In this document: one piece after another, positions 1-64,000 of the stretch
Layout of the letters: each line of letters opens with the position of its first letter
How positions within the stretch are numbered: the stretch's first letter is position 1
Assembly: GCA_016795065.1 (NCBI GenBank)
Contig: JAEUIU010000049.1
Location: 1 to 64,000, forward strand
Source of the DNA: Phycisphaerae bacterium
Lineage (GTDB): Bacteria; Planctomycetota; Phycisphaerae; Phycisphaerales; SM1A02
Reading direction: 5' to 3'
DNA: 64,000 nt
Translations under genes and position numbers: made by a program
The notes under the pieces: generated by a model
What the model saw: only the letters and a program-made list of their open reading frames with translations
The model's database searches: none
What the model was told of the DNA's origin: nothing

Positions 1-97
1 CGGCAGGACTTCCGTAGCGGAGAACGGGGTTGGACGAGCGGCGACTGGTTTTGGAGGGTGTTTACCCCAACCTGGTGGCTCGCCGGACTTCTTGAAA

Positions 98-593
98 TTG
101 GACAGGCACCTTCGCGCGGTCGACGGCTCGCGCTTCGAAACTGGACAGGCACCTTTCAGAAGCCACACCCGAACTTGGACAGGCACAAGTGCTGACTGAC
201 GCCTGGGCGCGCCGACTTTGGACAGGGACGAATCCCGTAGGTAGCCGGTCGCTCTGAGCCCAATCTGGGACAGGCACTCTTGCTGCGAGAGTTGTTATCA
301 GACTCATCGCAGTGAGATTGGACAGGCACATCCGAACTGCATCCGCGCGGCAAAATTGGACAGGCACACCCGCACTGGTTATTGGACTCATTGCGACAAA
401 ATTGGACAGGCACATCCGACCTGCATCCAGAGAAATTGGACAGGCACATCCGACCTGCATCCGCACGGCGCATGCGGCGGAGCCACGCGCCGGATGGCAC
501 GATGCTTGGACGACTGGGTTGTGGATCACCCCCTCAGCGAGGGCGACTTTGGACCGGCACCGCTCTCCCGGCCCCCCTCCCCCGGACAGGCAC
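98..593 (+). repeat. Array of about 11 copies of TTGGACAGGCAC
   Basis: A 12-base motif, TTGGACAGGCAC, recurs in one orientation. Copies start at 98, 141 (C first), 175, 218 (GGGAC end), 265 (one base inserted), 318, 356, 402, 436, 549 (ACCGG variant) and 582 (CCGG first). Starts are mostly 33-53 bases apart. Several copies are preceded by AAA or GAA, and three (318, 402, 436) are followed by ATCCGAnCTGCATCC, so part of the spacer is shared too. No convincing gene overlaps. Irregular spacing and decay argue against CRISPR. It resembles an iterated REP-like sequence of the kind often linked to Y1 REP transposases, but no transposase gene is visible here. Confidence 0.8.
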
Positions 594-750
594 CACCCCC
601 GCCGCCACACCCACTCCCAACGCGACAGCCCCCCGCGCCGACTGGCGCGGGGGGCCGAACGAATCAGATTCAGACTGGCTCCCGTCGATGCGGCCCGCTG
701 CGCGGAGGGTCCTACCCGGTCCGCGCTGGCCGGTCATCCGGCCCAGCCGC
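594..750. other. Gene-free stretch before pilT
   Basis: The stretch between the repeat array and the 3' end of pilT is GC-rich with no recognisable gene. Reading frames that cross it on the plus strand are antisense to pilT and have no family signature. I see no clear terminator. Confidence 0.5.
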
Positions 751-1869
751 TCAGCTCGGTTCGTCGGACTTCTCGTCCAACTCCGGTCGGCCGACCTGGC
801 CGCCGGACCGGTGGACCTTGTCGGTCAGGTCGCCGGGGTCCTTGCTCTTGTCGATCATCTCCTCGGCCGAAATGATCCCCTTCGAATAGAGCGACCAGAG
901 GTGGTCGTCGAGCAGCTGCATGCCGAACTTGCGTCCGGTCTGGATCGCCGAGTCGATGCGGAAGGTCTTGTTCTCGCGGATCAGGTTCGAGATCGCGGGG
1001 GTGATGACCAGGAACTCGTAGGCCGCCACGCGGCCGGGCTTGTCGACCCGGGCGAGGAGCTGCTGGCTGAGGACCGCGATGAGCGAGGTCGAGAGCTGGA
1101 CGCGAACCTGGGCCTGCTGGTTCACCGGGAATGCGTCGATGATGCGGTTGATCGTGCCCGCCGCACCGGTCGTGTGCAGGGTGGCAAACACCAAGTGGCC
1201 GGTTTCGGCGGCTCGGATCGCGGCCTCGATCGTTTCGAGGTCTCGCATTTCGCCGACCAGGATGACGTCCGGGTCAGAACGCAGCACACGGCGGAGAGCC
1301 TCGGAGAAGCTTGTGACGTCGGTGCCGACCTCACGCTGGTTCACCACCGACTTCTTGTGGTAGTGGTAATACTCGATCGGATCTTCGACCGTCACGATGT
1401 GCCGATCGAGCTCGGTGTTGATGTAGTCCACCATCGTGGCCAGCGAGGTCGACTTACCCGAGCCGGTCGGACCGGTGACGACGAACAGGCCGCGAGGACG
1501 ACGCAGCAGGTCCTTCACAATCGGCGGGAGGCCGATCTGCTCGAAGGTCAGCAGCTTGTTCGGGATGAGACGCAAGACCATCGAGATCGCCCCGCGCTGG
1601 CGGAAGACCGAGACACGGAAGCGGGCAGCGTCACCGTAGGCGAAACCGAAGTCGGTACCGCCGACCTCTGCCATTTCCTGCTGGTTCTTCTCCGGCGTGA
1701 TCGACTTCATCAGGGTGACAAGGTCGTCCTTGTCCATCACCTTGGTCTGAAGGCTGCGAAGGCGGCCGTGCAGACGGATGGTCGGCGGGCGGCCTTCGCT
1801 CAAGTGAAGGTCGGACGCGCCCTGACGGACGATGGTCTCGAGAAGTCGGTCGATCTGAATCGTGGACAT
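751..1869 (-). CDS. pilT: Type IV pilus retraction ATPase PilT
   Basis: This is a 372-residue hexameric secretion ATPase of the PilT type, which powers pilus disassembly and twitching at the inner-membrane base of the machine. The N-terminal PAS-like region includes GASDLHLSEG near residue 17. The RecA-like core has Walker A GPTGSGKS (133-140), an Asp-box region VEDPIEY (161-167), Walker B VILVGEMRD (202-210) and the PilT signature AIRAAETGHLVFATLHT (217-233). Length matches the family. It lies 60 bases downstream of pilB on the same strand, so the extension and retraction motors are probably co-transcribed. The last 30 or so residues are a polar tail outside the core. The ATG at 1869 has no strong Shine-Dalgarno sequence. 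Confidence 0.95.
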   Translation of the reverse strand: MSTIQIDRLLETIVRQGASDLHLSEGRPPTIRLHGRLRSLQTKVMDKDDLVTLMKSITPEKNQQEMAEVGGTDFGFAYGDAARFRVSVFRQRGAISMVLRLIPNKLLTFEQIGLPPIVKDLLRRPRGLFVVTGPTGSGKSTSLATMVDYINTELDRHIVTVEDPIEYYHYHKKSVVNQREVGTDVTSFSEALRRVLRSDPDVILVGEMRDLETIEAAIRAAETGHLVFATLHTTGAAGTINRIIDAFPVNQQAQVRVQLSTSLIAVLSQQLLARVDKPGRVAAYEFLVITPAISNLIRENKTFRIDSAIQTGRKFGMQLLDDHLWSLYSKGIISAEEMIDKSKDPGDLTDKVHRSGGQVGRPELDEKSDEPS

Positions 1870-1929
1870 TGGGGGTATCCGTTATTCCGCAGGGAGCTCG
1901 CGGGAAGCTCCCGCAGCATCATTCGCAGG

Positions 1930-3684
1930 TCAGGTGATCTCGTTGGGATTGAAGCCTTCGACTTGGGCGAAGTTGGCGACTTCCTCTGGTGTGGTCACGC
2001 CCTTCAGGATCTTGATCTTGCCGTCGCCCAACAGGCTTCGCATGCCGTTGCGCAGGGCCGCCTGCCGAATTCGGCCGACCGACGCCCGGTTGAACGCGAG
2101 TTCGCGGATCTCGCTGTTCATGATCATCAGCTCGAAGATGGCCTTTCGGCCCCGGTATCCGGCGCCGCCGCAGGCATCGCACCCCTTCGGGCGACAGATG
2201 TTGCCGCTGGCGACCTCTTCTTCGGTGATGTTCACCAACCGCAGGACCTTGCGATCCGGATCGGGATCCTTCTGCTTGCACTTTTCGCAGAGCACCCGGA
2301 TGAGCCGCTGGGCCATGATGGCCTGAATCGCACTGGCCACGAGGAAGGGCTTGACGCCCATGTCGACCAGACGGGTGATGGCTGACGGCGCATCGTTGGT
2401 GTGCAGGGTTGAGAACACCAAGTGACCGGTGAGCGACGCTTGAATGGCGATGTCGGCGACCTCGCGGTCTCGAATTTCGCCGACGAGCACGATGTTGGGC
2501 GCCTGACGCAGCATCGATCGCAGAATCGCCGCGAAGGTCAGGCCGATCGCATCGCGTACCTGCACCTGATTGATGCCGTTGAAGTTGTATTCGACCGGGT
2601 CTTCGGCCGTGATGATCTTCTTGTCGGGCCGGTTGAGGATGTCCAGCGCCGAATAGAGCGTCGTCGTCTTGCCCGAGCCAGTCGGCCCGGTGACAAGGAA
2701 GATGCCGTTCGGGCGGCGGATGATCTTGTTGAAGGTGTCGAGCTGATCGGGCTCGAAGCCCAGGTTGACCAGACCGATGCGGACCGAGTCGGGGCGGAGA
2801 ATACGAAGGACGACGCTTTCGCCGTGGTACGCCGGGCAGCACGAAACACGGAAGTCGATGGCGACGCCGTCGACCATCAGCTTGATACGGCCGTCCTGGG
2901 GCACGCGGCGCTCGGCGATGTTGACGCCGGCCATCAGCTTCATACGAGCGAGGACCGCCCCCTGCATCTTCTTTGGGAGGGTGTCGCGAATGTGGCAGAC
3001 GCCGTCAATCCGGTAGCGGATCACGACGCCGTCCTTCTTCGGCTCGACGTGAATATCGCTCGCTCGACCGCGCACCGCCTCAATGATGATGCGCTGGCAG
3101 AGGCGGATGATCGGTGCGTCCTCTGCCGCGTCCTGATCGATCGAGCTGTCGACCGAGCGGTCGACGGAACGGTCCATGGAACGGTCCACCGACTTGTCGA
3201 TCGAGTCGGTGACCAGTGACGTGGTCGACAGTTGGGCTGCCTTCGCCCCTCCGCCAGCGCCCTCGACGAACTTGCGGATCTGGCCGCGGCTCGCCAACGC
3301 AGTATCGATCTCGCAGTTGAGCCGGAACCGCAGGAGATCCTGAAGCTCGAGATCCAGCGGATCGTGCACGATCAGCTTCAGCCGCCCGCCCGACTTCGAG
3401 ACGGGCAGGACGAGGTGCTTCTTGACGATGTCGTCCGGAATGAGCTTCAGGTCGATGCGGCTGGAGTGCTCCGGCCGATCGAGGTTGAAGTACTCCATCC
3501 CGTACTGCTCGGCGAGGGCCCGGGTGAGGTCCTCTTCCTTCAGGCCGGCGGACTCCATGAGGATCTCGCCGAGGCGCTTGCCGTTGCCCTTCGCCTGGGA
3601 AATAGCAACCTCAAGCTGTTGGGGCGTGATGACCCCTGCTTCCACCAGCAGTTCACCGAGCTTCTTTCGGATCTTCCGAGCCAA
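1930..3684 (-). CDS. pilB: Type IV pilus extension ATPase PilB with MshEN domain
   Basis: PilB/GspE ATPase (584 residues), the motor that assembles pili. The N-terminus has two consecutive LG-x-x-L-x(5)-GxI-like blocks (KKLGELLVEAGVI, then KRLGEILMESAGL), the pattern of MshEN cyclic-di-GMP-binding domains. A low-complexity linker of repeated DRSVDRS units (about residues 160-185) leads to the ATPase core: Walker A GPTGSGKT (333-340), Walker B IVLVGEIRD (398-406), TGHLVFSTLHTND, and zinc cysteines C466, C469, C502 and C505. The frame opens with TTG at 3699 directly after a stop. I prefer TTG at 3684 because GGAGG lies 5 bases before it. pilT follows. Confidence 0.94.
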   Translation of the reverse strand: MARKIRKKLGELLVEAGVITPQQLEVAISQAKGNGKRLGEILMESAGLKEEDLTRALAEQYGMEYFNLDRPEHSSRIDLKLIPDDIVKKHLVLPVSKSGGRLKLIVHDPLDLELQDLLRFRLNCEIDTALASRGQIRKFVEGAGGGAKAAQLSTTSLVTDSIDKSVDRSMDRSVDRSVDSSIDQDAAEDAPIIRLCQRIIIEAVRGRASDIHVEPKKDGVVIRYRIDGVCHIRDTLPKKMQGAVLARMKLMAGVNIAERRVPQDGRIKLMVDGVAIDFRVSCCPAYHGESVVLRILRPDSVRIGLVNLGFEPDQLDTFNKIIRRPNGIFLVTGPTGSGKTTTLYSALDILNRPDKKIITAEDPVEYNFNGINQVQVRDAIGLTFAAILRSMLRQAPNIVLVGEIRDREVADIAIQASLTGHLVFSTLHTNDAPSAITRLVDMGVKPFLVASAIQAIMAQRLIRVLCEKCKQKDPDPDRKVLRLVNITEEEVASGNICRPKGCDACGGAGYRGRKAIFELMIMNSEIRELAFNRASVGRIRQAALRNGMRSLLGDGKIKILKGVTTPEEVANFAQVEGFNPNEIT

Positions 3685-3997
3685 CAGTGCCTCCAGCAAC
3701 TACACCGGCTCGATGGCTCGCCGGTATTCGTATCTTGACGGACCCAAGGGATCCGTGTGGCCAGATCCGATCCCGTTTAGGGCGGGGTCGAATCCGATTT
3801 TGGGGGACGGGGTCTGGGGCGAACCTGAACGGTCGCACCATCGCCAACCTCTGTCACGGGCTCGGCGTAGGGACCGAAGTCACTCGCACCGAGTCGGGTA
3901 GTATCGTCGCCATCGCGCCAACCCGCAATATCACAGTTCGTACGACTGGTCGGACTGGACGCTTCCTTCGTCCAAGTCGCCGCGAAGGACTCCTCCG
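3685..3997. other. Divergent intergenic region, pilB/coaB
   Basis: About 300 bases separate the divergently transcribed pilB and coaB genes, so promoters for both should lie here. I cannot assign confident -35/-10 boxes. The segment has imperfect short repeats around GATCCGATCCCG and AATCCGATTTTG near 3767-3805 but no recognisable gene. Confidence 0.4.
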
Positions 3998-4783
3998 ATG
4001 CACTTCCTTGTGACTGCAGGACCCACCCACGAGCCGATCGACGCGGTGAGGTACATCGGAAACCGTTCGTCAGGGCGAATGGGGCTCGCCATCGCTTCCG
4101 CCGCGGTCGAGGCCGGGCATCAGACGACCCTTCTGCTCGGCCCAGTCCCGCTTTCCGACCGAGAGATCGATGCGGTTTTCCCCCCACCCTCGCCGGCAGT
4201 GCCGGGGGCCGATGCGGCGACCCGTTCGCCCTCTCGACCGAACCCAAACGGGTCTGAACTCCTTCGCTTCCGAACCTCGGAGGAGTTGCGAGTCCTCCTG
4301 CATAGACACTGGCCAAGAGCGGACGTCCTCATCATGGCAGCAGCGGTGGCCGACTTCCGGCCCGCAAACGAGACCATTTCCGGGAAGCTCGAACGCGGGG
4401 CCGAACTGAACCTCCACTTGGTGCCGGTCCCCGACCTCCTTGCGGAACTGAAGGGCTGTTCGCGCCCAGATCAGCGGCGGGTCGGGTTTGCGTTGGAGGA
4501 ACCGGAACGGCTGGCCGAGCGGGCCACGGCCAAGCTCGTTCGCAAGGGGCTCGACGCCATCGTCGCCAACCCGCTGGAGACCATGGACGCTGCCGGGGTC
4601 GCCGGACAGGTTTTTCTCCCCGGCGGCCGGGTCCTTCGCCCGCCGGAATGGCCCCAGCGGGTGCCGAAAGAGGCCTTCGCGAGGTGGCTCCTCTCGGCCC
4701 TGCACGACGAATGGAGAGTGGCCCGGGGTACCCGGCCGAGCGCCCCGGCACCCGAGGCTGACGGGCGGACTGGCCTGCGATGA
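3998..4783 (+). CDS. coaB: Phosphopantothenate--cysteine ligase (stand-alone CoaB)
   Basis: This 261-residue protein matches the C-terminal, ligase half of the Dfp/CoaBC flavoprotein. It joins cysteine to 4'-phosphopantothenate in coenzyme A synthesis. The start MHFLVTAGPTHEPID...IGNRSSGRMG is the nucleotide-binding loop typical of CoaB. AAAVADFRP (about 111-119) and KLVRKGLDAIVANPL further on are also characteristic. There is no decarboxylase (CoaC) domain, so that activity must come from another gene. A proline-rich stretch around residues 60-85 is an insertion relative to compact homologues. A purine run (GAAGGA) precedes the ATG. gnd follows on the same strand 72 bases later. Confidence 0.88.
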   Translation: MHFLVTAGPTHEPIDAVRYIGNRSSGRMGLAIASAAVEAGHQTTLLLGPVPLSDREIDAVFPPPSPAVPGADAATRSPSRPNPNGSELLRFRTSEELRVLLHRHWPRADVLIMAAAVADFRPANETISGKLERGAELNLHLVPVPDLLAELKGCSRPDQRRVGFALEEPERLAERATAKLVRKGLDAIVANPLETMDAAGVAGQVFLPGGRVLRPPEWPQRVPKEAFARWLLSALHDEWRVARGTRPSAPAPEADGRTGLR

Positions 4784-4855
4784 CCCCGGGATCAGACCCC
4801 GGGCAGCCCATGACCCCGCCTCATCCCGGATAGCCCGATAGCCGATACAGGGCTC

Positions 4856-5869
4856 ATGCAGATCGGAATGCTTGGTCTTGGTCGGATGGGTGCCGGAATG
4901 GTTCGCCGCCTTCTGCGCGATGGCCACCAGTGCGTCGCCTACGACGTATCACCGCAGGCGGTTGAGGCCCTGGTGAAGGAAGGCGCTATCGGTGCCACAT
5001 CGACCAAGGACTTCATCTCGAAGCTGACCAAGCCTCGAGCGGCATGGATGATGGTCCCCGTCGCCCTCGTCGACCGGATCATCGCCGATCTCGCCCAGTA
5101 CCTCGAGCCGGGCGACACCCTCATCGACGGCGGCAACTCCTATTACAAGGACGACCTTCGTCGGGCGAAGGAGTTGGCAGCGAAGGGACTCACCTACGTC
5201 GACGTGGGCGTGTCCGGCGGCGTCTGGGGTGCCGAGCGAGGCTTCTGCCAGATGATCGGCGGCGAGACGTCGGTCGTGAAGCGCCTCGAGCCGGCCTTCC
5301 GCTCGCTGGCCCCGAAGCGCGAGACCGCGTCGATCACGCCAGGTCGCGAGCATGCGACCAGCACCGCCGATCACGGTTACCTCCATTGCGGACCGACCGG
5401 AGCGGGCCACTTCGTGAAGATGGTCCACAACGGGATCGAGTACGCCCTGATGGCGGCCTACGCCGAGGGCCTCAACATCCTCAAGCACGCCAACGCGGGC
5501 AAGCAGTCGCGCGAGGTCGATGCCGAGACGACGCCCCTGCGGAATCCCGAGGAGTTCCAGTACGAGTTCAACCTCGCCGACGTCACCGAACTGTGGCGTC
5601 GCGGCAGCGTGGTGGGCTCGTGGCTGCTCGACCTCACTGCCCAGGCGATGGCCAAGGACCCGAACCTCGCGAACTTCGCGGGCCGCGTGAGCGACTCCGG
5701 CGAAGGCCGATGGACCGTTTTGGCGGCGATCGACGAAGGTGTGCCCGCCCACGTCCTGAGCGCGGCCCTCTTCGACCGCTTCGAGAGCCGCGGCCAGGCG
5801 GACTTCGCCAACAAGATCCTCAGTGCCCAGCGCTACATGTTCGGCGGCCATCACGAGAAGGCAAGCTGA
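4856..5869 (+). CDS. gnd: 6-phosphogluconate dehydrogenase, short type
   Basis: Oxidative decarboxylation of 6-phosphogluconate to ribulose 5-phosphate in the pentose phosphate pathway. The N-terminal Rossmann fold begins with GMLGLGRMGAGMVRRL. DTLIDGGNSYYKDD (about 85-98) and the substrate-binding block GPTGAGHFVKMVHNGIEYA (about 180-198) are diagnostic. At 337 residues it belongs to the short subfamily rather than the approximately 470-residue enterobacterial enzyme. Many short enzymes prefer NAD, but I cannot settle cofactor choice from sequence. The gene sits between coaB and an acetyltransferase, all on the plus strand. Confidence 0.93.
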   Translation: MQIGMLGLGRMGAGMVRRLLRDGHQCVAYDVSPQAVEALVKEGAIGATSTKDFISKLTKPRAAWMMVPVALVDRIIADLAQYLEPGDTLIDGGNSYYKDDLRRAKELAAKGLTYVDVGVSGGVWGAERGFCQMIGGETSVVKRLEPAFRSLAPKRETASITPGREHATSTADHGYLHCGPTGAGHFVKMVHNGIEYALMAAYAEGLNILKHANAGKQSREVDAETTPLRNPEEFQYEFNLADVTELWRRGSVVGSWLLDLTAQAMAKDPNLANFAGRVSDSGEGRWTVLAAIDEGVPAHVLSAALFDRFESRGQADFANKILSAQRYMFGGHHEKAS

Positions 5870-5936
5870 CCTGGAGCGCGGAGACGGACGACAAGGCACG
5901 GCGACGCCCTCCGCGCGGCACACTACGCTGACGGGG

Positions 5937-6437
5937 ATGATCCGCATTCGACGAGCCGAGCCGAACGATCTGCCGACCGTTCTTGAGTTGATTCACGCCC
6001 TCGCCGAGTATGAGCGCGAACCCGATGCAGTGAAGGCAACGCTGCCGGCACTCGAGAGGCACCTCTTCGGCAACGGATTCGGACGTGGGCCGACATGCGA
6101 GTGCCTCATGGGCGAGCTCGACGGCCGCGTCGAGGGCTTTGCGGTCTTCTGCACGAACTTCTCGACCTGGCTCGCGAAACCGGGGATCTGGCTCGAGGAT
6201 CTCTTCGTCCGGCCGGCTGCCCGCGGACGCGGCCTCGGCAAGGCGCTCCTGATCGACCTCGCCCGTCTGGCCGTCGAGCGCGACTGTGGTCGGGTCGAGT
6301 GGAGCGTCCTCGATTGGAACGCGCCGTCGATTGCGTTCTACCGTTCGCTCGGCGCAGTCGCGTTGGACGAGTGGACGACCAACCGACTCACCGGCGAGGC
6401 GCTCCAAGCCCTCGCCGCATCGCCTGTCGCCAGTTGA
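5937..6437 (+). CDS. GNAT family N-acetyltransferase
   Basis: A 166-residue single-domain acetyltransferase. Motif A of the GNAT fold, with the acetyl-CoA pyrophosphate loop [13 protein letters not shown], is clear near residues 92-104 after the strand IWLEDLFVR. The C-terminal [14 protein letters not shown] block is also typical. The layout resembles spermidine/diamine acetyltransferases, but the substrate cannot be read from sequence. The frame is open further upstream, but the ATG beginning [12 protein letters not shown] starts exactly at the first strand of the fold and follows GACGGGG, so I chose it. Confidence 0.88.
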
Positions 6438-6460
6438 CGCGATACGCTGATAGAACACGC

Positions 6461-6545
6461 GGCCCCGTGGCGAAATGGCAGACGCAGCGGACTTAAAATC
6501 CGCAGTCCCTCAAAAGACGTGTGGGTTCGAGTCCCACCGGGGCCA
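6461..6545 (+). tRNA. tRNA-Leu(TAA)
   Basis: An 85-nucleotide cloverleaf. The acceptor GGCCCCG (6461-6467) pairs with CGGGGCC (6538-6544) and the discriminator base is A6545. The anticodon stem GCGGA/TCCGC encloses loop CTTAAAA with anticodon TAA at 6494-6496. The long variable arm expected of a leucine tRNA is present, and the T arm GTGGG-TTCGAGT-CCCAC is intact. The 3' CCA is not encoded. Confidence 0.96.
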
Positions 6546-6552
6546 GTCGGGC

Positions 6553-6578
6553 GCGAAACGACGCGAGCGTCGTTTCGC
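6553..6578 (+). terminator. Hairpin just after tRNA-Leu
   Basis: Two perfect 12-base arms, GCGAAACGACGC and GCGTCGTTTCGC, flank a GA centre 8 bases after the tRNA. It could end tRNA transcription, but there is no T-tract, so it may only be a palindromic repeat. A second GC-rich hairpin, GGCCGC-TTC-GCGGCC, follows near 6598. Confidence 0.5.
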
Positions 6579-6676
6579 TTCCTTGGTGGCCCCGGGGGCC
6601 GCTTCGCGGCCTTGCGTCGGCTGCGCCGCCGCGGGACTCGTCCGCTACGCGGTCGAGTGGGCAGCGAGCCATCTCA

Positions 6677-7180
6677 ATGGCGCAACAGACCAAGCGAGGA
6701 CACGTCTACGTCATTTCGAACATCGGGTCCTTCGGCGATGGCGTCTACAAGATCGGACTGACGAGGCAGTTGGATCCTATGGTCCGTAGCTGGGAACCCG
6801 GCGATGCCAGCGTTCCGTTCGACTGCGACGTTCACGCCATGATTTTCAGTGAGGACGCCCCGGGACTCGAGTCCAAGCTGCACCGGCACTTCCTGCTGAA
6901 CCAGGTGAACAAAGTGAACGACCGGAAGGAGTTCTTCAGAACGTCAGTGGCCGACCTGAAGCGTGAGATTGACGCCCTCGGAGTCGATGCCCACCAGACT
7001 CTGCTATCCGATGCAAGGAAGTTCCGCGAGACAGGGGCGATCGAAGCGAAGATCTCAGAGGATCCGGCGGCACGGGAAGCTTGGATCAATAGGCTGTTGG
7101 TGTTGGATCCTACCGACTCCTTGGAGAAGGCGATCGATTCTGACCCCACTCCCGATTCTCAACTTCAAGCTGCGCCATAG
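6677..7180 (+). CDS. GIY-YIG/T5orf172-like domain protein, probably truncated
   Basis: A 167-residue protein starting MAQQTKRGHVYVISN, then GVYKIGLT (about 23-30), DPM and GDASVPFDCDVHAMIFSEDAP. This is the pattern of the T5orf172/GIY-YIG-type domain that normally forms the C-terminus of larger DUF4041 proteins with a coiled-coil front. Here only that domain plus a short tail remains. The open frame runs back into the tRNA-Leu gene, so upstream coding sequence cannot exist intact. I used the ATG at 6677, though no strong ribosome-binding site is seen. It looks like the surviving 3' part of a gene cut at a tRNA boundary, or a shortened free-standing version. Confidence 0.6.
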   Translation: MAQQTKRGHVYVISNIGSFGDGVYKIGLTRQLDPMVRSWEPGDASVPFDCDVHAMIFSEDAPGLESKLHRHFLLNQVNKVNDRKEFFRTSVADLKREIDALGVDAHQTLLSDARKFRETGAIEAKISEDPAAREAWINRLLVLDPTDSLEKAIDSDPTPDSQLQAAP

Positions 7181-7269
7181 CTGCGCCATAGCTACGGAAG
7201 CATGGCGGTTCCGCCGCCATTGCCCTGGACACTCGAAGCAGCGCATTTCCCAACGGCCCTCCATTCCCC

Positions 7270-7743
7270 ATGAACAACCCGATACTCAACCGAACCCATC
7301 TTCAGTCGGCGCAGCTTTGGCTGGCGCTGGCGAACAAAACGCAAGGCTCCATGGCAGCTGTCGCCGCGATTTCCTTCATGGGCATCTTGAGCGGATGGCC
7401 AGAGGGAATCGCTCAGGTGTCCGCTTGTGTCCTGCCGTTCGGCATCGTCATAGTGGCGATGGCACTCGCGAACGGCGCCAGGATTCGGCTTGCCTCTGTT
7501 CCTGCAGCACCCGAGTCCGCCGCGGCGATCGATGGGGTGCGTCGTGCGTCGTCGGCTTTTGCCTTCGCCGTGATGGCGAGTCTAGCCTCCGGAGGCGCGG
7601 CGGCGGCAATCGTGTGCTTCAACGGCTCCGAAGCCATCGCAGCGGTAGCGGCCGCCCTCTGGATGGTGTCGACCGCTGGCACCCTATTCTGCATGTCCAA
7701 GTTCTTTCGATCGTTGCACGATGCATTCCATGCACATGGTTGA
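7270..7743 (+). CDS. Small hypothetical membrane protein
   Basis: I do not recognise this 157-residue protein. It shows about four hydrophobic segments (residues about 26-44, 49-68, 92-115 and 122-143), two of them rich in alanine, and a short polar C-terminus with several histidines. It begins with ATG 89 bases after the GIY-YIG fragment and could be co-transcribed. A competing longer frame over the same DNA (6963-8129) has no family signature and a composition typical of a shadow, so I rejected it. Confidence 0.45.
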   Translation: MNNPILNRTHLQSAQLWLALANKTQGSMAAVAAISFMGILSGWPEGIAQVSACVLPFGIVIVAMALANGARIRLASVPAAPESAAAIDGVRRASSAFAFAVMASLASGGAAAAIVCFNGSEAIAAVAAALWMVSTAGTLFCMSKFFRSLHDAFHAHG

Positions 7744-8239
7744 CATGTTCGAGGTCATCGCCGAGTATTGGAGAGAGAGGCCGTGAGTACGTACATATTC
7801 GCCTCAAGGAGCGACGGCTTAAAGGCAGCGACGGCACAACCTTGGGCAGAGGAGGCGTCCCTACCGTCCTCGCCGCACTCTGGCCGCGTGAGCTGCTCAC
7901 AGAGACTGCGGATTGCCAGGTAAGCGCGAGAGATGTCATGCAGCAGGTTCGCCACAGCCACCGGAACCGCGAGCTCGCGACACTGGTGGCATTCCGTCGC
8001 CCAATCGCCGCACGTGCGGTTCGTCCCGGAGACTTGGGCGTGGTTCTCGCGGAACCTGAAAGCGATTGGCTCTCAGGCGGAACGTCGCTTTGGAAATCGT
8101 GGGGCCGACGGAACCAAATGAGCTTGTAAGTGAGTCGACAGCAGGAGTCTTGATTCGCTCGCATTGCAAGTATCTGTTCCTATGAGCGATTCGTTTCGCC
8201 GCGTTGCAGCTAGGCTTGCCCCCGCGTACGGTTTGACCC
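7744..8239. other. 496-base stretch without a convincing gene
   Basis: Several short frames exist on both strands, the longest about 180 codons on the minus strand, but all have arginine/serine-rich shadow composition and no recognisable motif. Base composition is somewhat lower in GC than the housekeeping genes. It may hold decayed accessory DNA. Confidence 0.4.
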
Positions 8240-8917
8240 ATGACCTCGATCCTCGCGCGAGCCATGGGAGCCGGGTTTCGGAGGCTGCATCCTCGGCTTC
8301 AGGCCCAGTACTCGGTCACGAGCGAGTCGGGCATCGCGTGGGTGGGCCGAGGGGTCATGTCGAGGATCTGGAGCAAGGGTCTGCTCGTGGCTCCCTTCCT
8401 CCGACTGGGAGCCATGCGCCGGGTGATGTTTCCCGAGACGGGGACCGACGTTCCGTTCACCATTTGGAACTACGCCTACAAGGACGCCTTCGGGCGCGAG
8501 ACGCTTACCTGGATCAGGGAGTTCGAACTGTCGCCAGTCCGGCGATTTGACGAGACACTGGTCTTCAGTGAACGGCGGAAGCGAGCGGTGGTGTATGCGG
8601 GGACGCACCAGCACCTAGCGGTGGAACTCCACTTCGAAGCGGGCGACAACGGATCGCTGCGATTGCAGACAGGAATCCAACGGCTCTACGAGTGGCGAGT
8701 CGGTCTCCGCATCCCGAGGTTGGTGTCAGGTCATGCCCACGTCGTCGAGCGATTCAACGAGGTCGACGACCGATTCGAGATCGATGTCGGAATCGCGAGC
8801 CCCATCGTCGGACCGCTGTTTGGGTACAGCGGCTGGTTCCGGCTTGAGCCGTTCGCATGTCGCCGGGAGGACATTCCGTCCGATGCGATGCCTGTGCGCG
8901 AGGAGCGTCGCGACTAG
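8240..8917 (+). CDS. DUF4166-like protein
   Basis: A 225-residue protein without signal peptide or membrane segments. The opening FRRLHPRLQAQYSVTSESGIAWVGRGVM, a central FGRETLTWIREFEL, the AVELHFEAG strand region and the closing FEIDVGIASPIVGPLFGYSGWFRLE follow the layout of DUF4166, a domain of unknown function sometimes fused to saccharopine-dehydrogenase-like proteins. The chemical role is unknown. It stands alone, with about 240 bases of apparently non-coding DNA before the next gene. Confidence 0.6.
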   Translation: MTSILARAMGAGFRRLHPRLQAQYSVTSESGIAWVGRGVMSRIWSKGLLVAPFLRLGAMRRVMFPETGTDVPFTIWNYAYKDAFGRETLTWIREFELSPVRRFDETLVFSERRKRAVVYAGTHQHLAVELHFEAGDNGSLRLQTGIQRLYEWRVGLRIPRLVSGHAHVVERFNEVDDRFEIDVGIASPIVGPLFGYSGWFRLEPFACRREDIPSDAMPVREERRD

Positions 8918-9161
8918 CCGCAGGCCGACTCGCCAGCGTCGACACGCTCGCCGCGAGAAGCCGGTGGCACTGATCGATTGGCACGGGCACATGGCGTGGA
9001 CAGGGTCCCTCGCGGCCATGCCTGCGCTGCGCCCGAGATCGAAGCCCCGCTTTCGGTGCAATGAGCAAGGCGTTAGACGCCAGGACAATCGTGATGACGA
9101 CTTCCTTGCCCCCACTCGGTCACCTGTTACCGTGAGCGACACGGACCGTGGATCCCACCCC

Positions 9162-9860
9162 ATGTCGAATTCGCATCGCCCAGCCAGCCGTCAGGTGCTC
9201 CGACTTGCCGTAGCAAGTCTCCTACTTGCAATCCTCTCGTGCGATCGAATGTCCTCGCCGAGTGCTGGCGTGACCACGCCGGTCCAAGGCACTGCGCCGG
9301 CGATCGATGGCCCTGACGGCCTGTCCGGCATGCCGGCCTCACTCGGCTGGGAGGACATGAGTCCCGCGTGGGATCAGGAAGGGCCGAAGCTCCTCCTCAC
9401 TGGCACGATCTACGAGCCTGACGGTCGAACGCCCGCAGCGAATGTCATCCTCTACTACTACCACACCAATCGTGAGGGGAGATACGTCCACATTCCGTCC
9501 GAGCCGCGCAGCATGCCGCCCAATGACCTGGGCCAAACGCATGGTGCCCTGCGCGGCTGGGTGCGCACCGGACCCGACGGGCGATACGCGATTCGTACTA
9601 TCCGACCGGGAACCTATCCGACTCGCGACGAGCCGGCCCATGTGCATGCGACCATCAAGGAGCCGGGTCGCATCGAGTATTACATCGATGACTTCGTGTT
9701 CGACGACGACCCACTCCTCACCCCAGCCAAGAGACAGCGCATGGAGAACCGCTGCGGGAGCGGCGTGCTCCATCTGGTCGAGCGGGATGGTCTCCTGGTC
9801 GGCGAACGGAACATCGTCCTTGGCCTGAACGTGCCCCACGCGGCACGCCGGTACCGTTAG
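9162..9860 (+). CDS. Intradiol-dioxygenase-fold lipoprotein
   Basis: A 232-residue secreted protein. LRLAVASLLLAILSC (13-27) looks like a lipoprotein signal with C27 as the lipid-modified residue. The rest follows the catalytic fold of protocatechuate/catechol intradiol dioxygenases: LTGTIYEPDGRTPAANVILYYY (about 79-100), GWVRTGPDGRYAIRTIRPG (132-150) and PAHVHATI (158-165), in which H160 and H162 match the paired iron-binding histidines. Tyrosines near 100 and 142 could supply the other ligands. Extracytoplasmic members of this fold are common and often have no proven substrate. The ATG at 9162 gives the best signal peptide. Confidence 0.72.
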   Translation: MSNSHRPASRQVLRLAVASLLLAILSCDRMSSPSAGVTTPVQGTAPAIDGPDGLSGMPASLGWEDMSPAWDQEGPKLLLTGTIYEPDGRTPAANVILYYYHTNREGRYVHIPSEPRSMPPNDLGQTHGALRGWVRTGPDGRYAIRTIRPGTYPTRDEPAHVHATIKEPGRIEYYIDDFVFDDDPLLTPAKRQRMENRCGSGVLHLVERDGLLVGERNIVLGLNVPHAARRYR

Positions 9861-9906
9861 CCGCCTCCGCGCCACGTCCGGGGTCGATCCACACCGGTGA
9901 GCGATC

Positions 9907-11178
9907 ATGTCCGAGCTTCCGGTTCCGACTGGGGTCCCATGTCCACCGCACCCCACTCGCTTCCCACATCAAGTCGATCTCGCGACACCGGACGAGCACG
10001 ACATAACGCTAACTCAACTCCGACCACGGCCTCAAGGCCGCGTATCTGCGCTACTCCGTAGAGTCATTGGGATCGGGACACTACATTGCTCTCGGTTCCC
10101 AGAGCGGCCGTTCCTGGACATCCCAGACGCACCCCCAATCCTCCCTCTCGACGGAGTACTCGCATTGTGGAACGGAACTCCAGCCCCTGACGCTCCGGGT
10201 CTCCTAGAGAACGTCCTTGGCACCACGTGCTGCTTTGCCCTGGTCTTCATTGCATCCGTCGGGCTTCGATGGCTGCGAGCGTCACGGCCTGCATGGGATC
10301 GCCATCGGTGGCGTGCCATCTGGCTTCCTCTTGCCGGCTGGACCATTACGACTCTCGCGATAGTCCTCTTGGGCTTTTTCGTGAGGGAAGGAAGGACGAG
10401 GGAACTGGAACGCCTGCGCTCGTCGGGGACGCCTGTTGAGTTCCTCGACAATGAGCTCATGTCTTCGGGAGACATGGCAGTGGTTCAAGTCTTGTTGAGT
10501 TCCATCTCCTGTAGCCTGTGGGGGGCCGTTGCCTTTCTCCTTTGGCTTCGCGCACGACCCATTCGTGTTGTCGTGTTTCGGTCGTTCGCGGCAGAAATGG
10601 ACTCCCCCCTCAGACGGGCAGTTCAACTGGCGGGCGCGCACTGGGGGAGGGTCGATGCAATCGTGGCGCCGGGCGACACGATCGAGCATGAGAGTTGGTA
10701 CGGACGCAGTTGGGGGATCGTTGGCAGCAGTACGACGGATGCATGGCAACAGGCCATTCGGCCCCTGTTGCGGCGAGCGCGAGTTGCGATCGTCGATGTG
10801 AGTAAGATCACCGATGGCTTGCGATACGAGTTGATCGAGATCTCAAAAGCCCGTCATGTCCACGTAGCACTCATTGCAGACCGTCTCGATCCGAGCGGGG
10901 CGGCGACAGAACTCTGGAGAAAGCACTTTGAGGGAACCCCACCACCATTGGTGACGTACGAAGGCCGATCGTCGACCGAGTTCGTCAAGTCACTCCTGGA
11001 CGTTCTGGAGTTGCAAACGAAGCCGTTTGGACCGGCGTGGCGAGTGCATCGATGGTATGTCATGCAGTCGCTCGAGCGAGGTTTGGTGGTTCGAGGCATC
11101 CGGTGGTTTGGGATTGCCATCATCTGGTCGATCCTTGTGTGGGGGGTTGTTCAGTGCGCCCGCAATCTCTCCCCTTGA
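9907..11178 (+). CDS. Four-pass membrane protein with TIR-like cytosolic domain
   Basis: Not a family I can name with certainty (423 residues). Hydrophobic segments lie near 104-121, 137-159, 192-214 and 396-417. Between the third and fourth is a soluble domain (about 219-370) with a strand IRVVVFRSFAAE, GRVDAIVAPGDTIE, a W and helix (AWQQAIRPLLRRARVAIVDVSKITDG) and LRYELIEISKARHVHVALI. This alternation and the helix-borne RYELIEI glutamate resemble TIR-like or SLOG-like nucleotide-processing domains found in bacterial signalling and defence proteins. A defence role is inference. The N-terminal 100 residues are proline-rich and polar, so the true start may be later. Confidence 0.5.
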   Translation: MSELPVPTGVPCPPHPTRFPHQVDLATPDEHDITLTQLRPRPQGRVSALLRRVIGIGTLHCSRFPERPFLDIPDAPPILPLDGVLALWNGTPAPDAPGLLENVLGTTCCFALVFIASVGLRWLRASRPAWDRHRWRAIWLPLAGWTITTLAIVLLGFFVREGRTRELERLRSSGTPVEFLDNELMSSGDMAVVQVLLSSISCSLWGAVAFLLWLRARPIRVVVFRSFAAEMDSPLRRAVQLAGAHWGRVDAIVAPGDTIEHESWYGRSWGIVGSSTTDAWQQAIRPLLRRARVAIVDVSKITDGLRYELIEISKARHVHVALIADRLDPSGAATELWRKHFEGTPPPLVTYEGRSSTEFVKSLLDVLELQTKPFGPAWRVHRWYVMQSLERGLVVRGIRWFGIAIIWSILVWGVVQCARNLSP

Positions 11179-11536
11179 GGGTTGCGACCGGTCTCGTCTG
11201 GTCAACGCACGAGGGTGTAGCGGTCCACGCTCTTGGCGCCACAGGCACGAAGCCCATGTGCCATGGCTATTCCGGCCATCAGCAGACATGTGGCTCCCGA
11301 ACGCCCGTCATGATTCGCAGTCCACCCTTCGGTCCACAAAGCCGCCCCGTCCTCGCCTGGCAGCGGGTTCAAGGCCCCTCCCTGCGGAGACCGGCCGAGC
11401 CGGGCGTTGACTAGGAGGTGGCCGCACGTCGGCGAACGCGGCCCCGCACATCGTCGGATCCGCTCAGACTGGCCTGCTCGTCCCGCGCCGGGGACCGTCA
11501 TGAGCCCCCCATCCCCCGGCTATAGTGGGCCCTTCC
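11179..11536. other. 358-base intergenic region before ispG
   Basis: No convincing gene. Small frames on both strands are shadows. A TATAGT hexamer at 11521-11526, 10 bases before the ispG ATG, could be a -10 box for a nearly leaderless transcript, but no good -35 box accompanies it. Confidence 0.35.
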
Positions 11537-12790
11537 ATGCTCCCCCGCCGAAAGACCCGTCAGATTGTTGTTGGTGACGACCGCGTTGGCCGCGTCCGGA
11601 TCGGAGGCGACGCCCCGATCGCGGTCCAGACCATGACCGCTGGCTACACCTATGACGTCGATGCCTGCGTCGCCGAGATCAACCGCTATGCCGAGGCTGG
11701 CGTCGACCTGGTCCGGGTCGCCGTCCCCGAGCGGAAGGACACCGAGGCCCTCAAGGCGATCATTCCGCAGGTCACGGTGCCCATCGTGGCCGACGTCCAC
11801 TTCCACTACAAGCGGGCCCTGGAGGCGATCGAGGCGGGCGTCCACAAGATCCGACTGAACCCCGGCAACATCAACGACCGCGAGCAGGTCAACGCGGTGA
11901 TCGATGCCTGCAAGGAGCGGAAGATCCCAATCCGGGTTGGCGTCAACGAGGGCTCGATCATCGAGCGGAAGGACAAGGAGAAGCGGATGGAGGAGCTCGG
12001 CAAGTACTTCGCCGGGCACAAGTCGGGACACCTTCTCGCTCTCATGATCGCCAAGCTCGAGGAGTACCTAGACATCTTCGAGGCCCGCGATTTCCACGAT
12101 GTCGCGATCAGCGCGAAGTCCATGGACGCGGCCCTGGTCATCGACATCTACACCGAGATCGCCAACCGCTTCGACTATCCGCTCCACCTGGGCGTCACCC
12201 ACGCCGGTCCAAAGTCGACAGGAGCCATTCGTTCCATCGCTGCCTTGTCGACCCTCATTGCCAACGGCATCGGCGACACCGTCCGGATCAGCTACGCCAG
12301 CGACCATATCGATGAGGTGAAAGACGCTCTCGAAATGCTCTATTGCCTCGGCAAGCGCGAGCGCAAGGGTGTCGACCTCATCGCCTGCCCGACCTGCGGC
12401 CGCATCCAGGTCGACCTCTTCACCCTGGTCAAGGAAGTCGAACGGAAGCTTGCCAAGGAGATCACCCTCCCGATCAAGGTTGCGGTCATGGGCTGCATCG
12501 TGAATGGCCCGGGCGAGGCCGAAGGGGCCGACGTCGCCGTCTTCGCCGGTGATCGCAGGGGGATCATCTACGTCCAGGGCGAGCGGGTCGCGAACATCCC
12601 CGAGGAGGAGATCCTCGACCGGCTCCTCATCGAGTGCCGGAACTTCCAGGCCAAGGTCGAGCGTGGCGAGGCCAAGCTGGGGGACAAGGTCGTCGACATC
12701 GTGCCCCCCGACCCGATCGGCGACCTGGGGTCGGGAGCGGCCAAGATCCAAGCTGGCATGGTTGAACAGGTGACGATCGGCCGGACCTAA
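11537..12790 (+). CDS. ispG: 4-hydroxy-3-methylbut-2-en-1-yl diphosphate synthase IspG
   Basis: IspG (GcpE) reductively opens methylerythritol cyclodiphosphate to HMBPP, the penultimate step of the MEP isoprenoid pathway, with a 4Fe-4S cluster. This 417-residue protein has the TIM-barrel start VQTMTAGYTYDVDA, VRVAVPE and VADVHFHYKRA, and the cluster-binding C-terminus: CPTCGR gives C284 and C287, and MGCIVNGPGEA gives C320 and the conserved glutamate. A GTG 12 bases upstream is in frame, but ATG at 11537 begins the conserved RRKTRQIVVG segment. dxs and a prenyl synthase lie 3-6 kb downstream. Confidence 0.96.
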   Translation: MLPRRKTRQIVVGDDRVGRVRIGGDAPIAVQTMTAGYTYDVDACVAEINRYAEAGVDLVRVAVPERKDTEALKAIIPQVTVPIVADVHFHYKRALEAIEAGVHKIRLNPGNINDREQVNAVIDACKERKIPIRVGVNEGSIIERKDKEKRMEELGKYFAGHKSGHLLALMIAKLEEYLDIFEARDFHDVAISAKSMDAALVIDIYTEIANRFDYPLHLGVTHAGPKSTGAIRSIAALSTLIANGIGDTVRISYASDHIDEVKDALEMLYCLGKRERKGVDLIACPTCGRIQVDLFTLVKEVERKLAKEITLPIKVAVMGCIVNGPGEAEGADVAVFAGDRRGIIYVQGERVANIPEEEILDRLLIECRNFQAKVERGEAKLGDKVVDIVPPDPIGDLGSGAAKIQAGMVEQVTIGRT

Positions 12791-13149
12791 GCCGATCGCC
12801 GCGGCTCCCTTCGACCGCGAGGGACGTCCAATCGCCACTTTCACGCATGACGGAAATCAGGCCCGACGTATAGTGCAGCAGTCGCACACCCCCTCCCAAG
12901 GTTCCACAGGGCCTCGGGAGCGTGTGCGGTCCCATATCTGCCACGGTGTGTGAAACGCCGGCTTCCTGCTGGCGCTCGCCCCGACCTCACCTTCAAGTCG
13001 AGCCCCCGACCATCCAGAGGCCTCAAGCCTCCCGGACACGCTCGGGGGGGAAGCCTGACGCGAAGGGAATGTGCATCGAACGCGATCGATGCCCTTCGAA
13101 CTAGGCTGCATCTGGCTGCGGCTGCATCTCGTTGCGGAGCCCCCGAACC
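12791..13149. other. 359-base gene-free region
   Basis: Between ispG and the pseudopilin gene only short shadow frames occur. I see no tRNA, terminator with T-tract or recognisable repeat. Confidence 0.4.
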
Positions 13150-14256
13150 ATGACTGCCTCGACGACTTCCCCCGACCAAACCGTCCTCGCTCTTGTCCCG
13201 ACTCCTCGCCCCACCAGGCGTGGCTTCACGATCGTCGAGATCTTGGCGACCATCGCCATCATCGCGGCCCTGATGAGCCTACTCCTCGTTGGCCTTCAAG
13301 CTGCTCGGCGGGCGAGCAAGTCGACCCAGGAGAAGGCCAACATCAAGGAAGTCTTCAAGGCCTGGATGCAGTACGCCAACACCTATGACGACGCTGCGAT
13401 GCCTGGGGTCATCGAGTCCGACGTCCAGGCCCTTTGGAACGTGAAGTACAAGGGCTCAGACAAGAAGACCACGATTCCCGCCCAGTACTGCGAGACCTAT
13501 CCGCATCGCCTGATGCCCTACCTCGACCACACGGCTGGGATCCTGTACGGCTACATGGAACGGGACGACGACGACTTCTTCAAGCCCAACGCCGACACCG
13601 ATGGCGACGGCAGCGTCGAGTTCAACGACCCAGGCATGCTGGCGATGAGCCGCAACCCCGCCTTTGGCTACAACTCCTATTACATCGGTGGCTGGTGGCG
13701 CGAAGAGAGCGGAGCAGCGAAGCTTCGGTTTGGAAATGCCACGTGGCAGGACTCGACCGGGCTGCAGCACATCGGCAAGGTCGTCGCACTCAAGGCGAGC
13801 GGTATCGAGCGTCCTTCCAGCATGATCGTCTTCTGCGGTTCCGCGCTTCGATCGACGGGGTACTACAAGGCCGGTACCGAGCTCGATGACGGTGCGGCCT
13901 CGGTCGTCCCCCACATCCTTGCCGGTGAGCAGATGTGGAGCCCGTGGGATGGATCGGGCTTCCAGAGCATGGACGCTTCGGCGCAGGCTCTGTTCAACTC
14001 ATCGCTCTTCCCGTCGTTGGCCCAAGCCACCAACTTCTCGCTGGTGCAGTCGACGACCGGGTTGGGCATGCAGGTGACGGCTTCAGGTGAGATCGGCGTC
14101 CCCTTCAAGAGGTTCGGCGTGCAAGTGAGCGTCGTCCATGGCGACGGCAGCGTTGCTGGTGCTGGGGTCGGTGAGCTGCAGGACCAAAGTCGCTGGATGA
14201 ACCCCGCGGCCCAGGCCCTCGACAAGGTGAATTTCACGCACACCAACGTTGACTAA
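13150..14256 (+). CDS. Type II secretion/pilin-like pseudopilin
   Basis: A 368-residue protein with a prepilin-peptidase signal: RRGFTIVEI around residues 23-31, with cleavage expected between G25 and F26 and the conserved glutamate at position +5. A hydrophobic helix (ILATIAIIAALMSLLLVGL) follows, so the mature protein would be N-methylated and embedded in the inner membrane or a pseudopilus. The large periplasmic part is aspartate-rich (DTDGDGSVEFND near 155-166) and resembles the enlarged GspG/H-like proteins of planctomycetes. The ATG at 13150 is preferred over an upstream TTG. pilB/pilT nearby could supply the motor, but the link is inference. Confidence 0.8.
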   Translation: MTASTTSPDQTVLALVPTPRPTRRGFTIVEILATIAIIAALMSLLLVGLQAARRASKSTQEKANIKEVFKAWMQYANTYDDAAMPGVIESDVQALWNVKYKGSDKKTTIPAQYCETYPHRLMPYLDHTAGILYGYMERDDDDFFKPNADTDGDGSVEFNDPGMLAMSRNPAFGYNSYYIGGWWREESGAAKLRFGNATWQDSTGLQHIGKVVALKASGIERPSSMIVFCGSALRSTGYYKAGTELDDGAASVVPHILAGEQMWSPWDGSGFQSMDASAQALFNSSLFPSLAQATNFSLVQSTTGLGMQVTASGEIGVPFKRFGVQVSVVHGDGSVAGAGVGELQDQSRWMNPAAQALDKVNFTHTNVD

Positions 14257-14337
14257 TCCGCCCGGGACTGATCTGCCCGGGAGACGCTCCCACGGTACGG
14301 ATGACGGAACCAACCACGAAGGGGGCCCAAAGGGGAC

Positions 14338-15039
14338 ATGCTGGCTACCTGCCATGGATGCGGACTTGCCCAGCGTGTTCCTCCGCTGCCCAGCGGCGGC
14401 GTCGCCACCTGCGTCCGCTGCCGGGCTCGGGTCGCCCAACACCGTCCGGCCGATGCGATGCGGGCAGCGGCGTTCGCATTGGCGGCGCTGGTGCTCCTGG
14501 TGCCGGCGAATCTCCTCCCGATCCTCGAGATCGAATACATGGGCCGCACCAAGGCGAGCACCGTGTGGGGCGGTTGCGTGGCGCTCTGGGAAGAAGGAAT
14601 GTGGGCTGTCGCGGCGCTGGTCTTCATCGCCAGTATCGCCATCCCCTTCCTCAAGCTGGTGGCGATCTTCGGACTCTGCTGGTCCGACGGTTCGGGTCGC
14701 CTGGTGAGCTTGCGTGCCTGGACCTTGCGGCAGATCGAACGCATCGGCCGTTGGTCGATGTTGGATGTCTTCCTCCTCGCGGTATTGGTGGCCTTGGTGA
14801 AGCTCGATTCGCTGAGCTCCGCACACCCGGGGCCGGGCCTCTTCTTCTTCGCTGGCGTCGTGGTGCTCACGATCCTGGCTAGCGCGAGCTTTGATGCCCG
14901 TGGGCTGTGGCAAGAGCTGTCGACGGAATGGGATATTCGCAACCGACCGTTGCGTTCGCCGGAGGCTGCCTCGGCGAGTGCTCCCGCTTGCGAACTGATC
15001 GACGATGATGCCTCGCGGGAGCCTCCAGCGCATGCCTGA
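14338..15039 (+). CDS. PqiA-family membrane protein
   Basis: Half-size relative of paraquat-inducible protein A (233 residues). It starts with a zinc-ribbon pair, CHGC (5-8) and CVRC (25-28), followed by four transmembrane helices (about 44-62, 88-108, 140-160 and 163-180). NLLPILEIEYMG and AIPFLKLVAI are typical PqiA blocks. E. coli PqiA has two such modules, and this protein has one. Family members sit in the inner membrane and work with MCE proteins in lipid traffic between membranes. Its stop codon overlaps the start of the next gene, a PqiB-like protein, so the two are translationally coupled. Confidence 0.82.
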   Translation: MLATCHGCGLAQRVPPLPSGGVATCVRCRARVAQHRPADAMRAAAFALAALVLLVPANLLPILEIEYMGRTKASTVWGGCVALWEEGMWAVAALVFIASIAIPFLKLVAIFGLCWSDGSGRLVSLRAWTLRQIERIGRWSMLDVFLLAVLVALVKLDSLSSAHPGPGLFFFAGVVVLTILASASFDARGLWQELSTEWDIRNRPLRSPEAASASAPACELIDDDASREPPAHA

Positions 15040-15934
15040 ACCTGATGACTCTGACCTTCCGGTTGCCACGATCGAAGCGCGTTCGCGTCGCAGTGCCGTG
15101 TGGCTTGTCCCGCTGGCGGCTTTGGTGGTGGTGGCGGGCTTTGTCGTTCGCGAGTGGTGGCAGCGTGGCCCCATGGTGGTGGTCATGATCCCGAAGGCGA
15201 CCGGGATCGAAGCCGGCCGCACGCGGGTCCTCTCGCGCGGCGTACCGATCGGGACCGTCGAGCATGTCCGGCTCGATGAGCAGCTTGAGCGACCGCTGGT
15301 CGAGGTGCGCTTGGAACGATGGGCCTCGGCGTTCGCTCGCGAGGGCGCCGTCTACTGGGTGGTCACGCCCTCGATCAACTTCCATGGCGTGAGCGGTCTG
15401 GAGACGCTCGCGTCGGGACCGGTGCTCGAGGCCCGACCGGGAGCGGCGACCGCGAGCTCGACCACCCGGTTCACGGCGCTTGCCCGAACCCCTTCCAACG
15501 CCTCCACCGCGGGCGGCGTACAGGGCGGCGTGCTCGACGGCTTGCGGATCGTGCTGACCTCGCCACGGCTTGGCTCAATCCGTCCTGGATCACCGCTGAC
15601 GTTTCGCGATATCGAGGTGGGCGAGGTCGTCGCCACCGAACTCGCCGAGGACGCGAAGGCGACACGCGTGCATGTCGTGGTGCAGGATCGCTACGCCCCC
15701 TTGGTGCGTGCCAACAGTCAGTTTTGGGGGCGCGGCGGACTGGGGCTTGATCTGGGTATGACCGGCTTCAAGTTGCGCACCGAGAGTCTGGAATCGATTC
15801 TCGGTGGGGGCATTGCCTTCGCGACGCCGGACGCCTCGGCCCCGGTCAGCGCCAACGGCGACAGCTTTGAGTTGCTTGAGGACGAGCCGAAGGGCTGGGT
15901 GAAGTGGGCGCCCGATATTCGGCTCGCCCCGTAG
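15032..15934 (+). CDS. PqiB-like MCE-domain protein
   Basis: A 300-residue inner-membrane protein: short cytoplasmic N-terminus, one transmembrane helix (SAVWLVPLAALVVVAGFVV, about 21-39), then periplasmic MCE (MlaD) repeats. The first is visible as IPKATGIEAGRTRVLSRGVPIGTVEHV (about 54-80) and the second as SPRLGSIRPGSPLTFRDIEVGEV. PqiB and MlaD relatives form rings or tubes carrying lipids across the periplasm. E. coli PqiB has three MCE domains, so this shorter form would build a shorter conduit or need partners. The ATG at 15032 overlaps the pqiA-like stop by 8 bases. No PqiC-like lipoprotein follows. Confidence 0.8.
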   Translation: MPEPDDSDLPVATIEARSRRSAVWLVPLAALVVVAGFVVREWWQRGPMVVVMIPKATGIEAGRTRVLSRGVPIGTVEHVRLDEQLERPLVEVRLERWASAFAREGAVYWVVTPSINFHGVSGLETLASGPVLEARPGAATASSTTRFTALARTPSNASTAGGVQGGVLDGLRIVLTSPRLGSIRPGSPLTFRDIEVGEVVATELAEDAKATRVHVVVQDRYAPLVRANSQFWGRGGLGLDLGMTGFKLRTESLESILGGGIAFATPDASAPVSANGDSFELLEDEPKGWVKWAPDIRLAP

Positions 15935-16083
15935 TCGGATTCGTCCACGCGAGACTCGCCTCCCTTCAGAAACACCGGGCTTTCGGGTAGCCTGCCTCAT
16001 TCGGGTTCCCATGGCATGGCATGGGGGACCGAGGCGGCCAACCCCATGTCGCGGGTCCCGCCACGCGGCTTCCGTACCTTGTC

Positions 16084-16986
16084 ATGGCTCCTCCCTCGAC
16101 CTCCGCTTCCCCCGTGTCGGCGACGCTCTCCGAACTCGACCTCCGCCTGATCACCCAGGTGGATGAGGCCCTCGGGACCTTCCTGAACGCCGTCGACCTG
16201 CCGCCGAACCTCAAGTCGGCGGTGGTCCATGCCGTCCTCGCCGGCGGTAAGCGGATGCGCCCCCTACTCGTCCTTCACAGTGCCGCTGCGGTCGGCGGGA
16301 GCTTCCTCGACGCAATGCCCGCCGCGGTCGCCATCGAGCTGGTGCACGCTTTCAGCCTGGTTCACGATGATCTTCCGGCCTTGGACAACGATCGGATGCG
16401 CCGCGGCCGCCCGACGGTCTGGGTCGCGTTTGGTGAGGCCATGGCGATTTTGGCCGGCGACGCTCTCCTTTCGTTGGCTATCGAAAGCGCGACCGCGTCG
16501 CCTCGAGCCGCCGGTGAGATCACCCGCGAGATCGCCATCGCCACCACCCACATGATCAATGGCCAGGTCCTCGACACGCTGGGCGGTTTCGCTGCACAGG
16601 AGTCGGATCGCGATCGCCTGCATCGGATCCACCACAACAAGACCGGTGCCCTTCTCGTCGCCAGTTGCCGCATGGGTGGCCTGAGCGGCGGTGCGACCAC
16701 CGAGCAATTGGCTCACCTCAGCCGTTGGGGCAGTCTCATGGGGCTCATGTTCCAGATCGTCGACGACCTCCTGGATGAAACGGCCTCTGCCGAACAGCTC
16801 GGCAAGGCGGTCGGGAAGGACCGGGAAGCCGGAAAGCTCACATTCCCGGGCGTCATGGGGATCGAGGCCAGCCGGGCCGAAGTCGCCCGTCTTGACTTGG
16901 AGGCGAGGAATCTGGTGCGTGAACTCGGACCTCGGGCCGCACCGCTGCAGGGCCTCGCTGACTTTCTGGCCACCCGAACCCACTGA
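16084..16986 (+). CDS. ispA: Short-chain trans-prenyl diphosphate synthase (FPP/GGPP type)
   Basis: Condenses isopentenyl diphosphate with allylic diphosphates to farnesyl or geranylgeranyl diphosphate. The 300-residue protein has GGKRMRP (54-60), the first aspartate-rich motif DDLPALD (95-101, the DDxxxxD bacterial type with a two-residue insertion), HHNKTGAL (183-190) and the second aspartate-rich motif DDLLD (227-231). Chain length cannot be fixed from sequence, so the symbol is by family. ATG at 16084 is chosen because the upstream in-frame extension is unconserved. dxs follows 123 bases downstream, an arrangement often seen for these two genes. Confidence 0.9.
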   Translation: MAPPSTSASPVSATLSELDLRLITQVDEALGTFLNAVDLPPNLKSAVVHAVLAGGKRMRPLLVLHSAAAVGGSFLDAMPAAVAIELVHAFSLVHDDLPALDNDRMRRGRPTVWVAFGEAMAILAGDALLSLAIESATASPRAAGEITREIAIATTHMINGQVLDTLGGFAAQESDRDRLHRIHHNKTGALLVASCRMGGLSGGATTEQLAHLSRWGSLMGLMFQIVDDLLDETASAEQLGKAVGKDREAGKLTFPGVMGIEASRAEVARLDLEARNLVRELGPRAAPLQGLADFLATRTH

Positions 16987-17109
16987 AGTACCTCTTTTCC
17001 GTTCGGCACAACGATCCCGACGACCGCCAACGGCGAAGTCGACGCGGACTATGATGCGACTTGCCCGCTGACAAGGACCGTTGGCGGCCCCCTTCTGGCG
17101 ACACACACG

Positions 17110-19110
17110 ATGGAACTCAAGCTCCTCTCCAAGATCCAGACGCCTGCAGACCTTCGCCGCCTGCCGATCTCGGCCCTTCCGGACGTCGCCGCCGAAATCC
17201 GCTTCGCGATCTGTGATCAGATCAGCCGCTCTGGCGGCCATCTTGCCCCGAACCTCGGGGTGGTCGAACTCTCCATCGCCCTCCACTACGTCTTTGATTT
17301 CGGTCACGACCGTCTTCTCTTTGATGTCGGCCACCAGTGCTATCCACACAAGCTCCTGACCGGCCGGCTTCCGCTCTTGGGCAAGCTCCGCCTTCGCGAC
17401 GGCATGGCCGGCTTCCCCGAGCCGCGTGAAAGCCCCTACGACCTCTTCTCCGTTGGCCATGCGGGCACCGCGATCTCCACCGCCGTCGGCATGGCTCGTG
17501 GCGACAGCCTCAACGGCGAGGGTTGGAGCCCCGAGAACGCCAACGGACGCCGGGTTGTTTCGATCATCGGCGATGCCTCGATCGTCAACGGCGTGGCCTT
17601 GGAGGGTCTCAACAACGCCGGCACGCTCCGCCGTCAGTTCATGGTGGTCCTCAACGACAACGGCATGAGCATCGCCCGCCCCCAAGGCGCGGTCGCCGCG
17701 TACTTCGACAAGGTCCGACTCAGCCATAGCTACGCTGAGTTGAAGCGGGCCGCGAAGGACATGCTCAGCCGCATGCCGGGCGGCGATCTCGTCCGCGACG
17801 TCTATCACCGCATGGGTGAGGCGAGCAAGGCGATCATCAGCGAAGGCGCGTGGTTCGAGCACTTCGGACTCGTCACCGTCGGTCCGGTCGATGGCCACGA
17901 CCTCCCGAGCCTGATCGGCGTCCTCAACGAGGCGAAGGACTTGGACCGGCCGCTCGTCCTTCACGTCAAGACCATCAAAGGAAAGGGCTACGCTTTCGCC
18001 GAGGGCGATTCGACGACCTTCCATTCACCGAGTCCCTTCGCCTTGGCCGGTGATGACGAGAACTTCCAGAACGAGGGCTGCCGCGTTGAACTGAAGAAGT
18101 CCTCGCGCTCCTTCACCTCAGCCTTCGGCGAGATCCTCGCCGACCTCATGGCCAGCGATCCGAAGGTCGTCGCATGCACCGCAGCGATGCCCGACGGCAC
18201 CGGCCTCGCGAAGGTGATGCCGAAGTTCCCCGATCGCACCTGGGACACCGGGATCTGCGAGAGCCACGCCCTCGACATGATGGCGGGTTTGGCCAAGACC
18301 GGCTGGAAGCCCTTCTTCGCGGTCTACTCGACCTTCCTCCAGCGGGCCTTTGACCAGTGCTTCCAGGAAGTCTCGCTTCAGGGACTTGCGGTCCGCCTCT
18401 GCCTCGATCGCGCTGGTCTGGTCGGCGGCGATGGCGCAGTCCACCACGGCTTCTGCGATGTCTCGCTCCTGCGGACCCTACCGAAGGCGTGCCTCCTTGC
18501 GGCGATGGACGAAGCGTCGCTGAAGGCGTCCCTTGAGTTCATGGCCAACTACGACGAAGGTCTCTCGGCGGTGCGCTATCCGCGCGACGCAGTCAGCCCG
18601 ATGTACGCCGATCAGCCTTGCCCGCCCTTTGAGATCGGGAAGGCTCGGGCGTTGCTGACCCATCCCGCCCCGGATGTGGCGATCTTGGCCTACGGCACGA
18701 TGGCTATCGATGCCAGCGAGGCGGCTCGGTCCTTGAGCTCGGAGTACGCGGTTGAGGTGTACGACGCCCGCTTTGCCAAGCCGGTCGACGTCGACCTTCT
18801 CCGCTCCCTCCTCGGGCGTGGCATTCCGGTCATCACTATCGAAGACCACTCGATCGAAGGCGGCTTCGGAACCTGCGTGTTGGACGCCTGCAACCAGGCC
18901 GGACTCGATGCCCGTTTGGTGACCCGCATGGCCCTGCCCGATCGTTGGATCTATCAGGGCGAGCGGAAGGACCAACTGGTCGAGGTCGGACTGGATCCGT
19001 TGAGCATCGCTCGCCGGGTGCGCGATGTTGTCGAGGCCCACGGCGGGGCTCGTTCCGGTGGTAGCTCGGTCACGCCAGTGGCGCGCTCGGCGTCGATGGC
19101 CGCTCGGTAA
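17110..19110 (+). CDS. dxs: 1-deoxy-D-xylulose-5-phosphate synthase
   Basis: Thiamine-diphosphate enzyme that joins pyruvate and glyceraldehyde 3-phosphate, the first committed step of the MEP pathway (666 residues). Landmarks are SGGHLAPNLGVVEL (41-54), FDVGHQCYPHKLLTGR (71-86), the cofactor motif GDASIVNG (154-161) running on to LEGLNN (164-169), LNDNGMSI (181-188), and the transketolase C-terminal half with IEDHSIEGGFG. In most Dxs proteins the first motif reads GDG, and alanine replaces the second glycine here. It is the third gene of the window's isoprenoid set. The approximately 20-residue C-terminal tail is low complexity. Confidence 0.94.
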   Translation: MELKLLSKIQTPADLRRLPISALPDVAAEIRFAICDQISRSGGHLAPNLGVVELSIALHYVFDFGHDRLLFDVGHQCYPHKLLTGRLPLLGKLRLRDGMAGFPEPRESPYDLFSVGHAGTAISTAVGMARGDSLNGEGWSPENANGRRVVSIIGDASIVNGVALEGLNNAGTLRRQFMVVLNDNGMSIARPQGAVAAYFDKVRLSHSYAELKRAAKDMLSRMPGGDLVRDVYHRMGEASKAIISEGAWFEHFGLVTVGPVDGHDLPSLIGVLNEAKDLDRPLVLHVKTIKGKGYAFAEGDSTTFHSPSPFALAGDDENFQNEGCRVELKKSSRSFTSAFGEILADLMASDPKVVACTAAMPDGTGLAKVMPKFPDRTWDTGICESHALDMMAGLAKTGWKPFFAVYSTFLQRAFDQCFQEVSLQGLAVRLCLDRAGLVGGDGAVHHGFCDVSLLRTLPKACLLAAMDEASLKASLEFMANYDEGLSAVRYPRDAVSPMYADQPCPPFEIGKARALLTHPAPDVAILAYGTMAIDASEAARSLSSEYAVEVYDARFAKPVDVDLLRSLLGRGIPVITIEDHSIEGGFGTCVLDACNQAGLDARLVTRMALPDRWIYQGERKDQLVEVGLDPLSIARRVRDVVEAHGGARSGGSSVTPVARSASMAAR

Positions 19111-19304
19111 GGGTGGAGTTTCGCCCCCTGTGAAGTGGGCGAAGATCTGGCGGTTATTCCGTCTGAGCAGGTCGGCCTTTGCAACGTCCCTGTCTCCGTA
19201 GAAACACTCACCCATTGTCCGCCAGTGACCGATTGTGATCGTGACGCGTTCGCGGCGGCTCGGGGGGTCCGAGGTCGCGGGTTTCGCCGACGCGTCGCCA
19301 ACAC

Positions 19305-21236
19305 ATGTCACGTTTCACGCGGGATACGTCGTCACACGACCCAGGTCGTGGACATACCTTGTCGTCGGCCGCCGCAGGGCTCTGCCTCTGCTGTGCCGCT
19401 GGCCTGGCACTGCTCGAAGGCCAGCACCTCACCGCGTTGACGTGCGCTGCCGCAGGTGGATTGGGTGCCATGGCATGGCATCGCACACGACCCCGCCGGA
19501 CTCGTCCGCAGCCTGCATCAACGGTTCCTGCGGACCTCTACCAAGCCCTGGTCGAGGCCGCCGACGTGGTGATGTGGGAGTACGACGTCGAGACGAACCG
19601 CTTCACCTACGTCTCCCCCCAGGCATGCCGGTTCGGATATCCGCTTGACGCGTGGCTCAGGCCTGACTTCTGGGTCGACTCGCTCCACCCGGAGGACCGC
19701 GAACGGACCATTCGCTTCTGCAGCGAGCACGTCGCCAAGGGCATGGCTCATCGCTTCCAGTACCGCATGCGCACCGCGGACGGTTCGTGGGTCTGGATCG
19801 ACGATGTCGTTTCCGCACCGGAGTCGGGGCCGAAGGGCACCCTCCTGCGCGGCGTCTTCGTGGACATCACGGCCCGCGTCGCGATCGAAGAGCGCCTTGC
19901 GGCCAAGGAACTGGAGATGGCGACGATCAACGCCGAATTGCGTCGCGCCACCGACAGCGCCAGCGCGATGGCGATCGAAGCCGCGATGGCCAGCAGCGCC
20001 AAGTCCGCTTTCCTGGCGACGATGTCCCATGAGATCCGCACGCCGATGACGGCGATCTTGGGCTTCGCCGATCTCCTCGCAGAAGAGGGAGATCGCAGCC
20101 GCGCTCCAACCCACCGCTTGGATTACATCGACACCATCAAGCGAAACGGCGAGCACCTCCTCGCCCTCATCAACGACATTCTCGACGTCTCGAAAATCGA
20201 AGCGGGCAAGATGACCACCGAGAAGTTGCCCCTCCGGTTGGATCAGCTCCTGCCGGACGTGATCTCGCTCATGTCGGTGAAGGCACGCGACAAGGGCATT
20301 GGGCTGGAGCTCCGTTACGAGACGCCCATCCCCGAGACGATTCAGAGTGACCCGGTGCGCCTGAAGCAGGTCCTCGTAAACCTGATCGGCAACGCGATCA
20401 AGTTCACGGAAGTCGGCGGTGTGACCGTGGCGGTCCGCTTCGATGACCAAGGCCCGATGCCCCAACTCTTGCTGGCGGTCTCGGATACCGGCATCGGCAT
20501 GACCGAGGAGCAGCTCGCTCGTCTCTTCGCCGCGTTTGAGCAGGCCGACGCCAGTACCGCCCGTCGATTCGGCGGAACGGGACTGGGGCTGATCATCAGC
20601 AAACGCCTCGCTGCCCTGTTGGGCGGCGACATCACGGTCACGAGCCAACCCGGGAAGGGAACGACGTTCACCGTCTGCGTGGCCACCGGCTGCGTGGATG
20701 GCTCCCGGATGCTCGAGCCGACGGCCGCCAGCTCCGCGCTCCAGATCCCGCCCGCCGTCGCCATCCTCGAGGGGAAGCCGCTCGACGGCCTCCGAATCCT
20801 CCTGGTAGAGGACGGTCCCGACAACCGGCGCTTGATTGCCTTCCACCTCAGCAAGGCAGGGGCGATCATCGAGACGGCCAACGATGGCGCCGCCGCCCTC
20901 ACCCGCATCTGCGCCCCGTCGATCGCCCTGGAAGGCGAGTCGGCGGTCGACGTCCTGAAGTCACCACCCGACTTCGACGTCGTCGTCACGGACATCGACA
21001 TGCCGATCATGGATGGCTACGAGTTGGCGAGGCGACTGCGTACGGCGGGATGGCAAGGTCGCATCGTCGCCCTCACTGCCCATGCGATGAACGGAGACGC
21101 CGAACGTTGCATCGAGGCCGGATGCGACGGATACGCCAGCAAGCCGATCGATCGGAATCGCCTGATCGAACTCTGTCGTGGCACGACCGAGTCGACGTCA
21201 GGCATGACCACCATGCAGCACCGAACGGCCGCCTGA
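19305..21236 (+). CDS. PAS-containing hybrid histidine kinase
   Basis: A 643-residue sensor. A weakly hydrophobic N-terminus (about 20-56) may form one or two membrane helices. A PAS/PAC domain follows (about 76-195, with [16 protein letters not shown] and GVFVDITAR), then a coiled linker, HisKA with [19 protein letters not shown] (phospho-acceptor H242), HATPase_c (N-box [23 protein letters not shown]) and a receiver domain (about 496-630) whose acceptor is D563 in VTDIDMP, with K613. The output is unclear because no response regulator lies alongside. A CZB protein is encoded tail-to-tail 69 bases downstream. Confidence 0.93.
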
Positions 21237-21305
21237 GCGACCGGTCGTCATCCCGTGGTCATGGAGAAGGGCCGCGAGAAGGTATGCGAGGCCGATGCCT
21301 TCGCG

Positions 21306-21677
21306 TTACGCGGCCGACTTGGCAACCATCTGTTCGAGTGTCGTCAGAAGCGACACGACCTGACGGGACAGCTCTTCGGCCTCCTGGAAGGCCCGTTCCG
21401 CATCCGCCTCGCGGCCATCGGCCCGGGCCTCGATGACCCGCTTCACTGCGGCATGCATGTGGCCATGCACGACCTCCAACTGGCGAAGCTCAGCCAGGTT
21501 CCCCCACTTGGCTAGGCCACCCGATCCGGGGGCGTACAGCCACTTGCCGACGTCGCACGCGTGGTGGTCGGTGGCTTGGGCGAGGGTGAGCGACTCTTCG
21601 CCGTCCAGGAAGCGGCGGAGCTTCAGCTTCCACGAAGTATGGCGAAGCTTGGCTGCGGCGAAGTCAAGGGTCAGCAT
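21306..21677 (-). CDS. Lone CZB (chemoreceptor zinc-binding) domain protein
   Basis: A 123-residue protein consisting of one CZB domain. The expected zinc ligands are visible: H13 in LRHTSWKL, C41 in DHHACDVGKWLY, and H71/H75 in VHGHMHAAV. In well-studied proteins CZB domains sit at the C-terminus of chemoreceptors or diguanylate cyclases and sense zinc or oxidants such as hypochlorous acid. Here it stands alone without a signalling partner in the same frame. The open frame continues far upstream to 22208, but that part is shadow of the GH51 gene, so the ATG at 21677 is the start. It converges on the hybrid kinase gene. Confidence 0.82.
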   Translation of the reverse strand: MLTLDFAAAKLRHTSWKLKLRRFLDGEESLTLAQATDHHACDVGKWLYAPGSGGLAKWGNLAELRQLEVVHGHMHAAVKRVIEARADGREADAERAFQEAEELSRQVVSLLTTLEQMVAKSAA

Positions 21678-21851
21678 GCGGTCCTCCAGAAGGCTCCCCC
21701 ACGATCGGCAAGCCTCCAGACTCGGTTCAGGGGGAAACACCGGAGAGACAATTCGCGGGTAAGACTTGGAGGAGCGAACCGGCTGGAGGAGCGAGTGCGC
21801 CGAGTCTGGTACCGTTGCGCCCGCCCTATCGACGATTGACTGGATGTACCC

Positions 21852-24308
21852 ATGCTCCATGCCTCGCTTGCGGCCGCGATGACCTTGTCGGTCCACTCCC
21901 AAGCGGCGCCGCCTGCCGGCGGTTCCGAGGAAGCTGCCCCGCCACCGCAGCGCCTGGTGATTCGCGCCGACGCTCCCGGCCATGCGATACCGGATTCCCT
22001 CTGGGGGATCTTCTTCGAGGAGATCAACCACGCCGGCGAAGGCGGTCTCCTCGCCGAGAAGCTCCGCAATCGATCCTTCGCCGAACCGATTCCCGAGAAC
22101 CGCGAGGGCATCCCGGGCTGGACCAGACGCGATGGATCGATTCTCGAAGCCGCACCGCCTCGCTACGGAGATGTGATGTCCACGGTGCGGCTGCATGGCG
22201 GGATGCACAACGAGGGCTACTTCCGCGGCGAGCGGGGCGGCATCTCCGTGCGTGGTGGGGAGACCTACGCAGTCCGCGTGGATGCGAAGCGGATGGGCGA
22301 AGCATCGATCACGGTCGCCCTCGAATCATCCGACGGCACGCGACTGGCGCATGCGACCCTCGCTCCGTTGACCGATGAGTGGCAATCGCTCCTCGCATCG
22401 TTGGAACCCTCCGCGACCGCTGACGGTGCCCGATTTTCGATCACCACCAACGGGCCGGGCGATGCCCTCATCGATCTCGTCTCACTCACGCCCAAAAGCA
22501 CCTGGCGTGGCCATGGCCTGCGCCATGATCTCGCCGAGCTCGTCGCTGCCATGAAGCCAGCCTTCCTGCGATTCCCCGGCGGTTGCTACGTCGAGGGCGG
22601 CGATTTCCTCAAGGACGCCTTCCGATGGCCCGCCACCGTTGGCGACGTGGCCAGCCGCCCCGGACATATGAACGCCACGTGGGGCTATTGGTCCAGTGAC
22701 GGGCTCGGCTTTCACGAGTACCTGCAGTGGTGCGAGGACCTCGGGGCGGAGCCGCTCTTCGTCGTGAACTGCGGGCTCTCGCACAAGGAGTCGGTTCCGA
22801 TGGACCTCCTCGGCCCATGGGTCCAGGAGGCACTTGACGCTCTCGACTACGCGAACGGCCCGCAGAGTTCCGAACAGGGCGCGAAGCGGGCCAACAACGG
22901 GCACCCCGCTCCCTTCGGACTGCGCCTGATCGAGATCGGGAACGAGAACGGGATGTTCGGCAGCTTCGGCGGAACGGCCGAGCAGTACCTCGAGCGCTAC
23001 CGCGTCTTTGCCGAGGCCATTCGCGCCAAGCATCCCGACGTGCGGATCATCTCCAACATCCGGGTGAGCGGACCGAACACCCCTCAGCCCGATTTTGTCG
23101 ATGAGCACTTCTACAACACGCCCGGCTGGTTCTGGCAGAACGTTGGCCTCTACGACCGCGCCGATCGCACGGGTCTGGGCGACGGCACCACGCCCGCGAT
23201 CTATGTAGGCGAGTACGCGGTCACGCAAGGGTGTGGACTGGGAAACCTCGATGCAGCCCTCGCCGAGGCTGCGTTCATGACTGGCATCGAGCGCAACAGC
23301 GATCTGGTCCGCATGGCCAGCTACGCGCCCCTCTTCGTCCACACACTCGATCGGCGCTGGAACCCCGACGCGATCGTCTTCGATGCGAGCCGCTCGTATG
23401 GAACGCCAAGCTACTGGGTGCAAGCCCTCTTCGCCGACCATCGGGCGGATCGCCTCCTGCCGTTGGAACTTCCCTCGCTGGCGCTGGTCCAACCGTCAGG
23501 GACGGTGGGCTTGGGAACCTGGCAAACACAGGCGGAGTTCAAGGACATCCGCGTGACCTTTGGCGAAACAACGGTTGAGCCCAGCGCACAAGACGGCATG
23601 CGTCCGGTGCGTGGGGCGTGGAGTTGGGAGCAAGGCACCTATCGCATTCGTGAGGAAGCCGACGAACGGCTCGTCCTCCTCGATGTGCCGGCGCTGCATG
23701 GCCTGTCCGACTACACGCTCTCGCTCAAGGCGAAGAAGCTCGCCGGCGCTGAGGGATTTCTTATCGCGTTCCACGCCGACCGCTCCTCACCCGACGGGGA
23801 GCGACTGACCTGGTGGAATATCGGCGGGTGGGGAAACACGACCCATGCGATCGAACGCACTGATGGCGGTCGCGTGCGCCTCGGGGCGGGCGTTCCCGGT
23901 CAGATCGAGACCGATCGGTGGTACGACATTCGCGTTGAATGCGCCGCAGGGCGAGTGCGGTGCTTTCTCGATGGCACCCTCATCCACGACCTTGACGCTC
24001 GCCTTGCCCCGCGCGTGGCCGGGTGCGCTGGCGTGCAGGAGCAGTCGGGTGAGTTCATCCTCAAGCTGGTAAACGGCACGAGCGACCCGTTGACCCTCGT
24101 CGTTGACGTGTCTGGGGTCGAACGTATCCAGCGCGCCGAGTCCATCGTCCTCTCTGGCGCCTCACTGGCCGACGAGAACACCTTTGAAGAACCGTTTCGC
24201 ATCGCTCCCAAGCGAACGACTTTCTCCCCCGGCCCTGCTCGCTTCCCCTACACCTTTCCGGCACGCTCGCTCACGGTTCTGCGAGTGACTCCCGCAGCGG
24301 CGAAGTGA
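21852..24308 (+). CDS. Secreted GH51 alpha-L-arabinofuranosidase
   Basis: Glycoside hydrolase (818 residues) that removes arabinofuranosyl side chains from plant or algal polysaccharides. A short signal peptide (about 1-18) sends it out. The family start HAIPDSLWGIFFEEINHAGEGGL (about 44-66) precedes a jelly-roll carbohydrate-binding segment. The TIM barrel carries PGGCYVEG (242-249) and the catalytic acid/base E365 in EIGNEN. The nucleophile is E454 in VGEYA, with DEHFY at 417-421. A beta-sandwich region around 590-730 (LamG/CBM-like, WWNIGGWGN) follows, with the C-terminal beta domain last. It is divergent from the CZB gene. Confidence 0.92.
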   Translation: MLHASLAAAMTLSVHSQAAPPAGGSEEAAPPPQRLVIRADAPGHAIPDSLWGIFFEEINHAGEGGLLAEKLRNRSFAEPIPENREGIPGWTRRDGSILEAAPPRYGDVMSTVRLHGGMHNEGYFRGERGGISVRGGETYAVRVDAKRMGEASITVALESSDGTRLAHATLAPLTDEWQSLLASLEPSATADGARFSITTNGPGDALIDLVSLTPKSTWRGHGLRHDLAELVAAMKPAFLRFPGGCYVEGGDFLKDAFRWPATVGDVASRPGHMNATWGYWSSDGLGFHEYLQWCEDLGAEPLFVVNCGLSHKESVPMDLLGPWVQEALDALDYANGPQSSEQGAKRANNGHPAPFGLRLIEIGNENGMFGSFGGTAEQYLERYRVFAEAIRAKHPDVRIISNIRVSGPNTPQPDFVDEHFYNTPGWFWQNVGLYDRADRTGLGDGTTPAIYVGEYAVTQGCGLGNLDAALAEAAFMTGIERNSDLVRMASYAPLFVHTLDRRWNPDAIVFDASRSYGTPSYWVQALFADHRADRLLPLELPSLALVQPSGTVGLGTWQTQAEFKDIRVTFGETTVEPSAQDGMRPVRGAWSWEQGTYRIREEADERLVLLDVPALHGLSDYTLSLKAKKLAGAEGFLIAFHADRSSPDGERLTWWNIGGWGNTTHAIERTDGGRVRLGAGVPGQIETDRWYDIRVECAAGRVRCFLDGTLIHDLDARLAPRVAGCAGVQEQSGEFILKLVNGTSDPLTLVVDVSGVERIQRAESIVLSGASLADENTFEEPFRIAPKRTTFSPGPARFPYTFPARSLTVLRVTPAAAK

Positions 24309-24424
24309 CGCCAGAGCGGGACCTTCGCCGGAGTTGTTGGCGGGATAAACCACGACCCTTCGTAGGTGTTTATTGCCGCGAATAGAGATTCGGAGCAAGG
24401 TTCCGGAACGCCCCGGTCGATTCT

Positions 24425-24432
24425 GGTATACT
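24425..24432 (+). promoter_or_regulatory. Extended -10 promoter candidate for cytochrome operon
   Basis: TGGTATACT fits an extended -10 box (TGN-TATACT) about 100 bases before the first cytochrome gene. No good -35 hexamer is seen, which is common for extended -10 promoters. The 225-base gap after the GH51 gene holds nothing else recognisable. Confidence 0.4.
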
Positions 24433-24533
24433 CCGATCAACTTATCCGGATTTGATGCCACGGCGCCCCTTGGGCTCTTCCGGCGAAACGCACAGGGGTT
24501 CAACCGCCGTGGCACGCCAAGGGACGGCCGCAG

Positions 24534-26837
24534 GTGCGTATCAGGTCCAGACAGCCCGTCGTGTGCGAGTCAACCGCATCCCCGCGAGCAGCTTTAGGAA
24601 GGGCGCTGGCCCCACTGCTGGCACTCCTTATCGCTCTCCTTCCGCTCCAGGCGGCCTTTGGACAAGCGGTTGGCGGCAAGGCGGTTGGAAGCGCTCCCGA
24701 CGACCCAGACAAGCGATGCCTGCAATGCCATGGGCAAGCCCACATCGGCAAGCTGACCCCAGCCGAGCGGCTCTCGATGGTAGGAACGTGGCTTGGAAGC
24801 GAACCCCGGCCCGCGACCGATGGCGCACCGCTCCCCACCCCCGCTCTTGACGGAACCGAACCCGAAGCTCGTCCCAATCTCTACGTGACGCGTGAGGCCT
24901 TGGCGGGAAGCGTTCATGCCAACGCGAAGTGCGTCGATTGCCACGAGGACGCCGCCCGGCTCCCCCACCAGCCAAAGCTGAATCTCCAGACCTGCGCTAC
25001 AACGTGTCACACCAAGGCCGCCCAGGCCTTCCCCACCGGTGCGCACGCCGATGCCCTCAAGCGGGGCGACCCCCTGGCACCGACCTGTGCCTCTTGCCAC
25101 GGCGGCCACAACATCCTCGCCGTCAGCGACCGCCACTCGCCGCAGCATCGACTCAACAGCATCTTCCTCTGCGCCGACTGCCACGAACGGCACATGAAGC
25201 CGACCCCGGCAGGCTATGCGCCGAAGGCCCATATCGACGCCTACCTCCAGAGTGCCCACGGGAAGGCCATCGCCGAAGCCGGGCTCGTAGCCGCACCGAC
25301 CTGTTCCGACTGCCACTCGGCCCACGCGGTACATCCGGTCGACCACCCGGACTCCCCCGTTCACCGCTCCAAGATCTACACGACCTGCGGTACCTGCCAC
25401 GTCGGCATCCTGAACATCTACGAGCAGAGCCTGCACGGCAAGCTCGCTTCGGAAGGCAATCTCGATGCACCCGTCTGCACCGATTGCCACACCTCGCACT
25501 CGATCGTGCAACACGACAAGGTGGCCTTCAAGCTCGCCTCAAGCGATCGCTGCGGCGCTTGCCACAAGGACCGCACCGAACACTACCGCGAGACCTTCCA
25601 CGGCAAGGCCCTCGCCCTTGGCCTGCCCAAGGTCGCGGCGTGCTACGACTGCCACGGCCACCACGACATCGTCCCCATCAGCGACGAACGCAGCCGGTTG
25701 CACGGCAACGCGAAGCTGGCGACCTGCCAGACCTGCCATCCCAGCGCGGGGCCGAACTTCACCGACTACATCGCCCACGCCGACCACACCAACAAAGAAG
25801 AGTACCCCGGCCTCTACTGGACCTTCGTCTTCATGACCTCGCTGGTCATTGGGACCTTCCTCTTCTTCGGCGCCCACACGATCCTCTGGTTTGCCCGCTC
25901 GGCCGTGCTCTACGTGCGCGACCACAAGGCCTTCAAGGAGGCCAAGCGGAAGATGGCCGAGGACCGTGAGACCTATGTCCGCTTCAAGCCCTTCGACCGG
26001 TTCCTGCATGTCCTGGTGATGACGAGCTTCCTCCTCCTCGTCGCGACTGGCATGCCGCTCAAGTTCTACTACACCGACTGGGCGAAGGAAGTGGTCCACT
26101 GGATCGGCGGGCTGGAGGCCGCGGCCCAACTGCATCGCTTGGGCGCGATCGTCACCTTCCTCTACTTCGTCCTGCACATCGGGAGCCTGCTGGTCCGAGG
26201 CTGGAACAACCGCGATCAATTCCGCAGCCCGGCGACTGGCCGCTTCAGCCTCGTGCAATGCGCGAAGTTCGTCTTTGGACCGGACTTGCCCTATCCGCAC
26301 ATTCAGGACGTGCGGGACTGGTGGGCCCATCAGAAGTGGTTCTTCGGGCGCGGACCGCAACCGCAATTCGACAAGTGGACGTACTGGGAGAAGTTCGACT
26401 ACATGGCCGTCTTCTGGGGCGTCGCGGTCATCGGCATCAGCGGCCTGGTGATGTGGTTCCCCGAGTTCTTCACTCACTTCTTCCCCGGCTGGATCATCAA
26501 CATCGCCCTCATCGTCCACAGCGACGAGGCCCTGCTGGCGGCCGGCTTCATCTTCACCTTCCACTTCTTCAACGTTCACTTCCGGCTTGAGAAGTTCCCG
26601 ATCGACTCGGTGATCTTCTCCGGCCGCATCTCCAAGACCGAAATGCTCCATGAGCGGAAGCGCTGGTACGACCGACTCGTCGCCAACGATCGACTCGACT
26701 CGATCAAGGTCGGCGACGAGTGGAAGCAATGGCGCCGCGTTATCCATCCGCTCGGCTTCCTTGCCTTCGGTCTTGGCCTCATCCTCCTCTTCCTGATCGT
26801 GGTCGCCATGACCTCTCGCCTGGGAGGCGGCTCGTGA
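24534..26837 (+). CDS. Undecahaem cytochrome c fused to membrane cytochrome b (copy 1)
   Basis: A 767-residue fusion. A signal or membrane segment (about 24-44) leads to a periplasmic domain with ten CxxCH sites, starting at residues 62, 133, 185, 213, 257, 285, 315, 340, 370 and 398, and one CX3CH (154). From about 428 the protein is a multi-pass b-type cytochrome like formate dehydrogenase gamma, HydC or thiosulfate-reductase subunits, with candidate haem-b histidines such as H492, H534 and H548. The arrangement recalls Geobacter CbcL, a quinol-oxidising cytochrome of metal respiration. The GTG start is uncertain, and another GTG lies 27 bases on. A paralogue overlaps by 4 bases downstream. 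Confidence 0.88.
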   Translation: MRIRSRQPVVCESTASPRAALGRALAPLLALLIALLPLQAAFGQAVGGKAVGSAPDDPDKRCLQCHGQAHIGKLTPAERLSMVGTWLGSEPRPATDGAPLPTPALDGTEPEARPNLYVTREALAGSVHANAKCVDCHEDAARLPHQPKLNLQTCATTCHTKAAQAFPTGAHADALKRGDPLAPTCASCHGGHNILAVSDRHSPQHRLNSIFLCADCHERHMKPTPAGYAPKAHIDAYLQSAHGKAIAEAGLVAAPTCSDCHSAHAVHPVDHPDSPVHRSKIYTTCGTCHVGILNIYEQSLHGKLASEGNLDAPVCTDCHTSHSIVQHDKVAFKLASSDRCGACHKDRTEHYRETFHGKALALGLPKVAACYDCHGHHDIVPISDERSRLHGNAKLATCQTCHPSAGPNFTDYIAHADHTNKEEYPGLYWTFVFMTSLVIGTFLFFGAHTILWFARSAVLYVRDHKAFKEAKRKMAEDRETYVRFKPFDRFLHVLVMTSFLLLVATGMPLKFYYTDWAKEVVHWIGGLEAAAQLHRLGAIVTFLYFVLHIGSLLVRGWNNRDQFRSPATGRFSLVQCAKFVFGPDLPYPHIQDVRDWWAHQKWFFGRGPQPQFDKWTYWEKFDYMAVFWGVAVIGISGLVMWFPEFFTHFFPGWIINIALIVHSDEALLAAGFIFTFHFFNVHFRLEKFPIDSVIFSGRISKTEMLHERKRWYDRLVANDRLDSIKVGDEWKQWRRVIHPLGFLAFGLGLILLFLIVVAMTSRLGGGS

Positions 26838-29059
26838 CATTGCCGCGTACACGTTTCCTGACGGTGCCCCTCATCGGGCTCCTCGCCTTTCTCGCCACCG
26901 GCGTGGGCCTCGCCCAGGTCGGTTCGACCGACGTCCCCGTCGACCCCAACAAGCGCTGTCTCCAGTGCCACGCCCAAGCCCGGATCGCTCAACTCGGCCC
27001 TGCGGAGCGGCGATCGATGGTCAACACGCTCCTCTCCGTCGACGGGCCTGACGCCCACGCGAAGCCCGAGCCGCAGACCACGGTCGAGCCGCTCAGCGGC
27101 AACGAGCCCGAGGTCCGTCCGGGACTTCTTGTCGATACGAATCACTTCGCCGGCGGACCACATGAGAAGGTCACCTGCGTCGAGTGCCACGCCGACTCGG
27201 CAAAGCTCCCGCACCCGGCGAAGCTCCAGAAGTCGACCTGCGCGACGACCTGCCATGCGACCGCTGCGGCGCAATACGAGTCGAGCTCGCACCATCTCGC
27301 CCTCCTCGGCGGCAACGAGCTCGCACCGACCTGCGCCAGTTGCCACGGGGGCCATGACATCCTCCGCGTCAACGACCGCAACGCCCCGCAGCACAAGCTG
27401 AACTCGATGTTCCTCTGCGGTGACTGCCACAAGCAACACCGACCCGACGGCAGCAACGGCGACCCCGCGTCGCACATCGGTGACTATCTCGATTCGGCCC
27501 ATGCCCGTGCGGTCACCAAGGCCGGGCTCACCACCGCAGCCACCTGCGCCGACTGCCACGGTGCCCACGGCGTCCTGCCGTCGAAGAACCCCGAGTCGCA
27601 GGTGAGTCGGACGAGGATCCCCGAGACCTGCGGCAAGTGCCATGTCGGTGTCCTCGAAACCTACGCCAAGAGCGTGCACGGCCTCAAGCACGCCCAGGTC
27701 ATGGACAAGGCCGCCGTCTGCAGCGACTGCCATACCTCGCACCAGATCACTCAGGCCAGTGCTCCCGGCTTCGCCGTCGACGTTCTCAACGAATGCGGCA
27801 GCTGCCACGACAGCGAGGACGCCCGCAAGAAGAACGGCACGGCACGCATCGGCACGTACTACCAGACCTACCTCGAGAGCTACCACGGGCAGGTCACCAA
27901 GCTGGGCGGCACCCGTGCGGCTCGATGCAGTGATTGCCACGGCTCACACGACATCCGCCCACTCGACGATCCCGAGTCGAAGGTCGCCAAGGGCAACCTC
28001 GTCGCGACCTGCGGCCAGTGCCACGAGGGCTCCAACGAGAACTTCGTCAGCTTCGACCCCCACGCCAACTTCCGGGACGCGAAGAACTATCCGCTCCTCC
28101 ACGGCGTGTGGCTCTACTTCATCATCCTGATGAGCACCGTGTTCACCTTCTTCGGGGTGCACACGATTCTCTGGTTCGTGCGGGCGGCGACCGAACGCCG
28201 TCGGCTTGCGGCCGAAGGCAAGCTCCATCATCCGCCGCACGCGGCCACTGCGATCCGCCGATTCACCACGCTCGACCGGATCAACCACGCCTTCGTGGCC
28301 CTCACCTTCTTCGGGCTCACCGCGACGGGCATTCCGCTCGTGTTCGCCGACGACCGCTGGGCAAAGAACCTCGCCAAGGCGTTCGGCGGCATCGAGGCGG
28401 CCGGCCTCTGGCACCGCTTCTTCGCAGCGCTCCTGATCGCCAACCTCGCCCTGCACTTCTTCGGGCTCTTCCGCAACTTCCTGCGGCGGAACTGTTCGTG
28501 GATGGAATGGCTCTTCGGCCCCAACTCGCTCATGCCGCGTTGGAAGGACGCCAAGGACATCACCGGCATGTTCCGGTGGTTCTTCGGTGGCCGTCAGCGA
28601 CCGAAGTTTGACCGCTGGACCTACTGGGAGAAGTTCGACTATTGGGCCGAGGTCGGTGGCTCGTTCATCATCGGCGGCTCGGGGATCTTCCTCTGGTTCC
28701 CCGAACTTACCTCCATCCTCGTGCCCGGCTGGATCTTCAACGTGGCCATGATCATCCACGGATACGAGGCCCTGCTTGCGATCTGCTTCATCTTCACGAT
28801 CCACTTCTTCAACGCCCACCTGCGGCCGGGCACCTTCCCGGTCGACGAGGTCATCTTCACCGGCAGCATGCCGGAAGAGGAACTGAAGGAACAACGCCCC
28901 GAGGAGTACGAACGGCTTGTCCGTACCGGACGCCTGGAAGCCCTCCGCGTCCCGGCCCCGGACCGATCGCGACGACCGGCGATTCTCGCCATCGCCATCA
29001 TCTCCGTCGGCTTTGGGCTCCTCCTCTTCGTCCTGATCATGATCGGAGGCCTCACCTGA
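26834..29059 (+). CDS. Undecahaem cytochrome c fused to membrane cytochrome b (copy 2)
   Basis: A 741-residue paralogue of the preceding gene with the same order of parts: signal segment (LIGLLAFLATGVGLAQ), ten CxxCH sites plus one CX3CH (CATTCH), then the b-type membrane cytochrome starting with the GVHTILWF-type segment. Blocks such as KRCLQCHAQARI, CASCHGGHDIL and FDRWTYWEKFDYWAE closely match copy 1, so the pair arose by tandem duplication and then diverged, perhaps toward different quinone potentials. GTG at 26834 overlaps the TGA of copy 1 (GTGA), which fixes this start and indicates coupled translation. Confidence 0.9.
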   Translation: MTLPRTRFLTVPLIGLLAFLATGVGLAQVGSTDVPVDPNKRCLQCHAQARIAQLGPAERRSMVNTLLSVDGPDAHAKPEPQTTVEPLSGNEPEVRPGLLVDTNHFAGGPHEKVTCVECHADSAKLPHPAKLQKSTCATTCHATAAAQYESSSHHLALLGGNELAPTCASCHGGHDILRVNDRNAPQHKLNSMFLCGDCHKQHRPDGSNGDPASHIGDYLDSAHARAVTKAGLTTAATCADCHGAHGVLPSKNPESQVSRTRIPETCGKCHVGVLETYAKSVHGLKHAQVMDKAAVCSDCHTSHQITQASAPGFAVDVLNECGSCHDSEDARKKNGTARIGTYYQTYLESYHGQVTKLGGTRAARCSDCHGSHDIRPLDDPESKVAKGNLVATCGQCHEGSNENFVSFDPHANFRDAKNYPLLHGVWLYFIILMSTVFTFFGVHTILWFVRAATERRRLAAEGKLHHPPHAATAIRRFTTLDRINHAFVALTFFGLTATGIPLVFADDRWAKNLAKAFGGIEAAGLWHRFFAALLIANLALHFFGLFRNFLRRNCSWMEWLFGPNSLMPRWKDAKDITGMFRWFFGGRQRPKFDRWTYWEKFDYWAEVGGSFIIGGSGIFLWFPELTSILVPGWIFNVAMIIHGYEALLAICFIFTIHFFNAHLRPGTFPVDEVIFTGSMPEEELKEQRPEEYERLVRTGRLEALRVPAPDRSRRPAILAIAIISVGFGLLLFVLIMIGGLT

Positions 29060-29130
29060 GCCAAGGCCCCGGCCAAGGTCGACTCGCATCTGCCGTCGGG
29101 CGCTTTCTCGACCGATTGGCCAGACCGCTC

Positions 29131-30606
29131 ATGACCATCCTGAGCGTGTCGGCGCAGGTCTTCGAACGCCATCGGCTCCTCTCGACGGTCGCGTCGCTTG
29201 CCATCATGGCCGGCGTCACCATCGCCGCGATCGTTCTCCTTCGCGACCCGACACCGACGCCCAACGTCGGAAGCTCGTCGCGGACGACGCAGACAGCCCA
29301 CCCCGCACTGCGACCCGATCGTCTCATCACCTTCACCGATGGCTGCCTCTCCTCAGAATGCCACGCCAACTACACGCTCGCCCCGGTCCAACACGCGGCG
29401 ATCGCTGAGTCGGCCTGCGAGACCTGCCACGCCTCCGACACCGGTGGCCATGTCTATCCGCTCCTGGCCCCGAAGGAGCACCTTTGCGCAAGCTGCCATG
29501 CGAAGTCGGAGCACACAACTTTCCAACACCGGGCGATGACGGAGGACGGATGCCTCGCCTGTCACGATCCGCACGTCTCGCACACCAAGGGGCTGTTGAA
29601 GGCCGCTTCGATGGACGAGGCCTGCGCCGGATGTCACCCGCGGACGACGGCCTCGTTCGCCCACAAGCCTTACGCCGCGGATCGATGCGATTCCTGCCAC
29701 GATCCGCATGGTTCGGACTTCCCGAAACTCCTCTTTTCTGGCGAAGGCGCCAACCACTGCCGGCAATGTCACTCGGATCTGGTTGATCGCGTCGAGGTCT
29801 CACCTCACTCGCACTGCGACATCGATGGCGGTTGCCTGGCCTGCCACGCGCCGCATGGCTCTGACCACAAACACCTGCTGCCCTCGGCCCCGCGCGACCT
29901 CTGCGTGACCTGTCACCCCAACGTGGGCAGCGCCGTCAGCGGCGCCCACGTCTCCCACGATGCCGTTCTCACCGGCGAACAGTGCGTCACCTGCCATGAC
30001 CCGCATGCGTCGCAGTTGCCGAAGATGCTCCGGGACAGCCAGACTGAGATCTGCCTGAGCTGTCACGCCAAACCGCTGAAGGCCGCCGACGGTCGGACGA
30101 TCGCCGCCCTTGCTGACGCGCTCCACAACTCGCCGGTCGTCCATGGGGCTATTCGCCACGGCGACTGCAGCGCGTGCCACGCAATCCACGGCGGCTCGCA
30201 CGCCAAGCTCCTCAAGGAAGCGGGACCGAATGAACTGCTCGCTCCCGGCGAGGCCCGCACCTACGCCCTCTGCTTCACCTGCCACGACCCAACGCTCATG
30301 GATCCGAAGGGGACGACCCAGTTCCGCAACGGCTCGCGCAACCTGCATGACCTGCATCTGCGCGGCGCGCAACAGTCACGCGGCTGCGGTTCCTGCCACG
30401 CCGCTCACGCTGGAAGCCTCCCGCGGCTCATCGCCACCACCGTCAACTTCCAAGGCTCCGGCTGGGCGATGCCCATGAAGTTCGTGCTCTCACCCGAAGG
30501 CGGAAGCTGCGCTCCGGGCTGTCACGAAAAGCTCTCGTACAGCCGCAACGCCGACCCCTCCACGTCGGACACAAGCGCTCACCAACCCACCGAGGTCACC
30601 CGATGA
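29131..30606 (+). CDS. Membrane-anchored 15-haem cytochrome c (copy 1)
   Basis: A 491-residue cytochrome with one N-terminal transmembrane anchor (about 18-37) and no b-type part. It has 13 CxxCH sites, one CX4CH near the start (CLSSECH, residue 72) and one CX3CH near the end (CAPGCH). Many sites sit in repeated CxxCHDPHxS/A units, the pattern of paired-CXXCH (doubled haem) domains. It should reside on the periplasmic face and pass electrons on from the b/c fusions. I used ATG at 29131, 71 bases after the previous stop. The frame is open upstream, so a slightly longer N-terminus is possible. Confidence 0.87.
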   Translation: MTILSVSAQVFERHRLLSTVASLAIMAGVTIAAIVLLRDPTPTPNVGSSSRTTQTAHPALRPDRLITFTDGCLSSECHANYTLAPVQHAAIAESACETCHASDTGGHVYPLLAPKEHLCASCHAKSEHTTFQHRAMTEDGCLACHDPHVSHTKGLLKAASMDEACAGCHPRTTASFAHKPYAADRCDSCHDPHGSDFPKLLFSGEGANHCRQCHSDLVDRVEVSPHSHCDIDGGCLACHAPHGSDHKHLLPSAPRDLCVTCHPNVGSAVSGAHVSHDAVLTGEQCVTCHDPHASQLPKMLRDSQTEICLSCHAKPLKAADGRTIAALADALHNSPVVHGAIRHGDCSACHAIHGGSHAKLLKEAGPNELLAPGEARTYALCFTCHDPTLMDPKGTTQFRNGSRNLHDLHLRGAQQSRGCGSCHAAHAGSLPRLIATTVNFQGSGWAMPMKFVLSPEGGSCAPGCHEKLSYSRNADPSTSDTSAHQPTEVTR

Positions 30607-32147
30607 TCGCCCGGTCGATACCGATCCTTCTCATCGCCTTGGCCATCGCAGCGGTTGCCACCGCTTCTTGGTACGCCGGCCCGCAGGTGCTGGACCAAAA
30701 GGCAGCGCCACCCCATTCAGCGCTGGACAAGACCGGCTCCACCGAGCCGCCGCCCTCGAGCGTGATCGCCCGCGAAGGCTGCGTCACACCCACCTGTCAC
30801 CCGGGCATCAAGGACCGTCCCTTCCTGCACGGCCCCGTTCAGGTAAACGGCTGCGACGGTTGCCACACCCTGGTCGATCCGGTGAAGCACGCCTTCCAAC
30901 CGGTAGCCTCACGCGAGGCGATGTGCGCCCTCTGCCACATGCCCGAGGTGAGCGAGTCGCCGGTCCTCCACGAGCCCTTTGCCAAGGGTGACTGCCTCAG
31001 TTGCCACGACCCGCACGGCTCAAGCGAGGCCCGACTGCTGCGCGGCGAACGATACGCCGACGCCTGCCTGACCTGCCACAAGGACATGACCGGTGGCCAC
31101 GACCAGGTACACGGCCCAGCGTCGGTCGGGGCCTGCGGCGCCTGCCACGAACCGCACGCGTCGAAACTCCCGAAGCTCCTCAACGCCGAAGGCCGCGACC
31201 TCTGCTTGACCTGCCATGTTCGCACCGCGGTCGAGATCGAGCAGAGTTCCGTCGTCCACGCCCCCGTGCTGGGCGAGTGTCGGGTGTGCCACGATCCGCA
31301 TGCCACCGACAACGCGTCGATTCTGATCGAGGAGCCGTCGAAACTCTGCCTCAACTGCCATCAGGACATCGCCGACACGGTGCACAGCGCGACCACTCAG
31401 CATGCCGCCGTCACCACCAAGCGTGCCTGCCTCAACTGCCACTCGCCGCACGCGGGCAACCACGCGTCGCTCCTTCGTGATGACGTGAAGCTCCTGTGCT
31501 TCGAGTGTCACAACCAACCGATCAAGATGGAGGACGGCTCGACGCTGGTGAACATGAAGTCGGTCATCGAGACCGGCAAGAGCCTGCACGGCGCGGTGAC
31601 CCAGCGGAGTTGCGCCGAGTGCCACGAGATCCATGGCGGCGGCCACAAGCGCCTCCTCAACAACGAGTATCCCTCGGACCTCTACTACCCCTTCGGCGAG
31701 AACGCTTACGCCCTCTGCTTCAGTTGTCATGACCGGCAGTTGGTGCTTCTCCCGCACACCGATTCGGCGACCGGCTTCCGAAACGGCACGACCAACCTTC
31801 ACTACGTCCATGTGAACCAGGACAAGAAGGGCCGCTCCTGCCGGATGTGCCACGACACCCACGCGGCCAACCGCGAGAAGCACATTCGCGACGACGTCCC
31901 GTACGGCCCTTCGGGCTGGAAGCTGCCCATCGGCTATCAGCAGTCTGTCGACGGCGGCAGTTGTGCGGGCGGTTGCCACCCGGCTTACGCGTACAGCCGC
32001 GTCGAGGCGATTCCACATCCCCCGGTCCCTGCCGGCGCCAAGGAAGGCGCGTGGAAGGGCACCGATCTCATTCCGGGCTCCCGGGCGGAACCGCCCACCT
32101 CAACCAAGTCGGAACCGCCCAAGTCCCCCGGATCCACCACGAAGTAA
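30603..32147 (+). CDS. Membrane-anchored 15-haem cytochrome c (copy 2)
   Basis: A 514-residue paralogue of the preceding protein: N-terminal anchor (about 7-22), CX4CH first (CVTPTCH, residue 60), 13 CxxCH sites, then a final CX3CH (CAGGCH). The shared C-terminal layout (YALCFSCHD, FRNGTTNLH, SGWKLP, GGSCAGGCH) shows the duplication. A proline/serine/lysine-rich tail of about 45 residues is unique to this copy. ATG at 30603 overlaps the previous TGA (ATGA), so the two are translationally coupled. Together with the b/c fusions this gives a duplicated two-component chain. Confidence 0.9.
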   Translation: MIARSIPILLIALAIAAVATASWYAGPQVLDQKAAPPHSALDKTGSTEPPPSSVIAREGCVTPTCHPGIKDRPFLHGPVQVNGCDGCHTLVDPVKHAFQPVASREAMCALCHMPEVSESPVLHEPFAKGDCLSCHDPHGSSEARLLRGERYADACLTCHKDMTGGHDQVHGPASVGACGACHEPHASKLPKLLNAEGRDLCLTCHVRTAVEIEQSSVVHAPVLGECRVCHDPHATDNASILIEEPSKLCLNCHQDIADTVHSATTQHAAVTTKRACLNCHSPHAGNHASLLRDDVKLLCFECHNQPIKMEDGSTLVNMKSVIETGKSLHGAVTQRSCAECHEIHGGGHKRLLNNEYPSDLYYPFGENAYALCFSCHDRQLVLLPHTDSATGFRNGTTNLHYVHVNQDKKGRSCRMCHDTHAANREKHIRDDVPYGPSGWKLPIGYQQSVDGGSCAGGCHPAYAYSRVEAIPHPPVPAGAKEGAWKGTDLIPGSRAEPPTSTKSEPPKSPGSTTK

Positions 32148-32221
32148 ACCCCACCGTTTGCCATCACAGATCCCCGGAGCGCCCCCAGCCGCTCGATTCC
32201 AATCGCTGGCAAGGAGCAGCC

Positions 32222-33250
32222 ATGCTCAACCACCGCACGCTCATTCATACGCTCTTCGCTCTCGCTCTCGCCGCGACCCTGTCGCTCAGTGCCCGCGCGG
32301 ACAACTTCCGCAACGTCAACCGGGGCGAGCCCTTCCCCGCCTTCAAGCTTCCCGCCATCGACGGATCCACCGTCGACAGCGAGTCCTTCAAGGGTTCGGT
32401 GGTGGTCCTCCTCTGCCTCTCCGCCGAACAGCGGCGTTCTGAGTTGGCCGCGATGGATTCCGATGCCGTCGTTCACGATCTCGGCAGCGACGAGGTCAAG
32501 ATCATCCACGTCACCGCCGACGTCATCCAGAAGGCCTACTTCGAGAAGTTCCGCCAGGACCGCGGCATTCGCGCCGCGCTGGCCCTCGACGCCGAGCGGG
32601 CCCTCTACGCGAAGCTCGGCCTGATCGTCTTCCCAACCACCGCGGTCATCGGAAAGGACGGGAAGCTCACCAACGTCATCTCCCTCCATGACACGCGCTA
32701 CAAGCACGTCCTCGACGCGGAGATCCGCCACGCCCTCGGCCAAATCGACGACAAAGAGCTAGCCAAGCGGCTGAGCGAGCAACCCTCCAGCGACAGCTCC
32801 CCGAAGAGCGTCGCCTCGGCTCACCGGGCCCTCGCCCGATCGCTGCGCGAGAAGGGTCGTTTCGACGCCGCCAAGGACGAGTTGAAGAAGGCACTCGAAC
32901 AGGACCCGGACAACCCCGAGATCATGTTCGACATCGCCGACCTCGCCCTCAGCATGAAAGACTTCGACAGCGCCGATGCCGAAGTCCAGAAGGTCCTCGC
33001 CAAGCAATCGGACAATCGCCGGGCGAAGCAACTCAAGGGAATCGTCCTCTTCCACCGTGGCAAGCTGGATGAGGCCCGCACCGAGCTCGAGGCGGCCCTA
33101 AACCTGAACCCCAATCCCGAGATGATTCACTACTACCTCGGCCGGATTTACGAACAGAAGGGCGAGGCGACCAAGGCCCTTGAGCACTACCGCGAAGCCC
33201 TCCGCCGATTCGTCCATGAACCGGGCGACGCGCCGCAGACCCGCCCGTAA
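32222..33250 (+). CDS. Exported thioredoxin-fold/TPR protein
   Basis: A 342-residue protein with a cleavable signal (MLNHRTLIHTLFALALAATLSLSARA). Residues about 28-175 follow the AhpC/TlpA-like fold: GEPFPAFKLPAIDGSTVDSESFKGSVVVLL, later FPTTAVIGKDGKL. The position of the usual CxxC reads CLSAEQRRSEL, so only one cysteine remains and it cannot act as a classical dithiol reductase. The C-terminal half has about four TPR-like helices (REKGRFDAAKDELKKALEQDPDNP and similar). Being last but one in the cytochrome operon, it may help apocytochrome handling or complex assembly. That is inference. A GAGCAGCC stretch precedes the ATG. Confidence 0.78.
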   Translation: MLNHRTLIHTLFALALAATLSLSARADNFRNVNRGEPFPAFKLPAIDGSTVDSESFKGSVVVLLCLSAEQRRSELAAMDSDAVVHDLGSDEVKIIHVTADVIQKAYFEKFRQDRGIRAALALDAERALYAKLGLIVFPTTAVIGKDGKLTNVISLHDTRYKHVLDAEIRHALGQIDDKELAKRLSEQPSSDSSPKSVASAHRALARSLREKGRFDAAKDELKKALEQDPDNPEIMFDIADLALSMKDFDSADAEVQKVLAKQSDNRRAKQLKGIVLFHRGKLDEARTELEAALNLNPNPEMIHYYLGRIYEQKGEATKALEHYREALRRFVHEPGDAPQTRP

Positions 33251-33429
33251 GGCCATCGTGCACTCGTCGGAGTGCCCTGCAGAGAACCCACATCTGACGC
33301 CCGGGTCGCGCTCCCACGCGATCCGGGCGTTGTCGCACGGCGCACCTCTGCGGCGGACTTTTCACCGTTCTTCATCTGATTCGTATTCACTTGCACAAAG
33401 ACCAGACTTTGCTTGGCAAGGAGGACTTC

Positions 33430-34185
33430 ATGTCCAGCATTGCACGCACCGTTTGGATTGGCAGTTTCACCGTGAGCGCCGTCGCTGCGCTCGTTACGAC
33501 AGCCACGAGCCTTGGCTACGACAAGTACAGCGACGGTTGCCAGAATTGCCACGGCAGCTTCCTTGGCGGCACCTCACCCCAGGGAACGATCTTCCCCGAG
33601 CAGAACAAGCACCAGATGCACCGCGGTAGCCTCTACATGGCCACCAAGTGCAACCTCTGCCACACGGGAAGCGGCTACAGCAACGTGTACATGGGCAGTT
33701 CCAATGGCACGTCACTCAACCCCGGACTCGGTTGCAACGGCTGCCACGGCCACGATTACGGCGGTTCGGTGGGAGTCAGCGGAGCGGGACTCCGCAAGCA
33801 TCATGCCTCAGCGGGCGTGAGTGTCTGCGCCGATTGCCATACCAACGACCCGATTCCGCTGGGTGAGAACGTCAAGCCGACCTATTACGGCACCACCGAC
33901 ACCAAGTGCAACGACCCCTGCAATGCGGCGCCGGGATTCAAGGAGAACTGGAGCGTCGGCGACACGGTGGGCCTCGACAACGACGGCGATCTCCTCTACG
34001 ACGGCGCCGATCCAGATTGCCAACCCTGCCCTGCCGCCGACCTCACGGGCGACTGTCAGGTCAACGCCGCGGACGTCGCGATTCTGCTTGGCGCCTGGGG
34101 CGGCACCGGTGCCGCCGACCTGAACGGCGACGGCAGCGTGAACGCTGCAGACCTGTCGATCCTTCTCGGAGCGTGGGGCACGTAA
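33430..34185 (+). CDS. Secreted tetrahaem cytochrome c with dockerin-like tail
   Basis: A 251-residue protein with a signal peptide (about 1-30) and four CxxCH sites (C37, C74, C102, C133). After a D-rich stretch (GLDNDGDLLYDGADPDC) comes a dockerin-type I-like pair of calcium-binding repeats, 204-250: DLTGDCQVNAADVAILLGAWG and DLNGDGSVNAADLSILLGAWG. Such tails are abundant on secreted proteins of Phycisphaerae and may anchor or sort them. Here one is attached to an electron carrier. AAGGAGG at 33418-33424 sits 5 bases before the ATG at 33430, the best ribosome-binding site in the window, and decides the start over an in-frame codon at 33391. Confidence 0.88.
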   Translation: MSSIARTVWIGSFTVSAVAALVTTATSLGYDKYSDGCQNCHGSFLGGTSPQGTIFPEQNKHQMHRGSLYMATKCNLCHTGSGYSNVYMGSSNGTSLNPGLGCNGCHGHDYGGSVGVSGAGLRKHHASAGVSVCADCHTNDPIPLGENVKPTYYGTTDTKCNDPCNAAPGFKENWSVGDTVGLDNDGDLLYDGADPDCQPCPAADLTGDCQVNAADVAILLGAWGGTGAADLNGDGSVNAADLSILLGAWGT

Positions 34186-34348
34186 GGGTAACAAGGCGTT
34201 GCCTCTCCAGCCTTTGCGACCAACCGGCTGGCGGTCGTTTCCAACGAAACCGCGATGAGCCGGTTCGAATGGCTGCCTTCCTCTTCCATTGCTGCGGCAT
34301 CTCCCGCAGCGACTTCCGCTGTATGCATGCGCCGCTATCGCGGGTGAG

Positions 34349-34990
34349 ATGGAAAGCTTGCTTCCTGGCCGGGCCATGCGCATGATGGCCCTGGCCATGC
34401 TTCACACGGATCATCACGCCGACCTCCCAGATCGCAGTGACGCAGGCGATCGGGCAGGATCGCCCTCTGCCGGCCTCTTTCGGCAGGTCTACGACGAACT
34501 TCGCTCGCTCGCCCGCCGTCGGTTGCGTCGCGAACGACCTGATCACACGCTGGGCGCGACGGCCCTGGTCCACGAGGTCTACCTCAAGCTCGCCGATCAG
34601 ACGAGAGCCGACTGGCAGGGGCGAACGCACTTTCTTTGCGTTGCCGCCGAGGCGATGCGCCGCGTTCTGATCGATCATGCCCGCGCCCACAGGGCAGCGA
34701 AGCGCGGTGGCGGTCAGGATCTTTGCAGCCCGTTGGAGGTGTCGCCGGTCAGCGGGACAGAGCACGACCGCGACGACGAGTTGTGGGTTGCTGAGATTCT
34801 GGAGGCCTTCGAGCGCGAGCACCCACGGCAGGCGGAGGTGGCCAAGCTTCGCTTTTTTGCAGGGCTCACCGTCGGCGAGATCGCAGAGGCAATCGGTGTC
34901 TCCGACCGGACGGTCAAGAGCGACTGGCGATTCGCCCGGGCGTGGCTTGAGGCCCGCATGGCCGACGGTTCGGATCGCGCGGTCGGATGA
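34349..34990 (+). CDS. Planctomycete-type ECF sigma factor
   Basis: A sigma factor of the ECF-like group common in planctomycetes (about 213 residues). Region 2 is seen in FRQVYDELRSLARRRLRRERPDHTLGATALVHEVYLKL and FLCVAAEAMRRVLIDHARAH, and region 4 in EVAKLRFFAGLTVGEIAEAIGVSDRTVKSDWRFARAWL. Several ATGs near the start (34349, 34376, 34382, 34385) are possible and I kept the longest reasonable one. The stop overlaps the next open frame, which encodes a serine/threonine kinase. Sigma factors of this group are typically encoded with such a kinase, which likely tunes their activity. Confidence 0.88.
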   Translation: MESLLPGRAMRMMALAMLHTDHHADLPDRSDAGDRAGSPSAGLFRQVYDELRSLARRRLRRERPDHTLGATALVHEVYLKLADQTRADWQGRTHFLCVAAEAMRRVLIDHARAHRAAKRGGGQDLCSPLEVSPVSGTEHDRDDELWVAEILEAFEREHPRQAEVAKLRFFAGLTVGEIAEAIGVSDRTVKSDWRFARAWLEARMADGSDRAVG

Positions 34991-35067
34991 CCATTGCCCC
35001 GCGGCGGGCCCGTTGTCGCGTTCACCTCCACGCCATCGACCCGACCACCAACAGAGACGAGGTGACG

Positions 35068-37377
35068 ATGCCGCTCGATCCGGAACGCGTTCGAACAGTC
35101 TTTCTGGAGCTCTGCGACATTGCCGAGCCGAGCCGGAGCATTCGGCTTGGCGAACTCACCAACGGCGATGACGAGCTCCGCATCGAAGTGGACCGGCTGC
35201 TTCGCCACGATCGTTGCGAAGTCCAATTCCTCGACGGGGCTTGGGCCTCTGGTGAGGAAGCGATCGGTCCGTCGCCCCTCATCGCTGGCGACATGACCGC
35301 TTTGGCGACCTCAACCGATCTCCAGATTCCGGGGTTCGACCTCCTCGACCTGATCGGTGAGGGCGGCATGGGCATCGTGTACAGGGCCCAACAGCATCAT
35401 CCGCGTCGAATCGTCGCTCTCAAGCTCGTGCGCCACGGCTTTGCCACGCAGCGCCAAAGGCAGCGGTTCGATGTCGAGACCGATGCTCTTGCGCGACTTC
35501 GGCATCCGGGCATTGCCCAGATCCACGCGGCTGGGCTGGCGACACTGGCGGGCACGACCGTCCCCTACATCGCGATGGAGCTGGTCGAAGGCGATCCCAT
35601 CCTCGTCCATTGCCGAGCCCAGCGGCTCTCGACGAACGCGACGCTGGAGATTCTCGCCAGGGTCTGCGACGGGGTCCAACACGCCCACGCTCACGGGGTC
35701 ATCCACCGCGACCTCAAGGGAAGCAACATCCTCGTGACGCCCTCGGAGGACGGCATCGGACAACCTCGCATCCTCGACTTTGGTGTCGCGCGGATCATCG
35801 GGGATGAGCGCGAAGCGCTGACGATGCCCGGTATCGTGGTCGGGACGATCGGATCGATGAGTCCGGAACAACTCGGCGACGGCTCGGCAGATGTCGACAC
35901 CCGCTCTGACGTCTACGCCCTCGGCGCCCTCCTGTATGAGCTTCTCGCGGGCTCTCCACCCTACGACCTCGAGGGCCGAGGCATCGCCGAAGCGGCCCGC
36001 ATCGTCCGGGAAGAGGAGCCTCGGGGGTTGGGTCAGCTCAACGCGGCCTGGCGCGGAGATATCGAGACGATCGTGCGCACGGCCATGTCCAAGGAGCGGG
36101 AACGGCGATACGTCTCCGCCGCCGCCCTTGCTGCGGACCTTCGACGCTTCCTCGCCGACGAACCCATCGTGGCACGAACGACCACGGTTGCTGATCGCCT
36201 GCGGCGGACGGTCCGCCGACACCGTGTCGCGACGGCATTGAGTGTCGGCGCGATCATTGCCCTCGCGTTCCTGCTGGCGACCATCGTTCGGGCCCGTGGT
36301 CGAGAGGTCATCGCCCTTGAGACGGCCGAACGACGCACCGACGCCCTCATGGACTTTCTGAACGACCTGACCAGGGAGTCGCGAAGTCGGCAACTGGCCG
36401 CGCCGGGGACGCCGTTCGCGACCGCCCTGGATACCCTGAGCGCGAAGCTCCTGCAGACCCAGGCCGGGCCCGGTCGCGAGGCCCGCGAAGCCGAACTGCA
36501 CGAGACCTTGGGGCGGCGCTTTCATATCGATTTGGGCATGTCTGGACAGGCGGAGCGTCACCTAGCCAAGGCGATCGAGTTCGGCCGACTGTCCGGCGCA
36601 TGGGACGAAACGCACACCGCGGGCGTTCGACGCATTCGTGCCGAAGCCCTGTTCACCCTTGAGCGGTACGACGAAGCCGCCCGGGAGTTCGATGCGATCA
36701 TCGAGTACGCCCGGCGGTTCCAGCGCTACACGTACGAAGCCTTCGTCGAACTCCTCGCCGAAGCCGGCGCAGCCCACGCGAGGGCATCCCATCCGGAGCG
36801 GGCGGTCGAACTCGCCCGGGAAGCGCGCACGGTGGCGGTCACCAACGGCGCGAACGTCGACTCGGTCATCCGGGCATACGTGAGCGAGGCCGACGCGCTC
36901 CGCGCGGCCGGTCGCTGGTCCGAAGCCATGGAGTCCCTCGAAGGCGCCCGCGCGGCGTGCGATCCCATGGCGGCACGAACCTATCCGCTTCTCCCCTTCC
37001 ATATCGAGAAGGGATTTCTCCGTCTGGCCAAGGCCCAGGAGCAATGGGACACGATCGACCCGCTCATCGAGCGCTGCATGGCGGCGGCCAGAGCCTATCC
37101 TGGGACCGCCAACGTCTCGTTGGTCAGTGCCCAGGTCGAGGCCGGACAGATTGAGCGCCTGCGAGGAGATCTCGTGGCGGCCGAACGGTGGTATCGGGGA
37201 GCTCTTGACGCCTGCAACGCCGCGGCGGAGTACCGCCCCATCAACGCCCGTCGGGTGCTCGCGGAACTCTGCGCCCTCCTCCGGATCCTGCCGGACCGGG
37301 ACGAGGATCTCATGCACTTTGAAGAGGAGCGGAGCCGCGTTGAAGACCTGGTCGAGGGCATGCCTGGTTCGAACTGA
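35068..37377 (+). CDS. Transmembrane serine/threonine kinase with TPR-like sensor
   Basis: A 769-residue Hanks-type kinase. The N-terminal DPERVRTVFLELCDI...DDELRIEVDRLLRHD segment is the usual lead-in for planctomycete kinases. The catalytic domain (about 88-360) has GEGGMGIVY (98-105), lysine K119 in VALKLV, HRDLKGSN (213-220) and DFGVAR (238-243 region). A transmembrane helix (about 387-407) places roughly 360 TPR-like helical residues outside the cytoplasm. The frame also opens with ATGA at 34987, overlapping the sigma stop. I prefer 35068 because GAGGTGA precedes it and the protein then starts at the conserved block. Confidence 0.9.
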   Translation: MPLDPERVRTVFLELCDIAEPSRSIRLGELTNGDDELRIEVDRLLRHDRCEVQFLDGAWASGEEAIGPSPLIAGDMTALATSTDLQIPGFDLLDLIGEGGMGIVYRAQQHHPRRIVALKLVRHGFATQRQRQRFDVETDALARLRHPGIAQIHAAGLATLAGTTVPYIAMELVEGDPILVHCRAQRLSTNATLEILARVCDGVQHAHAHGVIHRDLKGSNILVTPSEDGIGQPRILDFGVARIIGDEREALTMPGIVVGTIGSMSPEQLGDGSADVDTRSDVYALGALLYELLAGSPPYDLEGRGIAEAARIVREEEPRGLGQLNAAWRGDIETIVRTAMSKERERRYVSAAALAADLRRFLADEPIVARTTTVADRLRRTVRRHRVATALSVGAIIALAFLLATIVRARGREVIALETAERRTDALMDFLNDLTRESRSRQLAAPGTPFATALDTLSAKLLQTQAGPGREAREAELHETLGRRFHIDLGMSGQAERHLAKAIEFGRLSGAWDETHTAGVRRIRAEALFTLERYDEAAREFDAIIEYARRFQRYTYEAFVELLAEAGAAHARASHPERAVELAREARTVAVTNGANVDSVIRAYVSEADALRAAGRWSEAMESLEGARAACDPMAARTYPLLPFHIEKGFLRLAKAQEQWDTIDPLIERCMAAARAYPGTANVSLVSAQVEAGQIERLRGDLVAAERWYRGALDACNAAAEYRPINARRVLAELCALLRILPDRDEDLMHFEEERSRVEDLVEGMPGSN

Positions 37378-37542
37378 TCCCTCGCGGGGTGCGCCTCAAT
37401 GCGGGTTTGCGGGAAATCAGACACTTCTCGCACTTCGGTTGCCCCCATTGAGCCGCAATGTCGCGATTCCATGACCGGAGTGCTGTCGCTCCCGTGTCCG
37501 CTTCGCCGTCCGTTTGCCATTCATTTGCTGGAGAGAACCGCC

Positions 37543-38781
37543 ATGCCGACGAGAGCCGCGTTCCGATCGTTCCTGTCGCTCGCCGAAACAACGAACCGTC
37601 TTTCGACCCGATGGCCCAGTGTGGTCATGGGTGTGGTGTTCGCAAGCGCGGCCCACGCCCAATGGACCGTCATCAACCTGCATCCTCGCGGAGCGACCGA
37701 GTCGCGGGCGTTTGGCCTTGATGGCTTGCAGCAGGTCGGGACAGTAGCACTGGGAGGGGTGAGCCACGCAGCGCTGTGGACCGGGAGCGCTGAGACCTGG
37801 GTCGACTTGCATCCTCCTTCGGCAACGTCCTCCGACGCGTGGGATGTCTCCGAGGGCAGGCAAGTGGGCCGTGCTCGTGTCGGCGGGCACGACAAGCCGT
37901 CGATCTGGAGCGGCACAAATGCGTCGTGGGTGAACCTCACGCCACTCGGGTCGCCGAGCGGAGCGGCCAACGCGATCCATCAGGGCGTTGTGTTCGGATT
38001 CGTCGCCATTGACGGCTGGAACCACGCGGGCGCCTGGACACGCGAGGCGTCCTCCTTCGGTGACATTCATCCCGCGCCCCCTGTGATCCTCTCTCAGGGC
38101 GACGACCTGGACGGCGAGACGTACGTCGGTGTGACCTTTGCCCCCGCCGACGGGCAGAATCACGCTGCCCTCTGGACGGGAGGCGCTGCATCATGGGTGG
38201 ACCTCCATCCGCGTGGAGCGCTCTGGTCATGGGCGAGGGCAACGGACTCCGGACAGCAGGTAGGTTGGACGCACTTGGATGGCCAAGCGCGGGCAAGCCT
38301 CTGGACCGGGACCGCCGAGTCGTGGATTGACCTGTCGCCTTTCTGGGCCGAGGAATCCTGGGCCAACGATGTCAAAGGCGGCCGTCAGGCCGGGTCCGTC
38401 CGGTTCGAAGGCACCTATCTGGCCTGCCTGTGGTCCGGCACGGCGGAATCGTGGGAAGCGTTGCCGCTCGACCTACCCGGCAACTGGGGAGACGCATGGG
38501 CCAATGCCATATCGATGGACGCCACCACCATCTCGGTCGCCGGCTGGGCACACAACCTCGACACGGACCGCCTCGAGGCCATCTTCTGGACGCGGCCCAT
38601 TCAGCCGTTTCTCATCGGGGACGTGAATGACGATTGTACGGTGGATGCCGTGGACCTGAGCATCCTCTTGGGCAACTGGGGCCCGTGGAATCCGACCTCA
38701 CCTGACACCGACTTCACCAACGACGGCGTGACCGACGCCGCCGACCTCAGCGTGATGCTCGGGGCGTGGGGCGGGTGCTGA
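37543..38781 (+). CDS. Secreted repeat protein with dockerin-like tail (beta-propeller-like)
   Basis: A 412-residue exported protein. After a signal peptide ending near AAHAQ come about eight repeats of the form AALWTGSAETWVDLHPxGA...SWAxATDSGQQVGW, 40-50 residues each. This resembles the extracellular HAF-type repeat family and probably folds as a propeller. The C-terminus carries two dockerin-type calcium repeats (GDVNDDCTVDAVDLSILLGNWG and a second ending LSVMLGAWGGC). No enzymatic motif is visible. The frame is open upstream, but GGAGAGA before the ATG at 37543 and the fitting signal peptide support this start. It may be a cell-surface binding protein. Confidence 0.72.
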   Translation: MPTRAAFRSFLSLAETTNRLSTRWPSVVMGVVFASAAHAQWTVINLHPRGATESRAFGLDGLQQVGTVALGGVSHAALWTGSAETWVDLHPPSATSSDAWDVSEGRQVGRARVGGHDKPSIWSGTNASWVNLTPLGSPSGAANAIHQGVVFGFVAIDGWNHAGAWTREASSFGDIHPAPPVILSQGDDLDGETYVGVTFAPADGQNHAALWTGGAASWVDLHPRGALWSWARATDSGQQVGWTHLDGQARASLWTGTAESWIDLSPFWAEESWANDVKGGRQAGSVRFEGTYLACLWSGTAESWEALPLDLPGNWGDAWANAISMDATTISVAGWAHNLDTDRLEAIFWTRPIQPFLIGDVNDDCTVDAVDLSILLGNWGPWNPTSPDTDFTNDGVTDAADLSVMLGAWGGC

Positions 38782-38938
38782 TCCGTCAAGCGGCGCTCTG
38801 GAGCTGCGGCACGTGCAACCGTATGGTGACGGCGTCCCGGTCAATTCGCGGAATTGGTCGGAGTCACCACCCTTCGACTGCGCCCTCACGGTCGTGACAC
38901 GTTCGACCTTCTCATGCCCGACCCACCCGGAGACCACC

Positions 38939-40018
38939 ATGCGTCGCGTTTCTTCCCGTCAGTCGGTCGCCAGCTCAACGTTCTCAAACCACGCGACCTC
39001 CTTTGCGGCACTGCTGACCCTCGGCATCTCGAGCATCGCCCATGCCGACCTGACCTTCGCGACGGCGCCGGCACCAGGCGGCTTCGTGCAGGCATGCGCG
39101 GGGCCGGCCGTCTATGGGGTCGGCTGGCCCGGGGCCGATCTCTTTCTGAGCTACCCCCCGAACTTGGGTGCCGATCTGGTCGAGCAGTCCTTTGTCGGCA
39201 ATGGCATCGGTGAACAGAGCGCGAGCTTCTCTGGGAGGAACATCAACAACAGCGCTCACGTCGTCGCCGGCCTAGGTTTCGTCCACGCCAGCGCGAGCAA
39301 TTCGTCGCCGGACGCTGCGAACTTCCCGACGGCGCTTGGCCAGGGCGGTTGGTCAGAGACCTTCCTCATCGCCAATCCAGCGCTCACCGGTCAGCCGGGG
39401 TTCATGGCCTTCACGCTCGACGTTCATGGGACGCTCTACGCCGAAGGCCTGACTGGCTCGTCGGTCTTCACCGTCACCGCCTACAAGGACGCGGCCCAAC
39501 TGACCGCCAACGAGTTCTACGATCCGGGGAACTCCGACCTGCTGAGCACGAACGTCCAGTACGGCAACTGGGGAATCGCCACCTTCGGCAACCCACCCAC
39601 CGACGGCAAGACCGTCGATGATTCGGTCACCTTCGCCGTTCCCTTCACCTTCGGTACGCCCTTCAAGCTCGGTGTCTACGCGTTCGCTCGCGCTGGTCTC
39701 CGCTCCAGCGGCGGCGTAGGCGGCAGTTCCTCATCGCACACCGATTTCGAAGAGGGCCTGACGTGGGGCGGCATCGCCTCGGTCTACATTGGAACGACAC
39801 CGACGAGTGACTACACCTTCACCAGCGGCAGCGGGATCGACTGGAGCCAGCCGCTGAACGGTTCGGTGCCCTCGGACCTCAACGGCGACGGGAGCGTCAA
39901 TGCCGCGGACCTTGCGATCCTTCTCGGCGGATGGGGGACGTCGGTGGGAGACGTCAATGGCGACGGCACCACCGATGCCGCCGACTTGGCTGAACTGCTC
40001 GGTGCGTGGACGGGTTGA
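38939..40018 (+). CDS. Secreted beta-rich protein with dockerin-like tail
   Basis: A 359-residue exported protein of unknown function. A long signal region (ends near SSIAHA, about residue 36) precedes a glycine/serine/asparagine-rich beta-type domain (GNGIGEQSASFSGRNINNSAHVVAG, and a run rich in GG and SS near 255-265). The last about 50 residues form two dockerin-like repeats, DLNGDGSVNAADLAILLGGWG and DVNGDGTTDAADLAELLGAW. It resembles the PEP-CTERM-type structural proteins of this phylum but ends in the calcium-binding tail instead. It lies directly downstream of the other dockerin-tailed gene, so the two may be expressed together. Confidence 0.68.
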   Translation: MRRVSSRQSVASSTFSNHATSFAALLTLGISSIAHADLTFATAPAPGGFVQACAGPAVYGVGWPGADLFLSYPPNLGADLVEQSFVGNGIGEQSASFSGRNINNSAHVVAGLGFVHASASNSSPDAANFPTALGQGGWSETFLIANPALTGQPGFMAFTLDVHGTLYAEGLTGSSVFTVTAYKDAAQLTANEFYDPGNSDLLSTNVQYGNWGIATFGNPPTDGKTVDDSVTFAVPFTFGTPFKLGVYAFARAGLRSSGGVGGSSSSHTDFEEGLTWGGIASVYIGTTPTSDYTFTSGSGIDWSQPLNGSVPSDLNGDGSVNAADLAILLGGWGTSVGDVNGDGTTDAADLAELLGAWTG

Positions 40019-40116
40019 GGTGCGTCGGCCGTGCCTCTGTGGAGCATCGACTCGAAGACTTCCTCCCCCTCTGCCATCGCTTTGCTTCGCACCGGATCAT
40101 GCGATCACGCGGCGTA

Positions 40117-40227
40117 CTCCGTGCTCTCCGTGTCTCCGTGCGAGACCCTCTGGTTCGTCGGATGGCACGACGAAGCCCAGGCGACGGCTGACGGAGCTTC
40201 TCGCACATAGACACGGAGAACACGGAG
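40117..40227. repeat. MITE-like element with 29-bp inverted arms
   Basis: The arms at 40117-40145 and 40199-40227 are reverse complements at 26 of 29 positions and contain the tandem CTCCGTGTT/CTCCGTGTCT units seen in many environmental bacterial genomes. They enclose 53 bases, for a total of 111 bp. No transposase is present. It sits between a dockerin gene and the convergent pls-like gene. Confidence 0.65.
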
Positions 40228-40283
40228 AAGAGGTTCGATCGGGCGAACTTCTCAACCCGCCTCCTTCACTCCTCCGCGACCTT

Positions 40284-40305
40284 CCCTCGACAAGCTCGGG
40301 ACAGG
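40284..40305 (+). repeat. REP-like CTCGACAAGCTCGGGACAGG motif, copy 1
   Basis: A 22-base copy of a short repeat. A second copy lies inverted at 48486-48506 with 19 of 21 positions shared. Both are intergenic. The motif is close to a TCGACAAGCTCrGG repeat that I know from unrelated genomes. The rest of 40228-40329 has no gene. Confidence 0.5.
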
Positions 40306-40329
40306 CCCGCCTTTGCGGTGAACGCTCCC

Positions 40330-43300
40330 TCACCCCAACCGCGCCGCCGGGCAGCCTGCGTAGATGCCTCCGGCTTCGAGCGTTTCCTGCTTCATGACCA
40401 CGCTGTGCGGTTCGACGTGGGCGCCTTCGCCGATGTCCGCACCGTAGAACACCACGGTGTGATGGCCGACAGTCGCGTTGCGACGAATCACCAAGTGGTC
40501 GATCTTCAGGATGCGATCCTCGAAGGTATGGGCCTGGAAGTTGCACGTCACCGTTGCCCCGTCCTCGAACGTGAGCATGTCCGGATCGACCACCTGGGCG
40601 AAACCGTCACCTAACACGACGTTCTTCCCGATCCGCATCCCCACTGCCCGCAGGAACCAGGTGAGGAAGACGGTGCCCTCGAGGCGCTCAAGGAGATTGC
40701 GGGCGTACATGCTCCAGGCGACGAAGAGGAAGTCCCAGCGGCTGCACCAGCAACTCCATAGCGGGTGCTGCCCCGGCTTCACCCGGGCGATGAGAGCCCA
40801 TTTCAGGAGGACGATCACCCCGCACAGGCTGGCCAGCGCGGCGAAGGTCACGGCGGGCACGATGAGGGCAATGAACACTGCCCCGCCGACCGCTTCCCGA
40901 AGGTCGCTCAGGACGTGGAGCCACCAAAGAAAGACCACGGTCGGCACCACCGGTAGGGCGAATCGAAGGGTCTCCCAGAAAAGTCGCGCGCAATACCGGA
41001 TGAACGGCGGGTCGTGGGTGACGCTTCGGTCCGCCTTCACCACGTCGCGGCGCGGCAGTTCCATCGCCGGATGACCGAACCAGCCGGTGTTGGGGCGGGC
41101 CTTCGCCGGATCGGCCACCGTCGCAACGCCGATGAAGAGGTCGTGCGGATACTCCGCCCCACCCGGCACGACGGCGTGATTCCCGAGGAAGGTGTTCGCC
41201 CCGATCGACGTCGCCCCCAGCGTGATGGTCCCGCGGTGCACCTCGGGTGAACAGAAATAGATGCCATCGGCAAAGAAGCACTCATCGCCGATCGTGACCG
41301 ATTCCGGGACCACGTCGATGATCGTCGAGACCTCGCCTCCGCGCCCGATCCGCATTCCCGCGATGCGCAGCCAGATCGGCCAATAGAGCGAACCACTCAG
41401 CCAGCGCCCGGCGGCATCCACCGCGGCGCTCTTCGACCAGACCCGCAACGCGTCGAACCCCCATCGGCTCATTGTTCCGGTCGCAACGCGGCCCATGCAG
41501 CGAAGCGCGACGGCCTGACTCACGAGACCTAACGGCACGCTGATCAGCGACAGGACCAAAAGGCCGACGGCGGTCCGCCATCCCAGGCTGCCGTCGTACA
41601 GCCAGGCGATGAGTCCGTCTCCATCCATGCCGCCAAGCACTTCCGCAAGCAGGGTCGCCAAGGCGATTGGAAGCCCAAGAAGAAGCGAATGGCCAACCCG
41701 CGCCACCAGCGTCAGGAGTCCATGCCCTACCGGCGAGAAGCCTAGGTCGCGGGGCGGCGCCGGCGCCGCCGACTCGCCAACACGCTGCGCCGGCACGCCG
41801 TCCCAAGCCTCGCCGACGGGAATCGTTCGGTCACTGGGCAGGTAGGCCAACGCCTTGAGTGTTGCCCTCGCTCCCACCGTTGCCCCGCCGCCGACGCCGG
41901 CCCGAACACCGATGGTCGCCTCGGCCCCGATCGACACCGGCGCGACCACGAGATCGCCGTCATCGACATCCATCAGATGGAGTGCCGCCTCCTGCGACAG
42001 CGTCACGTCATCGCCGATGGTCAGGAGATCCCACGCCCCACGGCCGAGCGCGACCCCGCGGTGAACATGCACGCGCTTGCCCACAGTCGCGCCCAGGAAA
42101 CGGAGCGCGCTTCCCATGAAGACGGTGCCCTCGAGGATGCCCCACGGAATCAGTCGGGCGACCTGTTCGACCATCCAATAGCGCACATACGTTGCACTCC
42201 AGACGGGCACCCGAACGGGCTTGGCCTGCCCAATCACCATGCGATGGGTGATCGCGGTGAGCCCGACTGCGATCGGCGTCCACAGGAGCATCGCGAGGGT
42301 GCCGATCGCCGGGAGGAAGAGCGCCGACCACGTCACGCCAAGGGCATCGAAGATGGCGGGCAGCGCGAGGAACGCCATCGCGTACCAAATCCACCCGCTG
42401 ATTGCGACGGAGCCGGCAATGAATCCCGCCTGCACCAAGGTCGCCCGTAGCGGGTGGATTGCCATGCGATGCCGCTCGGGCGTGATCCGCAGCGATTCGC
42501 GCGGCTGCGCATGCGCCGCGGCAAGCGTCGTACATCGCGCTGCCAGGCTCTCGACCGTGCGGGCGTCGTAGAGGTCGCGGACCGTCACGCCGCTCAGGGC
42601 GGCACCGTGGATCGCGTGGCCGCGCAGGAAGCAGATGACGCCGACCGCCGAGAGCGAATCGCCGCCAAGGGTCAGAAAGAAGTCGTCATCGACCGAGAAA
42701 GGCCCACGATGGTGAAGCGACAGGGCGAAGGCTTCGGCGACGAGCCGCTCGAAGGGCGTGGCTGGCTCGCGCAGGGAGGTTGGGCGTTGCAGGGCATCCC
42801 CGGCGGCCGCCAAGATCTCGGGCAATTCCTTTCGATCGAGCTTGCCTCCCACCGAGCGAGGAAGTTTCTCGCAGAAGGCGAACCGACTCGGCACCATGTA
42901 GCTCGGAAGAGATTGGCGGCAATGGGCCTTCAGGGAATCGATGGCAGGGCGATCGTCGATGTCGGCCATTACCACGTGGGCGGCCAGGAGCTGTCCGCTC
43001 GCCGGTCCCTGCACCCGGCAGGCAGCCTCTCGCACTCCAGGGAACGCCGCGAGACACGCCTCGACCGCGCCCAACTCGACGCGATAGCCGCGGAGCTTCA
43101 CCTGGGCGTCGATCCGACCGTGGTACTCGAGGTCCCCTTGGCCATTCCGCCGCACGAGGTCGCCCGTTCGATAAAGACGACCCAACAAGGGATGCTCGAC
43201 GAATCGCGAGGCGGTGACCTCGGGCATGCCGCGATACCCGCGAGCGAGGCTGATGCCGCCAATGCAGAGTTCACCTAACTCGCCGTCGGCCACTTCGTTG

Positions 43301-44406
43301 AGCGAGTCATCGACGACGTGCCCGACGTTGCCCCGCACCGGCACGCCGATCGTGACTGGCTTGCCTGCTTCGATGCGGGTCCGTACCACCGTCACCGTGC
43401 ACTCGGTCGGTCCGTAGCCGTTCTCCAGCCTTCGCCCGCGACTCCACCGATCGGCCAGGTCCTGCGGAAGTGCCTCGCCCCCGACGTAGAGAAGCGTGAG
43501 GAGCGGAAGTGCCCGATGCGGCTCGTCGCACCCGGTGGTCCGAAGGAGCGTGGGTGGCGGACAGAGAACGGTGATGCGTTCGCGCTGAAGGAACGGGACC
43601 AAATCCGGCCCGAGCCGCACCGTCTCATCATCCAACGGCACAAGCGCCGCTCCCACCGCGAAGGCGAGCCACGTCTCCTCCAACGACGAGTCGTACGCGG
43701 GCGACGAGCATTGGGCGACGCGATCCTCGCAACCGAGTGCGAAGTGCTCGACATCCGAGTCGACCAGGTTCGCGATGCTGCGGTGCTCGATCTCGACACC
43801 CTTTGGCTTGCCGGTCGTGCCGGAGGTGTAGATCAGGTAGGCAAGTCGCGAAGGGCCGACCGTCGGCGTCGATGCGGCGATCGCGGCCACCTCGGGCTCC
43901 TCGACGACCCGGTGCACGTCGAGCATGTGCTCCACTGCCACTCCATGTGCAGCGAGCCACGCCCGTCCCATGGCGTCGGTCAACAGGACCTTGACCTCGG
44001 CGTCATCCAGAATTGCCCGAATATGGTCGGGCGGGAACTTCGGATCGATGCAGGTGAAAGCCGCTCCGGCGGAGAGAACCGCTAGCTGGGCGGCGTAGAG
44101 GGAAGGTGTGTCGCGACCGAGGACGATTGCGACGATCGGTTCGTCAGCGGCGGGATCGAGTCGGGCGCGGACCGCCCGAGCCATGGATTGGGCAGCGCGG
44201 TCAAGTTCGCCATAGGTCCAACGGATGCGTTCGGGACGCCCGAAGCCTGGCGGCACCTCAACAGCGATCCGATCGGGATGAGCCGCCACCGTGGCCGCGA
44301 ATCGCTGGTGCAGCAGCGGGAGGGCGAGCGGGACGTCGGACTGCCCATCGCTCTCGGACAAAGGCCTCATCGCGCTTGTCGGAGAACTCGCTTCAGGGGC
44401 CCTCAT
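40330..44406 (-). CDS. Pls/PosA-type non-ribosomal peptide synthetase
   Basis: A 1358-residue synthetase. The adenylation domain (about 22-527) has core motif A3 YTSGTTGKPKG, A5 NGYGPTE, A7 YRTGDL, A8 GRIDAQVKLRGYRVE and A10 GGKLDRKEL. A carrier domain with GGDSL follows (phosphopantetheine serine near residue 584). The second half alternates transmembrane helices with three left-handed beta-helix acyltransferase-like domains (hexapeptide runs such as SIGAEATIGVRAGVGGG and NATVGHHTVVFYGADIG). This is the layout of epsilon-poly-L-lysine synthase (Pls) and PosA relatives, which polymerise one amino acid at the membrane. The monomer is not deducible here. The start (44406) follows the SET gene's stop by 13 bases. 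Confidence 0.88.
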   Translation of the reverse strand: MRAPEASSPTSAMRPLSESDGQSDVPLALPLLHQRFAATVAAHPDRIAVEVPPGFGRPERIRWTYGELDRAAQSMARAVRARLDPAADEPIVAIVLGRDTPSLYAAQLAVLSAGAAFTCIDPKFPPDHIRAILDDAEVKVLLTDAMGRAWLAAHGVAVEHMLDVHRVVEEPEVAAIAASTPTVGPSRLAYLIYTSGTTGKPKGVEIEHRSIANLVDSDVEHFALGCEDRVAQCSSPAYDSSLEETWLAFAVGAALVPLDDETVRLGPDLVPFLQRERITVLCPPPTLLRTTGCDEPHRALPLLTLLYVGGEALPQDLADRWSRGRRLENGYGPTECTVTVVRTRIEAGKPVTIGVPVRGNVGHVVDDSLNEVADGELGELCIGGISLARGYRGMPEVTASRFVEHPLLGRLYRTGDLVRRNGQGDLEYHGRIDAQVKLRGYRVELGAVEACLAAFPGVREAACRVQGPASGQLLAAHVVMADIDDRPAIDSLKAHCRQSLPSYMVPSRFAFCEKLPRSVGGKLDRKELPEILAAAGDALQRPTSLREPATPFERLVAEAFALSLHHRGPFSVDDDFFLTLGGDSLSAVGVICFLRGHAIHGAALSGVTVRDLYDARTVESLAARCTTLAAAHAQPRESLRITPERHRMAIHPLRATLVQAGFIAGSVAISGWIWYAMAFLALPAIFDALGVTWSALFLPAIGTLAMLLWTPIAVGLTAITHRMVIGQAKPVRVPVWSATYVRYWMVEQVARLIPWGILEGTVFMGSALRFLGATVGKRVHVHRGVALGRGAWDLLTIGDDVTLSQEAALHLMDVDDGDLVVAPVSIGAEATIGVRAGVGGGATVGARATLKALAYLPSDRTIPVGEAWDGVPAQRVGESAAPAPPRDLGFSPVGHGLLTLVARVGHSLLLGLPIALATLLAEVLGGMDGDGLIAWLYDGSLGWRTAVGLLVLSLISVPLGLVSQAVALRCMGRVATGTMSRWGFDALRVWSKSAAVDAAGRWLSGSLYWPIWLRIAGMRIGRGGEVSTIIDVVPESVTIGDECFFADGIYFCSPEVHRGTITLGATSIGANTFLGNHAVVPGGAEYPHDLFIGVATVADPAKARPNTGWFGHPAMELPRRDVVKADRSVTHDPPFIRYCARLFWETLRFALPVVPTVVFLWWLHVLSDLREAVGGAVFIALIVPAVTFAALASLCGVIVLLKWALIARVKPGQHPLWSCWCSRWDFLFVAWSMYARNLLERLEGTVFLTWFLRAVGMRIGKNVVLGDGFAQVVDPDMLTFEDGATVTCNFQAHTFEDRILKIDHLVIRRNATVGHHTVVFYGADIGEGAHVEPHSVVMKQETLEAGGIYAGCPAARLG

Positions 44407-44419
44407 GATGCTGACCGGT

Positions 44420-45007
44420 TCATGACGACCTGGTCTGGCGTTCCACGAGGTAGCTCGCAACCGTCCCCGCCAATCGCTTTCGATCGGCCGAGGCGAGGTT
44501 GCTGTAGCCGCCGATCACCCGACCGCCGCAATGGCCACAACGGCAGGTGAAGGGCTCGGCCATCACCGCCTCGGTCGTGTTGTAGTCAAAGGTGATCTCG
44601 TCGCCGGGGTCGATGGCAGTGAGGGCGGTGAGGACTGGTCCTCGAAACGCGGCATTGGGCTGGCAACTGTGGTTGAGGAAGCGCCACGCCGCGCGAACCG
44701 AATCCTCGGGGATGCCAGGCGCGGGCTGGACGTGCAGGTCAGCGCCGACCTGCACCGAGTAGCGCGATGGCGTGTCGCTCAGCAGACCCTCCAGGACCAG
44801 GACAACCTCACCTGCCTCGAAGCGAGAGCCGGCGCGAAGGCACCGGTGGTCGCTCGAGCAGTCGATGTGAAGGCTCCGTCTGGCCCGAAGGATGCGGGAG
44901 ACGGAGGGCGAATTCGCGGGCGCGAGAGCGGTTGCCGATGCGAGCGACTTGTCGGAGGCGCTCGAGTCACCGGACCGCTGCCCTCGCAGCGTTGTCAACA
45001 GACTCAT
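44420..45007 (-). CDS. SET-domain protein (putative lysine methyltransferase)
   Basis: A 195-residue protein with the SET core: RFLNHSCQPNA (109-119) and DEITFDYN (136-143), the two strands that make the SAM/lysine pseudoknot, and a post-SET-like CRCGHC (155-160). The N-terminal part (CLRAGSRFEAGEVVLVLEG) matches the first SET strands. SET enzymes transfer methyl groups to protein lysines. Its gene ends 13 bases before the Pls-type synthetase on the same strand, so they form an operon. The pairing suggests its target might be the synthetase or a lysine-containing product, which is inference. The N-terminal 35 residues are polar and unconserved. Confidence 0.8.
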   Translation of the reverse strand: MSLLTTLRGQRSGDSSASDKSLASATALAPANSPSVSRILRARRSLHIDCSSDHRCLRAGSRFEAGEVVLVLEGLLSDTPSRYSVQVGADLHVQPAPGIPEDSVRAAWRFLNHSCQPNAAFRGPVLTALTAIDPGDEITFDYNTTEAVMAEPFTCRCGHCGGRVIGGYSNLASADRKRLAGTVASYLVERQTRSS

Positions 45008-45586
45008 ATGGATGAACCGTGCGACGCGGAGCCGTTGCCCAGGTGGGAAACGTCGGAGTGCTTCAACAGCACCGTCGTCGAGACCGATACATGACTATCA
45101 ACGCCTACTTTCACCGGGTTGTCAAGCGCAACCTCTCGATTCGACAGGCACGACACAATGCTGCAATCCATGAGCATGCGGTTCTGGCACTCCCAACTGG
45201 GAATCGTGCACCGAGTGAATCCCCCGTCGCGGCAACCATCGGGTCACTGCACCATCGTTGCTTCTCTATGACGGCGGGAGCGTACTCACTCCTACCGGAG
45301 GGTCGCGGCTTTCTCGGCACGACCATCTCTCAGCCGTCGCCCTGCGGGCCGGCCCGCAGGGACGAGCTGCCCCGTTTGAGGATCGTGCCTCGGATCTCGA
45401 AGCCAGTGCACCTAGACGCCCCAGAGGAAGCGTGTGGAAGCGTGTGGAAGCGTGGCCTGAGCCTCCTACCGTCAGGCATATGCCGAACCGCTCTGATGCC
45501 AATGCGACGAACGACCGATGGACCGGAAGCGTCAAGTACGGCTTCGATGGTATGTTCTCGGGGTCGAAATCGACTGAGACCTCCCT
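45008..45586. other. 579-base divergent intergenic region
   Basis: No convincing gene between the divergent SET and sulfotransferase genes. It holds three tandem copies of the 10-mer GGAAGCGTGT (last copy ends GG) at 45426-45455. A TGGTATGTT at 45548-45556 could be an extended -10 box for the sulfotransferase gene. Local GC content is lower than in the neighbours. Confidence 0.4.
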
Positions 45587-47074
45587 ATGTTTCCAACAAC
45601 CCCCCCTTCAGTTCAGCAAACGATCCAACGAGTCACCAATCTCCTCAATGCCGGGCAGGTGGCTGCAGCGGAGACGGAGTTGGCTGATCTCACCCGCCTT
45701 GCTCCCAACAGCGTCGACACGTTTCGACTCCGAGGCCAGCTCCGCAGCATGCAGGGGCGAATTCAGGAAGCCGAGCGCGCATTCCATGCGGCATTCCGCT
45801 TGGCCCCTCGCGACGTGCCGCTCCTTCTGGCCATTGCACAGTTCCATTACCGTGTGGGTCGCTTTCAGGTCATGATGGAAGTGCTTGAGGAAGCGCTCAA
45901 GATCCAGCCGGGCAACCCCTCCGTCATCGGCATGATGGCCCGAGCGCGTCGCCGGCAGGGCCAACCCAAGCTCGCCCTCAAGCTCCTCGAACGCATTCCG
46001 GACTCGCCGGTGTCGGCCATCACCGCGGCATGGGCCCACTACGATCTGGGGGAGTGGGAGCAGGCCTTGAAGGCCATTCACTCGATCTGCGAGGGCCCCG
46101 ACGCCGGTGCGATCAACAGGTATCAGGCCTTCCAGATTCGCGGTCTTTCCCTGGAGCGCCTTGGTCGCTACGACGCTGCCATGGTCAGCTACATCACAGC
46201 GAAGCAGGCTGTCCCGCTGCAATACGACTTCCAACAATACACCCAGTGGGTCCGCTCGGCAGGCGAGGTCTATAGCGAGGCCGCTTGGCCCTCGATGGCC
46301 CGTTCCAGCAACACCAGCGAAATCCCTGTCTTTATCGTCGCTCTGCCTCGATCGGGGACGACGCTGCTGGAGGCAATCATCAGTTCCCATCCCCAAGCCG
46401 CCGACGCCGGAGAACTCGAGGTCGTGCGGCGAATGGTGGGCGAGATCATGAAGCAGGAGCTCGCCGATAGTTGGCCGAGGGTCGCTCCGACGTACCTGAC
46501 GTCCGAGGTCCTCGACCGTTGGGCCGCTCGCTACCTCGAAGCGTCGACGTCCTTCGGTCCCAGTGCGCTGCGAATCGTCGACAAGAACCTGTTGAACTGG
46601 GTCTACGTGGGACTGCTCGCCCAGATGTTCCCGAAGGCTCGCTTCATTCACATTGACCGAGATCCGTTGGACGTCGGCATCTCCTGCTTCGAACGCCTTC
46701 CCGCCGTGGTGGTGCCCTGGTCGGCCGACTTGATCCAGCTCGGCACGGTCATTCGGATCTACCGGGAGCTGATGGAGCATTGGAAGCGGTTGCTTCCCGG
46801 TCGCATTCACACCGTCCAGTACGAGCAACTGGTGCGCAACCAAGAGGGGGAGATGCGCAAGATCCTCGACTTCCTTGGCTTGCCTTGGGATCCTGCGGTC
46901 TTGGCGCATCACCACAGCAAGGATCGGGGCGGCAGCGAAGGTCGTCAGGCGCCGCTGCCGACGCTCGGTAGCGAACAGGCCTCCAAACCCGTTTACGACT
47001 CGTCGATCGGACGGGGAGCGAGGTTCGGCGCGGCGCTCGACCCCCTCCGAAAGGCGATCGCAGGCGAGGTCTGA
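45587..47074 (+). CDS. TPR-sulfotransferase
   Basis: A 495-residue protein with an N-terminal TPR region of about 230 residues (for example MQGRIQEAERAFHAAFRLAP, VLEEALKIQPGNP) followed by a PAPS-dependent sulfotransferase domain. The 5'-phosphosulfate loop is LPRSGTTLLEAII (253-265). IHIDRDPLDVGISCF is the 3'-phosphate-binding block, and VQYEQLVRN with ILDFLGLPWDP closes the family pattern. No signal peptide is seen, so it may act inside the cell or at the inner membrane on a saccharide or protein tyrosine. The acceptor is unknown. A strong terminator lies 80 bases downstream. Confidence 0.88.
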   Translation: MFPTTPPSVQQTIQRVTNLLNAGQVAAAETELADLTRLAPNSVDTFRLRGQLRSMQGRIQEAERAFHAAFRLAPRDVPLLLAIAQFHYRVGRFQVMMEVLEEALKIQPGNPSVIGMMARARRRQGQPKLALKLLERIPDSPVSAITAAWAHYDLGEWEQALKAIHSICEGPDAGAINRYQAFQIRGLSLERLGRYDAAMVSYITAKQAVPLQYDFQQYTQWVRSAGEVYSEAAWPSMARSSNTSEIPVFIVALPRSGTTLLEAIISSHPQAADAGELEVVRRMVGEIMKQELADSWPRVAPTYLTSEVLDRWAARYLEASTSFGPSALRIVDKNLLNWVYVGLLAQMFPKARFIHIDRDPLDVGISCFERLPAVVVPWSADLIQLGTVIRIYRELMEHWKRLLPGRIHTVQYEQLVRNQEGEMRKILDFLGLPWDPAVLAHHHSKDRGGSEGRQAPLPTLGSEQASKPVYDSSIGRGARFGAALDPLRKAIAGEV

Positions 47075-47153
47075 CCCGTGTTGGACGGCGGCATTTGAGC
47101 GACCGCCGTCATGGGAACGGTCACGTCGTGCCAGCCCCGGACGGAGACAATAT

Positions 47154-47200
47154 GCAACGGGGGCCTATCGCGCGATGCGATGGGCCCCCGTTGCTCTTTT
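47154..47200 (+). terminator. Rho-independent terminator
   Basis: A perfect 12-base stem, GCAACGGGGGCC pairing with GGCCCCCGTTGC (47183-47194), is followed by TCTTTT. It closes the sulfotransferase transcript and sits before the convergent PilZ gene. Confidence 0.9.
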
Positions 47201-47214
47201 CGTATGGTGGTGCC

Positions 47215-47631
47215 TTACGCCGCGTCGCGGAGTGCCGCGTGCGGAATGTGGTGTCGGGCGATCATGTGCTCGATTGCAGCGACCTCTTCCGGCCGTAGCG
47301 AATCGAACTGAAGCGCACAGCTATGTCGATGCGGTCCGAGGCAACGAGTCCGAAGGACCTTGGCACTACAGGCAACCCGACAGGCTCCATCGGACACCAT
47401 GAAGGGAACCGTCGCCCCCAAGGGGGTGCGGCTCACCACCAACGCCCCTTCCGTCGAGAGGTTGACCAGCTTCCCGGCATTGCAGGTCACCGCTCCACCC
47501 ATCAGGTACCGCCCAGTCAAGCGGTCATCGACCGGCTCAAAGTGGTGGCTGGCGTTGGAGGCCTTGGGACGATGGATCGTCTGAGGGCTGTGCGGGGAGA
47601 GCTTCGGCGAGTGATGGCGCTTGTCCGACAT
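47215..47631 (-). CDS. PilZ-domain protein (cyclic-di-GMP receptor candidate)
   Basis: A 138-residue protein with both signature motifs of cyclic-di-GMP-binding PilZ domains: RxxxR as R37-LTG-R41, and NxSxxG as N57-L-S59-TE-G62. The beta-barrel strands around them (GAVTCNAGKLVNLSTEGALVV, HSCALQFDSLRPEE) and the closing helix with EHMIARH are typical. The first 30 residues are polar and probably disordered. It is encoded apart from the pilus genes, but family members often control motility, pili or polysaccharide export. The frame extends upstream to 47658. The ATG at 47631 is preferred, starting MSDKRHHSP. Confidence 0.83.
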   Translation of the reverse strand: MSDKRHHSPKLSPHSPQTIHRPKASNASHHFEPVDDRLTGRYLMGGAVTCNAGKLVNLSTEGALVVSRTPLGATVPFMVSDGACRVACSAKVLRTRCLGPHRHSCALQFDSLRPEEVAAIEHMIARHHIPHAALRDAA

Positions 47632-47737
47632 GCTCGGAACGATCGGACCTGCGCCCACCGAGGTTCAGCCCCATTCCCTGAATTGCCGCGACCGCGATCG
47701 GAAGAGCCCCCCAAGCGGCACAGCTGGCGCGACCTAC

Positions 47738-48448
47738 TCAGTAATGAAGGTCCTTCACACGCCCCGCGTTCACCCGGTCGACAGGCATGAGGTAGAGGGC
47801 GATCGATTCCGCGAGCCGACGCCCGTGCCGCATGGACCCCTGACCTTGGGTCGCCCAGCCGGCGGCGACGTCGGCAGCCTCATCGCGCGCCAACGCATCC
47901 GTGAGCCACCACTTGTGCTCGAACCCGAACGTGAAGACCCCGACCGAGAAGGAGCGAACCGCCGGCTTCCCACCCGCCACGGCAGTCGAGCCGAAAGGCG
48001 TGCCGCCGTCAGGGAGTTTCGCGATCGACTCCGTCTGGCTGATGGCCGAGGGAAGCGTCCACGGAATGCCCTTGTAAAGCGGATCCTCGCGGCCAGGGAA
48101 ATTCAACTTGAGATCGCGCCACCCGCTGTCGCCACCCGCCGCAAGTTCGCCACCGAGCGCCTTGACGAGGACGCGAGCCCCGAAGCCGAGGCCGCAGATC
48201 GGAATCTGCCGTGCCTGCGCCTCGCGCACCAACGCCATCTCCCCGTCCGCCCACGTCGGAGCGTTGGCGAGGAGCATCTGGATGCCATCGCCAAGGACGA
48301 TCGCATCGACCTCATCAAGGTCATTGGGCAATGGGTCCCCTGCCGCCAATCGCACCAATCGGATGCGGTGTCCGTACTCACGGAGCGTTTCGCCAAGAAG
48401 GCCGGTCGAACCGGGCTTCACTGCATGATCGAGGAGGAGAGTGGACAT
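47738..48448 (-). CDS. Class I glutamine-amidotransferase-like protein, catalytic Cys missing
   Basis: A 236-residue protein with the GMP-synthase-type amidotransferase fold: IRLVRLAAGDPLPNDLDEVDAIVLGDGIQML, then IPICGLGFGARVLVKALGGE at the nucleophile elbow. The usual G-x-C-x-G there reads GLGFG, so the nucleophilic cysteine is replaced. The usual GVQFHPE reads FTFGFEHKW, so the His-Glu pair is disturbed as well. It is probably a non-catalytic relative or has changed chemistry. The frame runs on upstream to 48961, but that part is antisense to pckA and low complexity. ATG at 48448 begins the fold, with a CTCCTC-complementary GAGGAG-like context unclear. Confidence 0.7.
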   Translation of the reverse strand: MSTLLLDHAVKPGSTGLLGETLREYGHRIRLVRLAAGDPLPNDLDEVDAIVLGDGIQMLLANAPTWADGEMALVREAQARQIPICGLGFGARVLVKALGGELAAGGDSGWRDLKLNFPGREDPLYKGIPWTLPSAISQTESIAKLPDGGTPFGSTAVAGGKPAVRSFSVGVFTFGFEHKWWLTDALARDEAADVAAGWATQGQGSMRHGRRLAESIALYLMPVDRVNAGRVKDLHY

Positions 48449-48485
48449 GGGAGTTCTGAGGATCCGTTTCACCCTCGTGAGGTGT

Positions 48486-48506
48486 CCTGCCCCGAGCTCG
48501 TCGAGG
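48486..48506 (-). repeat. REP-like CTCGACGAGCTCGGGGCAGG motif, copy 2
   Basis: An inverted copy of the motif at 40284-40305, differing at two positions, in the gap between pckA and the amidotransferase-like gene. It can fold as a small hairpin (CCTGC...GGCAGG). Confidence 0.45.
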
Positions 48507-48563
48507 CAGGACGCACCACTTCGGTGAACGCGATGCGATGACCAATCACGACTGGCGCGGGAC

Positions 48564-50186
48564 TCACGCCCGCGGGCCGGCGGCGCGGACTTCCGGGGTG
48601 ACTTGGAACCGGGCGTCGTTGTCGCGGAACTTCTTCGCCAGTTCCTTCGCCTTCGCGTCGTAGGCGGCCTTGTCGTTCCACGTGTTGCGCGGATCGAGGA
48701 CCTCACTCGGAACACCCGGCACCTCGGTCGGCATGCGGAGGCCGAAGATCGGGTGCTCGACGTACTTCGCGTTGCGGAGGCTGCCGTTGAGGATGCTGGT
48801 GACGAAAGCCCGGGTGTAGCTGAGCTTGAATCGGCTGCCGACGCCGTAGGGACCGCCGGTCCAACCAGTGTTGAGGAGCCACACGTCGGTGCCGTGCTTC
48901 CTGATCTTCGCGGCGAGTTGCTCGGCGTAGACCATCGGGGGCCGCGGCAGGAAGACGCCACCGAAGCAGGCCGAGAAGTTCGGCTGCGGCTCGGTCACGC
49001 CAGCTTCGGTGCCGGCGAGCTTCGAGGTGTAGCCGTTGATGAAGTAGTACATCGCCTGCTCAGGCGTGAGCTTCGACACCGGCGGCAGGACGCCGTAGGC
49101 ATCGGCGGAGAGGAAGACGACGTTCTTCGGGTGGCCACCAACCGAGGGGATCTTCGCGTCGGGGACGTAGCTCACCGGGTAGGTGACGCGGGTGTTCTCC
49201 GTCTTGGCCTGGGAGTCGTAATCGGGGGTGCGGCTGGTCTCGTCGATGAGGACGTTCTCAAGCACGCTGCCGAAGCGGATCGCGTTCCAGATCTGCGGCT
49301 CGCCCTCCTTCGAGAGCTTGATGCACTTGGCGTAGCAGCCGCCTTCGATGTTGAAGACGCCCGCGTCGCTCCAGCCGTGCTCGTCGTCGCCGATGAGGGC
49401 CCGATGCGGGTCGGCCGAGAGGGTCGTCTTGCCGGTGCCGGAAAGACCGAAGAAGAGAGCCACGTTGGTCGGGTCCTGCTTGTCGACGTTGGCCGAGCAG
49501 TGCATCGGGAAGACCCCGCCACCGACCTTGCCGGCGTCGCTGCCCATCGCGGGCAGGTCGTGGTTCATCGCGTAGAAGATCGACTTCTTCATCTCGCCGG
49601 CGTAGCGGGTGCCGAAGATGAGCACCATGCGACGCTCCAGCGACTGGGCGATGCAGATGCCGCTCTTGATGCCGTACTCGGCGGGATTGTCGATGCGCAT
49701 CGCACCGCAGTTGACAATGAGCCAATCGGGCTCAAAGCCCTTGAGGGCAGCGGGTTCCGCATTGATGAAGAGGGTCTTGGCGAAGAGGGAATGCCATGCC
49801 TCTTCAGTGACAACGGAGACCTTCAAGCGGTAGGTCGGGTCGGCGCCGGCGTAGCCGTCGAAGCGGTAAAGCTCCTTGCGGCTTGACATGTATTTCTTGG
49901 CGAGGGCTTCGAGCTTGTCGAAGGCCTCCGGGGTGACCGGTTGGTTGACCTTGCCCCAGTCGATGTTGTTGTGGATGCCGGCGGTGTCTTCGAGGAACTT
50001 GTCGTTTGGACTGCGGCCGGTCCGGTCGCCGGTGTCGCAAGTGATCGCACCGTTGGACGCGAGGCGCCCCTCTCCGCGTCGCACGGCGTGCTCGACGAGC
50101 ACCGGGACAGCGAGGTTCGAGTGGATCGTGCCGCCCATCAGGGAGGCGAGGAAGTCAGCAGCGCGGGAGCGGACGGCGGTAGCCAT
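48564..50186 (-). CDS. pckA: Phosphoenolpyruvate carboxykinase (ATP)
   Basis: ATP-dependent PEPCK (540 residues) converts oxaloacetate to PEP and CO2 at the head of gluconeogenesis. Diagnostic sites are GDRTGRSPNDKF near residue 53, the P-loop GLSGTGKT (247-254), the metal/kinase loop GDDEHGWSD (266-274) followed by FNIEGGCYAK, and LPPVSKLTPEQAMYYFINGYTSKLAGTE. LNTGWTGGPYGVGSR binds ATP. The length is normal for the ATP family. The ATG at 50186 (MATAVRSRAADFL) is preferred over an in-frame codon at 50225. The gene stands alone. Confidence 0.95.
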   Translation of the reverse strand: MATAVRSRAADFLASLMGGTIHSNLAVPVLVEHAVRRGEGRLASNGAITCDTGDRTGRSPNDKFLEDTAGIHNNIDWGKVNQPVTPEAFDKLEALAKKYMSSRKELYRFDGYAGADPTYRLKVSVVTEEAWHSLFAKTLFINAEPAALKGFEPDWLIVNCGAMRIDNPAEYGIKSGICIAQSLERRMVLIFGTRYAGEMKKSIFYAMNHDLPAMGSDAGKVGGGVFPMHCSANVDKQDPTNVALFFGLSGTGKTTLSADPHRALIGDDEHGWSDAGVFNIEGGCYAKCIKLSKEGEPQIWNAIRFGSVLENVLIDETSRTPDYDSQAKTENTRVTYPVSYVPDAKIPSVGGHPKNVVFLSADAYGVLPPVSKLTPEQAMYYFINGYTSKLAGTEAGVTEPQPNFSACFGGVFLPRPPMVYAEQLAAKIRKHGTDVWLLNTGWTGGPYGVGSRFKLSYTRAFVTSILNGSLRNAKYVEHPIFGLRMPTEVPGVPSEVLDPRNTWNDKAAYDAKAKELAKKFRDNDARFQVTPEVRAAGPRA

Positions 50187-50489
50187 TGGGATGGACTCGA
50201 ATGAGAGGCGTATCTGGGGCCGCACGCCGGACGCTCACGCAAGGGCGACGTCTCGGCGGGCCGAAGCCGGAAACCAAGCAATCACAAGCGGTCACTGTAT
50301 CACCAAGCCCGATTCGCCTTGCAGCCGCGGTGTGCCGTTGACCCTTCCCCGAGCCTCGGCTATTGTGCGACCCATCGACGCCGATTTCCGACGTCGGTTA
50401 TGACGCGCGTCAGCCGTCAGGAGGGACTCCCGGACCACCAGCCCGGAGTACCCACTGACCCCCCCGCTGACCCCATCGCGTCCCCAGAT
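50187..50489. other. pckA upstream / tRNA-His leader region
   Basis: A 303-base gap between divergent pckA and tRNA-His. Apart from the promoter candidate at 50338-50366 I see no gene or repeat. The pckA promoter should be at the left end. Confidence 0.4.
50338..50366 (+). promoter_or_regulatory. Sigma-70-type promoter candidate for tRNA-His
   Basis: TTGACC (50338-50343), a 17-base spacer and TATTGT (50361-50366) match the housekeeping consensus well. The transcript would start near 50373, about 115 bases before the tRNA. Confidence 0.5.
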
Positions 50490-50563
50490 GGTGACCGTAG
50501 CTCAGCTGGTAGAGCACCGGGTTGTGGTCCCGGACGTCGCGGGTTCGAGCCCCGTCGGTCACC
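50490..50563 (+). tRNA. tRNA-His(GTG)
   Basis: The acceptor GTGACCG (50491-50497) pairs with CGGTCAC (50556-50562). An encoded G at 50490 stands opposite C50563 and supplies the extra G-1:C73 pair unique to histidine tRNAs. The anticodon loop TTGTGGT carries GTG. D and T arms are regular. CCA is not encoded. The 3' end is duplicated downstream. Confidence 0.95.
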
Positions 50564-50773
50564 CTGCGCCGGTGCTGCGCACGGCGAGAAAGCCGAGACA
50601 GAGAGCCGAGACAGAGATGGAAACGGAGTCAGACGGGGCTCGAACCCTCGGCGCAGCCGACGCAGACAAGTCTCGAGCCCCGTCGGTCACCCTGCGCCGA
50701 ACGAGAGTTCGGCGAGAGAGCCGAAGCAGAGAGCCGAGACAGAGGTGGAAACGAAGTCAGACGGGGCTCGAAC
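50545..50773. repeat. 128-bp tandem duplication of the tRNA-His 3' end
   Basis: Two direct repeats with a 128-base period. 50545-50571 is the tRNA 3' end plus 8 bases and recurs exactly at 50673-50699. 50601-50645 recurs at 50729-50773 with two mismatches. Each unit also contains GACGGGGCTCGAAC, the reverse complement of the tRNA T arm, so each unit can fold into a long-range hairpin. The unit middles differ but are made of short GAG-looped palindromes. The second unit runs into the 3' end of the neighbouring minus-strand gene and contains its stop codon. Confidence 0.85.
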
Positions 50774-51626
50774 TCGGCTGCTTGTCTTGTGCTCTCAGCC
50801 TGCGTTGGCTTCGGCGTGTCCAGGGTTCGCCGCATTCTTGGCAACGGAGACGTGCATTGCCCTTGCCTCGAGAGCGGGCGTGGCCGCAATGGAAGCAGAG
50901 ATTGCGCCGCAAGGATTGGCGTTGCTGGCGAGTGGCGAGCAGGACGACGAAGGGCCCCAGCAACCACAAGAGTGATGCCAACCCGAGGGCGAGGCTCCAA
51001 CTTGAGCTCGTCGCGCAGAAGCAGCCCTTTCGGTGACGGACAAAAAGATCGATCGGAAAGAGGACACCGAGCCCGATGGCGGTCGACCCGAGCAAGGGCG
51101 TCATCAGCCGGTCGATGGCGACCGGGTCGTAGGCTCGGCTTCGCCGCCAAAGGTAGCGCCCCCATAGAACCCACGACGGAAAGAAAACGGCGATGGGCAG
51201 CGTGATGAACGGATACGCCGGGGTGTTCTCGAGGGCTTCCACTGCCTCTTTCTCGGTCAACAGCTCGAGGGACGCCCAAGCCATGAGAGCCAAGATCAAC
51301 GCCGCCAGAAAGGAGACCATGATCACGCTCTTGACGAACGAGCGTGGCCGCTTGGCGACCGCGGGAGGGCGGTAGATCGGAAGGAGGAAGATCGCCTGTA
51401 AGAGGACAATGCCAGCGGCGATGATGGCGTACACCCCAATGAGTTCGGCGTCCCCGCTGAATATGCCCGACAAGAGTTCGTCGAGCACCCTCCATCCTCC
51501 GGGATCCTCCATGGGGACGAGCAGCGGCGTGCCGAGCAGGGCAGCGACAAACGTGGCGATGAAACTCACCAGCATGTACCGGGCGAGACCGAGCCAGCCC
51601 CCTGCCTTGGGCATTGTCCTTTCCAT
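50757..51626 (-). CDS. Multi-pass membrane protein with C-terminal zinc ribbon
   Basis: I do not recognise a named family. The 289-residue protein has about six hydrophobic segments (near 14-35, 60-84, 97-120, 140-160, 180-195, 215-235) and a cytosolic C-terminal zinc ribbon, CFHCGHARSRGKGNARLRCQECGEPW. Membrane proteins with such ribbons are frequent in planctomycetes. The ATG at 51626 follows AAGGTGA. A TTG at 51629 is equally placed, and a second ATG occurs at 51614. The last dozen codons and the stop come from the second unit of the tRNA-His duplication, so the original C-terminus may have been replaced. Confidence 0.65.
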   Translation of the reverse strand: MERTMPKAGGWLGLARYMLVSFIATFVAALLGTPLLVPMEDPGGWRVLDELLSGIFSGDAELIGVYAIIAAGIVLLQAIFLLPIYRPPAVAKRPRSFVKSVIMVSFLAALILALMAWASLELLTEKEAVEALENTPAYPFITLPIAVFFPSWVLWGRYLWRRSRAYDPVAIDRLMTPLLGSTAIGLGVLFPIDLFVRHRKGCFCATSSSWSLALGLASLLWLLGPFVVLLATRQQRQSLRRNLCFHCGHARSRGKGNARLRCQECGEPWTRRSQRRLRAQDKQPSSSPV

Positions 51627-51713
51627 CAATCACCTTTTACCCGCCAGAAGAAGAACCTGTCAGCGCAACCGCGATCTCACCCGATCCCGACGCCTCCGTA
51701 CACTGGCAGTCCC

Positions 51714-52502
51714 ATGCTCTTTGCTGCCGTTCAGTTCGACATCGCGTGGCATGATGCAGCAACCAGCCGTGAACGGGCAACCCGTTTGATCGACCAGGCC
51801 AGGCTTCCCGCGGGCTCCATGGCGGTCCTGCCCGAGCTTGGCGATGTTGGCTTCACCATTGACCTTGACCGCGTCACGCCTTCGGATGCGCCCCGTTGGG
51901 CTGGTGACGAGGCGAGGCGGCGCGGAATTCACATGGCAGTTGGGTATCCCCGGCGGGCCGAGGATGGCTTCGGGCGGAATGAATGCGTCATCGCTCTGCC
52001 GGATGGGCGGATGTCGGTCCCCTATGCCAAGGTGCACCCATTTGGGTTTGGTCGCGAGACCGAGGCGTATCGAGGCGGGCGACGCCTGTCATTGACGCGG
52101 GTGGGGCCTTTCACCGCCTGTCCCTTGGTGTGTTACGACTTGCGGTTCCCGGAACTCTGGCGCCTCGCCACCCTTGCTGGCGCTGACTTGTTCCTCATCG
52201 GTGCTTCATGGCCCGCCGCCCGCCAGCAGCATTGGCGGGCGCTCTTGATCGCTCGTGCCATCGAGAATCAGGCGTATGTGGTCGCGGCGAACCGCATCGG
52301 CGATGATCCGAGCCTTCACTATGGCGGCGGTTCGATGATCATCTCCCCGACCGGCGAGGTGCTAGCTGAAGCGGACGACCAGCCGGTCGCGCTGACGGCC
52401 CCCGCAGATCACGCGGCGCTCGTTGCCTGGCGCACGAAGTTCCCGGCATTACGGGACGTCCACCGCGACTTGTTGGGAGAGATCCCCGTCGACCGCTCCT
52501 GA
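51714..52502 (+). CDS. Nitrilase-family carbon-nitrogen hydrolase (omega-amidase-like)
   Basis: A 262-residue cytosolic amidase. The catalytic triad of the superfamily is complete: E41 in LPELGDVGF, K106 in YAKVHPFGF and C140 in PLVCYDLRFPELWR. The sequence after the cysteine and the ASWPAARQQHWRALLIARAIENQAYVVAANRIG block resemble omega-amidase (YafV/Nit2), which removes ammonia from 2-oxoglutaramate in metabolite repair. That specific role is inferred. The length is typical. It is encoded alone, divergent from the zinc-ribbon membrane protein. Confidence 0.88.
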   Translation: MLFAAVQFDIAWHDAATSRERATRLIDQARLPAGSMAVLPELGDVGFTIDLDRVTPSDAPRWAGDEARRRGIHMAVGYPRRAEDGFGRNECVIALPDGRMSVPYAKVHPFGFGRETEAYRGGRRLSLTRVGPFTACPLVCYDLRFPELWRLATLAGADLFLIGASWPAARQQHWRALLIARAIENQAYVVAANRIGDDPSLHYGGGSMIISPTGEVLAEADDQPVALTAPADHAALVAWRTKFPALRDVHRDLLGEIPVDRS

Positions 52503-52842
52503 CGCGACCGAGATTTCTCCCGCTGCTCCCAGCGGAAAGCGATCGCATCGACGACGTTCGCTGGGAGCGAGAACCTTGAGGATGTCCGTGGATTACCTGC
52601 CGCGTGGGGCGCTGCGCGAAAGGGATCATTGACGGTCGCCCCCCCACAACTACACTGCGGCGCGTTGGGTCATGCATCGCGATGCGCGATTCAGGATCCA
52701 TCACACCGCGTCAACTCCTCGCACAGGACGTGCACGGAGAAAGCCCGATTCCGCGATGCATCACGCATGCTCGCGGAAGCGCTGCGGTGCGAGCGCAACA
52801 CCTCGCTCGACGGGCGTGAGATGGCCAACGCAGGAGGCGGAC

Positions 52843-53628
52843 ATGAGCGTCTCGTCACAGCCGACCGTACAGCCCATCCCTGCCCGCCCCACCGCTCTTG
52901 CGGTGCCACCGATGATCGAACGAAGCCTCGAAGACCGCATCCGCCGCGAATTCTTCGCTCGAGCTTCGAGCAATGCAACGCGCTACGGCGTCACGCCCGA
53001 CGATGTGCTGTCTCACCTTCGTGGCGCTCACCTGACGCTGACGCCGGGTCCTGCCCGCGTGTTGGCGTTCATGGACGACATCGTGCTCGCCGTTGCGTGC
53101 GTGCGCAACCACCCGCGGGCTTGGCACGATGCTTGGGGAAAGCATGAATCCGCGATGATTCGGGCCTGCCATGCCCGACTCGACCACGCGTCAGCAGTGG
53201 TCTTCACCCGTCGCTTCTGGGTGGACATGCACTTCATCAGCACCCACGGCGAGCCCGTTGAGGCCGACCCCAAAGGCGACGGCGATGAGCCCGCTTCAAC
53301 CATGCTCGCCCCGTGGCCGCTCCGCTTTTACGTCGGGGTCCGCCCGCTGCGAGTCTGGCTGAGCGACCGACTCCTAGCCCGGCTTGAGCATGAGATTGCC
53401 ACCGGCGCGATCGTCTCGACGGCTCGGAGCCATTCCAAGACGGACGGGGCCGGCCGGGTGAAGCCGATTGCCGAGCAGTCGCTGCACGAGTCGACCGAGG
53501 CGCTTTTGGGCCCCGGAACATCGAGCGGGGCCCATGCCCGCAAGAGTTGGATCAGTCCAACGGCCAGACGGCGCGCCACTCCCGTCGAGCCGGTCATCCG
53601 ACTCCGCTTGGTCGACGGCGGAACCTGA
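52843..53628 (+). CDS. Sigma-70 region-2-like orphan protein
   Basis: A 261-residue protein not clearly assignable. Residues about 20-185 show DRIRREFFARASSNATRYGVTPDDV, then DDIVLAVACVRNHPRAWHDAWGKHESAMIRACHARLDHASAVVFTRRFWVDMHF and LRFYVGVRPLRVWLSDRLLARL. This mirrors the helix order of sigma-factor region 2 (D-L-LA-AC...AW..., then the YxGxxxLxxWL segment), but a DNA-binding region 4 is not visible in the remaining 80 polar residues. It may be a regulatory remnant or an anti-/co-sigma-like protein. AGGAGG before the ATG at 52843 fixes the start over in-frame codons upstream. Confidence 0.5.
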   Translation: MSVSSQPTVQPIPARPTALAVPPMIERSLEDRIRREFFARASSNATRYGVTPDDVLSHLRGAHLTLTPGPARVLAFMDDIVLAVACVRNHPRAWHDAWGKHESAMIRACHARLDHASAVVFTRRFWVDMHFISTHGEPVEADPKGDGDEPASTMLAPWPLRFYVGVRPLRVWLSDRLLARLEHEIATGAIVSTARSHSKTDGAGRVKPIAEQSLHESTEALLGPGTSSGAHARKSWISPTARRRATPVEPVIRLRLVDGGT

Positions 53629-53781
53629 CCTGGTCCGGACGAGAGGGTCCTCTCAGCCGTCGGTTGCGCATAACCCGCAAGGAGCGGAAAGCAATCGGCC
53701 TTCCTCGCTTGACAGCGGCACGGTCTTCCGTACTCTGTACATCCCGCTTGGCTGACCGCTGAGCGGTGTCAACGCTCTTTG

Positions 53782-53854
53782 GGCAACTTAGCTCAGTTGG
53801 TAGAGCACCGCATTGAAAATGCGGGTGTCCGCGGTTCAAGTCCGCGAGTTGCCA
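53782..53854 (+). tRNA. tRNA-Phe(GAA)
   Basis: The acceptor GGCAACT (53782-53788) pairs with AGTTGCC (53847-53853), and the discriminator is A53854. The anticodon stem CCGCA/TGCGG encloses TTGAAAA with GAA at 53815-53817. The T arm CGCGG-TTCAAGT-CCGCG is regular. CCA is not encoded. Confidence 0.96.
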
Positions 53855-53857
53855 TGC

Positions 53858-53897
53858 GAAAACGGCCCGTCCGATTCAGGACGGGCCGTTTTCTTTT
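53858..53897 (+). terminator. Rho-independent terminator after tRNA-Phe
   Basis: GAAAACGGCCCGTCC (53858-53872) pairs over 15 bases with GGACGGGCCGTTTTC (53879-53893) around a GATTCA loop and is followed by TTTT. The A-rich left foot lets it serve the convergent minus-strand gene as well. Confidence 0.93.
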
Positions 53898-53920
53898 GCT
53901 TCGGTCGGGTCCCCTTCGGT

Positions 53921-54403
53921 TCAGGCCGCTTCGATGCTGCTGTCGAAGCCGCGCCGGATGATCTCCTCGTCCATTCCGATCATCGGGAAGCGCTTGGAGA
54001 GGTGGTTGGCCAGCTCTTCCGGCGAGACGAGCACGAAGAAGACCGGCGCTGCGATATGGGTTGTCGCAAAGCGCAGGGCCCGAGGGAGGGCCGGCACACA
54101 CGTGGCGACGATGAGTTGGTCGTCCTCATAGCGAAGCGGCGCACATCGGAATTGCCATGCCTGTCGCCGCGTGATGGTCTGCTCGGCGTCGAGATCGATC
54201 TCATCCAAGCGGGCCGCGACATCCGCGACCAACGAGGCGTACTGCTGGGCCCATGCCCCTTCGACGACCTTGGGATGTACCCCGAAGAGCCGCTCGCAGA
54301 CCGAGCCGAATGGCTCGCCACTGGCCACCTGTTCGGCCACGGCGCGATCCACCTGCTCTTGGCTCAGGACTCGGTTCTGGACCAGCAACTCACCGATCTT
54401 CAT
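53921..54403 (-). CDS. Stand-alone MshEN/GspE N-terminal domain protein
   Basis: A 160-residue protein without an ATPase domain. It starts MKIGELLVQNRVLSQEQVDRAVAEQ, followed 24 residues later by PFGSVCERLFGVHPKVVEGAWAQQY. These two blocks match the tandem motifs of MshEN/T2SSE-N domains, which in PilB and MshE relatives bind cyclic-di-GMP. The remaining 100 residues have the strand-rich second half of that domain (FRCAPLRYEDDQLIVATCVPA). The second motif is more degenerate than in PilB, so ligand binding is uncertain. ATG at 54403 is preferred (AAGG upstream) over GTG at 54412. It shares the terminator with tRNA-Phe. Confidence 0.72.
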   Translation of the reverse strand: MKIGELLVQNRVLSQEQVDRAVAEQVASGEPFGSVCERLFGVHPKVVEGAWAQQYASLVADVAARLDEIDLDAEQTITRRQAWQFRCAPLRYEDDQLIVATCVPALPRALRFATTHIAAPVFFVLVSPEELANHLSKRFPMIGMDEEIIRRGFDSSIEAA

Positions 54404-54585
54404 GACGATCACCCTTCATCAGCGGCCGGACTGGAATCTCGGACGGTACTCCGCTCGGCGCCCCGCACAGGACGCCAGCGCACGGGAAGTGCGACCGATG
54501 GATCATCGACCGGTCGTCGCCGAAGGGTTTGACTGCGACGCCAGGACCGATACGCCAGAGGAATTTCGGTTCCGACGGCGCAAGC

Positions 54586-55617
54586 GTGGCGGATAAACTC
54601 CGCATTGTGACGCGATCGCAGAGGCGTGCAGGAGGAACTGATCCAGATCAGGTCGACCAAGGCCCAAGGGGTTCGCGCCGAAGGAGCGAGGACGAACGCC
54701 CCGTCCTGTCCGAACTCCAACGTGTGCTGCGCGAGGGCCTGATCGAGCGCATCGCCGAGCGCGGTGACACCGTGCAGCATCGTGGTCTCAAGCGGCTCCT
54801 CGCCCTCATCGAGGGCGACGAAGGCCCTGAGCGTCAACGCAGCGCCGAGTGCGAAGCAGCCATCGGGCTACGGCTTCTCGCTCGCGGCGCGAAGATCCAC
54901 GTCGAGGTGCCGACCAAATCGGGCCATACCGCCGACTTCCTCGTGCATCTGGCCGACCGCTCCTTCGCCCTTCACGTCAAGCGCTGGACACCTCCGATCG
55001 AGCGCGAGACCGAAACCTTGCGGGTGCCCGCAACGCTGCGACATCTGGAGCGCGTCCGTCGCCCTTACCTCGTCGGAGTGCGCTGGCCCGGCGCCGGCCC
55101 CGCGTTCGCACGGTTCCTCAACGAGGGCACGCGGTTCCTTCATCAGGCAAGCGTTGGCGACGAATGGGTTTTCCGCGATGCCGACGACCAACCCACCGGC
55201 GGACTGCGCATCCTCGCTCCGTGGCCTGGCGACCGCGTGGTTCTGACGGTCGGTCTCGATGCCACCGCCGACGACGAAATCGCCCGCATCCATCGCCTTC
55301 TCCGCAAGGCATACCACCAATTCGTCAGCGACATGCCCAACGTCATCGCCTTGGTCGGCGGCACCAAGGCCAACGAGCGACTCATCGACACCGCCGTCTT
55401 CGGCAGTCACGTCGAACGCTGGGATCTCTTTCCGCCGCGTGGCCATCGCGTCGCGCACGGTCGAGGCGACGATGGATTCTGGTCGGGCGATCGATATGAC
55501 CAATCGCGATCCATCGCCTGGTTGACGTGGCAATCGACTCGCGGCTTGGGGAGCACTCGAGTCTGGTTCCGCTTCCGTCGCGACGCCGACGCGGACATCC
55601 GATCGCTTCTTCGTTAG
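54586..55617 (+). CDS. Hypothetical protein with possible PD-(D/E)XK-like core
   Basis: A 343-residue protein of unknown function. The middle reads ECEAAIGLRLLARGAKIHVEVPTKSGHTADFLVHLADRSFALHVKRW. A helix, a strand with ADF and a strand ending HVK recall the D-(E/H)xK active site of restriction-endonuclease-like folds, with histidine where glutamate is usual. The second half (DDEIARIHRLLRKAYHQFVSDMPNVIAL) is helical, followed by a strand and NERLIDTAVFG. Start choice is open (GTG at 54586 or 54607). The stop codon lies inside a 16-bp tandem repeat. I give no function. Confidence 0.45.
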   Translation: MADKLRIVTRSQRRAGGTDPDQVDQGPRGSRRRSEDERPVLSELQRVLREGLIERIAERGDTVQHRGLKRLLALIEGDEGPERQRSAECEAAIGLRLLARGAKIHVEVPTKSGHTADFLVHLADRSFALHVKRWTPPIERETETLRVPATLRHLERVRRPYLVGVRWPGAGPAFARFLNEGTRFLHQASVGDEWVFRDADDQPTGGLRILAPWPGDRVVLTVGLDATADDEIARIHRLLRKAYHQFVSDMPNVIALVGGTKANERLIDTAVFGSHVERWDLFPPRGHRVAHGRGDDGFWSGDRYDQSRSIAWLTWQSTRGLGSTRVWFRFRRDADADIRSLLR

Positions 55618-55677
55618 ATCGTGTGGGAGTTAGATCGTGTGGGGGCTAGATCGTGTGGGACCTGAATCGTGCGCGAC
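55614..55677 (+). repeat. Four tandem 16-bp units
   Basis: TTAGATCGTGTGGGAG (55614), TTAGATCGTGTGGGGG (55630) and CTAGATCGTGTGGGAC (55646) are followed by a decayed fourth unit at 55662. Each of the first three contains TAG, and the first supplies the stop codon of the preceding gene. The rest of the gap to 55828 has no gene. Confidence 0.85.
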
Positions 55678-55828
55678 CCGTGAGCGGCCATTCATGATGC
55701 GTCGCTTACGGCGAAACTCGCGTTTGGCCTCCGTCGGACGTGGAAGTCCACGCGTACTCTGAGGTGCGTCGTCCATTGGAGACGACTCCTGTCGGTCATG
55801 GAGACCGAGGATGTGAGAGGTGTCCAGG

Positions 55829-56941
55829 ATGGATGTGCTCGTGCTCGAACGTCCGCTCTCCCAATGGGCGGTCGCAATGGTGGCGGGTCTGGCGGTGGCG
55901 CTTGCCATGAGCGTCTTGCACTCGTGGCTCGCCAAGCACCTGGTCCTGAGCCAACCGACCGGTTCCGTGCGATCGCTCCTAGCCCGCCTGAGTGCACGAT
56001 GGCTGCGCCTCACAACGGCAGCCGTCGCCGTCAGCGCCGCGGTGATGCTGCTCAATCCTTCTCAGCACGTTCTCTCGCTCGTGCGGGGCCTGCTGGTGGT
56101 GGTGGCCGCGATCCAGGCGTCCTTCCTCCTTCCCACGGTGGTCGATTGGCTGCTGCATCGACTCTTCGTTCGAACCACGGGTCCCGACCCGGCCGTCGCC
56201 GCACCGCCAAGCAACGCAGAGTCGACATCGGTGGCGAGCACGCTCACCGGCCTGCGCTGGCTCATTCTTCTCGTCGCCTACTCGGTCTTGATGCTCTTGG
56301 CTCTTCAGAACCTGGGTGTCAACGTGACGGCCGTCGTCGCCAGTCTGGGAGTCGGCGGAATTGCCGTCGCACTCGCCGTCCAGAACATCCTGGGTGACCT
56401 CTTTGCGTCCCTCACCATCACGCTCGATCGCCCGTTTCTTCGCGGTGACTTCATCGTCGTCGGCAACGAGATGGGTGTCGTCGAACACGTCGGGCTGAAG
56501 ACCACGCGGGTCCGCAGTCTGTCGGGAGAGGAACTGGTCTTCGGGAACGCCGACCTCCTGCAGAGCCGCATTCGCAACTACAAGCGAATGGCGGAACGCC
56601 GCGTCGTCTTTCAGGTGAGCGTGCCGCACACCACCGGAACAGAGGACCTCGTCGCGATCCCCGGCATGATTCAGGCGGCCGTGGCCTCCCGTCCGGAGCT
56701 CCGATTCGATCGCAGTCACCTCGCGGCCTTCGGAGAGTCCGCCCTGCAATTCGAGACCGTCTACATCATCGGTTCGGCCGACTACAACAAGCACATGGAT
56801 GCGTTGCAGGCCGTCCATCTGGCGATCCTCCGCGACTTTCGAGCGCGGGGTATCGCCTTGGCGATTCCCGCCCAGACGATTCACGTCGCGCCGGCGGAGG
56901 AGTCGCCTGACGGCAAGGCATCGCGCGGCGTCGGCGCCTGA
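55829..56941 (+). CDS. MscS-family mechanosensitive channel
   Basis: A 370-residue inner-membrane channel that opens under membrane tension to relieve osmotic pressure. About five transmembrane helices occur, the last being the pore-lining type VVASLGVGGIAVALAVQNILGDLFASLTI (about 172-200), rich in Gly/Ala. The beta domain (RPFLRGDFIVVGNEMGVVEHVGLKTTRVRSLSGEELVFGNADLL) and the alpha/beta C-terminal domain follow. ATG at 55829 has GAGAGG eight bases before it and is preferred over GTG at 55820. The 3' end overlaps the convergent zinc-ribbon gene by 61 bases. Confidence 0.92.
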   Translation: MDVLVLERPLSQWAVAMVAGLAVALAMSVLHSWLAKHLVLSQPTGSVRSLLARLSARWLRLTTAAVAVSAAVMLLNPSQHVLSLVRGLLVVVAAIQASFLLPTVVDWLLHRLFVRTTGPDPAVAAPPSNAESTSVASTLTGLRWLILLVAYSVLMLLALQNLGVNVTAVVASLGVGGIAVALAVQNILGDLFASLTITLDRPFLRGDFIVVGNEMGVVEHVGLKTTRVRSLSGEELVFGNADLLQSRIRNYKRMAERRVVFQVSVPHTTGTEDLVAIPGMIQAAVASRPELRFDRSHLAAFGESALQFETVYIIGSADYNKHMDALQAVHLAILRDFRARGIALAIPAQTIHVAPAEESPDGKASRGVGA

Positions 56942-57510
56942 AGCGATGCCTCGAAGTCCTTCTTCGAAAGGGCCTCCACCTCGTCGAATGTCGCCGTCTT
57001 GAGCCACTCGGTCAGCGGGAAGAACTCCTCGTCGGGAAGGGCCGCCAGCGACTTCTGGAACCGACGGTCAAAGACCAGTCGGATCGGGGTGCCGTGCAGG
57101 TTCCGTTGGGAAAACAGCCTGAACTCGGAGCCGCTCTCGAACACCCAGCGATGTACCACCGGCCGACTCGCTGCCACGAGCCGCTTCTCAATCGGACCGG
57201 ACGCCTGAGCCATCGTCGTTGGCTCGCCCCAGAGCCATTGGGACTCGAGTCGGAAACTGCCGGTGTTGGCGCAGGAGTACCCGCGAACCGTGCGATAGGG
57301 AACGATGCTCCCAAACACCAGCAGGGCGATCACGAGCGCCCCCACTGGGATGAGTGCGATGGTGACGCGGCGGCGCCGGCGGCGAATGGCCTGGTACGCC
57401 ACGCGGGTCGTCACACCACATTCAGGACACCGCTCCGCCGACGGGAGGCCACTCCGGTCGTAGCCGCATTGAAGACAACGCTGCCACCCGGCGTGGCTGC
57501 CGCTGGTCAT
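56881..57510 (-). CDS. Zinc-ribbon membrane-anchored hypothetical protein
   Basis: A 209-residue protein: an N-terminal cytosolic zinc ribbon (CLQCGYDRSGLPSAERCPECG, residues 12-32), a basic run (RRRRRR), one transmembrane helix (about 49-70) and a roughly 135-residue extracytoplasmic domain of unknown fold. This ribbon-plus-helix design is very common in planctomycetes. Its start overlaps the hflX stop (ATGA at 57507-57510), so it is translated with hflX. Its last 61 bases overlap the end of the mscS gene in antisense. The extracytoplasmic part has no recognisable catalytic residues. Confidence 0.7.
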   Translation of the reverse strand: MTSGSHAGWQRCLQCGYDRSGLPSAERCPECGVTTRVAYQAIRRRRRRVTIALIPVGALVIALLVFGSIVPYRTVRGYSCANTGSFRLESQWLWGEPTTMAQASGPIEKRLVAASRPVVHRWVFESGSEFRLFSQRNLHGTPIRLVFDRRFQKSLAALPDEEFFPLTEWLKTATFDEVEALSKKDFEASLQAPTPRDALPSGDSSAGAT

Positions 57511-59024
57511 GACTCCTGCAGCCCCGCCGGCAAGTCGGGCATCTCGCCCGCGAACCGTTCGTGCGGCGGCACCCGTCGCGCAGCCGGCTCCGATTTCGCA
57601 TCGAAGAGTTCACGGATCGCCGCCCCGGGCAACAGACCGTCGATGCGCAGGCCGGGCGCCGCGGCAAGCTGTTCGGCCTGCCGTCGCCCGAGTCGCACGC
57701 GGTACTCGACCTGATCGGCCTCGTAGGCACGGGCCAGGACGTCGATGCGCTTCTCGATGAAGTCGATGGCCTTTCCCTGCCCCATCGGGATCGACAGGGT
57801 GCATTCCTTCAGTTCGCCGAGCATGAAACCCAGAACACGCTGGCGCAGTTCCTCCAGTCCGTCGCCTGCGCGGGCGCTGACCAGGAGCGCGTCCTCCTCT
57901 TCGGCAAGCCACTCTTCGGGAGAACGCATGACCTCCTGCTCTTCGCGGGGCAGGTCGCGAAAGCGGTCCACCTTGTTGAGGAGGAGAAGCCGCGGTTGCG
58001 TCGTGGCCCCGATCTCATCGAGGACATTCCGCACCACGGCGAGCTGACGCGGCGCCTGCGGGTCGGCGACGTCCAGGACAATCAGCAGCACATGCGAGTA
58101 GATCGCGTCTTCAAGCGTCGAGCGAAAGCTCGCCACCAGGTGGTGCGGCAGGTCGCGGATGAAGCCGACGGTATCGCTCAGGAGGGCGTAGTTGGAACCG
58201 TTCTCACCGGCCGCGGTGCCGAGATTCCAACGCTCGACGCGGGTGAGGAGGGTCGCGAAGAGCTGGTCGTTGGCGAAGGCCCCGCCAGCGGTCAGGGCGT
58301 TGAAGATCGAGCTCTTGCCGGCGTTGGTGTAGCCAACGAGACCGGCGGTGAAGTGCTGGTCGCGCCTCTCCTGCACCTCGCGGGTCTTCCTCGCCTGCAC
58401 TTCGGCCAGTTCGCCCTGAAGTCGCAGCAGCCGCTTCTGCACCAAGCGGCGGTCGATCTCAAGCTGCTGCTCGCCGGGTCCGCGCGTGCCGACGCCGACC
58501 GGTGCGCCGCCGGTCACCTGCCCGAGGTGACCCCACATCGCCCGCAGCCGCGGGGCGGTGTACTCAAGCTGGGCGATCTCGACCTGCAGCTGGGCCTGAC
58601 GGGTGCTGGCCCGATTGGCGAAGATGTCCAAGATCAGCTCGCTGCGGTCGATGATCTTCGCCCCCGCCTTCTGTCCGGTCAGTTCCTTCTCCAACTCCTG
58701 AATCTGGCTGGGGGCGAGCTCATTGTCAAAGATGACCAGCGTCGCCTGCAGTTCCTTCACCATGTGGGCAAGTTCGTCGACTTTGCCCTTCCCAAGGTAG
58801 GTCTTGCCGCGAGGCTTCTCGCGGTTCTGGATGAGCTCCCCCTTGACGCGAACGCCGGCGCTTTCGGCCAGGGCCCGAAGCTCCGCCAAGGGGTCCTCGG
58901 CGAAGGCCGTCACCGAGCCGGGATGGTCTGACAGCGCTGACGACCGCGCCTGGGGAAGCCGAACGGCCACGAGAATGGCCACGTCCGACCTCAAATTCAT
59001 GTCTTCGCGCGGATTGATGTTCAT
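57507..59024 (-). CDS. hflX: Ribosome-associated GTPase HflX
   Basis: HflX splits stalled or hibernating ribosomes under stress (505 residues). The N-terminal glycine-rich domain includes RGKTYLGKGKVDEL (about 72-85) and the RGPGEQQLEIDRR block. The GTPase domain has G1 GYTNAGKS (231-238), G3 DTVGFIRDLPHHLVASFRSTLEDA and G4 NKVD. A longer than usual C-terminal extension follows (about 430-505). The frame starts upstream at 59075, but GAGGT precedes the ATG at 59024. The ctp protease gene starts divergently 75 bases away, so both promoters share that short gap. Confidence 0.94.
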   Translation of the reverse strand: MNINPREDMNLRSDVAILVAVRLPQARSSALSDHPGSVTAFAEDPLAELRALAESAGVRVKGELIQNREKPRGKTYLGKGKVDELAHMVKELQATLVIFDNELAPSQIQELEKELTGQKAGAKIIDRSELILDIFANRASTRQAQLQVEIAQLEYTAPRLRAMWGHLGQVTGGAPVGVGTRGPGEQQLEIDRRLVQKRLLRLQGELAEVQARKTREVQERRDQHFTAGLVGYTNAGKSSIFNALTAGGAFANDQLFATLLTRVERWNLGTAAGENGSNYALLSDTVGFIRDLPHHLVASFRSTLEDAIYSHVLLIVLDVADPQAPRQLAVVRNVLDEIGATTQPRLLLLNKVDRFRDLPREEQEVMRSPEEWLAEEEDALLVSARAGDGLEELRQRVLGFMLGELKECTLSIPMGQGKAIDFIEKRIDVLARAYEADQVEYRVRLGRRQAEQLAAAPGLRIDGLLPGAAIRELFDAKSEPAARRVPPHERFAGEMPDLPAGLQES

Positions 59025-59099
59025 AGAGACCTCGAACCGAGTGGAGGCTCCATTGTAGAAAGTAGAATCGTCCACTCTCCCAACTCTCGCGAGAACACC

Positions 59100-60782
59100 A
59101 TGACTTTCCCTTCCGTGCCGCTGAACGCGACGTCGCTTCGTCGCGAGCGAGTCCGTCGTCGGCTCCTCGTCGCGGCCGCCCTCCTCGCCGCGTCCGTTCC
59201 GCTCTCCCTCGATTCCCTCATTTTGGAATCGGCCTCAGCCCAGACGCCTCCCCCGCCCACGTCGGCGCCAGACGCGACGGCGTCCTACAACTGGTTCGAT
59301 CCGATCATCGAGACGCGACTCCTACTCGCCGCCGCCTATGTCGACGGCACCGATGACGAGGCCATGCAGGAAGCCGCCCTCGGGGCGATGGTGGCGTCGA
59401 TCGGCGACCCCTACACGGTCTATGTGCCGCCCCAGAGCGAACGCGAATTCAACAAGGAGTTGCGCGGCACCTACGTCGGCATTGGGGCCGAGATCGACAT
59501 CCACGAGAACTACCTGCGGATCGTCACGCCGTTGGATGACTCCCCCGCCCAGCATGCCGGCGTGATGGCGGGCGATCTGGTCCTGGCAATCGGCAGCGAA
59601 AGCACCTTGGGCAAGAGCGCCGACGATTGCATGGATCTTCTGTTGGGCGAGGAGGGGACGCCGGTGACCATCACCGTGCGCCATGCTGACGGCCGCGAGC
59701 AAGACCTCACCATCACGCGGGCTCGCATCCAGGCCCAGACGGTGAAGGGCTTCCGACGCACCTCGCATGGTTGGGAGCACATGATTGATCCAGCCAACGG
59801 CATCGCCTATCTGCGTCTCACCCAGTTCACCGAGACGAGCCCCGAAGCGGTGCGCGATGCGGTCAACGCGGTGAAGGGAAAGGGGGCGAAGGGTCTCGTG
59901 ATCGACCTTCGCTTCAACGGCGGCGGCGTCCTCGGTGCGGCGATTCAAATTGCCGATCTCTTCCTCGACAAGGGCTCGATCGTGAGCCTTCGCAACCGTG
60001 ACGGCCAAGGCCGGGCGTGGAGCGCGGCGGCCCAACCGAGCGATATCGACTTGCCGCTGGTGGTGCTGATCAACGAGGGCAGCGCGTCGGCTAGCGAGAT
60101 CCTCTCTGGGGCGCTTCAGGACAACGCCCGGGCCAAGATCCTCGGCACCCGCAGCTTCGGCAAAGGGTCCGTCCAAGACGTGCGCGAACTGCCCGGCAAC
60201 CACGGGGCGATCAAGCTCACGACCGCCCGCTATTACTTGCCCAGCGGGCGCAACATCACCCGTTCGACGAAGCCCGAGGACGCGGACAAGCCCTGGGGCG
60301 TCGATCCCGATTCCGGCTTTCACGTTCCCATGACCGACGACCAGGAGCGGGCGATGTTCATTGCCCGTCGGGCGTGGGAGATTCCTGACGGCATGCCGGC
60401 TGAGCCGAGCAAATGGTCCGATCCGGCCTGGGTAGCCGCAGCTCCCGGCGAGAAGAACGCCGAGGGACTGGGCGACCTTCAACTGGCAGCCGCGATGACG
60501 GCCTTGCGCGGGATGCTTGCGGAAGGCCAGTGGCCGCGCGTCGGCGATGATCCCGGCGCGCAGGCGACGGTGAGCGACGAGTTGCAGCGGGCCCGTAGTT
60601 ACCGCGAACGACTCATTCGCGAACTCGAGGCGACCGACAAGCGAATCGCCGAGTTGGCCAGCGACGAGACGCCGCCACTCCACACGGTTCCGAAGTCGTT
60701 GGGCGAAACGCAACCGCCTGCCACCACGGTTCCCGAGAAGCCGACGTCGCCCCCCCCGCCTCGTCCTGAGTACGAGAAGTGA
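59100..60782 (+). CDS. S41 C-terminal processing protease with PDZ domain
   Basis: A 560-residue exported serine protease of the CtpA/Prc family. A signal or anchor segment (about 19-47) is followed by a helical region with SIGDPYTVYVPP, a PDZ domain (about 125-210, GTYVGIGAEIDIHENYLRIV) and the S41 core. The catalytic serine is S330 in NEGSASASEIL and the lysine is K355 in SFGKGSVQ, 25 residues apart as in characterised family members. The C-terminal 150 residues add a helical stretch and a proline-rich tail. tsaD starts inside its stop codon. Confidence 0.92.
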   Translation: MTFPSVPLNATSLRRERVRRRLLVAAALLAASVPLSLDSLILESASAQTPPPPTSAPDATASYNWFDPIIETRLLLAAAYVDGTDDEAMQEAALGAMVASIGDPYTVYVPPQSEREFNKELRGTYVGIGAEIDIHENYLRIVTPLDDSPAQHAGVMAGDLVLAIGSESTLGKSADDCMDLLLGEEGTPVTITVRHADGREQDLTITRARIQAQTVKGFRRTSHGWEHMIDPANGIAYLRLTQFTETSPEAVRDAVNAVKGKGAKGLVIDLRFNGGGVLGAAIQIADLFLDKGSIVSLRNRDGQGRAWSAAAQPSDIDLPLVVLINEGSASASEILSGALQDNARAKILGTRSFGKGSVQDVRELPGNHGAIKLTTARYYLPSGRNITRSTKPEDADKPWGVDPDSGFHVPMTDDQERAMFIARRAWEIPDGMPAEPSKWSDPAWVAAAPGEKNAEGLGDLQLAAAMTALRGMLAEGQWPRVGDDPGAQATVSDELQRARSYRERLIRELEATDKRIAELASDETPPLHTVPKSLGETQPPATTVPEKPTSPPPPRPEYEK

Positions 60783-61894
60783 GTCACGTGGCCCTCGGCG
60801 AATCCTTGATTCTTGGCATCGAAAGCAGTTGCGACGAAACGGCGGCCGCGGTCGTCCGCAACGGGCGCGATGTCCTGTCGGACGTCGTCTCGACCCAACA
60901 CGAGTTGCACGAGCGCTACAAGGGCGTCGTGCCGGAGATCGCCAGCCGCGCCCATGTCGAGCGCATCCTGCCGGTGATTCGCGAGGCGCTCGATCGGGCC
61001 TCGATCACGCTCCCAGCGTTGAGCGCGGTGGCCGTGGGCCATCGACCCGGGCTCATCGGGTCACTTCTCGTCGGCACGAGTGCCGCGAAGGCCCTGGCCT
61101 GGAGCGCTGGCAAGCCGTTCATCGCGGTCGATCACGTCGTCGCTCACCTCTTCGCGGGACTGCTCGAGCGCGAGCCCTGCGCCTTCCCCGCCCTTGGGCT
61201 GGTCGTTTCGGGGGGACACACCAGCCTCTTCCTGGTGCGCGACCCGCTGCACCTGGAACTCCTCGGCCGAACGATCGATGATGCCATCGGCGAGGCCTAC
61301 GACAAGGCGGCGACGATGTTGGGCTTGGGGTACCCCGGCGGGCCGCTCGTCGACGCGCTTGCCCAGCGCGGGAACGACCGTTTCGTGGATTTTCCGACCG
61401 CGTGGCTCGGCCGCGATGCCGAAGGGGAACGGCGTCTCGACGTGAGTTTCAGCGGCCTCAAGACCGCGCTCCTCTATGCCGTCCGCGGCGTCCCCGAGCG
61501 AAAGCCCAAAGGCACCCCGCGCGGCGAGCCGCCTCGCTACGCCCGAAGCGCCGCCGACCTCTCCGAGACCGAGCGGGCCGACTTAGCGGCGAGTTTCCAG
61601 CGCGCCGCTGTCCACGGTGTCCTGCGCGTCGTCGAGCGGGCCCTCGATCGCGTGCCGGTCCGAACGCTCCTCGTCGGCGGCGGCGCCAGCGCCAACAGCC
61701 GCCTCCGCACCGAGCTCAGCGCCCTCGCCACTGCCCGGTCGCTCGACCTGCGATTGCCCGCGATGAACTGGTGCCTCGACAACGCAGCGATGATCGCCGG
61801 CTATGCCCACCACCGCTTGTGCGGCGGCCAGATCGATTCGCTCGACGTCTGCCCGCAGCCGCTCTCGGTGCTGGCCTCGACAGCCGCTCGTTGA
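60779..61894 (+). CDS. tsaD: tRNA N6-threonylcarbamoyladenosine synthase subunit TsaD
   Basis: TsaD (Kae1/YgjD, formerly Gcp) transfers the threonylcarbamoyl group to A37 of ANN-decoding tRNAs. This 371-residue protein has LGIESSCDETAAAVV at the start, EIASRAHVERILPVI, the metal-binding HxxxH in VDHVVAHLFAG, VSGGHTSL, IDDAIGEAYDKAATMLGLGYPGGP and the ASAF-fold end (LLVGGGASANSRLR, DNAAMIAGYA). An insertion rich in proline and basic residues (PERKPKGTPRGEPP) lies between the two lobes. GTG at 60779 overlaps the protease stop (GTGA). A second GTG at 60788 is possible. Confidence 0.95.
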   Translation: MSHVALGESLILGIESSCDETAAAVVRNGRDVLSDVVSTQHELHERYKGVVPEIASRAHVERILPVIREALDRASITLPALSAVAVGHRPGLIGSLLVGTSAAKALAWSAGKPFIAVDHVVAHLFAGLLEREPCAFPALGLVVSGGHTSLFLVRDPLHLELLGRTIDDAIGEAYDKAATMLGLGYPGGPLVDALAQRGNDRFVDFPTAWLGRDAEGERRLDVSFSGLKTALLYAVRGVPERKPKGTPRGEPPRYARSAADLSETERADLAASFQRAAVHGVLRVVERALDRVPVRTLLVGGGASANSRLRTELSALATARSLDLRLPAMNWCLDNAAMIAGYAHHRLCGGQIDSLDVCPQPLSVLASTAAR

Positions 61895-61954
61895 CGAGCC
61901 TTCCTTCGCCTTGACGGAGTCCTCGTCCGAAGGGCGAAACTCGCCGACCAACCG

Positions 61955-63478
61955 TTGACGCCAATCGACCCACCAGCGACGCTGGTCGACGTGGACGACA
62001 GCGTTCGGACGTTCGTCATCGCGTTCCTGATGATTCTCCCGCTCTCGTTCGGGGTTCGCCTTCTCTTTCTCGGAGTCCGTGGAACCGCCGAGCCGGTGGC
62101 ACCATGTTGCAACCGGTGCGGCCACCTCCTCCCGGTCCCGTTCGATCCCCAAGCATCGGACTCCCTCGCCCTTCGTCCGTGCCGCTGTCTCGAGTGCGGA
62201 ACGGACCTCGCGGACCCTGGCACCATTCGCATCGCCCGGCGGCGCTGGCGAGGGCGCACGATCGTCGCGGGCCTTCTCGTCTGGGCGCTGAGTCTGACCG
62301 TTCCGTTTGCCCATACCGCGATCGTTACGCCGGGCTCGCGGCGCACCACCGCCATGTCGCCTGAGGCCGTGATGGCACTGATCGAGAGCGCCGAAGCCGG
62401 CGACCAGATCGACCTGTGCGGATTCGCCTCGCAGATTGCCTCGGGGAAGGTCAGCGACGAGCACCTTCGCGGAGTCGCCGCTGCCATGGCCAGGCGCGCC
62501 CGCCGCGGGGATCGACGAGTTTTCGCCACGTGCGAAGCCGACATTCTTCTCGCCGCCGATGCCCGCGGGCTCCTCGCTTCCGAGGACCTCATGGAGCTCG
62601 CGGATAGCGCGGTGCAGCCCGTCCAGATCGACCTTCTTCAGCATCGCCGGGAGGGTGAGGCCCTTCCCCTTTCGCCAAGGGCCTACCCGCTCCTCGGATG
62701 GGCCCGTGTGGACCTGTTCATCACGGGATTCTCGCTGGATGGGACGCCCTATCCGCTTCTCAAGCGGTCAACGGGCCGAGTTCCGTCCAAAGAGACGATT
62801 GCACCAGAGGCAGGCGTTCTTGAGTCGATCGATGCCGTGTTGGGCGGCAAGGTTCGGCTCGACGTGCCGCCTGGAACCTACACCGCCCGGGTGGAGGTCG
62901 AGCGCCGATACTGGGTTGCGCGCCCGAACCGCACGCTCTCGCTACCGATGCAGGAGGCTCCCGACGCTCGCCGAACGGAACGCATCGAGTGGTCATTGAC
63001 CATCGTCGCGCCAGACGCGCCGTCGTGGGTGCGATTGGAATCCCCTGCCGAACTCGCCTCTGACGTTGCCGCCTCCTGTCACGTTCTCAAGGTCGCGCTT
63101 GACGCCGACGCGTCCGGCTCGATCTGTCGGCTTGACGCGGAGATTGATATCCAATCGCAGGTGAAGTGCTCACTCGCGTTTGACGTGTTCGTCACGCTCG
63201 AGGGCCGTGAGTGGCTTGTCGGCAGCTATGGCGTCGCGCGACTCCGCGACTGGTCTCAGGAGGTCGGTGCCACCCATCCGGTCGAAGTTCCTTGCCCCTC
63301 ACTGCCGCTGCCTGCGACCGTGGAGGTCACTTTCCGTCCGCAGCCACGGCTGATCGAGATACTCGGCGACGTTCCGTCAATCTGGGGCTCGCCCGTCGTG
63401 AAGCGAGGCGTGCCACTCAGCGTCTCGGGGTTCGACAACGACGTCCATCGCGGGAAGAGCGACGGAGGTCTCCGATGA
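61955..63478 (+). CDS. Large zinc-ribbon membrane hypothetical protein
   Basis: A 507-residue protein I cannot name. Hydrophobic segment one (about 19-42) and two (about 104-122) flank a cytosolic zinc ribbon with CCNRCG (51-56) and CRCLECG (76-82). The long C-terminal part would be outside the cytoplasm and is rich in predicted beta strands. It includes a PEGA-like stretch, DVPPGTYTARVEVERRYW. The TTG start is weak, and GTG at 61991 is an alternative. Its stop overlaps the ATG of the next gene (ATGA), so both form an operon. Confidence 0.6.
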   Translation: MTPIDPPATLVDVDDSVRTFVIAFLMILPLSFGVRLLFLGVRGTAEPVAPCCNRCGHLLPVPFDPQASDSLALRPCRCLECGTDLADPGTIRIARRRWRGRTIVAGLLVWALSLTVPFAHTAIVTPGSRRTTAMSPEAVMALIESAEAGDQIDLCGFASQIASGKVSDEHLRGVAAAMARRARRGDRRVFATCEADILLAADARGLLASEDLMELADSAVQPVQIDLLQHRREGEALPLSPRAYPLLGWARVDLFITGFSLDGTPYPLLKRSTGRVPSKETIAPEAGVLESIDAVLGGKVRLDVPPGTYTARVEVERRYWVARPNRTLSLPMQEAPDARRTERIEWSLTIVAPDAPSWVRLESPAELASDVAASCHVLKVALDADASGSICRLDAEIDIQSQVKCSLAFDVFVTLEGREWLVGSYGVARLRDWSQEVGATHPVEVPCPSLPLPATVEVTFRPQPRLIEILGDVPSIWGSPVVKRGVPLSVSGFDNDVHRGKSDGGLR

Positions 63479-64000
63479 GGGGTGAGCTCCTCGCGTTGAT
63501 GCAGTTTGTTCTCCTCTTCGGCGCTCCCTGCGTCGTGGGCTGGCTTCTCCTGCGGGCGTCGTTCGCCCCTCTTGCGCTGACCGCCACACGACCCACCCCC
63601 CAAGCGGAAGTTCCGATCGCCGGCGACGGAGGACGACGACGTCCGTGGTATCTCGTTGGCGCCACCCTTTTTCTCTTCGCCGCACCGGCGATGATCGCCG
63701 TCGTCGAACTGCCTGCGATCCAGGAGGCAGCCCGTCGCCGGGACAACATCCTTCCGCTTCGCGTTGTCCTCGATCCACTCCTTCGTGAGGAGGTCACCGG
63801 TGACCACTGGAAGAGGGCATTACTCTCGCGCGAGGCCGCTGGCGAGAACGTCACCGCTGCTGCGGCGGAGGTGCTGCACGCAGCCTTCGATGGCCTCTCC
63901 ACTGGTGAGACACTCAGGCACACGGGAGCCCTCGGCGTCGCTGCCTTGGCTTGCACCGTCCGACCGGGAACCCCCACCATCCCCCCATCGGACGCTGCGG
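63475..64000 (+). CDS. Hypothetical membrane protein, 5' part (cut by window end)
   Basis: An open frame runs from ATG at 63475 to the window end (175 codons, no stop). Residues about 6-27 (LALMQFVLLFGAPCVVGWLLL) and 59-77 (LVGATLFLFAAPAMIAVVEL) are membrane segments separated by a polar loop. The rest is helical and alanine-rich (ENVTAAAAEVLHAAFDGLS). No family is recognised. The ATGA overlap with the preceding stop supports both the start and co-expression with the zinc-ribbon protein. Confidence 0.6.
   Translation, partial: MRGELLALMQFVLLFGAPCVVGWLLLRASFAPLALTATRPTPQAEVPIAGDGGRRRPWYLVGATLFLFAAPAMIAVVELPAIQEAARRRDNILPLRVVLDPLLREEVTGDHWKRALLSREAAGENVTAAAAEVLHAAFDGLSTGETLRHTGALGVAALACTVRPGTPTIPPSDAA

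Follow-up and report, generated by a model that had tools for sequence, protein, structure and literature searches.

A multihaem cytochrome locus of a Phycisphaerae bacterium as the candidate inner half of an electron conduit

Six co-directional genes on the plus strand of a Phycisphaerae contig encode, by per-gene motif count, 56 haem c sites in total. We consider it likely that these genes supply one half of an electron conduit across the cell envelope of Phycisphaerae, the half situated at the inner membrane and in the periplasm; electrons probably flow outward through this conduit. A sequence-only reading had proposed, for a planctomycete, a conduit leading from quinol to the periplasm or the cell surface. 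The analysis presented here supports and extends this proposal, in that the b-haem ligands are retained, one of the 15-haem proteins is MtrA-like, the locus is linked in relatives to, and co-occurs with, a gene block around a candidate outer-membrane protein, P, and one related locus (L217) carries a cytochrome of the OmcA/MtrC family.

Organization of the six-gene locus

The window, i.e., the whole 64-kb stretch of DNA that was analysed, was scanned for CXXCH motifs in six frames. The plus strand contains 50 sites, all of which lie within positions 24717-33826, and the minus strand contains one site alone, at 32702, antisense to the gene T. Each of the proteins A1 and A2 contains 10 CXXCH motifs and one CX3CH motif, and each of B1 and B2 contains 13 CXXCH motifs, one CX3CH motif, and one CX4CH motif; there are four haem motifs in C and none in T. 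The content noted earlier from the sequence (56 haem sites, with 11 each in A1 and A2, 15 each in B1 and B2, and 4 in C) is thus confirmed, and the sequence bears out the overlapping start and stop codons (GTGA at 26834 and ATGA at 30603). The motif histidines are invariant at 11 of 11 positions in the A type (12 sequences) and at 15 of 15 positions in the B type (25 sequences); because of this invariance, and because Pfam domains score above the cut-off, the density of haem motifs is far from chance.

The two genes at the downstream end encode accessory candidates. T (342 residues; 32222..33250, plus strand) combines a thioredoxin fold (AhpC/TSA) with TPR repeats and lacks a CXXC motif, which is absent from 10 of 10 sequences; a role as a thiol redox enzyme is therefore disfavoured, and T is probably an assembly or docking factor. 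C (251 residues; 33430..34185, plus strand) is a tetrahaem protein with a GC-type dockerin tail that scores above the cut-off in Pfam and just below it in NCBIfam. A full-length homologue of C is encoded inside the P block of a relative (G022), and C may serve as an accessory that is sorted to the cell surface. A carbohydrate-active gene adjoins the six-gene locus.

As for regulation, no good sigma-54 site precedes A1, and the window contains 3 matches versus 5.5 in shuffled sequences; a sigma-54 promoter shared with the NtrC-type regulators of relatives is therefore rejected for the window. Such regulators occur in relatives, in which sigma-54-like sites (≥10 of 12 positions) are somewhat commoner before A genes (10/87, including some duplicate loci) than before controls (16/591). 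The sigma-70 scan returned 0 sites and is uninformative at 65% GC.

Putative quinol-side and periplasmic cytochromes

A1 (767 residues; 24534..26837, plus strand) consists of an N-terminal hydrophobic segment, a region with 11 c-haem motifs, and a C-terminal cytochrome b domain of the FdnI/CbcL type. A2 (741 residues; 26834..29059, plus strand), the GTG start of which overlaps the A1 stop, has the same architecture. Both proteins match Ni_hydr_CYTB and Cytochrome_C7/c3 above the Pfam cut-off, and simple hydropathy places approximately six membrane segments in A2 from residue 424 onward. His485, His527, His642, and His657 of A2, which align to the four b-haem ligands of FdnI (which we take to be His18, His57, His155, and His169), are fully conserved among the A-type sequences (12 of 12). 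Two further membrane histidines, His443 and His541, are also invariant. Because the b-haem ligands are conserved, we infer that A1 and A2 would oxidise menaquinol at the b domain, from which the electrons would pass to 11 bis-histidine c haems in each protein. The c domain is balanced in its potential ligands, with 11 motif histidines and 11 further invariant histidines among the 12 sequences.

The pair had been described as duplicated, which does not hold in the sense of a recent, local event. A1 and A2 are 42% identical and fall into separate supported clades (SH-aLRT 98 and 99) in a midpoint-rooted tree of 88 rows, built from the last 345 residues by a quick method without bootstrap and leaving out any locus with a number higher than L111, the rows of seven duplicate loci, and proteins no longer than 640 residues. 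These clades are old, and recent tandem duplication is therefore rejected. The neighbours on the A1 side are from Verrucomicrobiota and Gemmatimonadota, and the A-type member in most of the relatives' loci that were read is of the A2 type. Relatives of A were taken as the best 80 of 578 confirmed in a contig profile scan, so that the spread over phyla is a lower bound.

B1 (491 residues; 29131..30606, plus strand; the start was taken at 29131 within a longer open reading frame that opens at 28642) carries 15 c-haem motifs in a doubled-CXXCH arrangement behind an N-terminal membrane anchor (hydrophobic residues 19-37). B2 (514 residues; 30603..32147, plus strand), the start of which overlaps the B1 stop, likewise has 15 c-haem motifs, and its hydrophobic N terminus is either an anchor or a signal. 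Both match Paired_CXXCH_1 above the Pfam cut-off. They share 35% identity, and distinct B1 and B2 classes, assigned by best match alone, recur across relatives; judging from these sequences, B1 and B2 also look like old paralogues rather than the products of a recent duplication.

The structure model of B2 has a pLDDT of 81.5 and is predicted to have an MtrA-like fold. In a Foldseek comparison with the PDB, MtrA (6r2q_A) was the sole match under an E value of 0.001 (E = 3e-6, TM by target = 0.58), and it also aligned in VIA (Z = 9.4 across 186 residues) and by profile (E = 1.1e-37). The remaining VIA alignments, octahaem nitrite reductases and hydrazine dehydrogenase among them, reach middling values (Z ≤ 4.9) and carry no weight here. 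The scores of B1 and B2 in NCBIfam are under the cut-off both for TIGR03508 (115.5 and 123.3 bits, respectively; cut-off 192.2) and for NF041028 (77.9 and 123.8 bits; cut-off 325). The ligation balance of the B type comprises 15 motif histidines, 14 further invariant histidines, and one histidine conserved at 96% (25 sequences). Judged by this alignment, all c haems of A and B seem to be bis-histidine ligated, which suggests that these proteins are wires rather than enzymes. The model and alignment suggest the fold and ligation of the B proteins, and along the putative route the anchored B1 together with B2 would carry electrons across the periplasm, with T aiding assembly or docking.

The candidate outer-membrane partner and the probable direction of electron flow

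A block of six genes in the order 4-haem/NHL/5-haem/P/NHL/12-haem is located on another contig of the window's genome (G000:C79), i.e., the inner half and the P block lie on different contigs. The 4-haem, 5-haem, and both NHL proteins of this block are probable lipoproteins, and the 12-haem protein is secreted. P itself matches no Pfam family, and NCBIfam yields no credible hit; a "phage tail tube" assignment was ignored, since it reached 25.2 bits against a cut-off of 60. The P model contains 33 predicted strands, 27 of which have ≥8 residues, at a low mean pLDDT of 57.5 and with an unreliable N-terminal third, and its listed PDB matches are outer-membrane barrels with TM of ~0.2. On this model, P is probably a β-barrel. 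The MtrB/PioB porin (PF11854) was found in 0 of 61 genomes, and it is rejected as the missing porin for these genomes.

Both halves are found together in relatives. The locus L216 is a one-strand array in the order A2-12haem-B-B-T-5haem-P-NHL-12haem-4haem, and L217 has the same order with an OmcA/MtrC-family decahaem cytochrome and a 9-haem protein inserted between T and the 5-haem gene. The OmcA/MtrC-family protein scores 283.4 bits for TIGR03507 (cut-off 209.3) and 152.3 for PF22113 (cut-off 30), and its presence in this array slightly raises our confidence in the conduit reading. None of the window's six genes matched TIGR03507 in NCBIfam, and no gene of this family was found in the scanned parts of the window's genome.

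P is present in 11 of the 12 A carriers among 61 genomes, an overlap that was reached in 5 of 200,000 shuffles within families. In a class sample of 198 genomes, P occurs in 45 of 46 A carriers and in 8 of the 152 remaining genomes (Fisher p = 4.7e-35, with relatedness uncorrected, the family-wise shuffle covering the 61 genomes). The count of 46 refers to profile matches at E 1e-40 and takes in shorter, 19-haem CbcL-like, and partial matches besides the 11-haem type. The starts of A and P are ≤20 kb apart in 13 of the 45 genomes with both. A occurs without P in G012 (82% complete) and G118 (99% complete), and P occurs without A in eight class genomes. Beyond Planctomycetota, a P match was obtained in 2 of 13 A-bearing genomes tested, one of them weak. 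The gene order and co-occurrence are computed, and from them we infer the conduit function of the P block, which would take electrons over the outer membrane to an extracellular acceptor. Candidates for this acceptor include a partner cell, humics, and minerals containing Fe(III)/Mn(IV).

We favour the outward direction, since RuBisCO, the only CO2 fixation route searched for, was not found in the window's genome (95% complete), which has two genes of the haem-copper oxidase family (PF00115), and the organism thus looks like a facultative heterotroph. The same parts could be run inward: a cathode, extracellular Fe(II), or a partner cell would then supply electrons that pass the P block and the B proteins to reduce quinone at A1 and A2. 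Homologues of CbcL/MtoC/MtrH are described both in organisms that reduce Fe(III) and in organisms that oxidise Fe(II) (PMC6295460, in part), and the two PF00115 proteins could serve as the sink, provided that they are not nitric oxide reductases but oxidases. The lack of a detected RuBisCO and the carbohydrate-active neighbour argue against this direction, which we regard as unlikely.

More doubtful still is an arrangement in which A1/A2 and B1/B2 supply soluble reductases of the periplasm, NrfA or an octahaem nitrite reductase for example, and the outer membrane is not crossed. NrfA is indeed encoded in the window's genome (G000:C86), and the 12-haem NapC/NrfH-like protein of relatives resembles nitrite reductase donors. 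However, NrfA is rejected as a partner, as it shows no association with A (5/12 carriers versus 13/49 others, p = 0.31, at the Pfam cut-off with a few short, weak matches), and NrfA is also encoded in the sister genome G001, in which both A and P are lacking; the association with P and the shared array would also be left unexplained. A nitrite, sulfite, or tetrathionate reductase adjoining the homologues had been named as evidence against a conduit, and none was found in 50 Pfam-scanned proteins from loci outside the window. Nor were other reductases detected among 10 window proteins or in the NCBIfam scans, which together cover the smaller part of the neighbouring genes. Storage of electrons, with the 56 haems acting mainly as a periplasmic capacitor that bridges gaps in acceptor supply, would suit the very large number of haems and the apparently complete bis-histidine ligation of A and B, but is very improbable, as it accounts neither for the putative barrel P nor for the conserved gene order in which P stands with secreted cytochromes and probable lipoproteins.

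Significance and relation to known conduits

Returning to the outward conduit, we lean, by a modest margin, toward the view that P, with NHL proteins on its flanks, represents a separate and as yet unnamed type of cytochrome conduit through the outer membrane. Together with a CbcL-like and 15-haem MtrA-like inner half in about a quarter of the sampled class genomes (45/198 with A and P), it would make Phycisphaerae a large group of electroactive heterotrophs that has mostly gone unrecognised. The proposed conduit suggests that many of these planctomycetes, most of them uncultured, can trade electrons with their surroundings. Should P be the outer-membrane gate, MtrB-based surveys overlook the conduit, and the gene set is a direct marker for testing electroactivity in Phycisphaerae. 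According to excerpts of a survey that sought mtrBC by profile, the class is widespread across environments, with few cultured members and little experimental evidence on metabolism (PMC11266412). Parts of two further reports describe a Phycisphaerales genome rich in multihaem cytochromes from a bioanode community (PMC9039326) and an earlier search of planctomycete genomes for porin or porin-cytochrome iron-reduction genes (PMC10732223). No published description of the gene set or of P was found in the open-licence literature searched, which excludes preprints and leaves absence unproven.

B1 and B2 resemble the decahaem cytochromes MtrA, DmsE, and GSU2203 in the doubled-CXXCH repeats and, for B2, in the predicted MtrA-type core fold. 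On the other hand, they have 15 haems rather than the 10 of MtrA and DmsE and score below the NCBIfam cut-off, and B1 differs further in its hydrophobic N-terminal anchor. A1 and A2 share with CbcL/MtoC/MtrH an N-terminal multihaem c domain fused to an FdnI/HydC-type b domain with approximately six membrane helices, a likeness based on architecture, b-haem ligands, and the published family description, with the Geobacter CbcL sequence outside the comparison. They contain 11 haems versus 9 in CbcL, and differ from the family in being two adjoining old paralogues and in the extra invariant membrane histidines His443 and His541. The excerpted family description gives the design as a HydC/FdnI-like di-haem b domain fused to a multihaem c domain, with 3-23 haems, 15 phyla, and 2 Planctomycetes homologues (PMC6295460).

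The P block is likened by description to Desulfovibrio ferrophilus DFE_0448-0451 and DFE_0461-0465, in which multihaem cytochromes stand beside NHL-repeat proteins (PMC9769857, in part), whereas no porin is recognised in the DFE clusters. The Ext/PCC systems of Geobacter are porin-cytochrome conduits, as are MtrCAB and PCC3 (the latter two according to a portion of PMC10734462). In these conduits, as here, a β-barrel or a candidate for one adjoins multihaem cytochromes and is linked to an inner-membrane quinol module, and the L217 array contains an OmcA/MtrC-family decahaem cytochrome. The window locus differs from MtrCAB in that it contains no OmcA/MtrC gene and that no MtrB/PioB porin accompanies it in the 61 genomes. 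The P system is distinguished from MtrCAB and PCC by a putative barrel outside the Pfam families, by the NHL β-propeller proteins that flank it, and, in some genomes, by a single array that unites the inner and outer halves.

Six-gene cluster and its predicted haem ligands

The window was taken from contig 89 (bases 1-64000) of a 4.99-Mb genome that is 95% complete. It has 50 plus-strand CXXCH sites, every one of which is located within 24717-33826. Counting CX3CH and CX4CH motifs as well brings the total to 56 haem c sites, spread over six genes that all run in the same direction: 11 each in A1 and A2, 15 each in B1 and B2, none in T, and 4 in C. The haem-dense cluster proposed in the sequence-only reading is therefore present, with four-base overlaps in both A1/A2 and B1/B2. 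A1 and A2 match Cytochrome_C7/c3 and then a Ni_hydr_CYTB (cytochrome b561) domain in Pfam, and hydropathy gives A2 approximately six membrane segments toward the C end. B1 and B2 are doubled-CXXCH proteins with one N-terminal membrane segment each by hydropathy, T combines AhpC/TSA and TPR, and C has a hydrophobic N terminus and a dockerin at its tail. An alpha-L-arabinofuranosidase gene is located upstream of the six genes, and ECF sigma factor and Ser/Thr kinase genes are located downstream. Among the matches listed, Phycisphaerales metagenome assemblies are the named sequences closest to the locus, and they suggest that the window belongs to the class Phycisphaerae. C-like stretches of ~50 residues occur in several further proteins of this genome (L030 6001-8289, L031 4962-8294, and L164 15156-16709); they are probably the dockerin tail of C and perhaps a sorting signal.

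The A-type profile matches FdnI (1kqf_C) in the PDB. The haem-ligand histidines of FdnI, which we take to be residues 18, 57, 155, and 169, align with residues 485, 527, 642, and 657 of A2, which are invariant in 12/12 A-type sequences. Since two extra membrane histidines of A2 (443 and 541) are invariant as well, a third b haem is possible; alternatively, they may be quinone-site residues. The c domain of A has 11 motif histidines and 11 additional invariant histidines (12 sequences), and the B-type proteins (25 sequences) have 15 motif histidines against 14 invariant histidines and one that is 96% conserved. These balanced numbers imply bis-His ligation in A and B, with no open catalytic haem predicted.

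The structure model of B2 (mean pLDDT 81.5) has a sole PDB match under E 0.001, 6r2q chain A (E 3e-6, TM by target 0.58, 27% identity over 231 columns). This chain is presumably MtrA, the entry title naming the Mtr complex only. VIA-align gave Z 9.4 for the same chain (186 residues, rmsd 4.4), and the B profile matched it at E 1.1e-37. Because B is longer than MtrA, with 15 haems, and scores under the cut-offs of the DmsE and GSU2203 families, "MtrA-like" here denotes the modelled fold and likely role of B without family membership. B-type relatives of ~1150-1220 residues with 25 haem motifs are encoded in two other genomes (G045 and G056; L173 7822-11280 and L174 7092-10748).

Paralogues and gene order in relatives

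A phylogeny of 88 b domains puts A1 in a nine-member planctomycete clade (support 98), itself nested together with sequences from Verrucomicrobiota and Gemmatimonadota (99). A2 falls in a separate clade (99), most of whose members are planctomycete. A third clade (99) contains relatives from Bacteroidota, Acidobacteriota, Calditrichota, Aminicenantota, and others, many with ~940 residues and 19 haems. The system had been described as duplicated; A1 and A2 are indeed paralogues, but their positions in different clades indicate an old combination of paralogues.

Across 61 genomes, comprising 60 relatives and the genome of the window, 12 encode an A-type protein; the only same-genus genome among them does not. 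The gene-order search suggested previously recovered the complete order A1-A2-B1-B2-T in L032 and L036. Most other loci read are without A1 and encode, between A2 and B1, a 12-haem protein whose N terminus resembles NapC. Among 20 distinct loci with readable neighbours (L020, L035, and L041 were left out because of a contig end or missing neighbour), A1 is beside or near the A2 cluster in six (the window, L018, L042, L032, L036, and L091), and the 12-haem protein is found in 14 (L021, L022/L038, L033 in two frames, L034, L037, L039, L040, L043 with the first two thirds only, L044, L045, L028, L212, L216, and L217). None of the 20 holds both, and thus A1 appears to replace the 12-haem protein; the six A1 loci have just weak partial similarity to it (30-32% over ~100 residues; L042, and L167 adjoining L018).

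In family f4 (L021, L026, and L027), gene tables, with Pfam run on L021 only, place a third 15-haem protein and a Rieske/cytochrome b6/petD-pentahaem set upstream, despite a passage of a class survey stating that the bc1 complex is in no Phycisphaerales genome (PMC11266412). The Rieske/cytochrome b6 set, whose petD-like member is a fusion with five haems, occupies 11015-14803 of L021, and L026 and L027 have the same gene sizes. Several relatives' loci hold a PilS-like kinase, HAMP kinase, PhnD-like binding protein, or NtrC-type regulator (L018 6903-12239; L028 11709-15183 and 18363-19742).

Candidate outer-membrane block and its association with A

A second haem-rich locus of the window's genome, on contig 79 (L162 and L163), has the order 6-haem; 4-haem, NHL, 5-haem, P, NHL, 12-haem. 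Next, on the opposite strand, come a B relative with 15 haems, a NapC-like relative with 12 haems (26% identity), and a pair of kinases. Farther along are a T relative, one more 15-haem protein, and then 4-haem, FeS, and NrfD-type proteins. The last three types (contig 79, 52716-58560; L163 2716-8560) resemble alternative complex III or an Nrf-type complex. P, a candidate outer-membrane beta-barrel, has 680 residues and no haem motifs, and the final residue is phenylalanine in 10 of 11 listed homologues. Three P homologues gave no Pfam match at E 0.01, and the only NCBIfam match is sub-threshold. The model of the L033 homologue (mean pLDDT 57.5) has 33 strands, 27 with at least 8 residues, and 43 PDB matches at E <=0.001, with TM ~0.2; the 50 matches listed are, by title or presumption, outer-membrane barrels (LptD, FhuA, OmpU, FimD, and others). 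The NHL and 5-haem proteins have lipoprotein-like cysteine placement, judged by eye except for one lipobox match.

P occurs in 12 of the 61 genomes. All of these but G020 also carry A, and of the 12 A carriers only G012 lacks P, which makes 11 genomes with both; when P was shuffled within families, an overlap of 11 was reached in 5 of 200,000 trials. In the class sample of 198 genomes (A called at E 1e-40, P at E 1e-20), A is present in 46 and P in 53: the two coincide in 45 genomes, A stands alone in 1 and P in 8, and 144 lack both (Fisher p 4.7e-35, relatedness uncorrected). For 22 of the 45, the listed matches are on the same contig, and their starts are <=20 kb apart in 13, where random placement would yield ~0.4 cases (45 x 40 kb / 4.8 Mb). 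Among 28 A-bearing genomes taken from the matches listed, some also in other samples, P was found in 16 (14 of the 15 from Planctomycetota, one from Sumerlaeota, and, as a weak match, one from Gemmatimonadota) and not found in the other 12. In named Bacteroidota strains (Maribellus and Draconibacterium; L062, L067, and L108), a CbcL-like fusion with 19 haems has neighbours with 7 and 4 haems; P was not found in the two such genomes searched (L062 and L067).

A dedicated nitrite reductase beside homologues had been named as a finding that would tell against a conduit; NrfA, used as a control, has no association with A (5/12 carriers vs 13/49 others, p 0.31). An NrfA-type gene is present in the window's genome (contig 86, 23453-24685; L194), and sister genome G001 has NrfA and lacks the module. 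MtrB/PioB was found in 0 of the 61 genomes.

NHL and 12-haem genes directly follow P in 17 of 19 distinct P places read, many picked for a nearby A (the 12-haem gene of L177 was read in overlapping L033); the exceptions are L215, with the 12-haem match split over two genes, and a Sumerlaeota locus. L216 (G219, contig 72) has a run of ten same-strand genes in the order A2, 12-haem, B, B, T, 5-haem, P, NHL, 12-haem, and 4-haem. L217 (G173, contig 17) keeps this order on one strand with two additional genes between T and 5-haem. One encodes a 9-haem protein that matches both cytochrome c554 and doubled-CXXCH; the other, at 8269-10752, encodes a 10-haem OmcA/MtrC-family cytochrome (TIGR03507, 283.4 bits, cut-off 209.3; PF22113, 152.3 bits, cut-off 30). 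Mtr-type conduits use OmcA and MtrC as their surface cytochromes, and this array therefore holds a recognised extracellular component. The two halves are convergent on opposite strands in L212 (G119, contig 48), and the order is A, B, T, 5-haem, NHL, P in Sumerlaeota L055/L220. A full-length C homologue in G022 (52% over 235 residues) is ~5 kb from P. The combined arrays and this homologue tie the window's genes to the outer-membrane block. Near P in G148, L214 882-3884 encodes a 20-haem protein in which an NHL/Vgb-type beta-propeller is fused to doubled-CXXCH repeats.

Direction of electron flow and relation to known systems

The best reading of the six genes and the P block is a trans-envelope conduit from quinol to the outside: A-type proteins would oxidise quinol, and we infer that electrons cross the outer membrane outward to an external acceptor. 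The quinol-to-periplasm or surface conduit suggested from sequence gains support from the observed gene content, conservation, order, and co-occurrence of the conduit genes, including the shared A-P arrays, and from the modelled MtrA-like fold of B2. The same conduit could run inward, as CbcL/MtoC/MtrH homologues are known in Fe(III) reducers and Fe(II) oxidisers alike, according to a section of PMC6295460; however, in the window's genome, which is 95% complete, RuBisCO was not found, whereas two PF00115 genes were, each for an oxidase or a nitric oxide reductase, which fits a facultative heterotroph and favours outward flow.

Quinol oxidoreductases built like A are placed in 15 phyla, with two planctomycete homologues, in that section of PMC6295460. 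Part of a bioanode community study suggests from cytochrome counts that Phycisphaerales electroactivity is possible (PMC9039326), and work on planctomycete genomes looked for iron-reduction genes of the porin and PCC kinds and shows them in a figure (PMC10732223). The open-licence literature searched, including PMC12133095, PMC10734462, PMC9769857, PMC11266412, and PMC8805035, yielded no description of the A-B-T-C gene set or of P. Thus, the variant seems new, its kind is known from the quinol oxidoreductases built like A, and P may represent a new conduit family.

Follow-up and report, generated by a model that had tools for sequence, protein, structure and literature searches.

Here, we describe a two-gene locus in which a SET-domain methyltransferase related to BurB is encoded directly ahead of a synthetase resembling the Pls/PosA enzymes, which make cationic homopolymers. 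Comparison across genomes establishes that the BurB-type methyltransferase is inherited together with one distinct subfamily of Pls-like synthetases, whose adenylation pocket is invariant and predicted to be enlarged and acidic. The adjacent pair, which recurs across distant phyla, probably makes a methyl-modified cationic amino-acid product. The locus lies in the 64-kb stretch of DNA analysed here (the window), and its features are as follows.

44420–45007 (−): BurB-like SET-domain methyltransferase gene, first gene of the pair, read from 45007 to 44420, 195 aa (ORF confirmed in the ORF listing of the window; Pfam SET; BurB profile and fold match)
44520–44669 (−): SET signature and substrate/zinc segment, residues ~113–162 (conservation; alignment to the BurB profile)
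44407–44419 (−): intergenic gap of 13 nt between the SET stop codon and the synthetase ATG (sequence; most relatives have a short gap or an overlap here)
40330–44406 (−): Pls-like synthetase gene, read from 44406 to 40330, 1358 aa counted from its ATG, with adenylation, carrier (PCP) and membrane polymerase-like domains (ORF, Pfam, TIGR02353; orthologues 44–56% identical over nearly full length)
42802–44316 (−): adenylation domain, ~aa 31–535 (Pfam AMP-binding and AMP-binding_C)
42517–42750 (−): carrier domain, ~aa 553–630, with the phosphopantetheine serine Ser584 in LGGDSLSA (Pfam PP-binding, 21.5 bits)
40333–42429 (−): C-terminal membrane domain, ~aa 660–1358, three repeats of a helix pair and a left-handed beta-helix (TIGR02353; AlphaFold)
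41767–42096 (−): beta-helix 1, ~aa 771–880 (AlphaFold model residues 132–241)
41056–41361 (−): beta-helix 2, ~aa 1016–1117 (AlphaFold model residues ~377–478)
40333–40644 (−): beta-helix 3, ~aa 1255–1358, with Q1291-x-H1293-xxx-D1297 (AlphaFold model; residue comparison)

Both open reading frames are as an earlier note on this DNA described them, adjacent and 13 bases apart on one strand, and from this gap the two genes are probably co-transcribed. The flanking genes, a TPR-sulfotransferase fusion (45587–47074, +) transcribed divergently from the SET gene and a dockerin-type protein (38813–40018, +), lie on the opposite strand, and the pair therefore forms an isolated two-gene unit. Scans of the locus for promoters, terminators and Rfam families returned nothing useful, and a search of the genome found this SET-domain gene only. 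The surroundings have features of their own: the sulfotransferase fusion is not conserved as a neighbour in relatives; a repeated C-terminal dockerin/EF-hand-like motif of the type DLNGDGSVNAADLxxLLGxWG ends the flanking dockerin-type protein and two others (33391–34185 and 37399–38781, both +), the first of which also carries CxxCH motifs; and, judged from translations, an ECF-type sigma factor-like gene directly precedes a gene for a 796-aa TPR protein kinase-like protein (34289–37377, +).

The pairing extends well beyond the window. Full-length synthetase relatives in the same family are 44–56% identical, and a SET gene stands immediately upstream in 27 of 31 such loci. Across 181 genomes of the family, 40 carry both genes, 1 the SET gene only, 16 the synthetase only and 124 neither (Fisher p 6e-26). 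When an alignment covering the pocket region was used to search bacterial genomes, the best 80 loci spanned Planctomycetota, Verrucomicrobiota, Acidobacteriota, Actinomycetota, Pseudomonadota, Myxococcota, Armatimonadota, Chloroflexota and Gemmatimonadota, although the phylum labels of metagenome bins may be wrong for individual loci; 55 of these 80 have the SET gene just upstream on the same strand, and among the remainder at least six lie on contigs that end before the SET position. An independent test used the C-terminal half of the synthetase alone as query against 200 actinomycete genomes and retrieved 12 loci at 658–706 bits, all other relatives scoring 234 or less. The SET profile identified the same 12 genomes at 217–247 bits and nothing else above 109, so that 12 genomes have both genes, 188 have neither and none has one alone. 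The gap between the genes is short or overlapping in most relatives, and the divergence of one partner follows that of the other (rho 0.58; 0 of 999 permutations). Chance adjacency, or a pairing confined to this locality, is rejected by the family, wider and actinomycete counts (12/12 in the last) together with the Fisher test. A complete absence of the pair from relatives, which the earlier note had named as fatal to its idea, is not what is seen.

Adjacency is nevertheless not universal, as a spacing of ~14 kb in Streptomyces plasmids makes clear. Among plasmid records, the only four with a SET gene of this type are the four with the closest synthetases, and in the two read in detail the SET gene lies ~10–14 kb from the subfamily synthetase. 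In both Streptomyces plasmid loci, L231 (NZ_CP108254.1:78000-118000) and L232, a SulP anion transporter gene directly follows the SET gene; the other plasmid neighbours, considered as hints to a pathway, comprised only regulators and unknown proteins. Likewise, relatives' loci revealed no conserved neighbour besides the SET gene, monomer-making and sulfur-metabolism genes included. The SET gene is also no general companion of Pls-type enzymes, a possibility rejected on the finding that none of 20 true Pls-type paralogues in the carrier genomes has one nearby (0/20); where readable, the adenylation codes of these paralogues are DAESIGTVVK, DFECLSVVTK, DFECLSAVTK and DFEYLGTVTK.

The synthetase itself has a familiar architecture but an unfamiliar affiliation. 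Pfam recognizes AMP-binding (E 9e-68), AMP-binding_C, PP-binding and hexapeptide-repeat domains, and the carrier serine, Ser584, is kept in all 79 sequences of the wider set that have a residue at that position. AlphaFold models the C-terminal domain with good confidence (pLDDT 91.2, pTM 0.91) as three repeats of long membrane-type helices and a left-handed beta-helix, and its closest solved folds are hexapeptide acyltransferases (Z ~12–13), which together justify the earlier label of a three beta-helix enzyme. The published model of the PosA C-terminal domain agrees with this predicted architecture (PMC10522769). Epsilon-poly-L-lysine synthetase and PosA thus resemble the window synthetase in having adenylation and carrier domains followed by a membrane domain that contains six helices along with three beta-helices, and Gln1291, His1293 and Asp1297 of the window synthetase are common to true Pls-type paralogues. 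Membership of the family is another matter. Against TIGR02353, the model of the Pls/PosA terminal domain, the C-terminal half aligns over positions 18–695 of 695, yet its score of 367.8 bits does not reach the curated equivalog cut-off (423.1); members of the subfamily in other genomes score 348–379 bits (contig-cut fragments lower), whereas the true Pls-type paralogues reach 529–804. Ordinary Pls/PosA members are only ~30–34% identical to the window synthetase, and PosA is encoded as a single-gene operon, without the SET neighbour that the window subfamily often has. Because it falls under the cut-off and its code matches none known for a monomer, we place the synthetase outside the Pls/PosA family, as a separate subfamily that by sequence resembles the cationic homopolymer synthetases; the architectural half of the label 'Pls/PosA-type' therefore stands and the family half does not.

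This position below the cut-off means that polymerization is argued by analogy. An improbable alternative is that the C-terminal domain makes no polymer and instead passes one cationic amino acid on to an acceptor, in the membrane or a small molecule, which would suit both the consistently sub-threshold scores of the subfamily and the single-step acyltransferases that are its closest solved folds. The three-repeat architecture and conserved residues are, however, those of the polymer makers (PMC10522769).

The adenylation pocket is the most distinctive part of the protein. Its code residues, D239, S240, E243, C282, Y307, G309, G330, V338, T339 and K522, read DSECYGGVTK, a sequence found in 31 of 31 same-family synthetases and in the Streptomyces plasmid synthetase. 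It also occurs in 78 of the 81 sequences of the wider set (two have F at one position and one lacks the last), where the invariance is partly selected, since the 80 loci were picked with the pocket alignment; the 31 family members and the actinomycete set were not. Asp239 and Glu243 correspond to Asp217 and Glu221 of PosA, so that positions 1 and 3 of a cationic-amino-acid pocket are kept, with Asp to bind the alpha-amine and Glu to bind the cation of the side chain. The study of PosA, whose code is DMEHNGTVSK, reports that these two residues bind the two amines of the substrate and that position 2 sets side-chain length, with Phe for Dap, Met for Orn and Ala for Lys (PMC10522769). The window enzyme has Ser at position 2 and Gly at position 7 and, with the Asp and Glu retained, its pocket is therefore predicted to be acidic and larger. 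A large cationic amino acid is accordingly the likely monomer given the retained side-chain-binding Glu, and the earlier expectation of a cationic monomer, for which adenylation specificity was the proposed check, survives.

The expectation of lysine does not. DSECYGGVTK, unlike the DAESIGTVVK or DMEHNGTVSK of Pls/PosA enzymes, matches no known Lys, Orn, Dab, Dap or beta-Lys synthetase code, and its one counterpart is a Bdellovibrionales homologue studied by Patel and Gulick (2023), which has the same ten residues and probably belongs to the same subfamily. The adenylation domain of that enzyme, the only part assayed, activated L-Arg modestly, and its activity was not raised by any of four diamino acids; the authors suspected that the substrate is a larger analogue (PMC10522769). 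The Bdellovibrionales gene was not among the best 80 loci of the bacterial genome scan. An acidic, enlarged pocket and this assay make a plain lysine polymer unlikely, and lysine as the default monomer is rejected on the code (Lys-type paralogues have DAESIGTVVK) and the published assay. The lysine homopolymer of a Pls-type enzyme, which the earlier note took as its model, is thus not supported, given a code that is not of the Lys type, a C-terminal domain below the cut-off and L-Arg activation by an adenylation domain of identical code.

We turn now to the methyltransferase, which is a clear SET protein (Pfam SET 37.0 bits; cut-off 22.4). Its signature segment, comprising the NHSC residues His113 and Cys115, Phe140, Tyr142, Thr145-Glu146, Pro152-Phe153 and Cys155/157/160, is 91–100% identical among 54 linked SET proteins and that of the window. 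When a profile built from 29 linked SET proteins was compared with all PDB chains, BurB came first (69.9 bits, E 2e-18), and the best histone methyltransferase scored 57.6 bits. The predicted structure (pLDDT 86.9) likewise has BurB as its best fold (Foldseek 3e-10; VIA Z 14.1, rmsd 3.8 over 131 residues), other structures reaching Z 12.1 at most. By sequence and modelled fold, the SET partner is therefore closest to BurB rather than to the histone lysine methyltransferases MLL, ASH1L and SETD2, which share the SET fold, catalytic Tyr, NHSC motif and post-SET cysteines but are lower on every measure (profile ≤57.6 bits, Z ≤12.1) and are not matched by the genomic context of the window gene. 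BurB adds a methyl group to the sulfur atom of free methionine, giving S-methylmethionine (PMC12542666), and the earlier premise that SET enzymes act on lysine was for this reason too narrow. The more distant SET relatives in other actinomycetes lie among NRPS or PKS genes, which fits small-molecule chemistry.

In databases, the Streptomyces homologue is annotated as a protein-lysine N-methyltransferase; this, together with the short gap, strict adjacency and co-divergence of the pair, could be read as a sign that the SET enzyme methylates the synthetase or some other protein. We consider such a regulatory role very improbable: profile, Foldseek and structural Z all place the enzyme nearer BurB than any protein lysine methyltransferase, and none of the further Pls-type synthetases checked in the carrier genomes has a SET gene beside it.

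A closer parallel with BurB would have the SET enzyme make S-methylmethionine, a cationic sulfonium amino acid that could bind Glu243 and be activated by the synthetase. BurB is the closest solved relative in both sequence and fold and makes precisely this compound (PMC12542666), and a thiotemplate assembly line is loaded with sulfonium acids of the BurB pathway (PMC7496086). We nevertheless regard this route as quite improbable, as the shared features are accompanied by marked differences. BurB and the methionine S-methyltransferases (MSMT) have in common with the window protein the segments [Y/H][S/T]xQx5H, HSC, Y, TE and CxC (PMC12542666), and Tyr142, His113, Val148 and Ala150 map to BurB Tyr124, His93, Val130 and Met132, the catalytic-site Tyr142 and His113 being conserved among linked SET proteins. 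BurB is, however, only ~25% identical, and its Ser88 and Met122 are replaced by Trp108, which is invariant, and Phe140, which is 98% conserved. This suggests that methionine is probably not the substrate, although the S88A variant of BurB retains >60% activity; BurB grips methionine through main-chain contacts (PMC12542666). Furthermore, the window enzyme partners a Pls-like synthetase and not the DMSP pathway, and relatives' loci hold no conserved sulfur-metabolism neighbour. S-methylmethionine also has no side-chain nucleophile for polymerization, and subfamily members without the SET gene keep the adenylation code.

The loci without a SET gene are informative in their own right. About one quarter of informative synthetase loci have none, and several genomes (among them G134, G136, G144, G215, G218, G220 and G221) contain no SET gene of this type, linked or unlinked. 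In the subfamily tree, the deepest branches carry the SET gene whereas several separate lineages lack it, and the adenylation code is unchanged between loci with and without it. No replacement enzyme was seen upstream in the SET-less loci, and the only synthetase residues that track SET loss fall in variable, unremarkable columns. SET-less loci and genomes with an unchanged code argue against the SET product as an obligatory monomer; they favour a role in tailoring, or else a monomer that can be had by more than one route. In the strict form of the former, the synthetase would use an ordinary cationic amino acid (L-Arg or an analogue) to build an unmethylated product that an optional SET enzyme then methylates. 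We judge this rather unlikely, since L-Arg is only modestly activated by the one tested adenylation domain that has this code, for which its authors suspected a larger analogue (PMC10522769), and since the BurB-like substrate contacts suit a free amino acid; many of the SET-less lineages are, moreover, incomplete metagenome bins.

The pathway that we favour, at about even chances, is a two-gene operon in which a cationic amino acid is activated, condensed to an oligomer and methylated by the SET enzyme. The adenylation domain would activate a large, Arg-sized cationic amino acid (candidates are an N-methylated form of Lys or Orn, or else an analogue of Arg), which would then be loaded onto Ser584 of the carrier. 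The beta-helix membrane domain may join such units, giving a short cationic homo-oligomer in the manner of the epsilon-poly-lysine and delta-poly-ornithine synthetases. Methyl groups from S-adenosylmethionine would be added by the SET enzyme, with the free monomer as the most likely acceptor and the finished product as the alternative. Support for activation, loading, condensation and SET methylation comes from linked inheritance, from the acidic pocket and the carrier, and from the conserved residues of the membrane domain. Counting against the oligomer pathway, known cationic homopolymers are joined by an isopeptide bond that neither Arg nor a fully methylated side-chain amine can form, and we know of no product or enzyme activity reported for any complete SET–synthetase pair. 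A methylated cationic product remains the leading idea, with the conserved pairing and likely cationic monomer in its favour, now shorn of lysine and of membership of the Pls family.

Epsilon-poly-lysine-type cationic homopolymers serve as food preservatives and cell-penetrating agents, and those characterized to date are, to our knowledge, built from plain diamino acids. Open-access literature yielded no description of SET enzymes with poly-lysine, NAPAA or N-methyl polymers. It is possible, and we advance it tentatively, that the module of a free-amino-acid SET enzyme and a Pls-like synthetase defines an undescribed class of natural product, a methylated cationic homo-oligomer, in planctomycetes, verrucomicrobia, acidobacteria, proteobacteria and actinomycetes, which would also explain the orphan DSECYGGVTK enzyme. 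The failure of the Bdellovibrionales enzyme with ordinary diamino acids may, on this hypothesis, reflect a need for a methylated or larger substrate. The predicted role of the SET partner would also extend the metabolic use of this fold beyond methionine S-methyltransferases. The methyltransferase-equipped subfamily occurs in cultivable Kutzneria, Amycolatopsis and Streptomyces and, with an invariant code and its own methyltransferase in such strains, the product can therefore be sought directly.

Finally, variations on the SET gene were seen elsewhere. Some planctomycetes have two tandem SET genes before the synthetase (L107:7976-8653 and L107:8657-9364; also L064), which could represent two methylation steps or a redundant copy. 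At L223:7105-7638 (+), a BurB-like SET gene overlaps a gene for a thiamine-diphosphate enzyme and is followed by a Glu/Leu/Phe/Val dehydrogenase gene, with a ketosynthase gene near. At L226:6257-6781 (+) and L227:6552-7127 (−), a more distant SET gene lies between NRPS genes; the code of one adenylation domain nearby, DLYNMSLIWK, is cysteine-like, which hints at a further natural-product pathway with a SET enzyme.
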